Positions 1 to 64,000 of a DNA stretch of 64,000 bases are shown piece by piece. This stretch comes from Chytridium lagenaria (Eukaryota; Chytridiomycota; Chytridiomycetes; Chytridiales; Chytridiaceae). The notes under the pieces were generated by a model. The model saw only the letters and a program-made list of their open reading frames with translations, was not told where the DNA came from and did not search any database. Both the position numbers and the translations under genes were made by a program. The stretch covers positions 310,001 through 374,000 of the forward strand of contig JAHLKC010000001.1 in NCBI GenBank assembly GCA_025449115.1, read 5' to 3'. Positions within the stretch are counted from its first letter, which is position 1, and each line of letters starts with the position of its first letter.

Positions 1-33
1 GTCCCTTCTGTTGTTTTTGGTTTTTTTTATAAG

Positions 34-1014
34 CTCTTGATGCCATTCCCTTGATCGCATCCATTTATCAACGCACGGGAACATTGCCACGGAGGTTGAC
101 GGATCATTTGCGTGAGTTTCTGATTTTTGTTTAATGTTCAAAAGCTGCGGCCTCACTAAATATTGTTTCTGGCTTTCACAGACTTCAAGATCCCATTGTG
201 GAAGCATCTCATAGAATACCTTGGAGCCATTCCCGGAAACAACGCCGAGGTTATTGCAAAAGTGATGACTGCTGGATATCCCATAATCATGCACCCGGGA
301 GGCCGTCGTGAGGCTTTCCGCCTCAAATCGGACCCTCAAACCATGCCTATCTGGGCCCAAGATCGCCGAGACTTTGTGGAGCTAGCCACAGTCCACAACT
401 ATCTTATCGTTCCCCTCGCGGTGGTTGGACCTTCGGAAATGATCCGTCCCATATCTGAAGTTCGCATTGAACCCTTCTTATGGCTTCTCAATGACCGCGA
501 GACGACTCCTCACTCTACTGCTGTGATGCCAGTACCCGTACCGCAATCGTACCAGCGGATGTACGCCTTTGTATCTCAACCTCTGGAAGTTGCCCAGGTT
601 GTCATGCCACCTCCACCTCCTTACGCGTTCACACCGGGTTTTCAAGCGACATTGGAAACTGGTGACGCCATTCCTCAACCTCTGGATCCCGTAAAGTTAG
701 AAGAAGCTCGCGTGATGGTTGAAGGAGCAGTACGACTAGCCGTGAACCGTGCGACAGAGCTTCAATTGTCGGATCCAAAGCGGTTCCTCCTCGAACCGTT
801 GTGGGAGTCGTTTGAAGGTGGGAAGCAGGTGGCCAAGGATCTCTCTGAACGATTTGAGCAAGGCATGGCAGCTGCTGGACCAGCCAATCAGCCACCTTCT
901 CCTGGTTCTGGAGCACCGCTTGGGTTCGTCAATGTTCCCCCGTCTTCTACAGCTGGCGATGATGGTGGCATTAAACGAAGACCTCAAACAGCGAGGCAGA
1001 GCTATTTCTTTTAA
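34..1014 (+). CDS. Lysophospholipid/DAGAT-like acyltransferase (TMEM68-type), 3' part only
   Basis: The gene is cut by the left edge; the window opens inside an intron. One exon runs about 34-111, then an intron (gtgagt at 112, cag ending at 181), then a last exon 182-1014 ending in TAA. The spliced reading passes from LTDHL into HFKIPLWKHLIEYLGAIPG and reaches IIMHPGGRREA. That matches the conserved block of the PlsC/DAGAT-like acyltransferases of the TMEM68 group, which are ER membrane enzymes of glycerolipid synthesis. The HX4D catalytic motif of the family would lie upstream, outside the window. The C-terminal 150 residues are Pro-rich low complexity with no domain I recognise. The family call is from motif memory; the exact substrate is unknown. 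Confidence 0.7.
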
Positions 1015-1415
1015 AATTATGAGACTCTGAATTCTTTATGCGGCTTTTTTTTATTTTATTGTTCCTCTTATTCTTTCATCTGCTTTACATTTTGCCTCAT
1101 GAAAAGGCTTGCTGCTTAGTGCGTTGCAACAATAGCTTTATTATTATTATGAAAACCTTTGCCTTTTTGTAGTGGTATCACTAGCTCTGACCATAATTTC
1201 ACTTCAGGATAGGTTATTATGTGTTTTGAAACTTGAGCATCTTGACAGGGGTATTTGTTGTTTGTTTGTTGCCCCCGACGGCCACATCCACACAAAATGA
1301 AGGAGTCTCAAAGGTTTCACTTCAAGAAATTGTGAATACTTTGTGTACATATCAATTTTAATTCTCTCTTCCAACTTATCCCACATTCGATATCCCCACC
1401 CACCTTTTTAACATA

Positions 1416-3018
1416 ATGGAGAAGCCAGTACAAGGATTAGATCGTGATGTGAGTTTACATGATGCCAGCAGTGGTAGATAGATGAGCGATGGGCTACATA
1501 ATGGAATTTGAGTGGGTTTGAAAGCCAAGCCTTCAAATCTAGGAGCTCGTGCGCTTTGCATTTTCTTGAGCCTCACTTGCAAACTGATCGCATCCAAATC
1601 TAATGACATTCCACAGCTCGCCGAGAAGGCTGCCGCCAAGTATGACCCCAAAAGGGAGGCAGACGGTGAGTTTGTTTTGCTGTTATACCCATCGATGCCA
1701 CGGTCTCTAATGTTCTTGCCGCTTTCAACAGCACGGGAATATATTGAAACTATCACAAACGAAAAGTTCTCATCGGATAACTTTCAAGAATCCTTAAAGG
1801 ATGGAGTACTTCTTTGCAAGCTCATGAACATCATCCTTCCATCCGACCCTATCAAGGTCTCCACATCCCGCATTGCTTTCAAGCAGATGGAAAATATTGG
1901 TTTCTTTCTCAACCGTTTGAGCAAGGTTGGCGTTCCTACTTATGAGCAGTTTCAAACTGTTGATCTTTACGAGGGCAAGAACATTGATCAGGTATGCAGG
2001 GCCTAATTTTTTTCTCGTTCTATACGTCAATTTCTTCCGTTGAACCTTCTTTTTTTGTCTTTGTCTTATTGCGTTAGGTCGTGAACTGTATTTTCTCTCT
2101 TTCCCGCCACGCCTCAGCTATGGGCTTTGATGGTCCTGTTCTTGGTCCAAAGCTTTCTGCTAAGGTCGAAAGAAACTTTACTGAGGAGCAGTTGAACCAG
2201 TCCAAGTCTATGCTTCCTAGGTTGACCAACTTTACTGCTAAGATGGATGGAGTAGGTTTCTTCATTTAAGCCGTTTTCTGTTGGAAGCCTCGTCGTTAAT
2301 GCGATTTGTCGTTTAGCCTGGACCTTTCGGAGGTCGCCGTGAGATAGGAGGCACCTACCTTGACACTCCCACTAAGGCGACTTCGGATGAAATTGCTGAG
2401 GAGGTTGCCAAGGTGACTATTGAGGAGCCTATTGTTCAAACACCTGTCGTCGAGGCTCCTATTGCCACTCCCGTCGCTCCTGCCCGTGTTACCTCGATTG
2501 CTGCTTCCATCCCTGTCGCAGCTCCCGTTGTCGAAGTCGCCCCACCTGCCCCCATTCCTGCCTCCATACCTGAGCCTGTTTATGTTCCCTCCCCTGCTCC
2601 CGTCTCCGCATATGTTCCCGCTCCTGCCGCAGCAGCTTCCTATACCGCCGCTGCCGAGAGCGATTCCGCCTTTGACAAGCTGGATCGTATCGTTCGCGAG
2701 GCTGAAGAGGAAATTCAGAGGGCTAAGGAGGTTGCGGCTGCGTCTAGGAGGAAGGAGGATGAGGAACGTCAAGCGCATAAAGCTCGCATCGCCGCGCATG
2801 CCATCTCCGCCCCCGCCCCCCCTCCTGTTATCGCTCCTCCTCCTGTGCCCGCACCCTTCGAAGACGCTGTTGTGTCTCCCAGCGCTATTGCAGACTCGTA
2901 CATTGACTCGTACTACCAGGACGATGATGATGTTGAGGAAGTTGTTATCGTTGAGGATAGTGATGACGATGAGGGCAAGGTCATGTACGGATCAGGTACT
3001 CCAAGACGCGAAGAGTAA
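1416..3018 (+). CDS. Calponin/transgelin-like actin-binding protein with long C-terminal tail
   Basis: Five exons join in frame: 1416-1448, 1617-1665, 1732-1991, 2078-2251 and 2317-3018, giving about 405 residues. Residues 20-140 form a type-3 calponin-homology domain with the core DGVLLCKLMNIILP and the typical ENIGFFL segment. A single calponin-like motif follows (PGPFGGRREIGG). Fungal members of this family (Scp1/Stg1) cross-link actin filaments in cortical patches and are near 200 residues. This one adds about 210 residues: a Pro/Ala/Val-rich linker, a charged stretch likely to form a helix (FDKLDRIVREAEEEIQRAKE) and an acidic tail. No frame disruption is needed. The domain call is firm; the role of the tail is unknown. 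Confidence 0.88.
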
Positions 3019-4037
3019 ACGCTTTTTCCTCTCGGAATTCGTATATTATTATCTCACTTTTCGATACTATTCTGTACTTCGTTTTTTGACATTTCGCCTC
3101 ACCTTTTTTTTTTTTTTTGTTCTTTCTTTCACGTTTTTCTATTGCTGTCAAGCCTATTTCCCCACCTCATTGCAGCTACTCTGTCTACCTGATTTCTACT
3201 TTTTTTCTCTTCCTTTCTATATCTTGGACGCGGGCATTTTGGGATCCCATCTCTTTTAATTTTGATGTATTTTCATTGGCTCGCTTTTCTTTTAGTTCCT
3301 TTCTTACCGCTTGCGCTGGCGCATCCCAAGTCTACCTAGACTGGGATTTTTGGTTTTTTTAAAATTAAAAAACCTGATCCTTTTTTTTTTTTCTGAAATT
3401 GATTGCTTTTTGCTAATGAAATATGAGTATATTACCGTAAACATTACCATAGTTGGCTAAACATTAAATATCCGCCAGCTAATAGAGAAAAAACCCATAT
3501 CAGGGGTAGCCAGCTGGTAGATGAAAGACGTCACGACGCAGCTGACTGACTAGCATTTTATCTAGAGACGAACGAGTAGATGATCGAGTGTTCCTTTGGG
3601 CATTTATAATAAGAAAATAAATGGCATATCGTATTTATTATATTATTATGTATGTGTAGTTTTTTGATTTTCTCCCTTAAGTTTGTTGGTGGAAGGTGGT
3701 GCTATTGCCTTGTATGACTTCAGAGGGGAAAACAACATCGACCGCTCGACCAATAGATTTCGTAAATTTACTAGGGGAGTGCGAGGTGAGAAGTACCTTC
3801 CCACCTCCAATTACTATTCATCTCACCAACTCAACTCAACCCCACACTTTCATACTTCATACAAGCATTTGCAGCTATCAACCAAGTCGCTCATCCATCC
3901 ATTCATCCACACATCCATCCCTCTATCATACATTCATCCCTATCCTAGTAGCTCCATCCATATCGTATGTACATCGCTAATTTGGTGTGTTTCAGAGCTC
4001 TTAACATTAATTCTCTTTACTTGAAACAAAAAACAGA
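3019..4037. other. Intergenic region, 3' UTR and 5' flank
   Basis: About 1 kb without a supported gene. It starts with T-rich 3' flank (a T run near 3105) and ends with a CT-rich 5' leader of repeated cat/tcc words (about 3825-3960) before the ATG at 4038. A short in-frame stretch at 3683-4024 has low-complexity Ser/His/Ile composition and no recognisable domain, so I read it as leader. Confidence 0.5.
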
Positions 4038-6231
4038 ATGACAGACGTCATGCAGGATTCCAGCTCAAATGCTGATGCGCTTCATGACATGGCCTCAAAC
4101 CTTGCAACAACCATTGCCTCCATCAAGGAACCTTTGGCAGATGGAGTGGACGTACTTGTCGCGCAAATGATTCTCACTGCAAACAAGGTCCGGGATGAGA
4201 ACATTGCGGTGGGTCATCAATCTTTTCTTACATTGAACTTATATATGCGTACTAAATCTATAATAGCTTGGAGGAACGTCTTAGGCTGCTGAAAAGGAGA
4301 GGGAAGATGTTCAAAGTGACCTTTTGTTATGTCAAAATGTACTTAAGATGAAGATGCTTTTGATTGCCTTTGAACTTTCATGACTAAAAACTACTCATTA
4401 GAAACTCGTTAGTTTCCCAGGAAACCTTGACGGCGGCCCTGGCAGCGACGTCCGATACTGAACTTCAATTGGACGCCAAGAATACTGAGCTTGAACAGTT
4501 GAGGAAGGAAAATAGGCTCGCAACTAGAGATCGTGATGACGCAGAGAGGCGCTTGGCTGTGGAGGTATAATGATATTCACCTTTTTATTTTTATTATTTT
4601 TATGTAGCTTACCAAATCATCTAGCTTGCGTCTTGGGATAAAACTAAGGCGGAGTGGGCAACGAAGGAGGCTCACTACAAAGAAGCTGTAAAGTCCCACG
4701 CTAAAGTAAACAAGGGTGCGTGCTCTTAGGGAGTAAAGCATATCATAACCCTTTTATCTTTCGTAGAGCTCAAGACAGAAACGGTTTTGAAGGAAGAAAT
4801 ATTGAGCGGAGCTTTTGAGGAGCAGCAGAGTGTGGTCCTTGAAACTGCAAAATCTGCCATGCGTGAAAAGGATTCTGTTATAGCAAAGCTGCATGAAACC
4901 CTGATCAAGGTACTATTTCACCCGTCGTACTGTTGCAGCCAAGAGGGGTTTTCGGGGATATCTTGCTAATCTTTAAAATTCTGTATTATTTATTTGAAGC
5001 TTGAGAGTGGTAATGCGGACGTGTCGACTCGGCTTTCCATCGCTTACGATGAGATTACATCGCTGCGTAATGAAATTGAAGAACTTCGCGTTCAGAATCG
5101 ATCGCTCATTGAAGACAATGAGTTATACCAAGTCCTCTTGAGAGAACGTACCCTAAATGGCGAGTTCAAAACCAAATCAGTCGTTATGGGAGGAGCGTAC
5201 TTTGATGATGACTTGCCACCCCCCCGTGCTAGTCTCTCAGATGAGCTGGATGGAACTTCGCAAGCTTCCAAAAGCTCAAAGTCTCAACTTTCCGAACTTG
5301 AGGAGCAGGTTAAGGCGCTGAAGCTCTTCATCGACGTTATTTGAAAAAAATTCTTGAAGACGATGACTTCGAGGCAAAGGTCATCTCTAACAGAAATACT
5401 CCGACTAGCTCCCCTGCTTCCGCGACACAATCATCACGTCGCTGGCCTTTCACTGACTCGCCTGCTAGTCTTTCCGTCACACCTCCGTCTCCCCACCGCT
5501 CCGCCTCTCCCAACCGCACTCGCTCCGGTCTTCGCACTGCCTCGCCATCTGTTGCTCGCAACGCGTCGCCTCTCCGTACAAACCCACTCACACCTCCAAG
5601 GACTCCCAAACTCGGCGCAGACGGAAAACCAAGGAGGCCAGCACTCACAGTCTCCACAGTTGGTGTTGACGGTGGCGTGGCTGGCCCCATGTCCGCTCCG
5701 CCGTCCGTAATAACCCCGTTCATCCTAAATCAGGTCTTGCACTTGAAGCAGCCGTCACCGCGGCCTCCAATGCCTCCTTACCAACTTCCCCCGCCGCGCA
5801 TCTTCTATCACAGCCGAGAATGAAGCTGCGATGGCTGCTGCTGCTGCTGCCGCTTCGGCCTCTGTTTCCAACCTCCCCACTGTTGACGATGAAGATGAAG
5901 AACCATACGAGGCACCTCCTCCGCGAGTGGTTGTGGATGGACCAACAGACGGGTCTGGATCGAGTGGATTTTTTGGGGGCTTTGTAAGGAGGATTAGTAA
6001 TGCATTTGCATCTCTCACTAGCCCTCTTCCCGTGAGGAAGGCGTTAATAAGGAATTACCATCACCTGTTGTCGAGGAAGGTGCCGAAGTGCCTGAGCCTA
6101 TCGAGACTTTGGCGAAGATTAATGTGGACATTACAGGAGTGCCGCCACCACCACCGGCAGACGCAACGGCGCCGCCGCCGCCACCCAAAGCTGATGACAT
6201 TGCCACAGCTCCTGCAGCTGAGGCGAAATGA
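4038..6231 (+). CDS. Coiled-coil protein with Ser/Pro-rich C-terminus, frame broken
   Basis: I do not recognise the family. Exons 4038-4208, 4285-4338, 4421-4564 and several more to about 5340 join in frame and encode heptad-rich sequence, for example EITSLRNEIEELRVQN and LSELEEQVKALKL. The reading stops at 5341 (TTATTTGAAAAAAATT) but resumes one frame over as KKILEDDDFEAKV, so one base appears missing. Two more shifts near 5810 and 6030 are needed to reach the Pro-rich end (EVPEPIETLAKINVDITG, then poly-Pro and a TGA at 6231). After the coil come SPxRS-type repeats (SPHRSASPNRTRSG), likely disordered and phosphorylated. It could be a cytoskeletal or polarity scaffold, but that is a guess. 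Confidence 0.6.
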
Positions 6232-7014
6232 GTGTTCTTCCCCTCCGTCGCCTCTGGTTTTGCTGGTCAACGCGTGACGCTGTCCATGTTACCTTCTCGT
6301 TTTTTGCTGATACAACTTGCCATGTTAAACTCAACCCCATTTAGAAACCGCGTTTTTTTCTCACAATGTCGTTTCCTTCTCGTCAAGTCAACCATAGGAT
6401 TATGTTTCTCAATTCGCTTGCGCGATTTATCCATTCAATACAATTCTTTTCGTCTTTACCTTATTCCGCCCACAGGTTTTATTTTTAGACCAGGTTTTTT
6501 GAGGCCCGCATTTTCTTTCCCTGGTCGTTATGGCTACCGTGCTTAAATGTCGCTCCTCTTTCTATTAAAAAGCCATTCGGATAGAGTTAAATGTACGAAG
6601 TTATTTTTGGAAGCCGGTCAAACTCAAACTTCTCGAAATTCCTATACATAAACGGATGTCTCGCTTGTACAACAACATCCAAAAAAGATTTGGGTTTGAT
6701 TTGACCCAGCCAGCCGCTCTGAAGGACCAAGGTCGAAGGTGAGGCCTCTCTCATGCGTCGCATGGATGCAAGGAGCTGCTCTCCGCCGCCATCGATTCTT
6801 TTTATACGTTAGGGATAACTATGCATACGATCTTCAAATACATTGACTCATTTTGTTGTTCTTTTGGTTCGGTTTGATTCCGGTTCATGCAAATAGGACA
6901 AGCAGTACCATCACCCAACAAGCACTCGTCATTGCGCACCTCTTTCCGACTCGAACGATTATTGGAACGAGTCCTAATAATTGCACTCTATTATATAGTT
7001 GATCTTTGAACGAT
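6232..7014. other. Intergenic region
   Basis: About 780 bp holding the 3' flank of the coiled-coil gene and the 5' flank of the phospholipase B gene. I see no gene, RNA or repeat in it. Confidence 0.5.
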
Positions 7015-9720
7015 ATGGGTCAAGCAGGCGCTCAAGGCGCGGTGAGTTATATTTCGTTATTACATCCTTTGGATCTATTGCCATTTTATGCAAAAAAAAA
7101 ACCATGAGTTCTGTGGATTTGCTGCTAATTCTGATGCGGCGAGGAAGGGATGTCGGGTCGTGTTGTGGGAGGCGTGTTGAGGATACCCGCGACCATTGGA
7201 ATCAACCGTCTCTTCTTATTCTTTAACTATCTCGCTCTTATCCCCTGGATTTGGAGATGCATGCGATGGATTCGCTTCCGAATATCGTTCTAACTTTAAT
7301 AATGCTTTAAATTCAGCTCGGCACGGCCGCCTCTGTCGTGGGTGTAATATTCCTCCTCATTTTGGTCAATACCTCAATTTTTGGTTCGGCCACCAATCTC
7401 CATTCACTCCTTACACCGTCACATGTCCCACCGACGAGCCCATTATCCGCAGCGTCACCTTTGGTCTCAATAATGTAAAGAACTGCCCTTATATTTTTGT
7501 ATGTTGACTGCCTTTTAAGGGAAAGCCCAACCAGAGCATTATGTGGCAGGAGAAGGAGTGGGTTGAGAAACGTGAGACGAAGGCGAGGGAGGCTTGGAAG
7601 AGGTACCTTGATAATGCTGGGCTTGAAGGGTTTGATGTAGATGCGTTTGTGAAAAAGGAGAAGTTGCCCAGGGTTGCTCTTGCTTTCAGTGGAGGAGGTA
7701 GTAGGTAGGAAACTTTTATAGTGCTTTTCAGCAATCTCGATAGTAATAGTGTCTCGTACCTTTTCAGGGCTCTCCTTGTTGGTGCAGGTGTCATCAAGGC
7801 ACTGGATGAGCGTACCCCAAAGCTGTTGAGAAAGGAACGGGTGGTATTCTCCAGCTTTCTACCTACATTTCTGGTCTATCTGGTAAGGATTTTCTTTAGA
7901 TATATTGCCATGACAGTCAAACTTACTAAAACACATCAGGTGGTTCTTTCCTCATCGGCTCTCTCTTCACCACCAACTTTGAGACCACGACTACCTCCAC
8001 GACAACGTCTGGAAACTCGACATTGACACCTTCACTCCCGCAAATCCGACCACATTGACAACATTGGTGTCTACATCAACTTCCTTCGTGACATTGCACA
8101 CAAGAAACGTGCTGGATACCCTACTACCATCACCGATTACTGGTCTAGCTTGTGTCAGTGCATACCACCGAGACAAAGGACTTTGGTGTGAGTCTCAAGA
8201 TGTCGAATCTTGCGAATGAAACGGCTTTCAAGAACTATGAAACGCCCTACCCTGTTGTTGTGTGGAACGAGAGAGTCCCCGGAGAGAAGGACGTTGGATT
8301 CTATGCTAATATTGTAAGTCATTCCTCTTTTCTTCAGGCTAGCTGACGCTGTATTCAGTGGGAGTCTACTTTCTTTGAAACGGGTTCATGGTCACCCATG
8401 ATTTCTGCATTCGTCAAGACCGAGTACCTAGGAACCACTATTGACAAGGGTATCCCTACCGGGAAATGCACAAAGGGGTTCGACTCATTCGGTACGTCGT
8501 TGGTATCTCTTCCTCCGTCTTCAACCAAGCCCTCCAGGTACAAAAACTTGCTTGTTAAACCCAAAACTCACACATCAATTCAGGACTTTGACCGTGCGTA
8601 CAAGAACCGCGTTCTCTCACCCGTTATACAGTACCTATCTAACAAGCAGGTTGATTCTGCGCTTGTGCCGAACCCGTTCCATAAGCTTCCGGATGTGCCC
8701 AAAAATACTTCAAATGTCCGTTATGTGAGTCTTGTGGATGGAGGACTTGATGGGCAAAACGTGCCGATCCATCCGTTCCTCCAGCCTGCTAGGGAGGTAG
8801 ATGTTATCTTTGCTACGGATTCAACCGTGTCTTACTATGAAGGAGGATGGTAAGTCTAGTTTCTAGTTTGTTTGTTTTTTTTTTGCTTTTGCAAGGTGTA
8901 ACTCTTACTTAACCTTCATGAAAGGCCAAACGGTTCGTCCATTATCTCTACGGCCGAGTACGCCGCCTTCACTGGTATCGCCTTCCCCCCATCCCCTCTA
9001 CACCCGAAGACTTTTTGGATCAAGGCCTAGTGAATCGCACCGTATTTTTCGGATGTGAAAAGGCCGGTCCCGAAGCACCCTTTGGACAATGGCCATTGAT
9101 GGTGTACATCCCCAACCGCGAACACAGTTTTCCCTCCAATGCCTCCACGTTCCGCCGTGTCTACTCGCGTGACGTATCCACCCCTTTCATGATGAACGGG
9201 TTCGATCTCATTGCATCCGGTGATGCCCAGATGCCAGTTCCTAAGACGCAGAAAGCGTGGAGCGCTTGTGTCGCTTGTGCGCTTGTGTCGAGGGCGCTTG
9301 AGGAGGATGAGATGACGGATCAATGTAGGAGATGTTTGAGGGATTATTGCTGGCATGGGTACCCACACTGCTGTTGGAGTGTCTTCCTTGAGCAAGGAGA
9401 AGAAAAAGGGGACGATGCTTGTTGCGACTGCAGACTCTATGCATCCTGATGTCAAGAAGGCGAGGACCACTGGGAGGGTTGCCGGGTTGAATGGTGGGGA
9501 TGTCGCTAGTGGGGATGCGTTTGATTACTTTGATAATGAGGGACGGGCGGTTGTTGAAGGAGGGTGGAAGGAGTATATTCCTGAGTTGACGCCGACTGCG
9601 TGGGGTATTGTGGGCATTGCTCTGTCCGCTGCTGTTGCTGCTGTGCTTGTTGTGTCGTTTAAGTGGAGCAAGGACAAGCAGGCTGCTGCTACCGAGAACA
9701 CGCCTCTTCTTAGGGGTTGA
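7015..9720 (+). CDS. Phospholipase B / lysophospholipase, membrane-anchored
   Basis: The fungal PLA2/PLB catalytic domain hydrolyses acyl chains from (lyso)phospholipids. Motifs in order: AFSGGG(S)RALLVGAG across an intron (exon 7520-7704, next exon after tttcag near 7768), GLSGGS with the nucleophile serine across the intron near 7881-7939, then DYWSSL, EYLGTTIDKG, GKCTKGFDSF, and SLVDGG with the catalytic aspartate followed by NVPIHPFLQPAREVDVIFA. A predicted membrane segment lies near the N-terminus (VVGVIFLLILVNTSIF) and another near the C-terminus (AWGIVGIALSAAVAAVLVV), so it is probably membrane-bound rather than freely secreted. At least four one-base breaks are needed, for example just before GTGG near 7843 and after GFDSF near 8492. 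These fit missing bases. The start at 7015 (MGQAGAQGA, then gtgagt) is plausible; exon 2 borders are uncertain. Confidence 0.85.
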
Positions 9721-11405
9721 ATAGCTTTGAATTCCCGCCCCTTTCTTTTGTGACTTTACATATCGACTCTCTTTTCTGTTTGTTTACCTTGCTAACCTGT
9801 TGTTTTTTTTCACTTTTGGTCTCACTTCTTTTGGCCATTTCTTGATTCTTAAGTGTATGGGCTTCGTTAGTCCCTTTTACCCTTCTTCTTTGGCATCTAC
9901 CTACCTCCTCTACATCAGCATATCTCCTTGTTACATTATCGTTCTATTATTGTCGTTGTTGGGGACCTACTTTCTAGTTTTTTTTTGATTACCCCTAAAT
10001 GCACCGCTCTCATTTACTTTTTGTCGCCCATTTTTAACGCCTCTTTGTTGACTGTTCTGTTCTAAATACTACGTTCTTATTTACTAAATGTCCTTGCTAT
10101 TATGCTCTGGAGTGCTGGTAGTTTTCGCTTTATTTGGTGATTGAATTACGCTTTTCTTGTCGATATAATGATTAAGGTAGTGTTCTGTATTTGCACGAGC
10201 TTGAATTGTCTTTGGGGAGTTTGCATGAAGGCGATAGATAAAATGGCCACAAGATCGTATGTGTTTTCTGGCACCACCCTTGCAGTTGTCACAGTCGACT
10301 TACTTTGATGTGTAGTTCAGTCGGATCGCTCTTCTAACGCGCGGCAAGTCCACTGGTCTGACTTTATTTGGCATGGAGGGCTCATCACCTTTTGCATGTG
10401 GGCAGCCTACGGGCGGCCAAAGAATACCAAAGGAGGCAGTTTACAAGAAGGTGCGAGAGGGAAACCGCGTATCTGCAGTTGCCGATTACGTTTATTTCTT
10501 CCACGTCGGGAGAAGGCACCATTCCCCCCCCGAAACCTTTGACGCATGGATGAGCGCTCATGTCCTCGTCCTTCCTCCGCATTCTCTCCAACTTGATCCT
10601 CACCCTTGACGCTCGCGACTACCAACTCGATCATCGATCATGCTGGGAAAAGTGAAGGAATCAAGGACGTTTTTCTTGTCGGCACAGGGAATGCCGGCCC
10701 TTGACCGTTTCAACTTATACGCCCACAAATAATATCTTCATTAAAATAATTACTATATAATTAAAAATAATAATTATCCTAAAAAGGAATTAAATAATGA
10801 AAGACACTCTGTATCACCCTTTCTACTATATTTTATATATATTTTTGTATGTATATATGGGTATATATGTACCTACTAAATAAATAAATAAATACCTATT
10901 ATTTCATCATCACATTCACTCATCTTCTTGATAATATTTAAATAAATAACAAAATAAATAATAAAGGTGATAGTTCGCGTCTTTCGTGTTAAATCTTCAC
11001 TCATCCACCGATTCATTAATTTAACTCAATGATTGTATTTACTAATGCATGATGTGCCATCGCTTTTTGCTTTCTTTAAACACAACGAACGACTATATAC
11101 CATGGACAGGAGTGCAGGACGACGAATGTATGTCTCTGTTCAATGCATAATTTTCCGTGCTCTGCAAGGAGCAGGAGAGAGCTTGACAAAGTGCGAAAAA
11201 AAGATGCTCGCCCAATAATACAAATATCTGATGATCTGACGACCATGTATTTACATATGTACATAATAATAGTCTAATTTGTTATTTATTAAGCAGGATT
11301 CTGCATGATGGTTTTCAGTTGATGCAAAAAATAAGAACTTTCGATCCTCCAGATCGGACTCGTGTAACCTAAGTTCATTGCCCTCCACTCCATCTTAACA
11401 TCGTG
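9721..11405. other. Intergenic region, AT-rich core
   Basis: About 1.7 kb with no gene I can support. Positions 10740-10985 are very AT-rich, with repeated aata/taaa words and taaataaataaa. Short reading frames on both strands at 10370-10630 have no homology I recognise and overlap one another, so I leave them out. Confidence 0.5.
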
Positions 11406-13494
11406 ATGAGTCGCGGTTCACGCAAAGGAGGCAGAAAGCCTCAACAAAACTACAACGGTTGATGGGGCTCTTGATTTTGATGTTCCAACGGAAAGCTCGA
11501 GTCCGGAAAAACCGCTAAATGTTTTGGTTGTGGGGACTGGAGAATGTGAGTTGCGTTCATGGTGGACAACTGTATCTCTGGCTGGGGACTTTCGTTGACG
11601 GAAGTTTCGTATGCAGGTGTATTTGTGTTGCTGTGATGGTATCGAGACCTGGATAATGTTACGATTCGTGTGGATTTGGATGCAATGCATGGGTGCTTTG
11701 AATTTCCCTGTGACCTCCCTTCGTTACTCAGCAGGGTAAACTGGATTACCTTAGACGGACATTTCTCTCTTAGGTGCACCCGTGTAATTACATTTCTCTA
11801 ACCAACTAGTTACCCACTCCACCCACCAGACACCACGGGCTACGTCCACAACTCTGCTTCTGCCTCCGACAAATCTCTCGGCGTCATCTGTCTGGTCCTC
11901 TTTGACGCGCGCACTCGCAACAAGGTCGATCGCATCACCCTTGTCGGACAACAGGCACCAAGAATGAAGCATCCGCAACCATCTCCGAACGGGTATCGCA
12001 TCGAAATATTCTAACCTGCGTGACGCTGTTGTATGTGGATCTGGTGCCTGCCGATCATGTAGAGAGGGATGTGTTGGCTTATTAAAGGCTATGGATGGAA
12101 TGCAGAGAGGGGATGCAGTGATAGTGTTTACACCGGATGACACGCATTTTGCCATTTGTTATGAGGCTGTGACGAGGGGTTTGCATGTGGTGAGTTTCTT
12201 CGTTTTATCTAGCTCTTTCTCTTTCTCTTGTTGCTTAGTTTGAAAGTTTAGTTTCAATGCCTTTTTCTCATCCACTTTACAGCTCGTAGCAAAACCTGCC
12301 GTTAAAAACACAGCGCGAGCATCAAATTCTTGCTGCAACCGCACACGAGCAAGGCGTATTGGCTGTTGTAGAACTTCATAAACGATTCGACCCTATTTAT
12401 TGTATGTCTATTTTAAATCGAGTCTGTGAATGTTGAATCTGACTGCTGGTTCTAGCTGACGCAAGAGAACGGATGCGAGGCTTGGGTGATTTTTCATATT
12501 TTAATGCGTACATGAGTCAGCCCAAACATCAACTCCATACCTTTTCACAATGGGCTGGCAAATCTTCGGATATTTCATATTGTAAGTCAATTATTAACAG
12601 TGTGCTAAGGAATATTTTTCTTTCTATTTTGAATGCTAATCGTCTGTTTGTTTTTCGAATTTTAAATACATAAGATCTCAATTCCCATCACATTGATCTT
12701 CTTACGTGGGCGCTTTCGGGGATTGCCAAACCAACAAAGGTCGCTGCTTCGGCGTCCACCGGTGTGGCAACATCAGCAGAGTACGGCTGTGTCCCTGGGA
12801 CAGAGGTTGTTCTTGTTTTTTCTCCCTTTTTTTTCCTTTACGTTATATTGACGCGTTCTCGTAGGATACCATTACGTTGCTCGTTACGTTTGAAAATATT
12901 GCCAGCAAAACAACAGGAACGGCTATCTTTACCTGTAAGTGCAATGATCCTTTCCCTGATTCTTCTCTTCTCTTTATTGGTACACTCGATCGCTTTTGCC
13001 CTCGCCAGCCATTTCCCCCACAATAATGGCGTCGAGAAAGCAATTGCTCTAGTTTGTTTATTAACGTTCTTGTTTTTAATCTTTTTTCAAAACATATTTC
13101 AAATGTAGCTTCATGGATTGCTCCCAAGGCTGAGGTTCATAGTCAGCAGCGATTCTTTTATATGGGGCACACTGGTGAGATCAGAGTAGATCAGGCACAT
13201 CGCGGTTATGAGATGGCAACCGACGACCGCGGATTCTTCCAAAATAACCCACTTTTCCTCCGATACCAACCCGATGCCCGCGGCCGATACGTTGGGCAGG
13301 ATACCTACGGTCACAAGTCTATTGAGGCATTTTTGGATGCTGCAAGAGAGATCAATGCGGGTTTGGCTCGCCCGGAGGAGTTTGAGGGTATTGTTCCTAC
13401 TGTCGCAGAAACCGCGGTAGTCACTGCGGTACTTGAAGCTGGGAGACGGTCGTTAGATGCCGGTGGTATCCCCGTCAAAATTGACGGTTTGTAG
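11406..13494 (+). CDS. Gfo/Idh/MocA-family NAD(P)-dependent oxidoreductase
   Basis: The Rossmann start [15 protein letters not shown] is formed across an intron (donor after GGAGAAT near 11548, acceptor ccaccag near 11828). Later come [16 protein letters not shown], the AKPAVKT segment at the place of the family's EKP motif, and [14 protein letters not shown], the histidine motif near the active site. The C-terminal domain ends with a long final exon from about 13110 ([25 protein letters not shown]) to TAG at 13494. The family oxidises or reduces sugars and inositols; the substrate cannot be told from sequence. At least three one-base breaks occur: after NYNG near 11460, near 11950, and near 12305 where [16 protein letters not shown] must be joined. 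The start at 11406 is the first ATG but lies before a break. Confidence 0.75.
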
Positions 13495-13976
13495 TATTTA
13501 AATATGTCATATTGAGTCATGAATCATCTGTGTTCGGATCGCCCCGTGTTATTTGCATTTTACATCTCAGTTCTTTATTTTGTGAGGCAATTCCGAGGTG
13601 ATGGCAGCATGCTTCTTGCTTGCGTGCTTGTATTTCGAGCGCAAGAAGTGGGAAGGATTATAGAGGTGTGATTTCCACCACCACTCAGTGGAATTTGCCT
13701 AAGGAGAAGATTGCCAACAATGGAGATCCGCGGTCCCTCACATTTGGTGTCGTTCCCTTTCTATTTCTCCCTACGATTCTTGGTTTTTTCTGCTCTTCCT
13801 CAGGCGTGCGCGATTTACGCTTTGTGGGCCTTGGAAGTAGTAAAATAAGTGTATAGTGACAGATCAATCCTTTACTGGCGATTCTTTGTCGACTTCAGTT
13901 TGAGTTTTGCCTCTAGCGCCTAGCCGTAGGGTTTTCAGGACCTTCAAAGCAGCGCTCTTATGAGTCGGTGTCCATC

Positions 13977-16900
13977 ATGGAAGCCACACCCAATTTCAAT
14001 ACAGACTATAACAGGGTTGCGGCTCTCGCCATTGAGTTGCGGGATAAGCTTTCGGAGGTGGAGTTACAGCTGAAGCTCTTGAAGCCCATAGCTGCGGAGA
14101 TCCTCAGGACAGTTGACCACAGGCCGGTTACTGGTGCGTTGCTTCCCCGTTCTTTGGAAGGCAACTGCATTCTTATTGACCTTTATTATTATTTTTTTAA
14201 CATTTTTTTTCTGTAGCGGACGACGTTGGGAATGTGATGCCAAAGGATCCATCGGGCGGTTCATATCCCAACCCCAGTTCAGCTGCCCCCATTGATCCCC
14301 AAATGCTCGTGGGGCTCAGATGGGATTTTGAAGAATACTCTTCGGCACCCATTAGCATAGCGAATTCGGCCTATTCCCCATCTACAGAATTATCCGAAAG
14401 CCCTGAAAGAACAACAGCAAGTTACTTGTGGAAGAGAATGATGAAAAAATCCCCAAAAAAGTTAACTCCTCAACTCTCCGTTCCCATCAGCACTGCACCA
14501 CCACCTGTCAATGACGAGTCTTCGTTAGTAATGCGCCGATCAAGTAGCATTGAAGTTGGAAGTATCATTGCCGAAGTCGGGTCACGTGAAGCTTTGGATT
14601 CTCGTGCAGAGATCCCCACTATCAGGGAACCCCAATCCCAAAGCAACGCCAGCAGCAACGCCAGCAACAACATCACCAGTGCCGCATCAGGTCTTTATGA
14701 GAAAGAGCGAAGCTCATCTGTGCTTCACCATCAACTTCCAAGCCTCTTCAAATCCGACAGCATCCATTCCTCTTATTCTCCTTCCAAAGCCAATAAACGT
14801 ACCTCGGTTCGCATGGAATCAAATCTAGGAAAGGCGGACACTCAAAGCACAACCGTTTCTACCGTCGCTACACCCACTCACGCCCACATCACCATTATCT
14901 CAGGCAGTCGCGTCGCCTGCCTTCTCTTCTGCCCCGATGCTTTCAATCCTCCGGATTCACCTTCTCCAAGTGTTAACAGAAGAAAGACAAAGGAGAGCAG
15001 GAGGTCGGTGGTGTCAAAGGGGGACGGGTCACCGCAGATGGAGAGGAAGATAACAAAGGCGTCGGGAGGATCGGTGGTGTCTCGTACGGAACTACCGGTT
15101 GCGTGTAGTTTTTGGAAGGTGGGGTTGAGCCCGAATTCAACTTTTTTCGCAGTATGGGAATTCATCATATCACGTATGTTGTTTAGCGATAGTTAATTGT
15201 CTCTATTTCCTTCCTCAGATCGCTTTGATTTTGTTTTCTTTTTTTTTTGCTTTTTTTTTACTTTATTTATCAGAATTTTATTTCTCCAATTCGTTGATTT
15301 TACTTCCCTTCTTTGAAGCTACGTAAATTTAATGGGTGACTAACGCTCTTTTCACGTTATGGTTCCACTTCATTTCTTCGTTTTTCAGTATACTACTTGC
15401 TTATCATCTGGATTATACCTATTATGATCGCATTTGACGAGAACCAGTTCCAAGACCAGTTTTCCATGCTGACCACCGCTCTCTTTGGTGTTGACGCGAT
15501 TATCCAAATGTTAACTGTCCGTTCTGATCGTGTTGGAAACTACACTCTGAAGCAATGGGTACTCCGCTACTTTGCCAACGAACTCCTGCTGGACATCGTC
15601 ACCGTAGTTCCTTTCGACCTGATTGCATTTCGTGGCGCCGAATACTTCTTGTTCCTACGGTACCTCCGCACAGTCAAGCTTAGCGCTATTTTGAAGAAAT
15701 CACCCTATTACATCAAGCTTCGGTTCTTTTTAGAAAAAAAGATGGGGATAGGAGAGACTTACTTTGGATTCTTGGTGTTGTTTACAGTCATTATTATTTC
15801 GTTGCATGTGCAAGCTTGCGCTTATTGGCATGCGGGGAGGGTGGCCAAGTTTTCGAGTGCACCGATCAAGTCGGTGCAGAATAAGACGTCCACGGATCAG
15901 TATGCTTGGGGATTCTTCCAAGGTGTGGGGAATACATTCCCACTTATTTATCAGTAAGTATTCTTTCGCTTTGGCATTTCCGGTTAATATACTGATTTCC
16001 TCTTTTTTTTTGAATTTTTTTGCAGACCGGAAAACGTTGTCGAAAGATGGATTGTCATTGTGTTTGCTTTCATCAACGCCGTTCTTGTACGTCAATTTGC
16101 TTTAAATTTTGGTGGCGTGTTTGAAGCTAAAAAAATCCATTTATTAGTATGCCGTTGTGGTCGGTAGCTTCTCGTCTTACGTCGTGGGACTTAATGCATC
16201 CGGTCGTCTCTATCGTCAAAAGATTGATGAGTTAAATGAATACATGGAGTGGAAGACTGCCTAGGGAAACTAGAGAAAAGTTATGCGATATTATGAGATC
16301 AAGTACCGCGGAAAGTTCTTCGAAGAGGTTTGTAGCTTTTTTTAATTCATGCAGTTTAGGAAATAGATTTTAACCGTTAATTTCGTTAATTAGGGAACTC
16401 TTCTTGGAGAAATGAACGATTCGTTGAGAACAGAGATTGCGGTGCATAATTGTCGCGAGTTGATTGAGAAGGTACCTTTCTTAAGAAGGCAAGCGAATGA
16501 TGGAAGGGACGAGCAATTCATTGGCCGTATCGCACGGTCTTTGAGTGTAGGATACTACGTGAATGGGGATTACATTATTCGACAGGGCGAGGTAAGATTT
16601 TACTGGCCTTGTGGTTACTCTATATTCACGTTTTTTGCTTTTTTTTTCGCTCGCCTGATTACGTGTTTAATCAATATATGGTTTCGTTTATGCTCATTTA
16701 AAAAATAGATCGGTACAGAAATGGTGAGGTTTTAAGCATTAAATGTGGCAAACACTGACTTCATATTAATTTGAACAGTACTTTATTGTCACCGGTGTCG
16801 TCCATATTATTGTCAATGGCAATCGTGTCGCAACATTTACGGATGGTGCATTCTTTGGGGGTAAGTTGAAAGTCGCATGAAGATGTCACCGCTCTTGTTT

Positions 16901-17236
16901 CTACTTCAATGTGTTCCGTTTCTAACACTCCCGGCAGAGGTGGCGTTGATCGCCAACATACCACGAACAGCATCCGTTGTCGCGGCTGCCCCCAGTATTA
17001 TTTATAAACTCACAAGAAACGAGTTTATGGACATTCTCCTTGAATTTGATGACATGCGCGTCCGTATCGATCGAATTTACCAGGAGCGCATGGCAAAGGT
17101 TCGCGCCGAAAGAGCGCTGGTTGAGGCCCAAAGAGTTGAAACCAGGAGCTTTGTGATAGAAAGGGCGCAATCTAATGTGGAAAAGCCATTGCTTGAGAAA
17201 ATCGACACGGAGAGCATGGGGTCTTGTGATAGTTGA
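13977..17236 (+). CDS. Cyclic-nucleotide-gated (CNG/HCN-class) cation channel with atypical pore
   Basis: The N-terminal 380 residues are soluble, with a coiled start (ELRDKLSEVELQLKLLKP) and Ser-rich disorder. Six membrane segments follow: S1 YYLLIIWIIPIMIAF (joined across the intron 15175-15388), S2 TTALFGVDAIIQML, S3 LLLDIVTVVPFDLIAF, S4 FLRYLRTVKLSAILKK with basic residues every third position, S5 FLVLFTVIIISLHVQACAYW, and S6 IVIVFAFINAVLYAVVVG. The pore reads GVGNTFPLIYQPENVVERW, without GYG, GFG or GET. A C-linker and a cyclic-nucleotide-binding domain follow (GEIGTEMYFIV; FFGEVALI; PRTASVV, with the ligand-contacting Glu and Arg kept). Two breaks near 16256-16290 interrupt the linker LPRETREK; frame is restored after it. 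Such channels respond to cAMP or cGMP; the ion carried is open. Confidence 0.88.
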
Positions 17237-17804
17237 TGACGGTTATTTTTAATTTTTTTTTGTCGTATATCATTGTAATTCCAGCCCCTGTATTTTCAAC
17301 TCCCAAAAGCAACCCATGAAAAACCCCATATCACTGGCTAAAAACGCCCACATTTGCCTGTTTTACATTACCTGTTGAGAGATATTTTTTGAAAGCGTGT
17401 TTAATAATATTCATCGGTCATATTCTTCTGGTGTTTTTGTTGATGGCTATAAACTGGTGGTCATAATTATAATTCTTGCAATCAATGCGTTTATTATTTT
17501 AAACCTCACAGCTCAAGTAATTGTTGAACCATAGGATGAGTGCGCAGAAGGCAGCAGATTAAGTTATGGCATCGATTGATCCTTCTTCTCGCAATCGATA
17601 ATCGGTTATGATCACCCATGGGCTTCAAAGGAGAAAATTTCTCCTGCACTACTACGGGTTATTTCCATTTCTTTTCTTTCTCCCCATTTCCCCCACAGCA
17701 GTCTTCTCGCGTCTTTACTCAAAGGACGACGACAGCAACACCTCTATCGCTGCATCGGCCATCACCTTCATCTTCGACGCATCGCCATATTTTTGCTTTA
17801 CACA
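17237..17804. other. Intergenic region
   Basis: Holds the 3' flank of the channel gene and the 5' flank of the PDH E1-alpha gene. The last 150 bp are CT-rich, as in other leaders of this window. No gene seen. Confidence 0.5.
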
Positions 17805-19269
17805 ATGCTCCCTATTTCTGTTCTCAATCGCACACCTGCGGCCTTCGCGGCGGCTGGATCGTCCAAGATGATCGGACGCTCCTCCCAAACCCTCGCTGGA
17901 TCCCTCTTTTCCTCCCTCTTCTCAACCTCCCAACCCAACAGAGCTTCTGATGCTCCCGCCTCATCCTCAGCCGATGGCACCTTCACCTTCCCTTACCCCG
18001 AAAACACCTTCAACGTCCACAACTTTGCAACCCTTCCCACAGAAACAACCGCCACCCGTGAAGAGCTCCTCGACTTGTACCGCACCATGCAGGTCATTAG
18101 GAGGCTTGAGCAGGCCTCGGACATGGTAGTAGCTGTTCTAATCACCTTATCGGATTCAATCGAGCATCCAGTTATAATTTCGATAAATTGAGTTGGTGCT
18201 GGGCTGCGAACATGCCGCGTTTTTCTGGCATAACATGGCCTCTGCTATGCTCCGATACACTTTCGCATTTCCAGTTTACTTCAATACTTTGGCTCTGCAT
18301 AAATTAGCAATGGTTTCTGATAGTTTTCTTGTTACAACAGCTTTACAAGAGCAAGTTAATTCGTGGTTTCTGTCACCTTTCCACCGGCCAAGAAGCCCTG
18401 GCAGCTGGTATGGAGAAGGCTATTACCAAGGAGGACTCGATCATCACTGCTTACCGTTGCCACGGCTTTACTCTCGTCCGGGGGGCCTCAGCAAAGGCCA
18501 TTCTCGCAGAGTTGATGGGCCGCATTGACGGAACTTCTTTGGGCAAGGGTGGATCCATGCACATGTTCGCTAACGAGTTTTACGGTGGTAACGGTATCGT
18601 CGGTGCCCAAGTGCCTGTCGGCGCTGGTATTGCGCTTGCTCACCAATATCGCGGAAAGAAAAACATGTGCTTTGCTCTTTATGGTGACGGTGCTGCCAAC
18701 CAGGGCCAGGTGTTTGAGGCTTATAATATGGCCAAACTCTGGAACCTCCCCGTTGTTTTTGGTTGTGAAAACAACCGTTACGGTATGGGTACCTCAGCAC
18801 ACCGTGCTGCCGCCTCCACCAAATACTACACTCGTGGTGACTATATTCCCGGTATCCAGGTGAACGGCATGGACGTCCTTGCTGTTCGTGACGCCTGCAA
18901 GGTTGCTCGTGAATGGACCACTGAGGGCAACGGTCCTCTCATCATGGAGTTCGTGACCTACCGTTACGGTGGTCACTCCATGTCTGACCCGGCACTACCT
19001 ACCGTACCCGTGAGGAAATTCAGCATATGAGAAGCACCAACGACCCCATCACCGGATTGAAGAACCGCATCGTTGACTCTGGAGCTGGCACTGAGGAAGA
19101 ACTTAAGAAGATTGACAAGGAGGTCAGACAGGAAATCGATCAGGCTACCGCGGAAGCCAAAGCCAGTCCCGAGCCCCCAATCTCTGACCTTTACACTGAA
19201 ATTTACGCCAAAGGTTCTGAGCCTCCCTTTGTTCGCGGATGCGAGCCCTACGACTTTCACAAGTACTAA
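17805..19269 (+). CDS. PDA1: Pyruvate dehydrogenase E1 component subunit alpha, mitochondrial
   Basis: Thiamine-diphosphate enzyme subunit that decarboxylates pyruvate in the mitochondrial PDH complex with E1-beta. Exon 1 (17805-18125) has an Arg/Ser/Ala-rich presequence, then [20 protein letters not shown] 215-bp intron leads to exon 2 (18341 on), starting [19 protein letters not shown]. The TPP motif is [21 protein letters not shown]. The regulatory loop reads GGHSMSDP, then [11 protein letters not shown] one frame over: one base is missing near 18992, where the uncorrected reading stops early at 19030. The inhibitory phospho-site serine before DPG is kept, while the next site is Thr instead of Ser. 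The ending CEPYDFHKY is normal. ATG 17805 is used; the upstream in-frame codon is TTG. Confidence 0.95.
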
Positions 19270-19744
19270 ACATCCATCGGCTGCCGTTGTTTATATTCTC
19301 GGGCGGTCTGATTTGCATTTTGTGAGTCAGAACTGCGCGGGAGAACGTGTAGAGATTTGGACTCAATGGCATCGCGCGGGGGTCCGATTTATTTACCACT
19401 TTCCTGTTTTCTCTTTTCCTTGCCACTGCTGTATTGAGTTTCTGAATGTTCGATAGAGTAACCGGGAGATATTCATTATTATTCTTTTGGCATTGCTTCT
19501 TGCTGCATGATCGCCCAGACCTTTCCTTTTTTCTTCCTTTCTTCGTTTCTTTCTTTCTTCTGTTTGTTTTTTGTTGTTTTTTATTGTGTGTTGTCATTCG
19601 AAATGTAGAAACTTCATAGTGAAAGGAAAAAACGAGATCTGCCTCATTGAACGTTCCTCCAAGATCCCTTTGGTGCCGCCGCGCGGGTTTAGCCTGGCGG
19701 CTGCCTTTCATTTTCCTACGACTGAGAATTTGTTTTGGATACAA

Positions 19745-20938
19745 ATGTTGGAGGGAGAAACCAAACAGGTGATGCCCTTGACTTTCCCCGAACGCCTGAA
19801 GGGACTCTTTCCGACCAAAGAGACGCAGGTCTCAGCAGAACCTCCAAACACAGGAGGAATCAGATCGGATCTATGCGCAGAGGCTTTTGGATGAGGAACG
19901 GTCACAACCTGACTGGCCTCGTAGTGTTTCTCACCCCCACCACGAATCAAGAACGGTGGCATTCTGCCGTCACCAATGATAATGTCTCTGCTGGCGTAAG
20001 CCTTCCATATGAGCCAAGAATGACGGATCCACTTTCAGAGATGATTACTGTTCAATGCAATGATGGGCTACATGGAGTCTCTTGTGGTGTTTGCGACCTC
20101 ACATTCATTCCATCGGACATGGTGACTCTCCTCAGCGTATGTCTTCACAGGTACATTGATCGCATTCTTCTACCGCATACTGCCTTCATCAATTCCTCAC
20201 CATCCTTCCATCACTTTTCGGTCATTTATTAATCCCTTTACTTTTCCACAACCACATCCACAACCTCATCAAAGGCATCACAGTGATTGCCTCTCCACCT
20301 GGCTTCAAGCCTCTCACTCTTGCCCCACATGCAGCACCGGCATTACCCCTCAGCAACGTCATCGTCCCCGTCACCCACCTCTTCAATTGTGTCACTGGTC
20401 ACTGTCCCCCCCAAATGCCCAGGATCTCTGACGAGGACATTGAAGCGCTCGGCGTCAACGCACCTGCAGAGCTTGTGATGATGAGGCATCAGATGGCAGA
20501 GCCGGTTGGGGAATGCTTATTTTGCACGGATTTGATGGAGAAGGGGCAGGAACTATATGTTGTGTCCACATGTTTACACAAGTATGTTTTATTTGTAATC
20601 AATTCCTTACTACTTACTTACCGCATTGTAGATATCACAAGGATTGCCTTGAACCTTGGGTCAAGTCTCATGCGACTTGCCCGTGCTGTCGTGTCATGAT
20701 TTATCATGATCTTGAAAACCTAAACAACTTTACACACATCCATATTCATATTAATATTTTTATTTTTTCGCTATCCATCTATAAGTCCTTTTGTTTTTAC
20801 TGCTTTAATCGTAATTATTCAGATTCAGATTCAGCCTTGATTTTCTATGTTTATCTTGTATGTAACTGCACGTATTGCATGACTACCCCACTAATAAAAA
20901 CCTATTTGCTTGCGTTCCGATGTCGTACTGATAAGTAG
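19745..20938 (+). CDS. Protein with two tandem RING-H2 zinc fingers, probable E3 ubiquitin ligase
   Basis: Two complete RING-H2 domains lie in series. RING 1: CGVCDLTF ... VCLHR/HHSDCLSTWLQ ... CPTC, split by an intron after CLH (20152 to about 20271). RING 2: CLFCTDLM ... TCLHK/YHKDCLEPWV ... CPCC, split by an intron after CLH (20583 to about 20631). Both introns sit in the codon right after the CxH, in phase 2. Each domain keeps the C3-H2-C3 pattern, so both could bind two zinc ions and recruit an E2. Between them the frame breaks at a run of seven C (near 20408); one extra C would give QMPRISDEDIEALG. The N-terminal 120 residues also need at least one shift. The 3' end after CPCCRVMIYHDL is uncertain: the open frame continues to 20938 but looks non-coding. 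Start at 19745 (MLEGETKQ) is tentative. Confidence 0.72.
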
Positions 20939-21903
20939 CTTTTCCTCAGCCCCCATTTCTTATACGCTTTCCGTCATCATAACGAAGCGCTGAACTCATC
21001 AGTTCCATTTCCACTTCATTCTGGAGAAACAGCGACAATGCAAAATGGTAGATAAAAACAGTTTGGGAATGATGTACAGACAGAGATTGAAGACAGGAAA
21101 TGAGTTTTAGTGTTTGATCATTGAAAGTGAAATAAAGTAAACAGACTTCAAAGTATTTAAATGCCGCTTACATATGGACTAAACGGCCTCCCAACTTCAC
21201 GAATCACGACAGCATTTCTTGCGCGGGTTAATTGGTGTCACATTCCCTATTGAGGCATCTGGGAACTAGGGTATTTCCTTCATTTAGTTGGCCGAGTGAT
21301 GGCCTTGCTAATGGATATCGTTCCTCAAGTTCAATCTATACTTCAGTGTCAGGAGCATTGATCTTGTCTCTGGTTCTCAGATTCCCGATTTGATACGTGC
21401 CATTTGCCAAAGTAAAGGTTCCTTTCAGTAATTGCTAAAAAGCAGGAACTTTGAAACGCATCACCATAAAACGATGTAAGCATAGATTTACAGAAATAAC
21501 ACGTAGAAACTCACAATAAGAAGAATTAGAAATGGTGCTTTTCTCTCAGCCACAGGTGGAGGCATATGGTTCACAATCAATGCCCAAAAGTGATGCCATC
21601 CCAATTTCGCGCTCGGCACACCCAACAGGGATTTCGTTTTGTCATCATTCGTCCAACGCCAAAAACATATCCACATTATCCACTCATTTATTCTCGTAGA
21701 CCTTGTTGCTCCTAACTACAAGAGGCAGGTTTGAGCAAAAGATGTGGCTGGGAGAGACTGGAACTGTTGGGAACTTGGGAATTTGTCCCCAGGCTTGTCT
21801 ATTAATGTCGTCCCTCCCCAATTTGGTAATTTGAGGCTCAATTTGGATATTCTTAAATCCAAAGTCTTTCGACAACATCGTTCTCACTCATTAAAAATCC
21901 ATC
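20939..21903. other. Intergenic region
   Basis: Nearly 1 kb with no reading frame, repeat or RNA that I can support. It separates the RING gene from the first GPI-type protein. Confidence 0.45.
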
Positions 21904-22521
21904 ATGCGCATCATCCAGGCTGCATTCGCTTTCGCCGTCTTTTACGCATCCACCAGCGTCAACGCTCAATTTGGCCTCTCAACAGTCGATCCTACCGAAG
22001 TCGATGACCCGATTACAACCTCACTCACCACCTCCACTACCCTTCAAGAAACCACAACTGCAGTATCCACAGATACCCGACCTCCACCACCGTTTCCCTC
22101 TTCCCCGTGACCCGCAACACCCTCAGTAACTCCCCTCCCATTCCCACAACCTTACCCCCCAACACATCCCAAGCCGATCAACTCGCTGCAGCTCTCACCG
22201 AAACCTTCAAGACCTCCTACCCAACGTGTGATCCAGCCTTCCTAACTCAAGCCACATCCATCTTCTTCTCGGAATTATTCTCGATTGAGGATTGTGCGTT
22301 CACTGGAAATGTGCTCAGCTCTGCTCCACCGGCTTGTGCTTGTCCACCTTACGTCAAGCTTGAAAAGGCCTTCAGGCTTCGATGTGAGAAGCCGGCGGAA
22401 TGATGTGAAAAAGTCGGGGTCTGGGTGTCAGTTTGCTGCAAGCTCTGGTGGCGTCAAGCTTTAGCCTAATACTGCTGCTGGTGTCGCTGCAATGGCTGCT
22501 GCCGCTGCGTTTGCGCTTTAA
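21904..22521 (+). CDS. Small secreted GPI-type cysteine protein, Ser/Thr-rich (paralog 1)
   Basis: Signal peptide MRIIQAAFAFAVFYASTSVNA, then a Thr/Pro-rich stalk, then a cysteine domain (SYPTCDPAF ... IEDCAFTG ... PPACACPPYVKLE), and at the end a Ser/Gly linker with a hydrophobic tail (TAAGVAAMAAAAAFAL) that fits a GPI-attachment signal. Two or three one-base breaks are needed, near 22105 and between 22360 and 22465. The layout matches the genes at 26291-26903 (-) and 32647-33322 (+), which share the P-x-CAC motif. Such proteins usually sit in the cell wall or plasma membrane; no enzyme function can be claimed. No known family (for example CFEM) is recognised with certainty. Confidence 0.65.
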
Positions 22522-22886
22522 ATCTCGGTTATCGCACACTGTTATCGAAAAGTGTTAAAGACCATCTTTCTGCATTTGTATGATCATTCTGCATTTGTTA
22601 TCAAGTTTTGCTGAATGCTTCATTATTATTGTTGTTTTTTTGTTTGTTAACAGATCTTAAAGCATTATGCCCACGGTTTCATTTCCATTTCATGATAACA
22701 AGCGGATTTTTTTTCCGATTCAAATACAATAAACCACTGATTTACTTTCCATGCAGCGTATATTAAACATATTGATCGTTTATTCAGGAATATGCACATC
22801 AGGAGAAAGAGGTAAACAAAAACTAAGCAAAGCCCCGAAAAAGGACTCCAACCATTCTAAACCACCATATCCCCATCACCACAACC

Positions 22887-25355
22887 TTACTTTAACCTCA
22901 ATAAAGGCTTTGAAGTCTTTCTGAATAGCACATACCCAATCCCCACAAAAGCAACAGCAAGCGACAGATTGATGACGATGCAAAGCAAATACTGTCAGGA
23001 TTATTGAGCGCGAAATTGGTGAGAATGTCTTCTCCGTTGGTGAGACAATTGCCAGGTCGATTGCAGTCGAAAATGAGGCCTTTAAACTCGTTTTGGGCGA
23101 GAGCTTTGTTGGAGTAAGTGATCAAAGAGATCCATTGGATCCTATGGAAGAGAGACGTGTGAGATTTAAGTCTTAGAACTGGAAAAGAGGAAAAAGAAAG
23201 CATGTTCTTACCATCTGAACACGATAGGAACGGAATCCAAGTTCAAAAAGTTTCCTCCAAAGATCAAAAACACGACAATAACAAGAGGTCCCACGATCTG
23301 ACCCAACTGCACATTCTTGATTCCAGAACCAATCATCAAACCCATGGACATGGCCGTAAAAGATTGCACGCACACAATGATCAAAAAGGCAATGTACCTG
23401 TCGGCGCTTGCCTGTAGTCCAATGAGCCAGCTAAACCGAAAGGTGTTAGTAAGAAATTTAAAGAGAGAGGGAAGAGAGTAATAGACTTACTAGATAGGGA
23501 CACCGAGGAGCAAGGCGCCAGCAATTGTGACAGGGATGATAGAGATGAACTTAGCGACATAGGCGGCGGACGCTGCGTAGGTGCCTGCAGCGCGTTCACG
23601 AACGATGATGGGACGTTGAAGAGGGAGGACAGCGAGATTAGGCATGACGACACCAAAGGTTTGGTTGACGACAATAAAGAAGAGTGCTCCTAGACGATTC
23701 TGAATACCAGCTTGTGAACGATCGAGGCGCTGTTTCGTTCAACATGTTCAGATTGAAGAGCGCAAGAAACAGAGCCAAAGGGAAAAGGGGAAACTTACGA
23801 AGAAGAGAAGCCCGATAACAATGCAAAGAACAAGACCTTGTCCAAGCGTTGCTCCAAGGGTTCCAACATCTCTAAATGTCTCCTTGAGATTTCTTCCAAG
23901 AAGAGTCGAGAACTGAGTCCCCCACGACGAGTAGTACCGAACTCCATCCGCCACATCCTGATGCGTTTCCTCCGCGGTCGCAACTCTCACCCCAGAAAAC
24001 AACGATAATAGCGCCTTTTCTTTTTCCCATTCCAATGCAAACAAGTCGATGCGGGCTTGAGATTGTTCTTGAAGTTCAGGGGTACGTTGGTCGAGAGTTG
24101 CAACGTCGAGAAAGTCTAATAAGTTTACATGTTAAGGGCGACAGTGTGGATGGATCTTAGGTACTTACGGTCAGAGGGGTTGGTTTTGGGAGGAAGAGGT
24201 ACTCTAATTTAGCGAAAAAGATGAGGGCGGATTCAAGTTTTCCGAAAAAGACGGTGCGGCCGGCCGCGAGAATGAGGATCTTGTCACATTTTTCGACTGT
24301 GAAAGAAAAGAAAGAAAAAAGTTCTCAATATGTAAAACATGTAAACGGCATTGAGAGATAGGACAGAGATTGGAATCTTACGAATATCGGTCCTAGGTTG
24401 ATGGATGGTCATAACGGTGGTTGCACGACGTGCTTTCGCAATGCGGGAGACGGTGGAGATGATGTTAACGGCAGTGAAAGCGTCAAGTCCTGAAGTGGGT
24501 TCATCAAGGAAGAGACTATACAAAGCAAGTCAGTTTTAACAACTTAGAAAGAATATCAAACAAGTATGTCAGAAAACTAACATGTTGGGTTGAGTGAGAA
24601 GTTCAACACCGATAGACACTCTTTTCTTTTCACCGCCGGAGATACCGCGAATCTCAGAGTCACCAATTTGGTGTCCCTGCATTTTACGAGACCGAGTTCG
24701 GCGATGAGATCATTGACACGGGCTTCCCTTTCCTTCTTGTCGAGAGTTGAGGGGAGACGAAGTTGAGCGGCATACTGGAAGGTTTCTTGGACAGTGAGGT
24801 TTTTGAAAAGAACTTCTTGTTGCTCAACGTATGCAGCGACTATTCAAAAAAAAAGGAATGTAAGAAGGACATCGGAATGAAATCAAAGTCAACTGGTTAA
24901 ACAAGTATGATACTACCTTTCCTCCAGGTTGAACGCTGCCTGGGTGCACCATTGACAGAGATAGTTCCAGTAAGCGCCCCAGGTCCAATCCGTCCAGCAA
25001 GCACATTCAAAAGTGTACTCTTCCCAGCCCCAGATCCACCTAAAATCGCCAACAATTCTCCAGGTTCCGCATAACCATCCATACCGTTCAGAATAACCTT
25101 TTCTGGCTTTCCCTTCTTCACAAGGACCGAGTACGAAACGTTCTCCCACGACAGGGTGAGGCCACCTGAGACTACTGGAGTGGAGTCCAGGGGGTGAGCG
25201 GGGAGTTGTTGCTGGTGACGCTGTTTAAGCGAGGATGTGGCTGAGGAGTCATTGGTGTGGGTTGTTGGGGTGTTTACTTCTTCTTGAACGGTGATGGTGA
25301 CCATGCCAATACTGTCCTTTTCAGAGTCGGCCTTGAAATTGTGAAGATCCGTCAT
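22887..25355 (-). CDS. ABCG-family (White/ABCG2-type) half-transporter
   Basis: The ATPase domain comes first. [21 protein letters not shown] is the Walker A region, [21 protein letters not shown] is the family Q-loop region, [17 protein letters not shown] is the signature, and [11 protein letters not shown] is Walker B. TIHQPR carries the switch His. About six membrane segments follow (for example [32 protein letters not shown] and [17 protein letters not shown]), ending [10 protein letters not shown] with TAA at 22887-22889. The reverse topology (ATPase then membrane domain) and single ATPase are those of half-transporters, which work as dimers and export lipids, sterols or drugs. Introns fall at about 24841-24916, 24525-24580, 24300-24380 and others. 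One missing base near 22985 and at least two others break the frame. A TATAAAAA box lies about 100 bp upstream of the ATG at 25355. Confidence 0.9.
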
Positions 25356-25452
25356 GACTGATCAGGAGAGACGAGGTAAATGATAGATGAGTCTAGAACT
25401 ACAGGGAGGTATGAAAAAGTAGGATAGATAAACAGAGAGGGAGGCCTTTTGG

Positions 25453-25460
25453 TTTTTATA
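25453..25460 (-). promoter_or_regulatory. TATA box of the ABCG gene
   Basis: On the minus strand the sequence TATAAAAA lies about 98 bp upstream of the ABCG start codon at 25355, at a usual distance for a fungal TATA box. Confidence 0.45.
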
Positions 25461-26290
25461 GTGTTGAAAACGGGATATGCGGATAGTGCTTTCTATTTTC
25501 CCGCTAAACAAACACTTTCATTGATGGAGTGATCATATCGGCAAAAAACCTAAAAGTCCGAAGAGTAACAAATCCGATGGGTTCCTAGATTCGCACATGA
25601 TAGAAGTTGTGAGCCAACTTGCGTCACTTACTATTATATGTGGCAGTGTCGACTTAGTCTCGTCGTCTCGGACTCGGGGTGTGTCGATAGGAATCCGACC
25701 TTATCAAAGTTCAAACTAGAGGGCTGGAATCTGTATGCATTAATATTCAAAGCGCGCGACCCTGAAAGACGTAGTCGGAGATGATATTCAAGTTATCATT
25801 AGTAATGACATATATATATTACTGAAGCCCATCCTTTCCCTTTAATTTTGCTGCAGTAAGCAAGGAAAATAAAAAGATTGGAATGGTGTCTCTAGATTCA
25901 CATATTTGGTGCGCTGCATGTTTCAAAGTATGCACCGTTCTCGGAATTGCCAACAGGTTGCTTCAGAAAGTGTATGTAGTTACATATTGATTTTGAATGC
26001 GATAAAGGTGATTCTTATATCTGTGTGTTGTTATTTGATTGGCTACTTCTTTTTGGATGCCTTTGTTTTGTGCGGCATACCGCATAGAGCAGCTAATGAA
26101 ATCTGAGCAAGATATGGGCCGCAAGAGTCAAGCCAAAATTAATTTCCGTTATAAATATTTTAATGGTAAATAAAGATTAATGTATTTGTTGTCATGTTTG
26201 AGACAGTGCAAAAAAGAAACGAAACATTTTAAAACGAGATCCCAAGAAACGAAAAAAAGAAACGTCGGGAGAAAGGAGAGAATATGGCAT
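25461..26290. other. Intergenic region between ABCG gene and GPI-type gene
   Basis: Contains the ABCG promoter and the 3' flank of the GPI-type gene at 26291-26903. A tatatatatatta run lies near 25810. No gene supported. Confidence 0.45.
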
Positions 26291-26903
26291 TTAAAGGAGC
26301 ATAGCGGCAACGGCAACGGCACCGACAGCGACAGAAAGCTGCACAGTGGATGCGCCAGAGGTCTTGCACTGGGCGGGAAGGCCAGCCTTGAAGGAGGCGG
26401 AAAAGTCAGGGCAGTAGGCGACAATGCAGTTTCCAAGGCGTTGAGGGGACCACAAGCACAGGCGGGGATCGCAGAGCTGTTGCTGGTGACCTTGGTGACT
26501 TGGGTGAGACAGTCGGCAGAGAGCTTGGAAAATCGTTGATGTAGTTCAAAGTGCACTGCTGGAACTTGGCCTCGTTGGCACCAGTGCTGCACTTCTCGAG
26601 GTCAGCGCCGCCACCGAGGGGGTTGGCGGTGGTGGTGGCGGCGATGGGCTTAGCAGAGGTGGTAGCCTTGACTGAGGCAGAGGTGGTGACGGCAGCCCTG
26701 GTAGTGGTGGCGGCGGTGGTGGTGGTGGCGGCAACGTCGGTGGGAAGCGCGTCAGTGGGGATAGCATCAGTGGGGACAGCGGCGGTAGTCTCGACAGCAG
26801 TGGGGTCGACAACAGCGGTGGGGTCAACGGCAGAAGTGTCCTGAGCCGAGGCGACGGCGGCAAAGGCAAAGACGGCGGCGATGATGGTCTTGGTGAAGTG
26901 CAT
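26291..26903 (-). CDS. Small secreted GPI-type cysteine protein, Thr/Ala-rich (paralog 2)
   Basis: Signal peptide MHFTKTIIAAVFAFAAVASA, then repeats of PT-DA/PT-AV and a long Thr/Ala stalk. The cysteine domain reads CSTGANEAKFQQCTLNYI ... LSADCLTQVTKVTSNSSAI ... PACACGPLNALETC, and a hydrophobic tail ends SVAVGAVAVAAMLL, fitting a GPI signal. One-base breaks occur near 26533 (after INDF) and near 26420. The cysteine spacing and the CAC motif match the genes at 21904 and 32647, so these are probably paralogs. A TATAAAAA box lies 100 bp upstream. Probable wall or surface protein; molecular role unknown. Confidence 0.7.
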
Positions 26904-27002
26904 CTTGGAGACTAGTAAAAGAAGAGTGAGGGAAGTGTAGTGTTGAGAGATGAGGTGAGCTGAAGAGTATGAAGTAGAAAAAGGGGAAAAAGATTCTGTC
27001 TC

Positions 27003-27010
27003 TTTTTATA
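27003..27010 (-). promoter_or_regulatory. TATA box of GPI-type gene 26291-26903
   Basis: TATAAAAA on the minus strand, 100 bp upstream of the start codon at 26903. Confidence 0.45.
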
Positions 27011-28681
27011 ATGAAAAGGCTGGGAAAATAAAAATAAAATAAATAGTTTTTTGTATTTCACAGAGTGAGTGTCTTTTTGTTCTTTTTTATTATTTTATGT
27101 TTTTATTTTTATTTTTTTTGTCGACCCCTTAAATTTATTTATTAATTATTATTTTCTATTATTTATTATTTATTTATTTATTTATTTATTTTATTAATTA
27201 ATATTATTTATTTTCTTTCCAAAAACCACAATTATTATTATTTCATTATTTATTAAAATGTTGGTGATGATGATGATGATGATGATGTTGATGATGTTGA
27301 TGATGATTTGTTGTTGATCCAAAATGATTTGTTCTCTTGAATAAAAATCTTGTTTCGGTACAATGTTACACCAAATCAGTTAAATTTTATTGACTTTTTT
27401 ATTATTTATTATGACTTGTGTAACTCTTATATATTAATATTGACGCCACTGTGTTTTTGTTTTTAATTCATTATTTTTATAAATATATTTAATAATAATA
27501 TTTGATATGTAAAACTGCCCAGTTGAAACACTTGATTCTTGAACGACGCCATAAACAAAGCTGCCTGCCCAGTTGAAACTTGAACTCCAAGTGACACTGA
27601 CAGGGAGGATGATGATTGAGGAGGAGAAGGGAGGAAGGGAGGGAGGGAGGGACAAAGAGGACCCTCATTTTGTTATTTAATTTACATACTATTAATGAAT
27701 GAATAGGAAGGTTTTTCTTATTTATTTATTAGTATTTAATTGTTTTATTACTTATTTATTCATTTAACATTTTTAATCTGTTTATTTATATATAAGCCTC
27801 CTCTTCTGGTCCTCCTACTTTCGTACTACATCCTTGTGCAAAGGGCTGGCTGACAATGTCAGCAGGCTGGAAGGGAGATGGTGTCTAATGAACTAATAAT
27901 AATATTATTTATTTATTACTTGGGACTTGGGAGACGATTTCAATCAATAATATTCAACCCAAAAAGGATGGCTGGGTCGTGTATGCTATACTATGTATAG
28001 GTACCTACTATATACCTACCTGGGTGATGGGGGCGGATCATGGGCATAGCATGTAACCACGGATCATCGGAAGCCTGCTGGCTCAAAGGTTTGAGACCAT
28101 CCTTCATTCATTTATTTATTGGTGATGGGGTCGGATCAACTGTAATAAAGAGTCGTGGCTGTTATGAATACGGCTTGTTATTTTCACTTGGTAGTGTTGA
28201 AAGGCGTGATTGATCATTGATATGCTCTTAATAGTCTTATGAGGCCTGTCTCTTGAATATGTAAAAGATAAATATATTGATGTAAAAAAACCAACCATGT
28301 CGAGGTCCTAAAATATTTTTGTAGGCTGGATTGGCGCATCCACAAAATTGAGGCGTAGTCTTATTAGGTGTGCACTCAAGCAGGCAGCTCCATTAAATCG
28401 TAATTATGTCTGCTGAAAGGATGAGGTGAGCTATACACTAGGATTACGTGGTCTTACACCACTATGCTTGTCGTTCACATAGCAGAATGTAGGTCATGAT
28501 TATTTTAGAAACATAGAGACCAGGAAGTCACTAAAGACATTCACCGAAAGGAGTAATGATATAGGAGGGGGAAAGGGGTGTGCTTGGGTTGTAAGAAGAA
28601 CCAAACGTGACGGTGAACGTAACGTCGGTATTTTTCTTATAAAAAAGGCCTATCTCTCTCATGAAAAAGCTTTCGGATTAG
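27011..28681. other. AT-rich, repeat-rich intergenic region
   Basis: About 1.7 kb without a supported gene. It holds TTTA/ATTA-type low complexity (27040-27250 and 27660-27790), an ATG/TTG trinucleotide microsatellite near 27262-27310, two copies of CTGCCCAGTTGAAAC (near 27507 and 27567), and a short perfect hairpin GCTGACA-A-TGTCAGC near 27850. The phrase ggtgatggggNcggatca occurs twice (about 28024 and 28120). It looks like decayed repeat sequence. Confidence 0.5.
27262..27310. repeat. Trinucleotide microsatellite (ATG/TTG)n
   Basis: Run of gatgatgatgatgatgatg with ttg interruptions in AT-rich non-coding DNA. Confidence 0.75.
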
Positions 28682-29638
28682 TTTAGAGCCAAACTGATCA
28701 TGAGTTGTCGAGTATGGAGTGTTTGGAGAAGAGTCTGAGCTTGTATCGCTCCATCCTGGTGCTCAATGGCAGACCATTGATCTCCCTCTTGATCATCGAC
28801 CGACGGGTGGCCCAGCTGCTTGAAAGTTGCTGTGGATCCCCGTCTTTCGCAATCAAATATACTTTACAATCCCTGTTTTCATTCTGTGTTTCCCTAGTGA
28901 TTCTTTCTTTGGGTTGAGATGCTCGTTGACTTGGCCTTGTTTGGAGAGAGAGGTGCTATTTTTGTTTATGTTTGTTTTTCAGAGTTATCGCATCGCATAT
29001 CCAAAGTAAATATATATATATACATACAGCAGGGTTAGGGTGGTTTTTTGAGAGTTATTGTGGGTTTTCGAGATTTTTAATGTCTTTGAATTATGTATAT
29101 TGCAGACCATCACCGCCAGAACCATGCTTGTCTAAGACTACAGCTAGGGTATCAAAGAAACACTGTAAACTTGATACAAAGATCAAACAAATCACGTCTC
29201 TTTCCAATCTTCTTAATGTTACGAATGTCAAGGTCAGATAATGTCAGCTGCTGCGCTTCTCGGCCAAGGTGGCGGATGCTGTTTGCAATAATAACGGTGC
29301 TGGAATATATAAGTAAACAGATTGTGTGTGCAGGAAGAGTTAGCAAGAACCCAATATTCGTACGGCAAGTGAACATCAAAAGACGGGAGGGGAGGGAGAT
29401 AGCAAAACACTCGATAATAAAACCAAACCCGTGGTGCGATGCACGTATTCAAAAAGACAAAAACGGACAAAAAGAGGGCACCTACCCAAACATCGTCGAC
29501 GTCGCCGCCGTCCCCTTCCCACCTCTGGTCCGATACACTCCCACAACTTGAATCCTATCTCCCGGTTTCGCCGAATCCACCAAATCATCTTCAAGTATCA
29601 CATCAATCTATCCCAGCGAATTGATACATACTGAAAAG

Positions 29639-30246
29639 TAGGCCTGTCCCCCGACAACCGACATCCGCAGATGCCATCTGCGGATAACAGGTCGGATACG
29701 GATGTCGGATTTGAGGGGTCGGTTATCCGTTATCCGACGGATACTATAATTAATAATAATAATAATAAAATAATAGAAGATAAATATAAATGAACTTACA
29801 AATGTTATATAGTCAAAATTATTTTGCCAGAGACCAAAACCCACCAGACCGATCTTCTTGTATCTGGTACTGATTATAGTGATATTCGGTTCATTATCAT
29901 CACAACTGAAGGTAAGTGATAATGGGACTCTTGGTAGAGGCTGTCTGTTACTAACTTTTCGTTTTTTTTTAAGACTCTTTACCGTGCAGCACAGGCTCGG
30001 GGTTTAGTCGCTCCCTAATGGATTGGTCTGTTTATTCAGTTATGCTCACACTTAATTTAACTCATCTCCATAGGTTCAACTCTTAATAGGACTGTCGGAG
30101 ATGATATGATTGGGCGAAAACTCGTGACTTTTAAATATCACGTGATATCCGATAAGTCGGATTCGGATAACGGTTTTCAAAAAAGGTCGGATACGGATAA
30201 CGGATTTTGCCATTATCCGTATCCGAAGGCTCGGGTGACAGGCCTA
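29639..30246 (+). mobile_element. Non-autonomous hAT-like element with 8-bp target duplication
   Basis: The 608-bp insert is flanked by direct repeats CTGAAAAG (29631-29638 and 30247-30254). Its ends are near-perfect terminal inverted repeats, TAGGCCTGTCCCCCGA and, on the other strand, TAGGCCTGTCACCCGA. Eight-bp target duplication and a TAGG-type terminus are typical of the hAT superfamily. The homologous repeat at 47 kb has a single CTGAAAAG (47213-47220) at the same place, which is the empty site. Subterminal words related to GGTCGGATACGGATAACGGAT recur at both ends, as in hAT elements that bind transposase there. No transposase is encoded, so mobilisation would need a full-length relative. 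Confidence 0.85.
29663..29685. repeat. Perfect hairpin inside the hAT-like element
   Basis: ATCCGCAGATG, one spacer base, then its exact reverse complement CATCTGCGGAT, 24 bp inside the left terminus. Possibly part of the transposase-binding subterminal region. Confidence 0.7.
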
Positions 30247-30327
30247 CTGAAAAGGTATGAACAATTTTCATCTTTATTTCCTGTATTATAGTATAAATAC
30301 GTCATGGCCCTAACCCATCTAATTCTT

Positions 30328-30364
30328 TTGTTCGTTCGTTCGTTCGTTCGTTCGTTCGTTTGTT
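30328..30364 (+). repeat. (TTCG)n microsatellite in repeat copy A
   Basis: Six to seven GTTC units. The corresponding tract is shorter in copy B (about 47120) and nearly absent in the 55.3-kb copy, so it varies between copies. Confidence 0.8.
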
Positions 30365-30474
30365 GAAACGATTCAACGCATGCCATTCCAAAACTGAAAC
30401 TGTATATACCGCGTGTATTTATTTATTCAACTTGTTGTTTGTTGTGTTAATATTCAAATTTGAAAAATAAAGTA

Positions 30475-32341
30475 CTAATTTATCCAAACCGTCAAACCAT
30501 TCTTTGCAGTACATTGTCTCTGACGGTTCCATCTTGGAGACGCCAACCGCATTTGTGGGGTAACTTTTCCATTCGCCTTGATTCTCGCCGTCTTTACACG
30601 CTCTGTACTCGCTGCTCTGTCAGGTCCTGAACCCACCGGGGATCCTAGTCCTTCCTACGGTATTAATGGGCCAGCATGCGTTGCATCTGAAGCATGCCTT
30701 TGCTGCACGCCTCGCTTCTGGAATTGCCCATGGCCTTCTGTTTCTGGACCCAACCCACTGTTCACATCCCCCTCAGCCATTGCTCCTTGTGTTTTATTTG
30801 CCGACAGCGTGTTTCTTGTTATGAGTAAGACGGGTTTCTCTATTCTTTTCTTTGTGTATATAAATGTATATATTGCTTCTCAAAATAAATTGGTTGAAGT
30901 ATACTGCGTTGCCTATGATTACGGCAGTACTTTAAAAAAATTGCTAGAGCTGAAGATTACACTGCTGATGCTCAAAGCAGATACCGATATTCAAGCTTTA
31001 ATATATGTCTAACCCTTATATGTCTAACCGTACGTTGACAGGACGGTTGACCTAATAATGTTTTTATGTAAGTGCCTTTTGTCCTTTTCACGAGATTCAA
31101 AGGCTTGAGACGTGACTTGGCGTTGAAGGTTCTGTAACTCTAGTGATGCAGTCATGAATTATGATGCCATACTTTCAAGATGTACGTCCTGTATTGTAAG
31201 TCTTTGCGTTCACCCCGTTTCTGAAATTCGCTCCGCAGGAAACGTCAAATTACATTACATGTTAGCCTGTTCCATCGTTATGTTGGTAATAAAGTATTGA
31301 TTTACTATTGCCTTCTTTCTGTGAACCTCATTCTTAGATGAACGCTTAGATTTTTGCTTACATGTAACGTCTATATTTAGATGAGGTTTACCAGTACCCA
31401 ACAAGATATATGACTTACACACATCAAGATGGAGTGAAGGAACTAGTGGTAGTCAATAATTGAAAATTAAATGGGGTCACATTTTAATTATCTCAATCCG
31501 CAGCAAAAATTCTCGGATTAAGAGATCTGACGTTGCGGCGGCTATCAATAGTGCTGATCTTCAATCAATTGTAAGGAGAGCACAAGATAAGAACGGCCAG
31601 GCTTGTAAAAATTGCAATCCACCGCGAGCATTGCTCGCATGATATCATGATATGACCTCTTTAAAGTCACTAGATTAATCATCATTTCATTTTGGGGCAA
31701 AGAACGATGAAAAATGCTTCCCTAATATTATCCTTGTCCATATTTTATAAGGCACGGCATTTGATAAAAATTGTAAAAGAAAGTAATCGTGCTGGCTTAT
31801 TTGCCTTAGTAACATTCTTCTTGAAACATTCTACAACATACATGATGCATTCAGCCTGTGGGTTGTTGCTGCCGTTATAACTATTATTACTACGTTGAGT
31901 AACGTCAATCAAAGTAAAAGCGTTAGGGTTGTCGCCCTGAAGCGCTTGCGAGTCGCTGGATGATATGATGGATTTTGGCGTTCTGCAAAATCCAATAAAG
32001 ACCTGCTATTAAATTTAAAGTTGTATAATATTCATTTATCAATCGATCCTTTGACACAATATGGTATTTATAAAGAGAACTGAGTTGCGAACTTGCGTGG
32101 CATCTGGGGCATTGAGAAGCATTATTGCCGATGGCAGTCCTGCTTATTCACCCTTAACAATGCCCGGGTGAAAAACGTCACGGTGTGATTGAGAAAAAAA
32201 AGAAGTTGGGTCTTAAATATCAAAATAAAGTTTATAAACATGTATAAAACATACATAATAATATGCTCAACGCGACGCGTTTTTACTTTTTCCGTGTTAG
32301 GCATTTGAACAACATGTTCGTCATCAGAAACCACCTCGGGG
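30475..32341. other. Intergenic region with no supported gene
   Basis: About 1.9 kb. A reading frame at 30578-31012 begins with a hydrophobic stretch and has six clustered cysteines (EACLCCTPRFWNCPW), but it starts at a non-ATG codon and ends in AT-rich non-coding-like sequence. I do not call it a gene. Nothing else is recognised. Confidence 0.4.
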
Positions 32342-32374
32342 TTACTTTATTTTTCAAATTTGAATATTACCACA
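32342..32374 (-). mobile_element. Dispersed repeat family, minimal copy E with 10-bp target duplication
   Basis: About 28 bp of the common 3' end (TTACTTTATTTTTCAAATTTGAATATTA read on +), bounded on both sides by the direct repeat CACCTCGGGG (32332-32341 and about 32375-32384). This looks like an extreme 5' truncation with a target-site duplication. Confidence 0.55.
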
Positions 32375-32578
32375 CACCTCGGGGTCCTGACAACTCAGTT
32401 TGTTAATAATTACCACTCAGAAGATTTAATTTTGAGTTTATTGTCGAGTCAAGCAACTTGCGTCTATAATACCTCCGCCTTTGTCTCACTCAGCAGCTTG
32501 GGGTGGCCGTGGGTGGCTTCCCCTCGTCTTAAAATTATTCTTTCATCATTTTCGACGCGTCTCTGTGATATAAAAAGG

Positions 32579-32588
32579 AGGCGAAACC
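32579..32588 (+). promoter_or_regulatory. TATA box of GPI-type gene 32647
   Basis: TATAAAAAGG, 59 bp upstream of the start codon at 32647. Confidence 0.45.
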
Positions 32589-32646
32589 CCCCATCTTATC
32601 CCCCCTCAACTGAACTTGATCCATTCCTTCTACTACTCAAACTGCA

Positions 32647-33322
32647 ATGCTCTACCGTTCAACCATTATTCTCTTCCTCTTGCTGGCCGCTGCCAGCATT
32701 GTCGTCCATGCCCAAACAGCCGACGAAGAGGTAGAAATCATCACAAGCCTCCACCCCAGAGGTCTCCAACCGTCCAGGTCATCGTCGAGTCCACAGAGAT
32801 TATCCTTGGACCTTCCCCTGTTACGACGAGGGTCCCACAGCCACTTCCGGCGCACCCACGGCGACGAGGTCTCCTGGATCAGCTGCCAACTTGGACTTGA
32901 ATGCATACGGAAAGTGCAACGTACCCGAGATTTACGACTTGTTATGGCAATATGTTAATGGACGTTGGGGTGCGTTTTTTCACTTTATTCCATCATGTGA
33001 TACCTCATCAGCTTACATTCGGCTGCCTTTTTGTAATAGCGCATAAACGGGTGCCTGTACCAATCGTTCAGCATGTCTGATTCGGATCCTGTCCCAAAAT
33101 GCGCATGCCCCGCTGTACAGACTTTCTTCAATTGTGCTCAGAAGAAAGGTGACTGCCCTGCTCTCCTCGAGGACATCAAGAAAGAAGCGTCTGCCTGCCA
33201 ATATCAAGTCCTCTGGATCATTGCCCACATGTGCTAAAGCATCGGCTGGTATCCTCGCCGTGTCGATGATGATGGGATGGTCCTTAATGCTTGATAATAT
33301 GCAGTCTTGTATCCTATATTAG
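32647..33322 (+). CDS. Small secreted GPI-type cysteine protein (paralog 3)
   Basis: Signal peptide MLYRSTIILFLLLAAASIVVHA is followed by a Ser/Pro/Thr stalk, then LNAYGKCNVPEIYDLLWQYV. An intron near 32960-33040 leads to GCLYQSFSMSDSDPVPKCAC, then FFNCAQKKGDCPALLEDIK and SACQ. A hydrophobic end (ASAGILAVSMMMGWSLML) near 33240-33295 fits a GPI signal. One-base breaks lie near 32770-32800 and near 33228. The P-x-CAC motif and overall layout match the genes at 21904 and 26291; the cysteine domain is more divergent and longer. Function unknown; a surface protein is likely. Confidence 0.62.
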
Positions 33323-33773
33323 TTTTGCTTTTCCCTATCCTTTCAACATTGACTTTGCGTATACTTGTAAAGAAATTAGCCGCTCTAGCATATTGCAAAT
33401 AAATTCATTTCGTTTTTTTTTACCAAATACTTGTCGCATATTTGGCCCTCTGGGCAAAAGCATTTGCACGGCCGTTTAGTCCATATATATATGTAATTTA
33501 GTCTCTGTTTTTCTTATTTATTACTTACTTATGTGTTTTATACTTTATCCTCTTTTTCCTTTATCAAGAATATCCTCCTTGCCCTTTACCGTTCATTCTG
33601 TTTTCCCTCAATTCTTCTGAAAGCATTTGTTCCTTTTTATACATGTTTGGTATATATATTGTCGAATAATTTTGAATAAACGAAAATCTTCAGTCACATT
33701 ATATATTAATCATTAAAAACTCGATTCCACGGAAGAATTTACAAAACCAAATCATCATCCCAAAATAATAGTT
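33323..33773. other. Convergent 3' flanks
   Basis: AT-rich region between the convergent GPI-type gene and FYR/PHD gene. No gene seen. Confidence 0.5.
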
Positions 33774-35621
33774 CTAACGACATCTCGGGCACATCCACGT
33801 CTGCATCTCCTCAGACAACCCTGTCGATTTCCTCTTCTTCTTTTTCTTGCTCCTGACCGCCATCACCAAAGCATAATCTACACACCTAGAATGATACCAA
33901 ACGTAACAATGATCACAAGACACCATCAATGTGCCATCGTCAAGATCAGGCATATCACAGACACAATCCACAATCTCCTCCTCAGGATCAGGTTCAGGAG
34001 GTGGTGGAGGTGGAGGTGCCCGAATCTTTACCTTGGGCGTGGGTTTGGGCTGAGGTATGGGCACACGAATCTTAGTCGACGAGCTTCCTTTGGATGTTGG
34101 TTTCTTGGATGACTTCGGTGTTATAACAATATGTTCCTCATCAACTTGTTCAGGCTTAACAGGGGTCCGCATTGTAGTCTTTCGTTTGGGCCGTCCAGAC
34201 GGATGAGCCTCCTCCTCCTTCCCATCCTCCTCCTCGTCCTTTACCTCTCCCTTGGGTGGTCGAGGTGGTCTAGGCGTCATGGGCGCCACATCGGTAATGA
34301 TTTGCACCATCCCTAATTCAAGAGCCCGCTCGATCATGCGAGCACCCTCTTCTGTGGGTCTGCGCGGTCGACCACGCTTGCGCTCCCCAAATCGGATACC
34401 ACGAGGAATGCCGCTGTCTGGTCGTGCTGGCGCAGAATCAATATCTTCGTCGCGAAGTGGGTCGAGACTTGCGAGAACCGCTTGGAGGAAAGGATCGGTG
34501 AAGCCAAATTGGTATGGGCCTGAAACTCTGGTTTTTGATTGCTGGAACAAAGGAGAGTTAGAAACCTGAATCGATGAAATAGTAGAGAAAACGAACGAGA
34601 AAACGATGTGGAACTAGCATTATTACTTTTCCGTAAAGCTGAATGCATACGTCGGTCCAAGGCCGAGTCGGACTGCTGCCAACAAAAACGTGACCGTCGT
34701 TGCTTTCGACCTTAAACTGCGGGCCCAGGTCTCCGCCGTCCTCAATTGTCATTGTCCAGTCTCGTTTGTACTGAGATTTGGTGGCTCTGAAACCAATAGG
34801 GTACTGATGGCGATAACGACACTGTGGAAATTGTAAAAGGCGTTAGACGCAACGAAATATTGACGTCAAATGAAAACCTAATTACTCTTACCCCTCTTTG
34901 ACTCCCAAAACATATCACGGCGATCAGGATCATCTATAACTTTTCCCAACTCCCAAATGGTGAGCTTGACAGAGGCGAGAGTGAAGGGAGTCGATACGAC
35001 CATGGATTCATGCTGAAGAACGTTGATGTACTCCTTTGCTATACTAATCAAAATCTTCATCGGATTCCAAGTCTGTAGAATGGTCGTTTCCCAGCTTGTA
35101 CCGTTTAGATTTACCGAAACGTATCTTTTTTTTTTCCCCAAAAAAGAAAAAGATTAGAGTCCGATATTGAGACATGTCATGGGAAAAGTCCAGACACCGA
35201 CGTGCCGACACCAAAGATTATGTAGAAACCAAAATGGTGGGATATCAAAGATATCCAAGTTCCTTACCGCTTCTGGTTGCTCACCTCGAATCCGTCTTGA
35301 AAGCCTAGAAGCTTCCCGGAAGTACTGTCTTCCCGCTTCCGCTTTATGTAGTGTCTTTTTGATTTTGAAACGGCGGTTGCTGCCTCACTCTTCAATACAG
35401 GATCAAACATCTCAAGGCTCATCAAAAGCTCCTGATTCTGTCGTATTCTTGCCTCCCTTTCAAGCTCATACTGACTGAGTCCATGTTCTCTTAATGTACA
35501 GTAAATAGGTGTCCGCGAATTTAACGACAAAAAAAAAAATAATGGCAGGTTTGCGCGTTCAAAAAAGACCTTTGTTAATGGGTAGCTTACAGGTTTGGTG
35601 GGCCCTTGATGGATTCTCCAT
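33774..35621 (-). CDS. FYR-domain (FYRN-FYRC) and PHD-finger chromatin protein
   Basis: N-terminal part YELEREARIRQNQELLMSLE. The FYRN half starts LTIWELGKVI and, after an intron, gives CRYRHQYPIGFRATKSQYKR. FYRC follows (FKVESNDGHVFVGSSPTRPW, TDVCIQLYGK), then a basic, Pro-rich linker. The C-terminus is a PHD finger: CVCDMPDLDDGTLMVSCDHC, then WYHSRCVDY and WMCPRC at the very end. FYR domains occur in trithorax/MLL, JARID and TBRG1 proteins; PHD fingers read histone H3 tails. There is no SET or JmjC domain, so it would be a reader or adaptor. The start at 35621 (MENPSRAHQT, then gtaagc) is inferred; the junction to the next exon leaves the frame one base off. It is divergent from CHO2, with 219 bp between the start codons. 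Confidence 0.75.
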
Positions 35622-35840
35622 TACCTCCGCCATGATGCCCATTGGTTTTCCTACAGAGGACCCTTGCTAGGCGACGACCTGGAACCATCACCGTTCTCTT
35701 CACCATTAGAACACTCCAGTCGACAACTCCTTCGTCACCAGAGTCTGATGACGAAGATGATGACGACGACGACGATGATGATGACGATGATGACGACCCT
35801 CGTCAGTCATGTTTTTCTTGATTTCCTCCGTTGTCACACA

Positions 35841-38800
35841 ATGGATACGGAACCAGTGGAACCCGTTGAGGGTGATGAGGATGCCGTCGTCGAATTTACC
35901 TGGGGACGGACGTTTAAAGGCCAAGGTAGGCATTGATGAATACTATCATCATCCCCGAAGCATAAGGATTTTTATTTAGTCCACCATTTGTGATCATGGT
36001 GGTTAAAATCAAAATGATGCCCTCCCACATGCAATTAACACTTTCTCGCATCCTCCAGTTTTTCAAGTTCCCTCAACGCAGGACGTCATTCAAGCTGTAT
36101 TCTACCCGGCCACACCTCAATCTATCTTTGAATGGTCTATTTTATCTGTGATGGCCGTCGAGCTGGCGATTATGTTGATGGGGACCAAGGAATCGAACAA
36201 GCTTACTTTTCTGTACCTATTTGCGTTCTGGAGGATCGCCTATAATTTGGGATTAGGCGTGTTACTGAGCTTGCAAAGCACGCATGCGTTTCTTGTGAGA
36301 TGGGCCAAGAAGCTGAATTTAAGTGGACGACAGCAAAGGAAGCGCGGACCGTGGGTAGAATATTTTGTGCAAGAGTTGAAGAAGAAGATTGGGCTGGTGG
36401 AGGAGAGTTTTGAGGTAAAGCTATGCATGCTCATGTATACCGTTTTACCTTGTTTATTCGAAATGCTACAAGAAGCCTTTTTTTAAAACATTTTCGTCAA
36501 ACAGGCTTGCCTGCTGAATTTACAACGTGGATCCTTTTCCGTGGCATCGTGGATTTTGTCACGATAAATGACGCTGCCTGCTATATATTTTTTGCATTTG
36601 CGCACTTTGATCTTCCTGGCGATGAGGCCCTTGGATGGAGGGATTGGTTGCGTTACATAGCTGGAACTTTTCTTGTCATCTTTGGATGGTGGGTTAGGTT
36701 TGATGCCAGAAGGGAAATCAAGGACTTTGCTTGGTGTAAGTTTCTGTCCCTGTCTTTCTCGTTTTTAGGGTTATTTTCTTCATTCTTATCAAACACTAAC
36801 GCTTTTGTTTAAAAGATTGGGGCGATTTCTTTTTCCTTGTAGATACTTCACCAACCTTTTCCGGTGTTTACGAGATGGCACCACACCCAATGTATTCTGT
36901 TGGCTATATTGGATTTTACGGAGCCGCCCTTATCACAAAAAGCTACACCGTCCTTTTCGTGTCGCTTGCCGCACACGTTGCGCAACTTCTGTTTCTTTTC
37001 GTTGTGGAGAATCCGCATCTCGAAAAAGTGTACAAATCGCCAAAAGGAGACTCTGATGGTATGTGCAAAGACAAGTGGCCTTTTTTTCGGACTGATTGCG
37101 GTTCATTTCTGTAGACATCACGCACGACAAAAGAATACTTCAAAATTACTTTCAGCGTGATCTCCTCATTCTTCGAAACTTTGACTGGTTTCGAAGTTCC
37201 GATCTATTCACGGTTGGCACATGGATCTACACGTTGATCACGGCAGTTATGGTTGGCCCCATTGAAGAAGATTCGTGGAAAATTTATTTCTACGTTGGGT
37301 CAGTTAAACTTCCTTTACTCGATCCGTTTAACACTTTCGATTTTTTTGATCAGACAAGCGATTTTTTGGAGAGTTGCCTACAACTGGGTCCTTGGTTTGA
37401 TTTTGCATCTTCAAAGTACGTCAAAGTTTTGGAGTCGGCATTTCATCAAGTACGGTGAAACAACAAAGGATGCTTTTCATCAATGGAAAATGTTAGTAAA
37501 ATTTATTATTCATTTGCGATTCGGTGCCTTTCCCTGGATTTACCATTTTGGCTATTCTAAGCTTTTTGTGCTTTGATTAACAACACTATACAGTATATTT
37601 AACTTGTCGCAATCTATGACCTACATCACGTTCTTTGTTTGCGCCTGTCGATTGTATACCATCCCAGACAATTGGCTCTATGGAACGGTTCTGTTGAGAC
37701 ACACGGTTGCTATGGTAAGAAATTGACTCTTTCCCAAATTTTCCAACCTTTAACTCTTTGATTAGATTACCATCTGTATGCATGTGTGGACTGCAATATC
37801 CATTCACAATGCTTTGGGTGACTTTGGCTGGTTCTATGGTGATTTCTTTTTGGACGGTGGCGCTCTTCGCGATCAAAGCCGGCTCACATACACTGGCGTT
37901 TACCGCTTCCTTAATCACCCCAACGCATGGGCAGCGACGGCATCAGCCTGGGGTATCACATGGGCTTGTGGCTCATGGACGTTGATGTGGCTCACTATAT
38001 TTGGACAAGCAAGCAATTGGCTTTTCGTGAGATATGTGGAGCTTCCTCATATGAAGAAGAAGTACGGAACTAAAATTAGGCCTCGGGAAGAGGCTGGAAT
38101 GCCTAAAGCTCTGAGGGAGGGTGTGGAGAGAATTGAGGGAAAAGCCAAGGCGGTTGTAGGAAGAGTAGTGAGAAATCTTGACAGAAGAATGGGCGAAGGA
38201 TTGGATCTCTTCGCAGGTAATGAGTGCTGGAGGATTGTGGGAGATTGCGTCGTCGTCATGGACTTCTCAAAATGGTGACGATGATGAATTTTCATTAGAG
38301 AGAGAGAAGGATGTTTATCTATGAGTATGCAAAGGGATCCCGATCAAGACGACGATGACGTTTCGCCATCCCCACCTAGATGGAAGAATCGTCGGAGAGT
38401 ATCAGAAGGGCAGGAGGATGACGATGATGGAGCCATCGTTATTGGAAGAAATAGGAAGAAGCTGATTTCAGATGAAGACACCCAGGATACTGAAGAGATA
38501 GAGGCGGATGGTGTTACAGCTACAGGAGGTTTTAAAAAGAGACGAGAGGGACTCCCTTTTCGACTTTCGAGGCCGACCAGTTTTTCTGAGACCATGAAGG
38601 TCGCTGTTAATCGGACCAAGCCGAGGGTCAATCAGATTGTGGAGGATGCCAAGATGATTGTCTCTAAAAGAGTGGAGCGTCTTGCCAGCGCGTAAGTATC
38701 TGTCATTTGTTCGCAATAGGGTTTGATTTATTTTTTCCGGTGATAAACCTTTCCTTGCTTACTGCTTCGAATTAGAACACAACGAAGTCCATCACCGCTT

Positions 38801-40214
38801 ATACCTCTCGGTCTTTACACCCTTAATTCCCCGCATATGACCCGTCAGCCTTTTCTCCTACATCACCCACAAACTCTTCGCAGCCTATCATAACCTTTCG
38901 GTTGGGAGAGCCTATACACATCCGATTTACCTGTGCCCGCGAAACCCTAAAACGTCTTGACTGGGTTGGAATTTACGGCGCCTCCCACAAACCTCACTTC
39001 AGATATCACCACCTCCCGAAATTCTCTTTGGATTTTGTTACTGGACTCTGGAGACGTGAGGATGATGAAGATCCCAGCAAACCTCTCCTTAGAAGAGTAC
39101 ACGCCACCCACGGACGAGCCCCATTGAAGCCACTCCATTTTCCTCTGATGATGATCGACCAAGTGGCTCAGAGGATGTAGCAGGATCCGTCGTTGATGCC
39201 ACTAAGGACAATACTTCTAACAATCCACGCAAGAAAACCCCGACGAGCCCTACAGTTTCTGGCCACCCTGGCCATCCGCTGCAGCCTCAGGTTAAGGTTA
39301 TGCTTGGACAAACACCCGTGACAGTAAACCGATCGAAAGATGACCCTGGCCTTAGAGTGGTTACTGGTACCCTGAAGTTCCATAGAACAAGAATACCATG
39401 GAAGATTGGAGCGTTTGAGGCTAGATATCACCTTGACGGATCTTACTCTGTACTGGCTGTCTCGCAAGTGTTTGAAGTGGTTGTCGAGGCTTTTGACTGG
39501 GACTCTTTCCCGGATTCCGTGGGAAGCGGGCTAGTCGCGGCATTAGAGGCTCCGTTGTTTGGGGGGCCAGATCCTCTTAGTGACGATGGTGTTCGTTCAG
39601 GGTTAACGAAGATGATGGTGATTCCACTGGTGTGCCGAATGTGGTGGTCAAGGTTATTCGGGTCTTAAGGGAATATGCGGAGAGATGCGTTGATATTGAC
39701 CCTGAAGAGTTTGAAACATCCAACGAGGCAATGGATCAGGAGGACGCGAAAAATATTGTACGGCCACTTGGTGTTGATGAAGACATTCTAGAGAGATGTA
39801 CTCCTGGTGATGACACACCTGACGCTCGTGAGTACTTTCTGTTGGCGTCTTTCGTGATGCGCTCACTTTTATGCCAAACCTAACGTTCACTTTAAGGCTC
39901 GTTCTCGAGATACAAGGAAAGGGTTGCCAAGAGGGTCGTCTATGGTGTTCGACAGATTTTTGGAATTGATTTTTCCTATAAAGTGGTGAGGATTCTTGGG
40001 AGTGTGAGGATGCTTGCTCGCAAGGTGAGTGGTAGAATTATTTTTTTTTTTTTCAAATCAACCAGCATGATTCTCATCCTATCTTCATGTATAGATTTGC
40101 GAAGCAAGAGTGGCTCTTTCCCCTGTTCAGTCGGTGATGGCGGGTGACGGTGACGGGCATTCTGTGCGGTCTTTTGATACTGGGAACCAAGATGATGATG
40201 ATTATGATGATTGA
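35841..40214 (+). CDS. CHO2: Phosphatidylethanolamine N-methyltransferase, CHO2 class
   Basis: Catalyses the first S-adenosylmethionine-dependent methylation of phosphatidylethanolamine in the ER. The N-terminus [20 protein letters not shown] joins across an intron (35926-36058) to [20 protein letters not shown]. Many membrane segments follow. Two copies of the methyltransferase-type motif are visible: [20 protein letters not shown] near 36875 and [18 protein letters not shown] near 37890. The first lies in the first half, as expected for the duplicated CHO2 layout. The C-terminal domain has [20 protein letters not shown] (near 38905) and [18 protein letters not shown] (near 39395), as in yeast Cho2. 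Several one-base breaks (near 36500, 37370, 38240, 38800, 39180 and 39650) must be bridged. An acidic poly-Asp reading frame just upstream is treated as leader. The stop is TGA 40212-40214. Confidence 0.9.
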
Positions 40215-41790
40215 ATGTTTTGACGTACAATTTTGAGGTTCTGGATTTTGGCCTCCTGCGCTACATATCAAGCGTTATTACAAAACTATGAATGCAACAA
40301 AGAGTAAACAAGATGATTTTTTTATTCATTGGGAGTTTAAAGAACTTGATTAAGGCTCATGCCGCATGTAGCTCTGGTAGAGCGGGTGTGGTGATGTTTT
40401 GAGAATACACGTTTTAACTCTTTGGTTGAAACAGGTTTGGAACACTCGGACGTCTGCAGGCGTTGAGCCAGGCATCGGTGATCAGAAGCTGTGCTTGTAA
40501 TGAGGTTGTCTTGCGTCTGATCAATGTTGAGGACGAGGAACCATAGGCGCAGCCGGTGTCGGATGCAGGTCAGTCGTCTGTCTGAATTGGTTTGCGAATG
40601 TCGGCAGACTTTGGGAGTCCATGGCAGACGGGAGACAAGGCAAGTTTTTTGTTTTTCGTTGGCTGATTCGACTTGAGATTCAGGCAGGGTTCAGGCGGTG
40701 AAGCTGAGCATCCTAGAAAAGTAGGCCTTGATCTTTTGCGTGGAGGAGGTGGAGTTCACGGAGGACCTCCTGCTAGAGCTGCGCGCAAGTGGGATGTTGG
40801 ACTCGATGGGTCTAAACACCACGTTCTTGGAAGAAAGGGAGGCGATAGCGGCAGGGCTGTTGATGTGCATTGTGTTTTTGCTGGTGTAAAGTGTTTGAAT
40901 GAGAGGCTTTTTGTCAGGTTTCTGAGCAAGAGCTGGTGGTTGATGGGTGGACGGGGGGTGCAGATTATTTATATTGTGCACGTTACGTCTTTTTGAGTTT
41001 TTTGTTTCGTGCGTTGAAAAACAGACTTTTTGGTATTTTAGAAAGAAGAAAGGACATGTGACTGAGCCATTCCCTTGTAATAATAATAATAATACCTAAT
41101 AATTATTAATTAATACATGATGGTGGTGGTGGCTCAGAAACACAATTGACATTTTCTGTATTAAAATAAATATAATAATATTTAATAATAAGAAGAATAA
41201 TAATAATTAATAATGAATGAATGAATGAATGAATAATAATGAATAGTAATAAAATAATATTTATAATAGGGTTGTTCATGTTTTACTAAATAATATAAAT
41301 ATAAAAAATATAATAAATATCATTTATTATACTAATATGTAAACTGACCTTAATATTGAATCAGTTACACAAGGTCGGATACCTGTTTTTCTTTTCCACG
41401 TCATCTTTATGTGTCAGAGAGTGTGTTGAACCCTGGATATATTTAATTAAAATATTTATATTTATATTCTTATTTTATATATTTACTATTAATTATTTAA
41501 TTATTAATTATTTATTTAATTAATTATTATTGAATAATGGATGGATCATGGATGGGGCAAAGTATATTTATAATATTTATCATTTAAATTAGTCTACAAT
41601 TGTTCTCAAAACCTTCTTTCTTGGGTATTCTTATTATTCAGCCATAACAGTTGATCTGCATGGGGCAAGAACTGGAATAATCCACGCTTATAAAGTATTG
41701 AATACAATTAAATACATTCATTATTCGCAATATATATATATAATTATTATATTTATCACATCAAACGTGCATGCATGCATATGCATGCCT
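40215..41790. other. Intergenic, AT-rich with simple repeats
   Basis: Holds the CHO2 3' flank, a weak hypothetical frame (40691-40870, -), and AT-rich simple sequence from about 41080 to 41760: aat/atg units such as (GAAT)n near 41214-41235 and (AT)n near 41730. The word tgcatgcatatgcatgc near 41770 is palindromic. Confidence 0.5.
40691..40870 (-). CDS. Hypothetical small Ser-rich protein
   Basis: Sixty-codon frame from an internal ATG near 40870, ending RSSSRRSSVNSTSSTQKIKA and then YFSRMLSFTA. It has basic/Ser composition like phosphorylated regulators, and no domain. An upstream GTG-led extension exists. It may be chance. Confidence 0.2.
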   Translation of the reverse strand: MHINSPAAIASLSSKNVVFRPIESNIPLARSSSRRSSVNSTSSTQKIKAYFSRMLSFTA

Positions 41791-43666
41791 TTATGCTGGA
41801 GGCTTTGGTAAAGAACGAATGTGCGCACAAACATCTTCAAAAAAACATGCCCAACTGCGCTTCGAGATCGGACCCCTTTCCGATACATCCAAACTCTTAT
41901 CAAATTCCCTCTCGCGATGAAAGTGTCCTTTGAGGTGATCCTAGACAAACACGATTTAGCTATAAAGTAAATGTCAAAAGCGAAAAGGGATATAGAAAGA
42001 ATTTTACCAGTATAAGAGCATACACCATCGCCGCCTCTGGAGTTCTAAACGCTCCATTCGGCTCCCTCAAGTTTGCAAGCGAAACTGCACCAAAGGATTT
42101 AATGTTTGGCAGCAAGAGCAATTTAAAAGTCTCTGGACCCAATGTGGCAAGGCCTTGAATTGCACCATAGTGGCAAGGAAGACTTTTAGACGGATCTAGG
42201 AAGGCTCGAAGAAGAGTCTTGGTGATTCTTGGCTGCAAGGAAGGATAAATAACTCCAAAACGCTTGCTGACCCAAGCAATAATAGTTGAAGAAAATCCGC
42301 GAAGCTGCCAGTGATTGTCATTGACATCGCCGAGACGTTTAGAAACCACGCATGTCAAAATGCTAGGAACGATTTGGTGAAGCTATAGAAAGCGTCAAGA
42401 AAAAAAGTCTTTAACTGAAAAAATCTTACGTAAGGCTCAATAAACAGGTTGCTATTGTCCAACAGCGCTCTGGTGATTCGCATCATGGACCATAAAATTG
42501 TTATTGATCTCATGCTTTTGATAATCTATAAAAATAATATGTACATTAATAATGGGCTTTTTTTTGTGGTAGAAATTGAAGATACAAATATACCTTATCA
42601 GAGATGAATTCGATAAAATAAGGTAAGAGCGGCTGAATTCCAGGATCTTTTGCCAAACTCTCCACTGCCAAATTCCTAAGATCGTCGGAAGGAGACAGAA
42701 TGCACTCCGTGACCTTATCATAATACATCTGCAGCTCCTTTGACAGCACATGCTTCACCAGAGGCTCTCCATTGACTGTACCGGGAGCTCTTCCGCCAAA
42801 GTTTGTCTCCGAAGAATTTGTTCGATACTGTGGGGGAGCTTCGGAAAGCATTGATTTCACCTCTAAAAAAAAACATTGTTATATTTTTTTGCAGATACGA
42901 AACGCACAACATGGATATTGGTGGTTTATATAAAAAATGCTTACCGGCTGGTGTTGGGTTCTGAACAATTGCCGGCTGGACTCCCTCGATCGCAAGCCAG
43001 TGCGCTAAAAAAATATTCAAATTAGCAAAATGGATAGGGGCATGCAAATCAGCGTACATGTAAAGTTAATATCCAACGGCACAGCCGGAAGCGGTCCAAA
43101 CATGATATCATCAAGGTCCACCTCTTGGTCTTCAAGAAAATACAGCCGTTGCAACCCTTGCGGGACTTGTTTGAACCTGAACGCGCTTGATGATGTAAAA
43201 CCATATAAAGGCTTACAAAAAAATATGAGATAACAAAGTCAAATAATCCTGAAGGGAGAAAAACAGAAACCCGGTAATCCTTCCGAGGTAGCAAAAGTAA
43301 TAAAGGAGAAGAGTGAAGTTGCTTAACAAACCTCAACATTCTTTAACCGAAGCGCGCAATTAATATCATCCGTTTGCAGCACAGTCCTCCTCGAATGCCG
43401 CATGAACTTCTTAGCCTCCTGCATAAGCGAAAACCGCATCATCAGCATAACAATTCATGCCCGTTGGCTATTTTTTCCGTTCTCACATGAATGACCTCTC
43501 TTAATCGATACTCCACATCCGCCAGCAGTGCAGAGGCTACATTATCCTTCAAAGTCACTCCCACCGACTCGGTGATGGCCTACATACATGATGTGTCAGC
43601 AGAATAGCAGGCATTGATGAGTCTGCTGGCGCTTACATGGATCGTTTCCAAGGGTAGTACACTCAT
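41791..43666 (-). CDS. TAF6: Transcription initiation factor TFIID subunit 6
   Basis: Exon 1 (43637-43666) encodes MSVLPLETIH and joins to AITESVGVTLKDNVASALLA. The histone fold continues DVEYRLREVIH/EAKKFMRHSRRTVLQTDDIN, CALRLKNVE, then PLYGF, the hallmark end of the TAF6 fold, which pairs with TAF9. The C-terminal HEAT domain reads VVSKRLGDVNDNHWQLRGFS, ITKTLLRAFLDPSKSLPCHY, then GAIQGLATLGPETFKLLLLP. The final exon ends FFEDVCAHIRSLPKPPA with TAA at 41791-41793. About eight exons, no obvious frame break. General transcription factor of TFIID and, in many fungi, of SAGA. Its start codon is only 19 bp from that of the divergent Rab gene. Confidence 0.93.
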
Positions 43667-43685
43667 TTCGTTCAAATCTTTTGTG

Positions 43686-45027
<1,342 letters not shown>

Positions 45028-45425
45028 GCCCTCGGGGGGTTGTTTTTGTGTATGGGCAAATACCTCTTTTGTCGCCAGCTACACAGTACTCCACGGATCG
45101 CCCCTGGCTCATCGCTTTCTCACATTTTATTCATCAATAATGAGTCTATGGTTGACGGAGCTTTCTATTAGCTATTGAAGGCTTTTAGAACCACCCCACT
45201 TCCAAATATCCCACCCCGCATATGTTTTAACAAGTTAACTGAATACATTAGCAATCTCGTGATTTTGTTCTTCGACTTTTTCTCACTTAAACGGTACCAA
45301 TATATATAAGGGCGATCGCAAAACAAACACGTTTTATTATACTAGTATATGGAAAATAAGGCAAAAAGCATACACAAAGCTCCTAAAATTAATATATAGG
45401 TACGATTCGAAAAAGATAATGGTGT
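45028..45425. other. Convergent 3' flanks
   Basis: Region between the Rab gene (+) and the R2-like gene (-). AT-rich, no gene seen. Confidence 0.5.
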
Positions 45426-46912
45426 TCAAAAGTCCTCGTCAAGGCTGAAGCTACAATTTTTCATAAGAACCAAAGCCCAAAAGTAGCTAATTAAAAAAGG
45501 AAGAAAATGGGCCCACCTGAACTCCTGGTTTTTTGATTGAGTCGTCTGCATATTCTGCTCCATCCCTCCAGCCTTCTTCATATCCGTAGCTTCATTAGCA
45601 GACACCTCAGGATCCATCGCCATCTCATCAACCACAGTCCTCAGAAGCGCTTCAGCAGTCTCCTGTACAATCTTCTTCACATCATGGGTATGAGCAGAGA
45701 TGGTTCCGCTGCAAGTCGCCCCAAGTTCTTCAAGGACCGCCAGCTCAACCTCCACAGCAGCCATCACCCTCTCGCTCGCCATCTCCTCAGTGATTTTTTT
45801 GTTGATGTAGGAGAAAAGGACGACAAAAAATTCTGTGTAGATACGGGAGTCACCGAGGATGCGAGTAAGGCCTTGTACTGAACCAGGAAGGTATGGTTGG
45901 ACGGTTCCGGGGAGGCAGGTACCACCAATACGAAGGAGCAGATGGTAGCCGGACATGTTGAACAACGCGAGAGCAACTGTAAGAGAAAAGAGTCTTCGGG
46001 CAAACGGCTCTTGAGGATTCAGCACATATTTGGCAATCCACTCATTTCGTGTCTGAATGCAAGTAGCTACAGTCGAAGAAGAATGTTGTTAAAACCCCGA
46101 TAGAATTGGTTACAAAATTGAGAAAAGACTTAAAACCCGAAAATGCGGAGAAAGAAAACAAACATACATTCTTGAACTTTGACGGATACCGTGTTAATGT
46201 AGCTTGCGTCTTTCACGAGGAAATCAAGTAAGACGTTGAAAAATTCTTGATGGATGTTTCCCTGCATGATTTGGAATCCAAGAAAGCATCTGGCTTCGGG
46301 TGCCTAATAAAAATGCATGTTAAAAAAAAAGGTGTTGACGACTGAATAGAATGAAATAATTCGCATCACAACAAAAAAGATTGTTTGAAAGGCTAACCTG
46401 AATTTCATTAGATAATAGGTGAAGTAATCGATGTTGCTCGCCAAAATCGTTTGACACAAGAAAAGCTAGGAGAAATGAAACGGAGGCTCTATCCGCGTCG
46501 GGAATTAGGCTCCAGGCTGTTAGAATTTTCGTTAGCAGAGCAAAAAAGGCTGGAAGCGTTGCGGAAAACCTACCCTCAACATCATCAGCAAACTCCAGCT
46601 CCTCGGGACTCCAAAAGTTGGCCTCTGCATGCTTATAGCACATCCAGATCTAGTACATTTGATGATTAGAATCGATTGGTAGGCGTATGGTTCACTTTTT
46701 AACACGAGCATGAGGATAATGGGGCTCAAAGCCAATACTGTTTGCCGACATGTACAAACCTTGTGGTATTGAATAGGGAACAAGACAAAACGTTTGTTGT
46801 TGGGGACCAATAACTGCTCTTGCATATCATCGGGATGCTGCTGCAGATTGGGGTCAGCTGCGATGAGATTGGTGGAGTAGGAAGTATGAGGGGCATCCAT
46901 GGCGGACAACAT
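45426..46912 (-). CDS. Degenerate ribonucleotide reductase small subunit (R2-like, metal and radical site lost)
   Basis: Six exons join without any frame break to about 352 residues. R2 landmarks in order: LLVPNNKRFVLFPIQYHKIW, YKHAEANFWSPEELEFADD, WSLIPDADRASVSFLLAF, SNEIQAPEARCFLGFQIMQG, NIHQEFFNVLLDFLVKD, GDSRIYTEFFVVLFSYI, and the C-terminal tail FSLDEDF, which in R2 binds the large subunit. Aligned by eye to mouse/yeast R2, the radical tyrosine is Phe (HSEMY to HQEFF). Iron ligands are lost: D139 to E, E170 to G, E233 to A, E267 to S, H270 to Y (mouse numbering); only H173 is kept. The segment NPFDFMENISL near the end of R2 is missing. It therefore cannot hold a normal diiron-tyrosyl site and resembles yeast Rnr4 in concept. 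A helper or regulatory subunit is likely. Ancestry is fairly sure; function is inference. Confidence 0.8.
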
Positions 46913-47001
46913 ATTGAAGTGAGAGAGAGGGGAGCGACAGGGGAGAACCAAGTTTTTGAGTCCGTGAGTTTCGGACAGGATTTACAATTAAGCAAAAAAT
47001 G

Positions 47002-48110
<1,109 letters not shown>

Positions 48111-48495
48111 ATAATAAATAAATAAAAATAATTCAATATTTACCTTTAAAATAGTCATGTCAACCAAAAAAAAAAAAAAAAAGCATAACCGAAGTAGCAA
48201 AAAGATCGGCTATAACATAGATAGAAAAATAAGTTATGACGTGACTGACGACGAATGAATGAATGATTAAAGTTCTACTTGTGAGCTTGGCCATCTTCGA
48301 TCAGCGAGGTGTGTGGCAGGCAGCTATCGCTTTAGGCGAGAAGTAAGAAGATGACCTGGGCGGTGTTTTAGGCAGTTTTTTTTTTTCCAATGCTAGAGTC
48401 GATTTTGTAATCGAAAAACGTGATAAATAGCCTGAAAAACTCCCAGATTGACAAACAATGTTAACTACATAAAACGGATATAATAAAGCTATTAA

Positions 48496-48844
48496 CTAAA
48501 TCGGCCAATCTTTCACCATCCCAACGGCGTTCTCTCTTCTTGGTTTAGCTACCAAATACCGAAAAATTCGCATTAGACGTTGAAACAGCGTTTGGGTTGA
48601 ATATACTTGAGCATATTTCGTATTAATCAGCGGATCAAAGACTCGAAATATGGAGCATTTACGTGAAGCCGGACCCATCAAGGCTTAATGTTTGACCTGG
48701 TTGTGCTGTGAGATTCTCACTAGTAGGCTTATTAGACATATGTCTTGGAGACCGCGTCTCCTCAACATCCGCATTCATGTGCAGCTGTGTGAAGAGAGTC
48801 TGTTCGAAAAAAATAATAGCCTGACCAAAGGGGAGAGTTTTCAT
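48496..48844 (-). CDS. Hypothetical protein, possibly two exons
   Basis: A frame from ATG near 48844 (MKTLPFGQAIIFFEQTL ... ENLTAQPGQTLSLDGSGFT) may splice at gtaaatg near 48661 to a second piece (YSTQTLFQRLMRIFRYLVA, then NAVGMVKDWPI, stop near 48496). No domain is recognised. It lies between repeat copies B and C and could be a remnant. Confidence 0.25.
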
Positions 48845-48856
48845 TCTGGCATCAGG

Positions 48857-48960
48857 TTACTTTATTTTTCAAATTTGAATATTAACACAACAAACAACAA
48901 GTTGAATAAATAAATACACGCGGTATATACAGTTTCAGTTTTGGAATGGCATGCGTTGAA
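48857..48960 (-). mobile_element. Dispersed repeat family, truncated copy C
   Basis: 104 bp of the common 3' end, from TTACTTTATTTTTCAAATTT to GGCATGCGTTGAA on the + strand. Sequence then changes directly into the Ser/Lys-rich reading frame, whose ATG at 48946 lies inside this copy. No target duplication is evident. Confidence 0.7.
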
Positions 48961-50130
48961 ACTACGACTTCAGACAGTGCGACATCGGAGGCTTTGTCTG
49001 GATCAGACCAGCTTACGAGCTCTTCTGAGAGTTCTGATGGAGTCGAATTGAAAAAAGGCACTGCCTCGACCATCAAAGGGAAAGCTTCATCAAAACGTAT
49101 TGGAGATATTGATAAATCTACAAATTCTGTGCCGAATAAAACCGCAAGCGATAAAGGCGCCAGATCGAAAAGCGTTCCGCCTGGTGCCAAATTGAAACCT
49201 GGAGGAGGTAAATCACTAGAAGGAAGCACCAATCTTCAGGCGTCGAAATTAAAATCTAGACAAGCGTTGGTGGCTCAGGATAACGATGGAAAAAACCCGA
49301 AGACACCAAAGCAAGATTCTAGGTCTAGGCAGGCTTCAGTGGCCAAGGATGGAAAGAATCCAAAAACGCCGAGTAATGATGTCAGATCACGACAGATATC
49401 TGTAGCAAGAGATGGGAAGACTCCAAAGACGCCGAGGCAGGATGCCAGTTCGAGGCAGGATGCCAGTTCAAGGCAGGCTTCTGTTTTAAAGGAATCTGAT
49501 GACAAGATCCCAAAGCCGCCGAAGCAGGAGATTAAGGCTGATTCGAAGATGACTTTGGTGGATGATAACGTGTCGTATGAGATCTTGGTACCTGAAACCT
49601 CCGAAGATTCCAAGAGCTCCGACGCCACTGAATCCAGCAGTGATTCAGCATCTAGCGAATCTGAGGCAGTCGTTGAGGACTTGGCTTCGACTGAGCAGGC
49701 AGTCTCTGCTGTTAAAAGTCGAGCTGCCAGTGTCGGCTTGGATCAGGGCCCACTTACTAGTACTGAAACCATAGAAGGTGAGGAACATAGCTATTCACAG
49801 TTACCGACGTTACCTCGAGATTCCAAAAGCAAGCCGGAAGAAGTACAGATTTCCTCAAGGTCAAGTGTGCCAGCTGGTCTGAAATCTAATACTCCAGCTG
49901 GTCGAAAGATGGATATCAAGCCAGTTCTTCTTAAACGCCGCTCGTCAACATCCATGCCTTCAACTGGACCTCAATCATACGTTCGCTCTCTAGCTTCAAG
50001 CCTTGTGCTGTTCCTTCATCTGAGAGGTACTCGCACCACATCCCACCGTCACTTTGATAAGTCCTTTATTACAATGGTATTCCTCAGTTCCCTTGCACCT
50101 TGTCTGAATTACATCACATTAACGCGTTAA
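48946..50130 (+). CDS. Disordered Ser/Lys-rich protein with tandem KTP/RQxSV repeats
   Basis: A 394-codon open frame from ATG 48946. The first five codons (MACVE) come from repeat copy C. The protein is Ser/Thr/Lys/Glu-rich and probably disordered. Residues about 100-195 hold four imperfect repeats of about 21 residues built on SRQASVAKDGKNPKTP, with KTP (proline-directed kinase site) and RQ-S-V (basophilic kinase site) in each unit. After about 50010 the composition changes (LVFLSSLAPCLNYITL), so the real end is probably a splice or break near 50020 (gtactcgcacc). The true start may be upstream, cut off by the repeat. Family not recognised. Confidence 0.55.
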   Translation: MACVETTTSDSATSEALSGSDQLTSSSESSDGVELKKGTASTIKGKASSKRIGDIDKSTNSVPNKTASDKGARSKSVPPGAKLKPGGGKSLEGSTNLQASKLKSRQALVAQDNDGKNPKTPKQDSRSRQASVAKDGKNPKTPSNDVRSRQISVARDGKTPKTPRQDASSRQDASSRQASVLKESDDKIPKPPKQEIKADSKMTLVDDNVSYEILVPETSEDSKSSDATESSSDSASSESEAVVEDLASTEQAVSAVKSRAASVGLDQGPLTSTETIEGEEHSYSQLPTLPRDSKSKPEEVQISSRSSVPAGLKSNTPAGRKMDIKPVLLKRRSSTSMPSTGPQSYVRSLASSLVLFLHLRGTRTTSHRHFDKSFITMVFLSSLAPCLNYITLTR

Positions 50131-50808
50131 ATTGGACATGTCGAGGTGAGAACCTCAACGGTCTCAAAAAGTTGACCGCCATAATAAGAGCGCCATAAGC
50201 CTTTTTTACATACATGTACCTTTTTTTCAATGGAAATAAAAATAAAAATAAAAAATTATATTATTAAAAGGAAATAAGAGTGACAAAGTCCAGGCAAGCA
50301 GTATCAACTGGTGTATCACCAGAGATCTTTCACACCTGAAAGTATAATTACACCCACCGTCACTACTGGCGCCAGTCCTGTATGAATGCGGTGAGGTTCC
50401 AGCGTCACTCACCTCTTTTGCTGCCTGTAAGCACACAATTGTAAAAATTTCTTCATCTCAATGTGCCACTATTCTTGAATATGGAGACGTAGTACAAGCC
50501 TGTAGACTCCGAAAGGCCCATTGGTGCAAAAGGTTTTCGTGGCATGAAAATTATTTCCGTTTTTTTCCTTTTTTATCTTCACATGAATATTTTTATCAGC
50601 TTCCATGAACTTCAGCCCGCCCATTAATCTTTTATTTATTAAATAATAAATATAAATACTGCAGCCTGCAGGTCGCCTGATACATCCATAATCCATCCAA
50701 CAACTAAATATTTATTTTTTTTGCATGACAGCAAGTGTGCAGTGCCATATTACGTGCTGATCATCTATTACTATACACTGGCGACTACCGTGGTCGAGAG
50801 AGCAGCAT
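50131..50808. other. AT-rich intergenic or intronic region
   Basis: About 680 bp of AT-rich sequence with no supported gene. It could be a long intron if the Ser-rich frames on either side belong to one gene. Confidence 0.4.
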
Positions 50809-52070
50809 GATCTCAACCACCCTCGCGCTCGAACATAATGCCAAACCTTCATTGGAATCAGAGTCGCCCACGTCGCCGTCACGTCCAGTAAAGTTACCTC
50901 TCCGGTCAACCTCGCACAACTTGTGGACCGACACCAGCACAGAAAACAACAGCCAGCCGATGGGAAAGGTAGATTTTGGATTCTCCAACGATCAAACCAA
51001 GAGGAAGCTCCACAATCATTCGTCCGAGAGGGAGTTCAAGAACGCACATGTCAATCCATATCACTGGTCACCACCCATCTAATCCCATCTGGGGCATTCC
51101 TCTGTCAGCACTGGCAAGCTCCAGCAACGCTTATAGCCCTGGAAATCTCGAATATCTAACCACAGCCACGTTCCCATCCATCCCAGAGCCCTACAGGGAG
51201 TCTTGTAGTCTACCTTCCTCAACTTCCTCCCCTGCGACACCTAGTATTCCTACCCTTTTCTACAATTCCATACTTCATCATGCCATCACCGTAAGCCCAA
51301 TGACAATCACACCGCCAATGAGCCCACCTGCCCTCTCACTGTATTCCATTCCGACATCCCTCTTCATCCAGAAGCTCTGGACATTCTGAAGTTCGCTCGA
51401 GCTATTATCCTCCTCTCCCGCCTTCCACTCCTGCGGAGCTTCATCCAACTCTCCAAGCTAACGCTTCTAACGCTTCACGTCACAATGCGGAATCAGAAAC
51501 GAGCTTCACAGCAGCTTTGGACGTTTTAGATATGGTTGAAGCTATGTCACCTCACCCGCCTTCGTCCATGCCACCACTTGATAAAAACTCTGAAATTGCG
51601 AGATTTTATGAAGCTCAAGTCGCACTTAAAACGCCTCCAAAATCCTCTGGTGCAACCCTCGATGATGCCTACCACAAGTCAGTCTAACCTCGACAGAACC
51701 AAATTCCGCATTGATTGGTATTGATCTCACGTCATTCCGCTCCTCCTCACCCCCACCAGAAGACAGCTATCAAAGACAGCCATCCGCAGACGATTATTCT
51801 TCACCTCTCACCGCCCCAATACGCTCCACGGCACGTCCCTTAAGCATCTACCCCGAATCGAATTTCGGTATCAGATCCTACGCCACTGTAAGCAATAGAA
51901 GGAATCGGGGAGTTTCGGTAGATGCTCAAACTGTCACGTCACCCACCAACTCGCTTGCATCTGTCGGTGACGCCAGCGCAAGTTCCTCCGAGACCGCGAG
52001 AGACCGACAGAGAAAGGCCTGGTTACAGTATCAAGACCAGCTTCAATCAAAGGCGTCAGGGGCAGTATGA
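50809..52070 (+). CDS. Disordered Ser/Pro-rich protein, frame broken
   Basis: Starts at ATG near 50809 (MISTTLALEHNAKPSLESES) and runs through SPSRPVKLPLRSTSHNLWTD. Breaks near 51080, 51380 and 51690 lead to later coding-like pieces: IPEPYRESCSLPSSTSSPAT, TSFTAALDVLDMVEAMSPHP, DSYQRQPSADDYSSPLTAPI and ETARDRQRKAWLQYQDQLQS, with stop at 52070. The last piece is charged and helical. No domain is recognised. It may be the 3' part of the gene at 48946, since both are phospho-motif-rich. Codon use looks coding; exon borders are unclear. Confidence 0.4.
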
Positions 52071-52239
52071 ACCATTCTAGTAGCTGTAATTGGCCGTTTA
52101 ATCTTATACATTGACTATAAATACATATACACACAGAGTTTATTCAAAAGTACATAAAAAGGGCGGCTATGTTTCGTACTATAAAGGCTGTACGTCAAAA
52201 CAGAGTCTTGAGAGTCAAAGTGGCAGAGTAATAAAGCAA

Positions 52240-52692
52240 TTAAAGGTCCTCATCCGACACTCCACATTCCCCAGCCCGCATCATCTTGATACTTGAATTC
52301 TTGCAATTTGCAATCGTCAAAAAACAGTTATTGACGTACGTCTCTCCATCACTTCCACACACAGGTTCAAAGTCAGTGATGCACCTAATAGCATCACAAG
52401 GGCTGATATCCTCCCCTCCAAACAAATCATCCCCATCAAACTCTGCAGATGCCCCTCTTGCCTGACAAGGACCGTCGTGGACCTTGTTCACATCAATGGA
52501 AAGGTTGTCGCAGTGTGCGGTGCGACGGAGACAGTCGTTGGTGTAGGTGATTCCGTCACTGCCGCAGACGGGGCTTGGGACGTCTGAGCAGCGGACTGCA
52601 TTAGCACAGTCTTTTTCTTTAGAGGAGGACGGAATGCCATTTGCAGAGGCTGCTGCTGCGAGGACGGTGAGAATGAGGATGGAGGCCTTCAT
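52240..52692 (-). CDS. Secreted two-domain Kazal-type protease inhibitor
   Basis: One exon of 150 codons, no breaks. Signal peptide MKASILILTVLAAAASANG. Kazal domain 1: CANAVRCSDVPSPVCGSDG, ITYTNDCLRRTAHC, then VHDGPC. Domain 2: CDAIRCITDFEPVCGSDG, ETYVNNCFLTIANC, then RAGEC. Both keep all six cysteines and the CGSDG-TY-NxC core. The P1 residue (second after the second Cys) would be Asp in domain 1 and Thr in domain 2. Kazal inhibitors block serine proteases by a substrate-like loop; secreted multi-Kazal proteins of oomycetes act against host subtilisins, including domains with Asp at P1. The target here could be a competitor's, host's or own protease. The acidic linker (EFDGDDLFGGEDIS) separates the domains. 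Confidence 0.93.
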   Translation of the reverse strand: MKASILILTVLAAAASANGIPSSSKEKDCANAVRCSDVPSPVCGSDGITYTNDCLRRTAHCDNLSIDVNKVHDGPCQARGASAEFDGDDLFGGEDISPCDAIRCITDFEPVCGSDGETYVNNCFLTIANCKNSSIKMMRAGECGVSDEDL

Positions 52693-53154
52693 GTAATTTC
52701 TTGAAAGAGGAAAGTTTGTACGGATTAGGAAATCAAAGTTCCACGTTACAAAGCCAAAGTGGGAAGCGACGAGGCAAGGAAATTCTGGATCTAATCAAAT
52801 ACTTGGTTTGCAAAAATGTAATCGATCAAAGAGGGAGTTTGATGAATTGATGTATATATATGTATACCATGCACAAAGATGACATGAACTAGAGCAACGA
52901 AAACAAACAAGATACTTGACAACAGATGGAATGCGTTGACGAAAACAAAAACAGGAACAAGGTGATGATCAAAAGAGAGAGGGAAAAGAGCTGAGAAACT
53001 AAACGAACCATCAAATTACTCGAAAAAGAAAGAGAAGAGTGGACAGGAAGATTGAAGTGAATCGTAGGAGAGAGGCACGGATAAAGCTAGATACAAGAAA
53101 TTATGCGAACCTGCAAAGACCAGCAAATGACAGACTTAAAAACATACAATCCAT
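52693..53154. other. Intergenic region upstream of the Kazal gene
   Basis: Purine-rich on the + strand, with a tatatatatgtata element near 52851-52866, about 160 bp upstream of the Kazal start. No gene seen. Confidence 0.45.
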
Positions 53155-55052
53155 TTATCGTACTTCCAAGTCCTTTCGTTCTTTGAGATGTTCGTGGATG
53201 ACAAGCCACAGCATTTTCACCTCCGAGGATGGAAGCTTTGCAAGTTGCTTCCGAGCCTCGTTACGCCTGTCAGACAGGTTTAGTCGTGGCTCTAAAAAGG
53301 GGCCTGTGAAATATAAAAAAAAAGAAATCAGCCAGATGTAATAAAAGCATTGGAAATCTAAAATGCAATAAAAAGAGTAGATCACGTACCGGTCTTGTCT
53401 CTTCGCCGAGTCATTTCATCATAAACGTCTGCAGTGACTTCTTCCACCTGCTCGTCTGTAAGCTTCACAATTCTCGCCCTCCAAGCAGACACGTTGGCCG
53501 GCTCCTTTGCCTTTTTTAATGGCAACCCGCTCGTCTCCTTCTTTCCATCAAACTTATCCCCCTCTGCTGCCGCTGCCGTATGATCCGGCACAACCCTGCT
53601 TCCACGAGAGCCGGGTGGAGGCAAAGCCGGCACAACTAACCCCAAAGCCGTTCTTCGATTCGTCTCTACCTCCAAGTCCTCCCACAGGGACAGCAAATCC
53701 TGGAACGGCGTCGCCTTCAACGGTGCCTCTCGGGATACATAAGATTTTCCATTGTGAAGACTTGCGTATCCGGAATCATGGAGGTTTTTGCCATCAGGAA
53801 TGCCAGCCAAAAGAGGTGCGGCAGATGTAAGGGGTGGGAGGTAGTCCACAACACCACGACGGAGTGCTTTCCGTTTATCAATTTCCTGACGTACGTTCGA
53901 GCGTAGGAGGAGGAAACGGTCATCAACAAGGCCACTTAAACGAAGACGCCATAGTGTGCGGTCAGGATTCTCATCGTATGAAATGTTTTCGAGTGTGGAA
54001 GCGGCGCTCGGAGAGGAAGGGGAGGCGAGGCCCGATTGGACTGATGGGACAGAGGCGAAAGATGTGAGTGATGTTGTGGAAGGCATACGAGGAAGGTTTC
54101 CTGCTAGAGTGGTTCCAGCATATCCAGCACCGACGGGAATCACAAATGGGGCAGAAGAAGCTACAGCACCGGCTCCATAAAGGTTTCCAGAAGAGCCTGA
54201 TCTTTCTAATGGAATGGAGCTGTTCATGACAGGAGAAGAAGGTTGCGTTTGGCCAAGCGTTCTTGACAGAGTTCCCACTTCACCATTCACCTCAACCAGA
54301 CCAGGCCGCAACGAGGTGCCTAGTGAAGCAGACGAAGTGCTCGCATTTCTCGGTCTCCCCAAAGTGACTCCAGGAATCTCGCGTCTTGCAGCTTCCGACT
54401 CGATATCACTTGCAAACATTAAGAACTGCTCATCCGGCAGCGCCGAGATCTTTATTGCAGCAAATGGAGCAGCCGGTTCGTATGCTATAATCAGAGCCCC
54501 GACAGCGCTACGACGGCGAAACGACTCTGTTGATATTTGGGATGAGAGCTCAGCAACCTGAGCATCGGTCAATTTTCTAAGACGCTCCGCGGCAGGCAGT
54601 GATGAAGCTGGGGAGGGGGACCTCGCGCGATCTGTTGACATGCGTTCCATGGTTTGCGCGTGGAAGGGAAGTGGGAGAGTGAGCGTTGTGTCGAATTTAA
54701 GGGGCGAGGCTGTGATGTGTCGTTTGAAGGGGAGGTTGGGAGTCTTGCAACAAGGAAAGGAGCAGGAGATGTGGCACGAGGTCGGGAGTCGATTATCACT
54801 GATGCTGGGCTCCCTTGCAAGAACGGAAGGCATGGTTTTGGGGGGAACAGCATCGACAGCGGGCTTTACACTGCCCCCGTTGTTGTTGACGGCAGTTGCT
54901 GCCTTTGTCTTGGAAGATTTCTTTGAAGTGAAGGATTTTATCCAGGACGTTGAGAGTCCTCCTGACTTGAACACGGATGCAGGGCCCATGCTGCTGGCGT
55001 CGGGCTTTTTAGAAGTCGAGCTTGATCTAGTTGACATGACGGAAATGAACAT
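53155..55052 (-). CDS. Spa2/GIT-like scaffold with about six SHD-type repeats
   Basis: Two exons (53390-55052 and 53155-53303), clean frame. ATG 55052 (MFISVMSTRSSS) is used; the longer frame starts with TTG. A repeated unit of about 25 residues recurs: RLRKLTDAQVAELSSQISTE (then SFRRR), ISALPDEQFLMFASDIESEA (then ARRE), RLSGLVDDRFLLLRSNVRQE (then IDKRK), LLSLWEDLEVETNRR, ARIVKLTDEQVEEVTADVYD (then EMTRRRD), and KQLAKLPSSEVKMLWLVIHE (then HLKERK). This is the Spa2-homology (SHD/GIT) motif, found twice in fungal Spa2 and in animal GIT proteins, where it binds MAPKK or PIX partners. Ser-rich linkers separate the copies. It is probably a polarity scaffold; no ArfGAP domain is present, so it is not GIT proper. 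Confidence 0.7.
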
Positions 55053-55544
55053 TGGGACTTTGTTCAATTTTTTTCTTTTTCGTCTTCATCTCACTTTTTC
55101 GGGTGGATAGGCATGGAGCTACTAAGGACAACGCTCGACTCATTATTTTTCACACAGTAAGCGTGTAATCCTTATTGTTAAAGGTGGATCTCCAAACTTT
55201 TTATAGTACATCACGCGTCCAAATCATCTTAGCCCTCTACATTCATATGATATGTACCTTGAAGAATTGCTGGATTCTTGCCGCGCTTACTTTATTTTTC
55301 AAATTTGAATATTAACACAACAAACAACAAGTTGAATAAATAAATAAATGCAGTATATACAGTTTCAGTTTTGGAATGGCATGCGTTGAATCGTTTTAAC
55401 AAACGAACAAAAGAATTAGATGGGTTAGGTCCATGAGGTATTTATACTATAATACAGGAATCTCTCTACTTATATACTCCACATATTGTAAAGGCGTCAT
55501 GATGGGCGCGGCATTCAAATTTTCTGTAGTAAAAATCATTGAGG
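55053..55544. other. Divergent promoter region between the Spa2-like and STRIP genes
   Basis: 490 bp between start codons, containing repeat copy D (55287-55460). Confidence 0.5.
55287..55460 (-). mobile_element. Dispersed repeat family, truncated copy D
   Basis: 174 bp of the common 3' end, from TTACTTTATTTTTCAAATTT to ACTATAATACAGGAA on +. The TTCG tract is almost gone. It breaks off 84 bp before the STRIP start codon. No target duplication is evident. Confidence 0.7.
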
Positions 55545-58500
55545 ATGAAGTCCATCAGGTTGCCTCCACCCGTCATTGCTGCACCTCGCCCTATTTACTC
55601 CACCCTTCTTTCAACCGCCACCATCAGTCAACCTCCATCTAATCCCGCCGGATTCATATCTCTTCCCCCTACGCCTCCTCCTTATCTTTTGACTCCCGAG
55701 GTATCGACGTCAACAATTGCGTCCGACAACCCTCCTGGAGAGCCTACTACCGAACAGTCCCCATCATCCACTTCTAAGCCTGAGATATCGATAGAAGATG
55801 CCAATGCGATGGCAGCAAATGATCAACCACCTGTGGCTGCTCCTCCAACGGGTTTGGCGGCATTGAGTAAGAGCATTCGAGAATCACTGCCTGCTAGGAT
55901 AAAGGTAAGGGTTTCCGGGTGGTCTTAGTATTAGACAATGCTCCTTGCATCCATGCAAACACCTGACTTTGATGTTTCCTAGCCAAAGCAGTTTGAGTTT
56001 CAGTATGCGGATCGCGACCATTTCGAGGCTGAGATCAACGAGTTTTACAATTATCAAGATAAGCTATTTATACAGGAAGGGAAGGACTCATTTGAGAGAT
56101 CGTTTGAAGGAGGTTAGGAATGAAGTTTTATGAAAGAGATAATAAGCGATGTGTGTGTAGAATGGAAAACGGCGAGTATGCGCAAAAGGGAAGGCTTTGT
56201 CTTTTGTTTGCTGGAAGGGTTGGAATCCAGCAAACCAGAAGATCGGTACATTGCCGCAAAGAAATTATTGTACATTGCCCAAGGTTTGTTTTGAAAAAGA
56301 AAAAAAAAAGCAGACCTCTTATAAAAGTTTAGGTGTTTTTGGGGAAGTTTCAACAGTACAAGATCAAATTGAGCTCATGAAATCTAACAGCAAGCTTCTC
56401 TTTGATCTCGACGCATTTTCTTTTGTGCATCGCGCGCTTCGAGTCGTCTCAAAAACTTTGGATGAGTTGACAAAAGGACCTGTAGTTGCAACGGTTGAAA
56501 AACAAACTGCGATGGATCTTGCGAATGCAGAGACTTCGGTTTATTTGAGCTTATGTTATTTGCTGATTGAAGCGAATTATAATAATCCAAAGTTGGCGGA
56601 GGAGATCTCGTCGACAGCGGGTGTGCTTGGGTCAGCTGCTAAACCTATTGCGGTGGAGTTGTTTGAGTTGATTGCGCAGCTAGCAGAAGGGAATAGGAAG
56701 CATTACCCTGTAAAGAAGGTGCGTTGCCTACAGTCGATATCGCATTAACACTGCTTGTAAAGTTACTTTTACTTTTGTGGAAAGTTTTTTTGTGTACTAT
56801 TGGGACGACGGAAATGCTTTTGGAGCAAAAGGAGGCTTCCCGCATTAATGAGGGGTTACCGGAAATCCGCAAGGGTATAAATGAAGCTCATTTACTGTTT
56901 GCTAATTACTTTTAATTTTGTCAGATGCATACCTCAAATCCACACCTCAAGATATCCACACCAACAACTTGTTGTATCATTAAAGTTCCTGCATTCTACG
57001 CCCTGACATTTCATCCGTCTCACGAGAACATTGCTCTCGCGAGCCCGTGTCTTCTCACACGAAAAGAACTCTTGCGCAGACTATACCATGCTCCAACCAT
57101 TTCAATCAAAAGACGCATCCTTTTCCCCGCAGCTCTTCGTGAGGCGATTCTATTATCAAAGAAAACATGTACCTCAGTCACGCGACTTTGCAGATGCGAG
57201 AGCTAGAATGAGCTGGAGTTGTGGGATTCTGAGCCTATTGTGAACCCTTTCCCGGCTCATGTGACTCGTCCAAAAGCGAGAGCTGGGCTTGATAAGAGTG
57301 CATTTTCACGGTCCTCCATAGGACAAAGAGATCATGCACCCGGCTTTCGAGGATTGGATAGGGTGCAGACTTTATACGTAGGTTTTAGAACTTTAAAAGT
57401 TGTTGACAAGACTGTTAGCGATTTTTGGCGCCAAATATGGCGACTCATATTGGCATGCTGGTGAGGCTTCTTTATTACGTCATCTGGGGAATGCTGCGAA
57501 TGGGCAAGGGGATGGTGGGGATGGGCAAGGACGATGGGTGCAGATGGGTTAACGTACTCTGACCTGTCTCCTGGAAGTTCGATGACGAAGGAGCAGCGGA
57601 GAGATTATCTGGAACGTGTTGACGTGATTCGGCATAAAGAGGTTGTCACCAAAGCTGTTTCAGCGATAGTGTTAATTCTTTTAAAATCAACGAAATGCCA
57701 TCGTAAGCTTATTCCTCGCGCTCAACCTGACTTTTTGTAGATGCGCTGAAGTTTGAGTATATCTCGCAACTGCTCGTTGACAATAATTGCGCAATATTGA
57801 TTCTGAAGATGTTGAGTTTGTGGTTTCAAAATCAGTCTGGAGCCAATGCGAATAATGCGAATGCGGACGGGAACCCGATTGCCGGGATTGGGAGTTGGTT
57901 GATTGATAGAGGGGATCCACCAGAACTGAAGTAAGCCTCTTATTCTAGTTGTCAATGTTTTACCATAGTTGCGATCTTTAGCTAATTTTTATGCAGCCTC
58001 TTCCATTTCTGTCGAAACTCAACCGTTCTCGATATGTTTTATCATGGTGCCGAACTCCCTGATACGGATGAAAATATATCGAATGCGAGCGCATCGCTGG
58101 ACGATGTTGGAACCACGTCGCCTACTAACGCCACTAACGCGACGGATGCAGATGCTGGCAGTCCGTCGTTAGCAAGTGATTTTCCTCAAGACTATAGCAA
58201 CGCTGGCGCGCCCTCTGCAGCCAACAGTGTTCAAAAGGGAAGCTGGAGGAATTTTTTCACGGCGATCAATCTTCTGCGGGTTTTGGAAAAGATTACGAAA
58301 CGTAAGACGCATCGGATTCTTGCGCTTGTGCAGTGGAAGGCGAGTGCTGTGCTTAAAAGGGTGCTGAAGATACAGCATGTTGGGTTGCAGTTGTATGCGT
58401 TGAAGTTGTTGAAGAGTCAAGTTCCGTATCTAGGGAGAAGATGGAGAGGAAGTAAGTCGTTTTGTGGGGTCTTTTGACGGTGTAAGCGTGTTGTTTTTTT

Positions 58501-61051
58501 AACTTGTGACTTTAGGTAACATGAGAGTCATTACAGCTATCTATATGCACCTCCGACCTTATGCAAAAGAAGAGTACTTGGCAGGAGAAGTCGAAATTGA
58601 TGTGGATGACGCTTTGGTAAATACTTTATCGGTGTTTGTTCGATTATTAACATTGTCATTTTTTTAGGCCCAAGAACAAGCGCTTAGAAACGTAATATCG
58701 TTCTATCATCATCAAATCATGCCAGAAGCGTTCTCCTTCCCTGTTCCTCCTGAGGGATCAGCGACTAGTCGCGTTCAATCAGCGACTTCAGCCGAACCCA
58801 ATGGCTCTGGACCCAGGCGGCAGTCCGAGGACGAGCGTGCTTATACCGAGGCTTCGATGTCAAGATCGGACCATGACGAGTTGGAAGCTATCCTTTCTAT
58901 CGTTAGGAAGGGTACCGAGGGCCATTCCGTTCCGCTTGTCAGTAATGCTGCAGAAGCCATTGGCCGGTCTGGTGGGAGGGTATCTGTGTCCGACCGGGAT
59001 TGGGGTGTTGATCCTGTCACGGCTGCTCACGCCGCACATGCAGCCATGCCGCCTTTGGGGCGTAATCATTACCGAAGCAGAGTGGTGGACGACGAGGCGT
59101 TTGGTCTTGACGATAACTTTATGCAAAATTATGAGCAGTGGTTGCAGCAGGAAGTGTTTTCCACGAATTCGCTTTGGGCGGATGTGGAGACTGTGGGATC
59201 TCCACCGCCGCCGTCTGTGCTGAATGTAAATGGAGCAACAGACGCCGGAGTACCTCCTAGCGCTGAAGATATAAGCGCGTCTTACAGAACAGTAGTGGAC
59301 GCGTTTGCTGATGATAACGATGATGATGCATTCTTTACGGAGGCTGGACGTGGAAGGTCTAAAAGCCGTATTGATACTGGCATGGAAGACATAGACACAG
59401 AGATGTCACCAACCAAGATTCATCGACCCACGCCGTTGCAGATTCCTGGAAAACATAATCGACCAGCTTCGCATCATCACCACCGAACTCATCATCTTCC
59501 CCATGATGTACCGGATAGACGGGTTTCTGCCTTGCCTCCTCGACATGGAAGAGGCTCTGCAGAGGAAACCGTGGAGGAAGGAGGTTCCGCTGCAATTCGA
59601 GGTATGGCGGCTTACAGCCCTCATAGTCACCACCATTCCTTGTCGTCTCCGGCTCACAATCTTGTGGATCCACACGAGATGCCGTTTACGATGCGTAGCC
59701 CGGATCGGGAGCTGTTCTCTGCCATACGGTCTATTGATCGATCGACTCTTCCCGCAGATGACGAGGATTACTTTGACCGGGGGGAAATAGGACATCGCCG
59801 CTGTCAAGGTAGCTGTGGGGAGGCTTGGTGGACCCGTGTCGTCGCCGACTTCAGGCGTCAAGGAAGGAGGCGATACTGCCGATGCCAAGGATCGAGAAGA
59901 TCATGAATTGGATGGCTTACATGCTCAGAGGAGCGCGGCAGGGTGGGGGGTGACGATGGGACCGTGGTTAGATGGGGAGGACGAGTTTTTGAATTTATGG
60001 GGTATGCCTGGATCTGAGGCGTTTGGAGCAGAGGGTTCTGGGATGCCTTCTGTTGGATCTCCTCAGGCGAATAGTTTGTTGGGTGCAGGGACTTCGCTTC
60101 CAGCCCTTGTGAATGGACCGTCGTCACCGGGGATGCTGCGGTCGGCGAGCCCATCAAATGTACCAACCGTAAATGCGCCCGGAGGGGCAACGGGAGGTGC
60201 TAGGAGTCCGTATATTCCTCGACATGGTTCCAATTCGTCGCTGTCGCCTTTAAGATCCGTCATGTCGGACGATGGAGACTCGGAGATGATGCTGATGATT
60301 GGAGAAAGGAGGGATAGGTCGTCATCGAGGGACGTACCCGAAGGCAGCAGAGAAAGGAGAGCGGTGGAAGTGGGAGCACTGGCTCTCTTCCGCTTTCTCC
60401 GTTTGGGTCGTCTGGGCAGCTTTCTTCTACCTCGCCGGTACCTCACCAACAACTTCAGCGGGAATACTCTCTACTTCCCCAATGTCGTCCTTAGCTTCAT
60501 TTAGAGGAGTTACTGGGTCGCACGATCGTTCATTCCTATTCCTACTAGGACACCAAGTCCGGTTTAATGTTGGGTCCATCTAGCCCGCTTTCGTCCGCCG
60601 GTGTATTAAGTCTTGCAGCGGGAAGGACCTTGTCGTCCCCGACGTCTTTGTTGGGGTCGTCGCCAACAGCAGGCTTCCATTTCTCTCAGGGAACAATCAA
60701 CTTTGGGAGCCCCATTGCCTCAGGCCATCGCCGGTCGTTGTCGGCTTCTTCGGCTGGAGCGTCATCTACCGGGTCTTCAGCTTCTGAGAGTGGATATTCT
60801 TCTTCTAATCTAGCATCTTCCCGACACTTTGGCGAAGGTGGAGATTGAGGAAGGAAGAGGCGTTCCAGGGTCGGTGATGAATGAGTTTAGTCGAGGATGA
60901 TCAAGTCGTACCTGGTTTTGAAATTGATGAAGAGGATGCTGGATTGGGCGTCGTTTACGAGGGAAATCTTACGGCTAAACTGATATCGGGTATTGTGGCG
61001 CCAGCTTCCACACCTCTTTCGTCAGCGCCGGGGTCTCCTGAGAAGCGATGA
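55545..61051 (+). CDS. FAR11: STRIPAK component STRIP/Far11 homolog
   Basis: Exon 1 (55545-55904) is a Pro/Ser-rich start ending LSKSIRESLPARIK. It joins in frame to PKQFEFQYADRDHFEAEINE, then FYNYQD, the opening of the N1221 domain of STRIP/Far11. Later come LLEGLESSKPEDRYIAAKKL (then LYIAQ), LFDLDAFSFVHRALRVVSKT and YLSLCYLLIEANYNNPKLAE. The second conserved part starts LFHFCRNSTVLDMFYHGAEL and includes RKTHRILALVQWKASAVLKR, LQLYALKLLKSQVPYLGRRW and ITAIYMHLRPYAKEEYLAGE. STRIP proteins scaffold the STRIPAK phosphatase-kinase complex (with striatin, PP2A, Mob3), which governs cell fusion, polarity and cell-cycle arrest. Long Ser/His/Pro-rich disorder fills 58700-60900, ending ISGIVAPASTPLSSAPGS with TGA 61051. 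Breaks occur near 56113, 56950-57180, 57470, 59800, 60370 and 60850. Confidence 0.82.
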
Positions 61052-61218
61052 ATTACCCTAGCCTTTTTATTGTCTTTTTTGAATGTTGCGTTCTTGCCTA
61101 TCTCATCATCAACCCTGTCGCGTGTTAATAGTCTTCCACACTTCATCTGTACTTATTCATCATTGTGATATCTGTCTCAGAATTTGCTGAAATTGGGATA
61201 AATATAGTTATACATTCT

Positions 61219-63273
61219 TTATTTTTTTGATGATTCAAGTATCTTAAGCATAACTTCGCAAGGAAGCTCCCCTGACGACAAACCATCATCATCCCCATCT
61301 TCATCTTCGCACCTATCCATCACTCTTGTGAAAACTGTCCCCATATTTATTCCGTCCTTCATCGACGGCATAATCCTCTCACGGCTGACTTGACCCATGT
61401 AACCATCCCACTTTGGATTGTACAGAAGTCCGCTCATGCCCTTCCTCCCCTGACGCGTCCCGCTATTAAGCGTTAAATCCACACCCCACACAGTCTCAGA
61501 TTTGGGATCATCCGTCGTGTCCAGCTGTTGCTTGGCGATGCCGTCACCAGGATGACTGAACACAGCGGGATGCTGAACATGTTTTGGGTGAACATGACGT
61601 CGCGTGTTTGGTCCCAGCTGGTCTGGTTTACGTGGAACACGTGGAGGATGGGGCGCAGCTCGTGTGGGGATGACAATGATGGTAGTCGGCGGTGGCTGTG
61701 ATTGTTTCGAGTCGCTGTTGGTGCGTTTTCGGGACGGTGAGCCTCTAGAACGAGGTCTGACCATAAAGTTTGGGACGGCAATTTTGGTGACTAAAGGTAT
61801 ACGGTTACGCGATGATGAGGGTTTGGAGGGTGTTGGTGGAGGCGGTGGAGGTGGGAGTGGGGGACGGTAACCAGTGACTTCACGCATCTCAATATCCCAC
61901 CATCCCGTATTTTCATCGTCTTCGTCAGCAAGGTCAAACACGGTATACATGATTTCTTTTGGGGGTTCGATACTTTTTTCTCTTTTAGGGGTGATGGAGG
62001 ACGATGTTGGGGTTTCAGTTGCGGGGGACGTGGTGTGGGTGGAGGAGGGGTAATGTCGTCAGGATGAGTCATTGTACCGGTTGATCGCCCTTTTCCGTCC
62101 ACCCTGGCTTCAAGTTCGCGAACACGGGACCGTGCTTCTGAAAGAAGCCACCCGAGTTGGCGGATATGGTCTCGTTGGTCGGGGTTTTGATTGTGCTGGC
62201 CAAAGCCGGCTGGACCACAACCCTTAGAATATGAGCCGTTCGACATATCCGTATCATTCACATGAACTTTCGAGAATGAAAGAAAACCCTATCAAGAAGC
62301 ATTAGGCATGCACGCGTTTATGAAAAACGTGAAAGCAAAAAGAGAACAGCGAATATCGAACCTCTCGTGCCAAGTTTTGATTTCTAGTGGCCTGATAATA
62401 GCTCATTCTTTGCATTTCTTTCATAAGCCTTTCAGGAACATAATTTTTGCTCTTGCCTTCACAGGCACTTGGGTGATCCCATGCTCTCTTCTTCTCATGC
62501 TGTTTCACGTCATCCCTCCGGCAGGCCCGAAGAAGCATAACGTCATTATACCCCATTTTGTTTCTTGATACGAAAGATCTGTGCTCTCTGGGAAAGTGAG
62601 ATGTTCTGTGGCTACGTTTTGGTCTCGATGCGTATGAAGACTGTACGCGGAATGTATTTAGAGGGCGAAAGTCATGTTGAACCCGTGGGACCTTTCGCAT
62701 GGACGGTTTGATGGTTTGCTGTCGTTCTCTCCGTGAATTTGGCTGGATGCAATGTTTTTTTGTGCGTTTGATGAAGTTGCGGTATGGTTGGGTTGTCCAG
62801 TATCATGGGTGAGAATGGTTCGAAGACGTGTGTTTGCTCTTGGTCGTGAGAGTTGAAGGAGTGGCATATAAGCATGCATGCAGAGCATTACAGATGTTGT
62901 CTTGGCACTGCGGGATGATAAGCATTGACGTTGAGCAGATGATGCAGGGTTTGCGGGTGATTGACGCGGAGATGATTTTTGGAAAAGCCTGACCCAATTG
63001 CCTAGCATCATATTCATGAGAAGATTCCGTTTGTATTTTGAGCGCCGGCTCCTCCTCAGAGTGAAATCCGGACTTTGTCATCCGATCCAGACCTTGACTT
63101 CTGTTCTTTAAGGAAAGCTTGGCCGACGTTCGGGAATGTCGATGTGTGTCTCTTTTCATATTGAAGGAAGCTCTTGAATTGCTGTCATGGGATGATCCTG
63201 TGACAGAGGATGGATGTCGCGAATGACGATCAAACGGGGCCGATGATGATGATGATGATGATGATGCTGTCAT
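61219..63273 (-). CDS. Disordered protein with a short coiled coil, frame broken
   Basis: Starts MTASSSSSSSSAPFDRHSRH at 63273; the serine run comes from an ATG/CAT trinucleotide repeat. Pieces in different frames look coding: LSLKNRSQGLDRMTKSGFHS, SYASRPKRSHRTSHFPREHR, YVPERLMKEMQRMSYYQATR. An intron near 62290-62360 seems to lead to NDTDMSNGSYSKGCGPAGFG, then a coil HIRQLGWLLSEARSRVRELE, Pro-rich sequence, and after a break near 61960 the end piece MYTVFDLADEDDENTGWWDI ... LYNPKWDGYMGQVSRERIM, with stop at 61219. I do not recognise a family. It may be two genes. At least three one-base breaks would be needed if it is one. Confidence 0.45.
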
Positions 63274-63999
63274 GCCTCTGTTTATTTATTTACGTCCCTT
63301 GTCAACGCAATCATTGTTGTACAAGAAAGCTTAACCATTTCTTTCTGGAACCTGAAGAACATGAAGAAGTATGAGCTGAGATGGATAGGTTTTTCTTGCA
63401 ATTGCAAACCGGTTGCAAACCTCTGAAAGAATGACGAACAAAGGAGCAGCAGCATGTTGCAGCAAAAGAAACTTTAATAAGAGGGTATGTACGGGCACCA
63501 GTAGAAGAAACCAAAATTGGAGACCCCTACAACATGCCATTTGAGAATGCCAACGGACTCCATAACAAATGAGCAAAAATGCCTTCAGATAACTAAAATA
63601 GTAGACGTTTGGGTGGGAAATATCCCTACAACGCATGAAAAAAGATGAAATAAAAATGTTGAAGAACTATGAAAGGTACATAGATGTACGAATGATGTGA
63701 AGCGCAAGCAAGTGAAGCAGAGGGACTGGTAGTCGACAGCAGTGAAGATGAGCAAAGACTCGGAAAACTCAGCGAAAACCATGCAATTCACACCAAAAAA
63801 CCGGAGCCTTTGCAAGACTTGACTTCTTCCCAGATTAGTGGTGAAGAGCAAGGTCGTGGCTGTTGACGGGGTGGAGCCTGGTACTAGAAAAAAAAAAAAG
63901 AAAAGTATTAGCGCCTACACCGTCAATGCAGCCATCACGTGACGGGCTGAAGTGGACAGGATAATCATAGGTAAAAAGACTCACAAGCTGCATAGTGCG
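63274..63999. other. Right-edge region
   Basis: No confident gene. A minus-strand piece at about 63790-63999 could be the 3' end of a gene entering from the right: exon ...CAGCTT, intron gtgagt to tttttctag (about 63885-63985), then YQAPPRQQPRPCSSPLIWEE and a stop near 63797. The splice signals are good but the protein piece is short and unrecognised. Confidence 0.25.
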
Positions 64000-64000
64000 G

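Follow-up and report, generated by a model that had tools for sequence, protein, structure and literature searches.

The gene studied here is carried on the minus strand of the window, the whole 64,000-nucleotide stretch of Chytridium lagenaria DNA that was analysed, and runs from position 46912 to position 45426. It comprises six exons with GT/AG borders and encodes 352 amino acids in an unbroken frame, as a preliminary description of the locus had stated. In the spliced frame, exon 1 (46760-46912) contains the start codon (46912-46910), the N-terminal tail and the segment RFVLFPIQYHK. Exon 2 (46574-46649) encodes W64 and D74, the equivalents of W108 and D118 in yeast Rnr2, and exon 3 (46398-46516) encodes D100, which corresponds to the iron ligand D145 and is kept. 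Exon 4 (46168-46303) holds Q130 (position 175 of the yeast protein), G131 in place of E176, H134 (H179, kept) and F138 in place of Y183; exon 5 (45517-46066) holds L194 in place of E239, D234 (D272, kept), S235 in place of E273 and Y238 in place of H276. Exon 6 (45426-45450) supplies the end of the C-terminal tail and the stop codon. The start proposed at the outset, MLSA, is in line with the ML[ST]A N-terminus of 14 of the 28 relatives described below; the deposited version of the protein (P0001) begins four residues downstream of it.

A profile search matched the protein to PF00268 with an E-value of 1.7e-46 and 159 bits, above the curated cut-off, and all of the 50 Foldseek and 50 VIA matches listed for it are R2-type ribonucleotide reductase chains. 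By profile and fold it thus belongs to the R2 superfamily, which confirms the homology first proposed. The C-terminus FSLDEDF, already noticed in the preliminary description, fits the pattern F-x-[LI]-x-x-[DE]-F of tails of the type that docks on the large subunit, R1.

Upstream of the gene, a repeat of about 1.1 kb occupies window positions 47001-48115; an inverted copy is found at 28677-30475, with 93-97% identity. The repeat contains an MCM OB domain fragment (47244-47324, plus strand; 29527-29607, minus strand, in the other copy), and its edge lies about 90 bp from the start codon of the R2-like gene, that is, in the promoter region. Shorter pieces akin to one end of it, 88-100% identical, are present at 48858-48960, 55287-55460, 30372-30474 and 47002-47107. 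The repeat is recent and possibly a mobile element.

Loss of iron ligands and radical residues in the window protein

In yeast Rnr2 the iron ligands are D145, E176, H179, E239, E273 and H276, and the radical tyrosine is Y183 (PMC3824934, excerpt); in mouse numbering these are residues 139, 170, 173, 233, 267, 270 and 177, respectively. We aligned 28 members of the family described below with 36 hand-picked canonical R2s, all 36 of which carry the standard residue at each of the sites considered here. The window protein has D, G, H, L, S and Y at the six ligand positions and F at the radical position (Phe138). The preliminary description, which relied on an alignment by eye, had read Phe for the tyrosine, Gly for E170, Ser for E267 and Tyr for H270, with H173 kept, and the alignment agrees with it at all of these sites. 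The loss that it had assigned to E233 also stands, although the aligned residue is Leu and not Ala, the earlier reading having been one column off, with no Glu either way. D139, however, is not replaced by Glu: the ligand is the Asp of AASDGIVNEN (yeast D145), which is still Asp at residue 100 (codon 46446-46448, minus strand). A pairing of D139 with the Asp/Glu of the FWSPEELEF segment was rejected, yeast D145 being the Asp of AASDG. Four ligands are therefore lost rather than five, and H179 (mouse H173), which had been taken as the sole survivor, is joined by D145. A shifted register of the ligands, an objection that the preliminary description had itself raised, applies to this one ligand and not to the others.

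Y376, the C-terminal tyrosine of the radical path, is Thr in the window protein and Tyr in none of the 28 family members (16 have a gap there), compared with all 36 canonical rows. W108, D118 and D272 are kept. With two of six ligands and Phe138 at the radical position, the protein is not a canonical class Ia R2. It resembles R2c (class Ic) and R2lox, in which the tyrosine position is often Phe or another hydrophobic residue; these proteins, however, keep their metal ligands and have Glu145 (PMC3824934, excerpt), whereas the window protein has Asp145 and lacks E176, E239, E273 and H276. Human p53R2 (RRM2B), likewise a second R2, is among the best fold matches, but it forms its own iron-tyrosyl radical (PMC3824934, excerpt), which the residues of the window protein do not allow.

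Extent and conservation of the family

The family assembled from two protein searches counts at least 28 proteins: two are environmental, and the other 26 are records filed under 24 chytrid names, one of which is a JGI code that we take to be Homolaphlyctis. The preliminary description had suggested a metal-poor helper R2, more extreme than yeast Rnr4, as a lone case in one fungus; the comparison with Rnr4 holds, with two of six ligands kept against three of six, but the family shows that the case is not a lone one. Twelve of the 24 names were looked up, and they cover seven orders (Chytridiales, Synchytriales, Rhizophlyctidales, Spizellomycetales, Rhizophydiales, Cladochytriales and Lobulomycetales); Quaeritorhiza, also among those looked up, is placed in the Chytridiomycetes without an order.

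Fourteen members were the top matches of the first search and were used as the profile, so that their high profile scores are by construction. Thirteen further members (P0115-P0127) had scores between 334 and 448 bits, all higher than the 313 bits of the top canonical R2, and P0132 (310 bits, among the canonical scores) was added since its ligands are missing by eye. Matches below 313 bits were inspected in part (P0128-P0134, P0137, P0140 and P0141), and further members may thus be hidden among them. A canonical R2 was also found for 12 of the 24 names among the 120 matches listed. Several chytrids, for instance Irineochytrium, Rhizoclosmatium, Polyrhizophydium and Geranomyces, have a canonical R2 and no paralogue among the matches listed, which were clustered at 90%, and the same is true of the blastoclads with a canonical R2; Batrachochytrium and the Neocallimastigomycetes lay outside the family search. 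The paralogue may not be universal in chytrids.

W108, D118, H179 and D272 are kept in all 28 members. Lost throughout are E176 (Arg in 10, Lys in 10, Gln in 3, Gly in 2, and Ser, Ala and Thr in one each), E273 (most often His, in 10/28; Ser in C. lagenaria), H276 (Tyr in 24/28) and Y376, while E239 and Y183 are each lost in 27 of the 28. Position 175 is Gln in every member, as against Ile (31) or Met (5) in the canonical rows, and can serve as a simple marker for finding further members. In E. coli R2, W48, D237 and H118, which match W108, D272 and H179, form a hydrogen-bonded chain to the iron that is part of the radical path. H179 therefore looks more like a member of a jointly kept set than like a leftover ligand.

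Position 145 is Asp in 18 of the 28 members. His273, where it occurs, could be thought to complete a remnant mononuclear site of the 2-His-1-Asp type together with D145 and H179, for iron hand-over or another oxidation; His is indeed the commonest residue at 273, and the three are found together in 8/28. In all eight, however, the same cage also holds a basic residue, Arg176 or Lys176, by which a metal would be repelled. C. lagenaria, with Ser273, lacks a third ligand, and Asp145 is restricted to the 18 members above. We regard such a site as very improbable. The bridging-ligand position 176 is Arg or Lys in 20 of the 28 members and Gly in C. lagenaria. An acid at 145 is found in 15 of 17 rows with Arg/Lys176, compared with 2 of 8 rows without (Fisher p 0.0036; 25 rows, P0120 being left out for its gap at 145), an association that amounts to about three independent changes, so few that a phylogenetic sign test cannot reach 0.05. 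The pairing hints at a salt bridge that would replace the iron.

Conservation extends beyond these sites: among 171 columns that are near-invariant in the canonical rows, 31 are likewise conserved in 25 or more of the 28 members, mostly columns 76-118 and 161-181, and 17 columns are invariant over 25 aligned family rows. Of the 28 members, 23 end in a docking-type tail; it is missing from P0118, from P0120, from P0116, which is fused to another domain, and from P0010 and P0017, whose records are marked partial. The P0116 model (Chytridiales sp. JEL 0842) joins the R2-like part to a methyltransferase-type domain (PF13649, PF08241, PF08242), and this fusion may be a gene-model error. Ahead of the R2 core, 10 of the 28 members (P0005, P0009, P0010, P0012, P0017, P0018, P0115, P0116, P0117 and P0120) carry a short N-tail motif of the type L-x-L-D-E-D-W-D-x-P, which is absent from C. 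lagenaria; [DES][DENS]W was found ahead of the core in none of 34 canonical proteins. It is possibly a binding motif.

Canonical subunits and origin of the paralogue

The PF00268 search of the C. lagenaria genome returned two loci, the R2-like gene and L006, which lies on the minus strand of contig C137 (G000:C137:24981-26138). L006 encodes a canonical R2 with all ligands, deposited as P0207, so that the canonical R2 for which the preliminary description had suggested looking is present, on another contig. In the assembly this locus has three single-base frame breaks, which the P0207 model steps round and which are most simply explained as sequencing errors. An R1 large subunit is encoded on contig C17. 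An incomplete diiron site alongside a canonical R2 in one genome, one mark of an Rnr4-type β′ subunit, is thus found in C. lagenaria. Among the canonical R2s, 15 of the 22 chytrid rows share with yeast Rnr2 an Arg at column 136 (yeast Rnr2 numbering), where the 13 other non-chytrid rows have His; Arg136 is a possible trace of coexistence with a β′ partner.

The paralogue shares two of its five intron positions with the canonical C. lagenaria gene, in both place and phase. One follows QYH(K/E) in phase 0, at the end of exon 1; the other, in phase 1, interrupts the second codon upstream of that for the Cys of TC/PC, at the end of exon 4. The shared positions indicate that the paralogue goes back to a duplication, at the DNA level, of an R2 gene that already had introns.

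A phylogenetic tree placed 26 family members on one side of a branch with a support of 100/99; P0017 and P0118 were omitted as second records of species already included, and the canonical rows also held Cytophagales, Novymonas, P0092, P0103 and Diadema, which are outside the ligand table. Groups inside the family broadly follow the chytrid orders; Entophlyctis (Chytridiales) sits with Rhizophydiales members. The stem of the family (2.37) and its end branches are long, which could reflect weak constraint, and the grouping of P0004 and P0005 with P0122 and P0132 carries a warning of long-branch attraction. Such branches, together with the loss of four of the six ligands, would be expected of a decaying copy without selected function. 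The intact six-exon frame, 57% identity between the window protein and its Dinochytrium relative, the conserved tail, the 17 invariant columns and four residues invariant in all 28 members argue against this, and we consider a pseudogene extremely improbable.

Constraining the family and the chytrid and blastoclad canonical R2s to one clade was not rejected by the AU test with 26 members (p 0.0775), and with 8 members the constrained tree was better by 6.9 (AU p 0.64). A clade of the family and Rnr4 was likewise not rejected (p 0.179 with 26 members, 0.167 with 8), so these tests do not prove on exactly which branch the duplication took place or that it was independent of Rnr4. The latter result leaves room for one old fungal β′, retained in chytrids and Saccharomycotina and lost elsewhere, and E273 is changed in both Rnr4 and the family, with Tyr at H276 in Rnr4 as in most family members. 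In both trees (26 and 8 members), however, yeast Rnr2 and Rnr4 form a sister pair (100/98 and 100/97), apart from the family, and the losses are complementary: Rnr4 has lost H179 (Tyr), E273 and H276 and keeps E176, E239, Y183 and Y376, whereas the family keeps H179 and has lost E176, E239, E273, H276, Y183 and Y376. Because of the tree position and these complementary patterns an origin separate from that of Rnr4 is likely, and shared descent seems to us distinctly improbable.

Proposed role in the chytrid holoenzyme

Rnr4 is nonetheless a close analogue in other respects, being an R2 fold without a full diiron site that exists alongside a canonical R2, with a docking tail and with W108, D118, D145 and D272 kept. 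It too has a basic residue at a bridging ligand, although this is Arg at E273 in Rnr4 and Arg or Lys at E176 in the family members that carry one, C. lagenaria not being among them. By description, the apicomplexan R2_e2 group, to which PfR4 belongs, is similar as well: a long-branched second R2 clade of one lineage, in which the tyrosine is lost in many members, the C-terminal tyrosine is missing and the tail is kept (PMC3824934, excerpt). Its iron ligands are reported as kept with few exceptions, whereas the chytrid family has lost them, and it is marked by Lys at position 240. Rnr4 contributes to the assembly of the Rnr2 cofactor (PMC11941123, excerpt), and PfR4 binds PfR2 and R1 (PMC3824934, excerpt).

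From the fold, the loss of the radical machinery, the conserved patch and tail and the coexistence with R2 and R1, we infer that the protein would act as β′ in a β-β′ dimer. It is probably an ancient radical-dead subunit that pairs with the canonical R2 and docks on R1 like Rnr4 and PfR4, though more degraded than either. After the duplication of an intron-bearing fungal R2, the copy lost its diiron site and two tyrosines, that of the radical and the one in the tail that belongs to the radical path, as the sequence shows; it keeps the R2 fold, the W108 segment, the W108-D272-H179 set and the R1-docking tail. Paired with the canonical R2, the radical maker, it may maintain this partner in a folded state competent for iron uptake, and may provide R1 with a second tail for docking. 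The Arg176 or Lys176 of most relatives may replace the charge of the missing iron next to D145.

The tail taken alone would suit a competitor for R1 too. As a radical-dead homodimer or monomer, the protein could be a brake that competes for R1 or sequesters the canonical R2 in dead dimers, so that less dNTP is made outside S phase; a docking-type tail in most members and the loss of the residues for the radical are what such a brake would show. We think this unlikely, given that conservation reaches beyond the tail to 31 near-invariant R2 columns and that Rnr4 and PfR4, the two eukaryotic R2s poor in metal or lacking the tyrosine that have been characterised, are presented as parts of the holoenzyme in the excerpts cited above. 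The RNR_inhib profile (PF08591) had no match in this genome, nor in any control genome, and is uninformative.

Taking the β′ reading further, and rather speculatively, the chytrid ribonucleotide reductase might generally be a β-β′ heterodimer, with a β′ invented independently of Rnr4 and PfR4. Its iron would be replaced by a buried Arg/Lys-Asp pair, and W108-D272-H179 would have been kept for as long as the chytrid crown has existed, to serve a purpose other than the radical, for instance to lock β′ onto R1 or to direct which half of the dimer fires.

The titles and abstract beginnings of the open-licence papers listed on ribonucleotide reductase in chytrids and early-diverging fungi contained no description of such a subunit. 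Class I ribonucleotide reductase was found in all early-diverging fungi analysed in PMC8085122, the excerpted text of which does not mention a second R2. A radical-dead β′ is a known kind of protein; the chytrid lineage, its spread and its pattern of losses appear to be new. Many genes of the family are annotated as plain ribonucleotide reductase small subunit, so that counts of chytrid R2 genes overstate the number of active R2s. The need of yeast for an iron-free R2 has long been a puzzle, since it seemed peculiar to a single lineage. With another lineage of fungi in which a dead R2 is kept across at least seven orders, a comparative set becomes available: what Rnr4 and the family have in common (W108, D118, D145 in most members, D272 and the tail) points to what a β′ needs, and what differs between them (H179, E176 and E239) to what it can do without.
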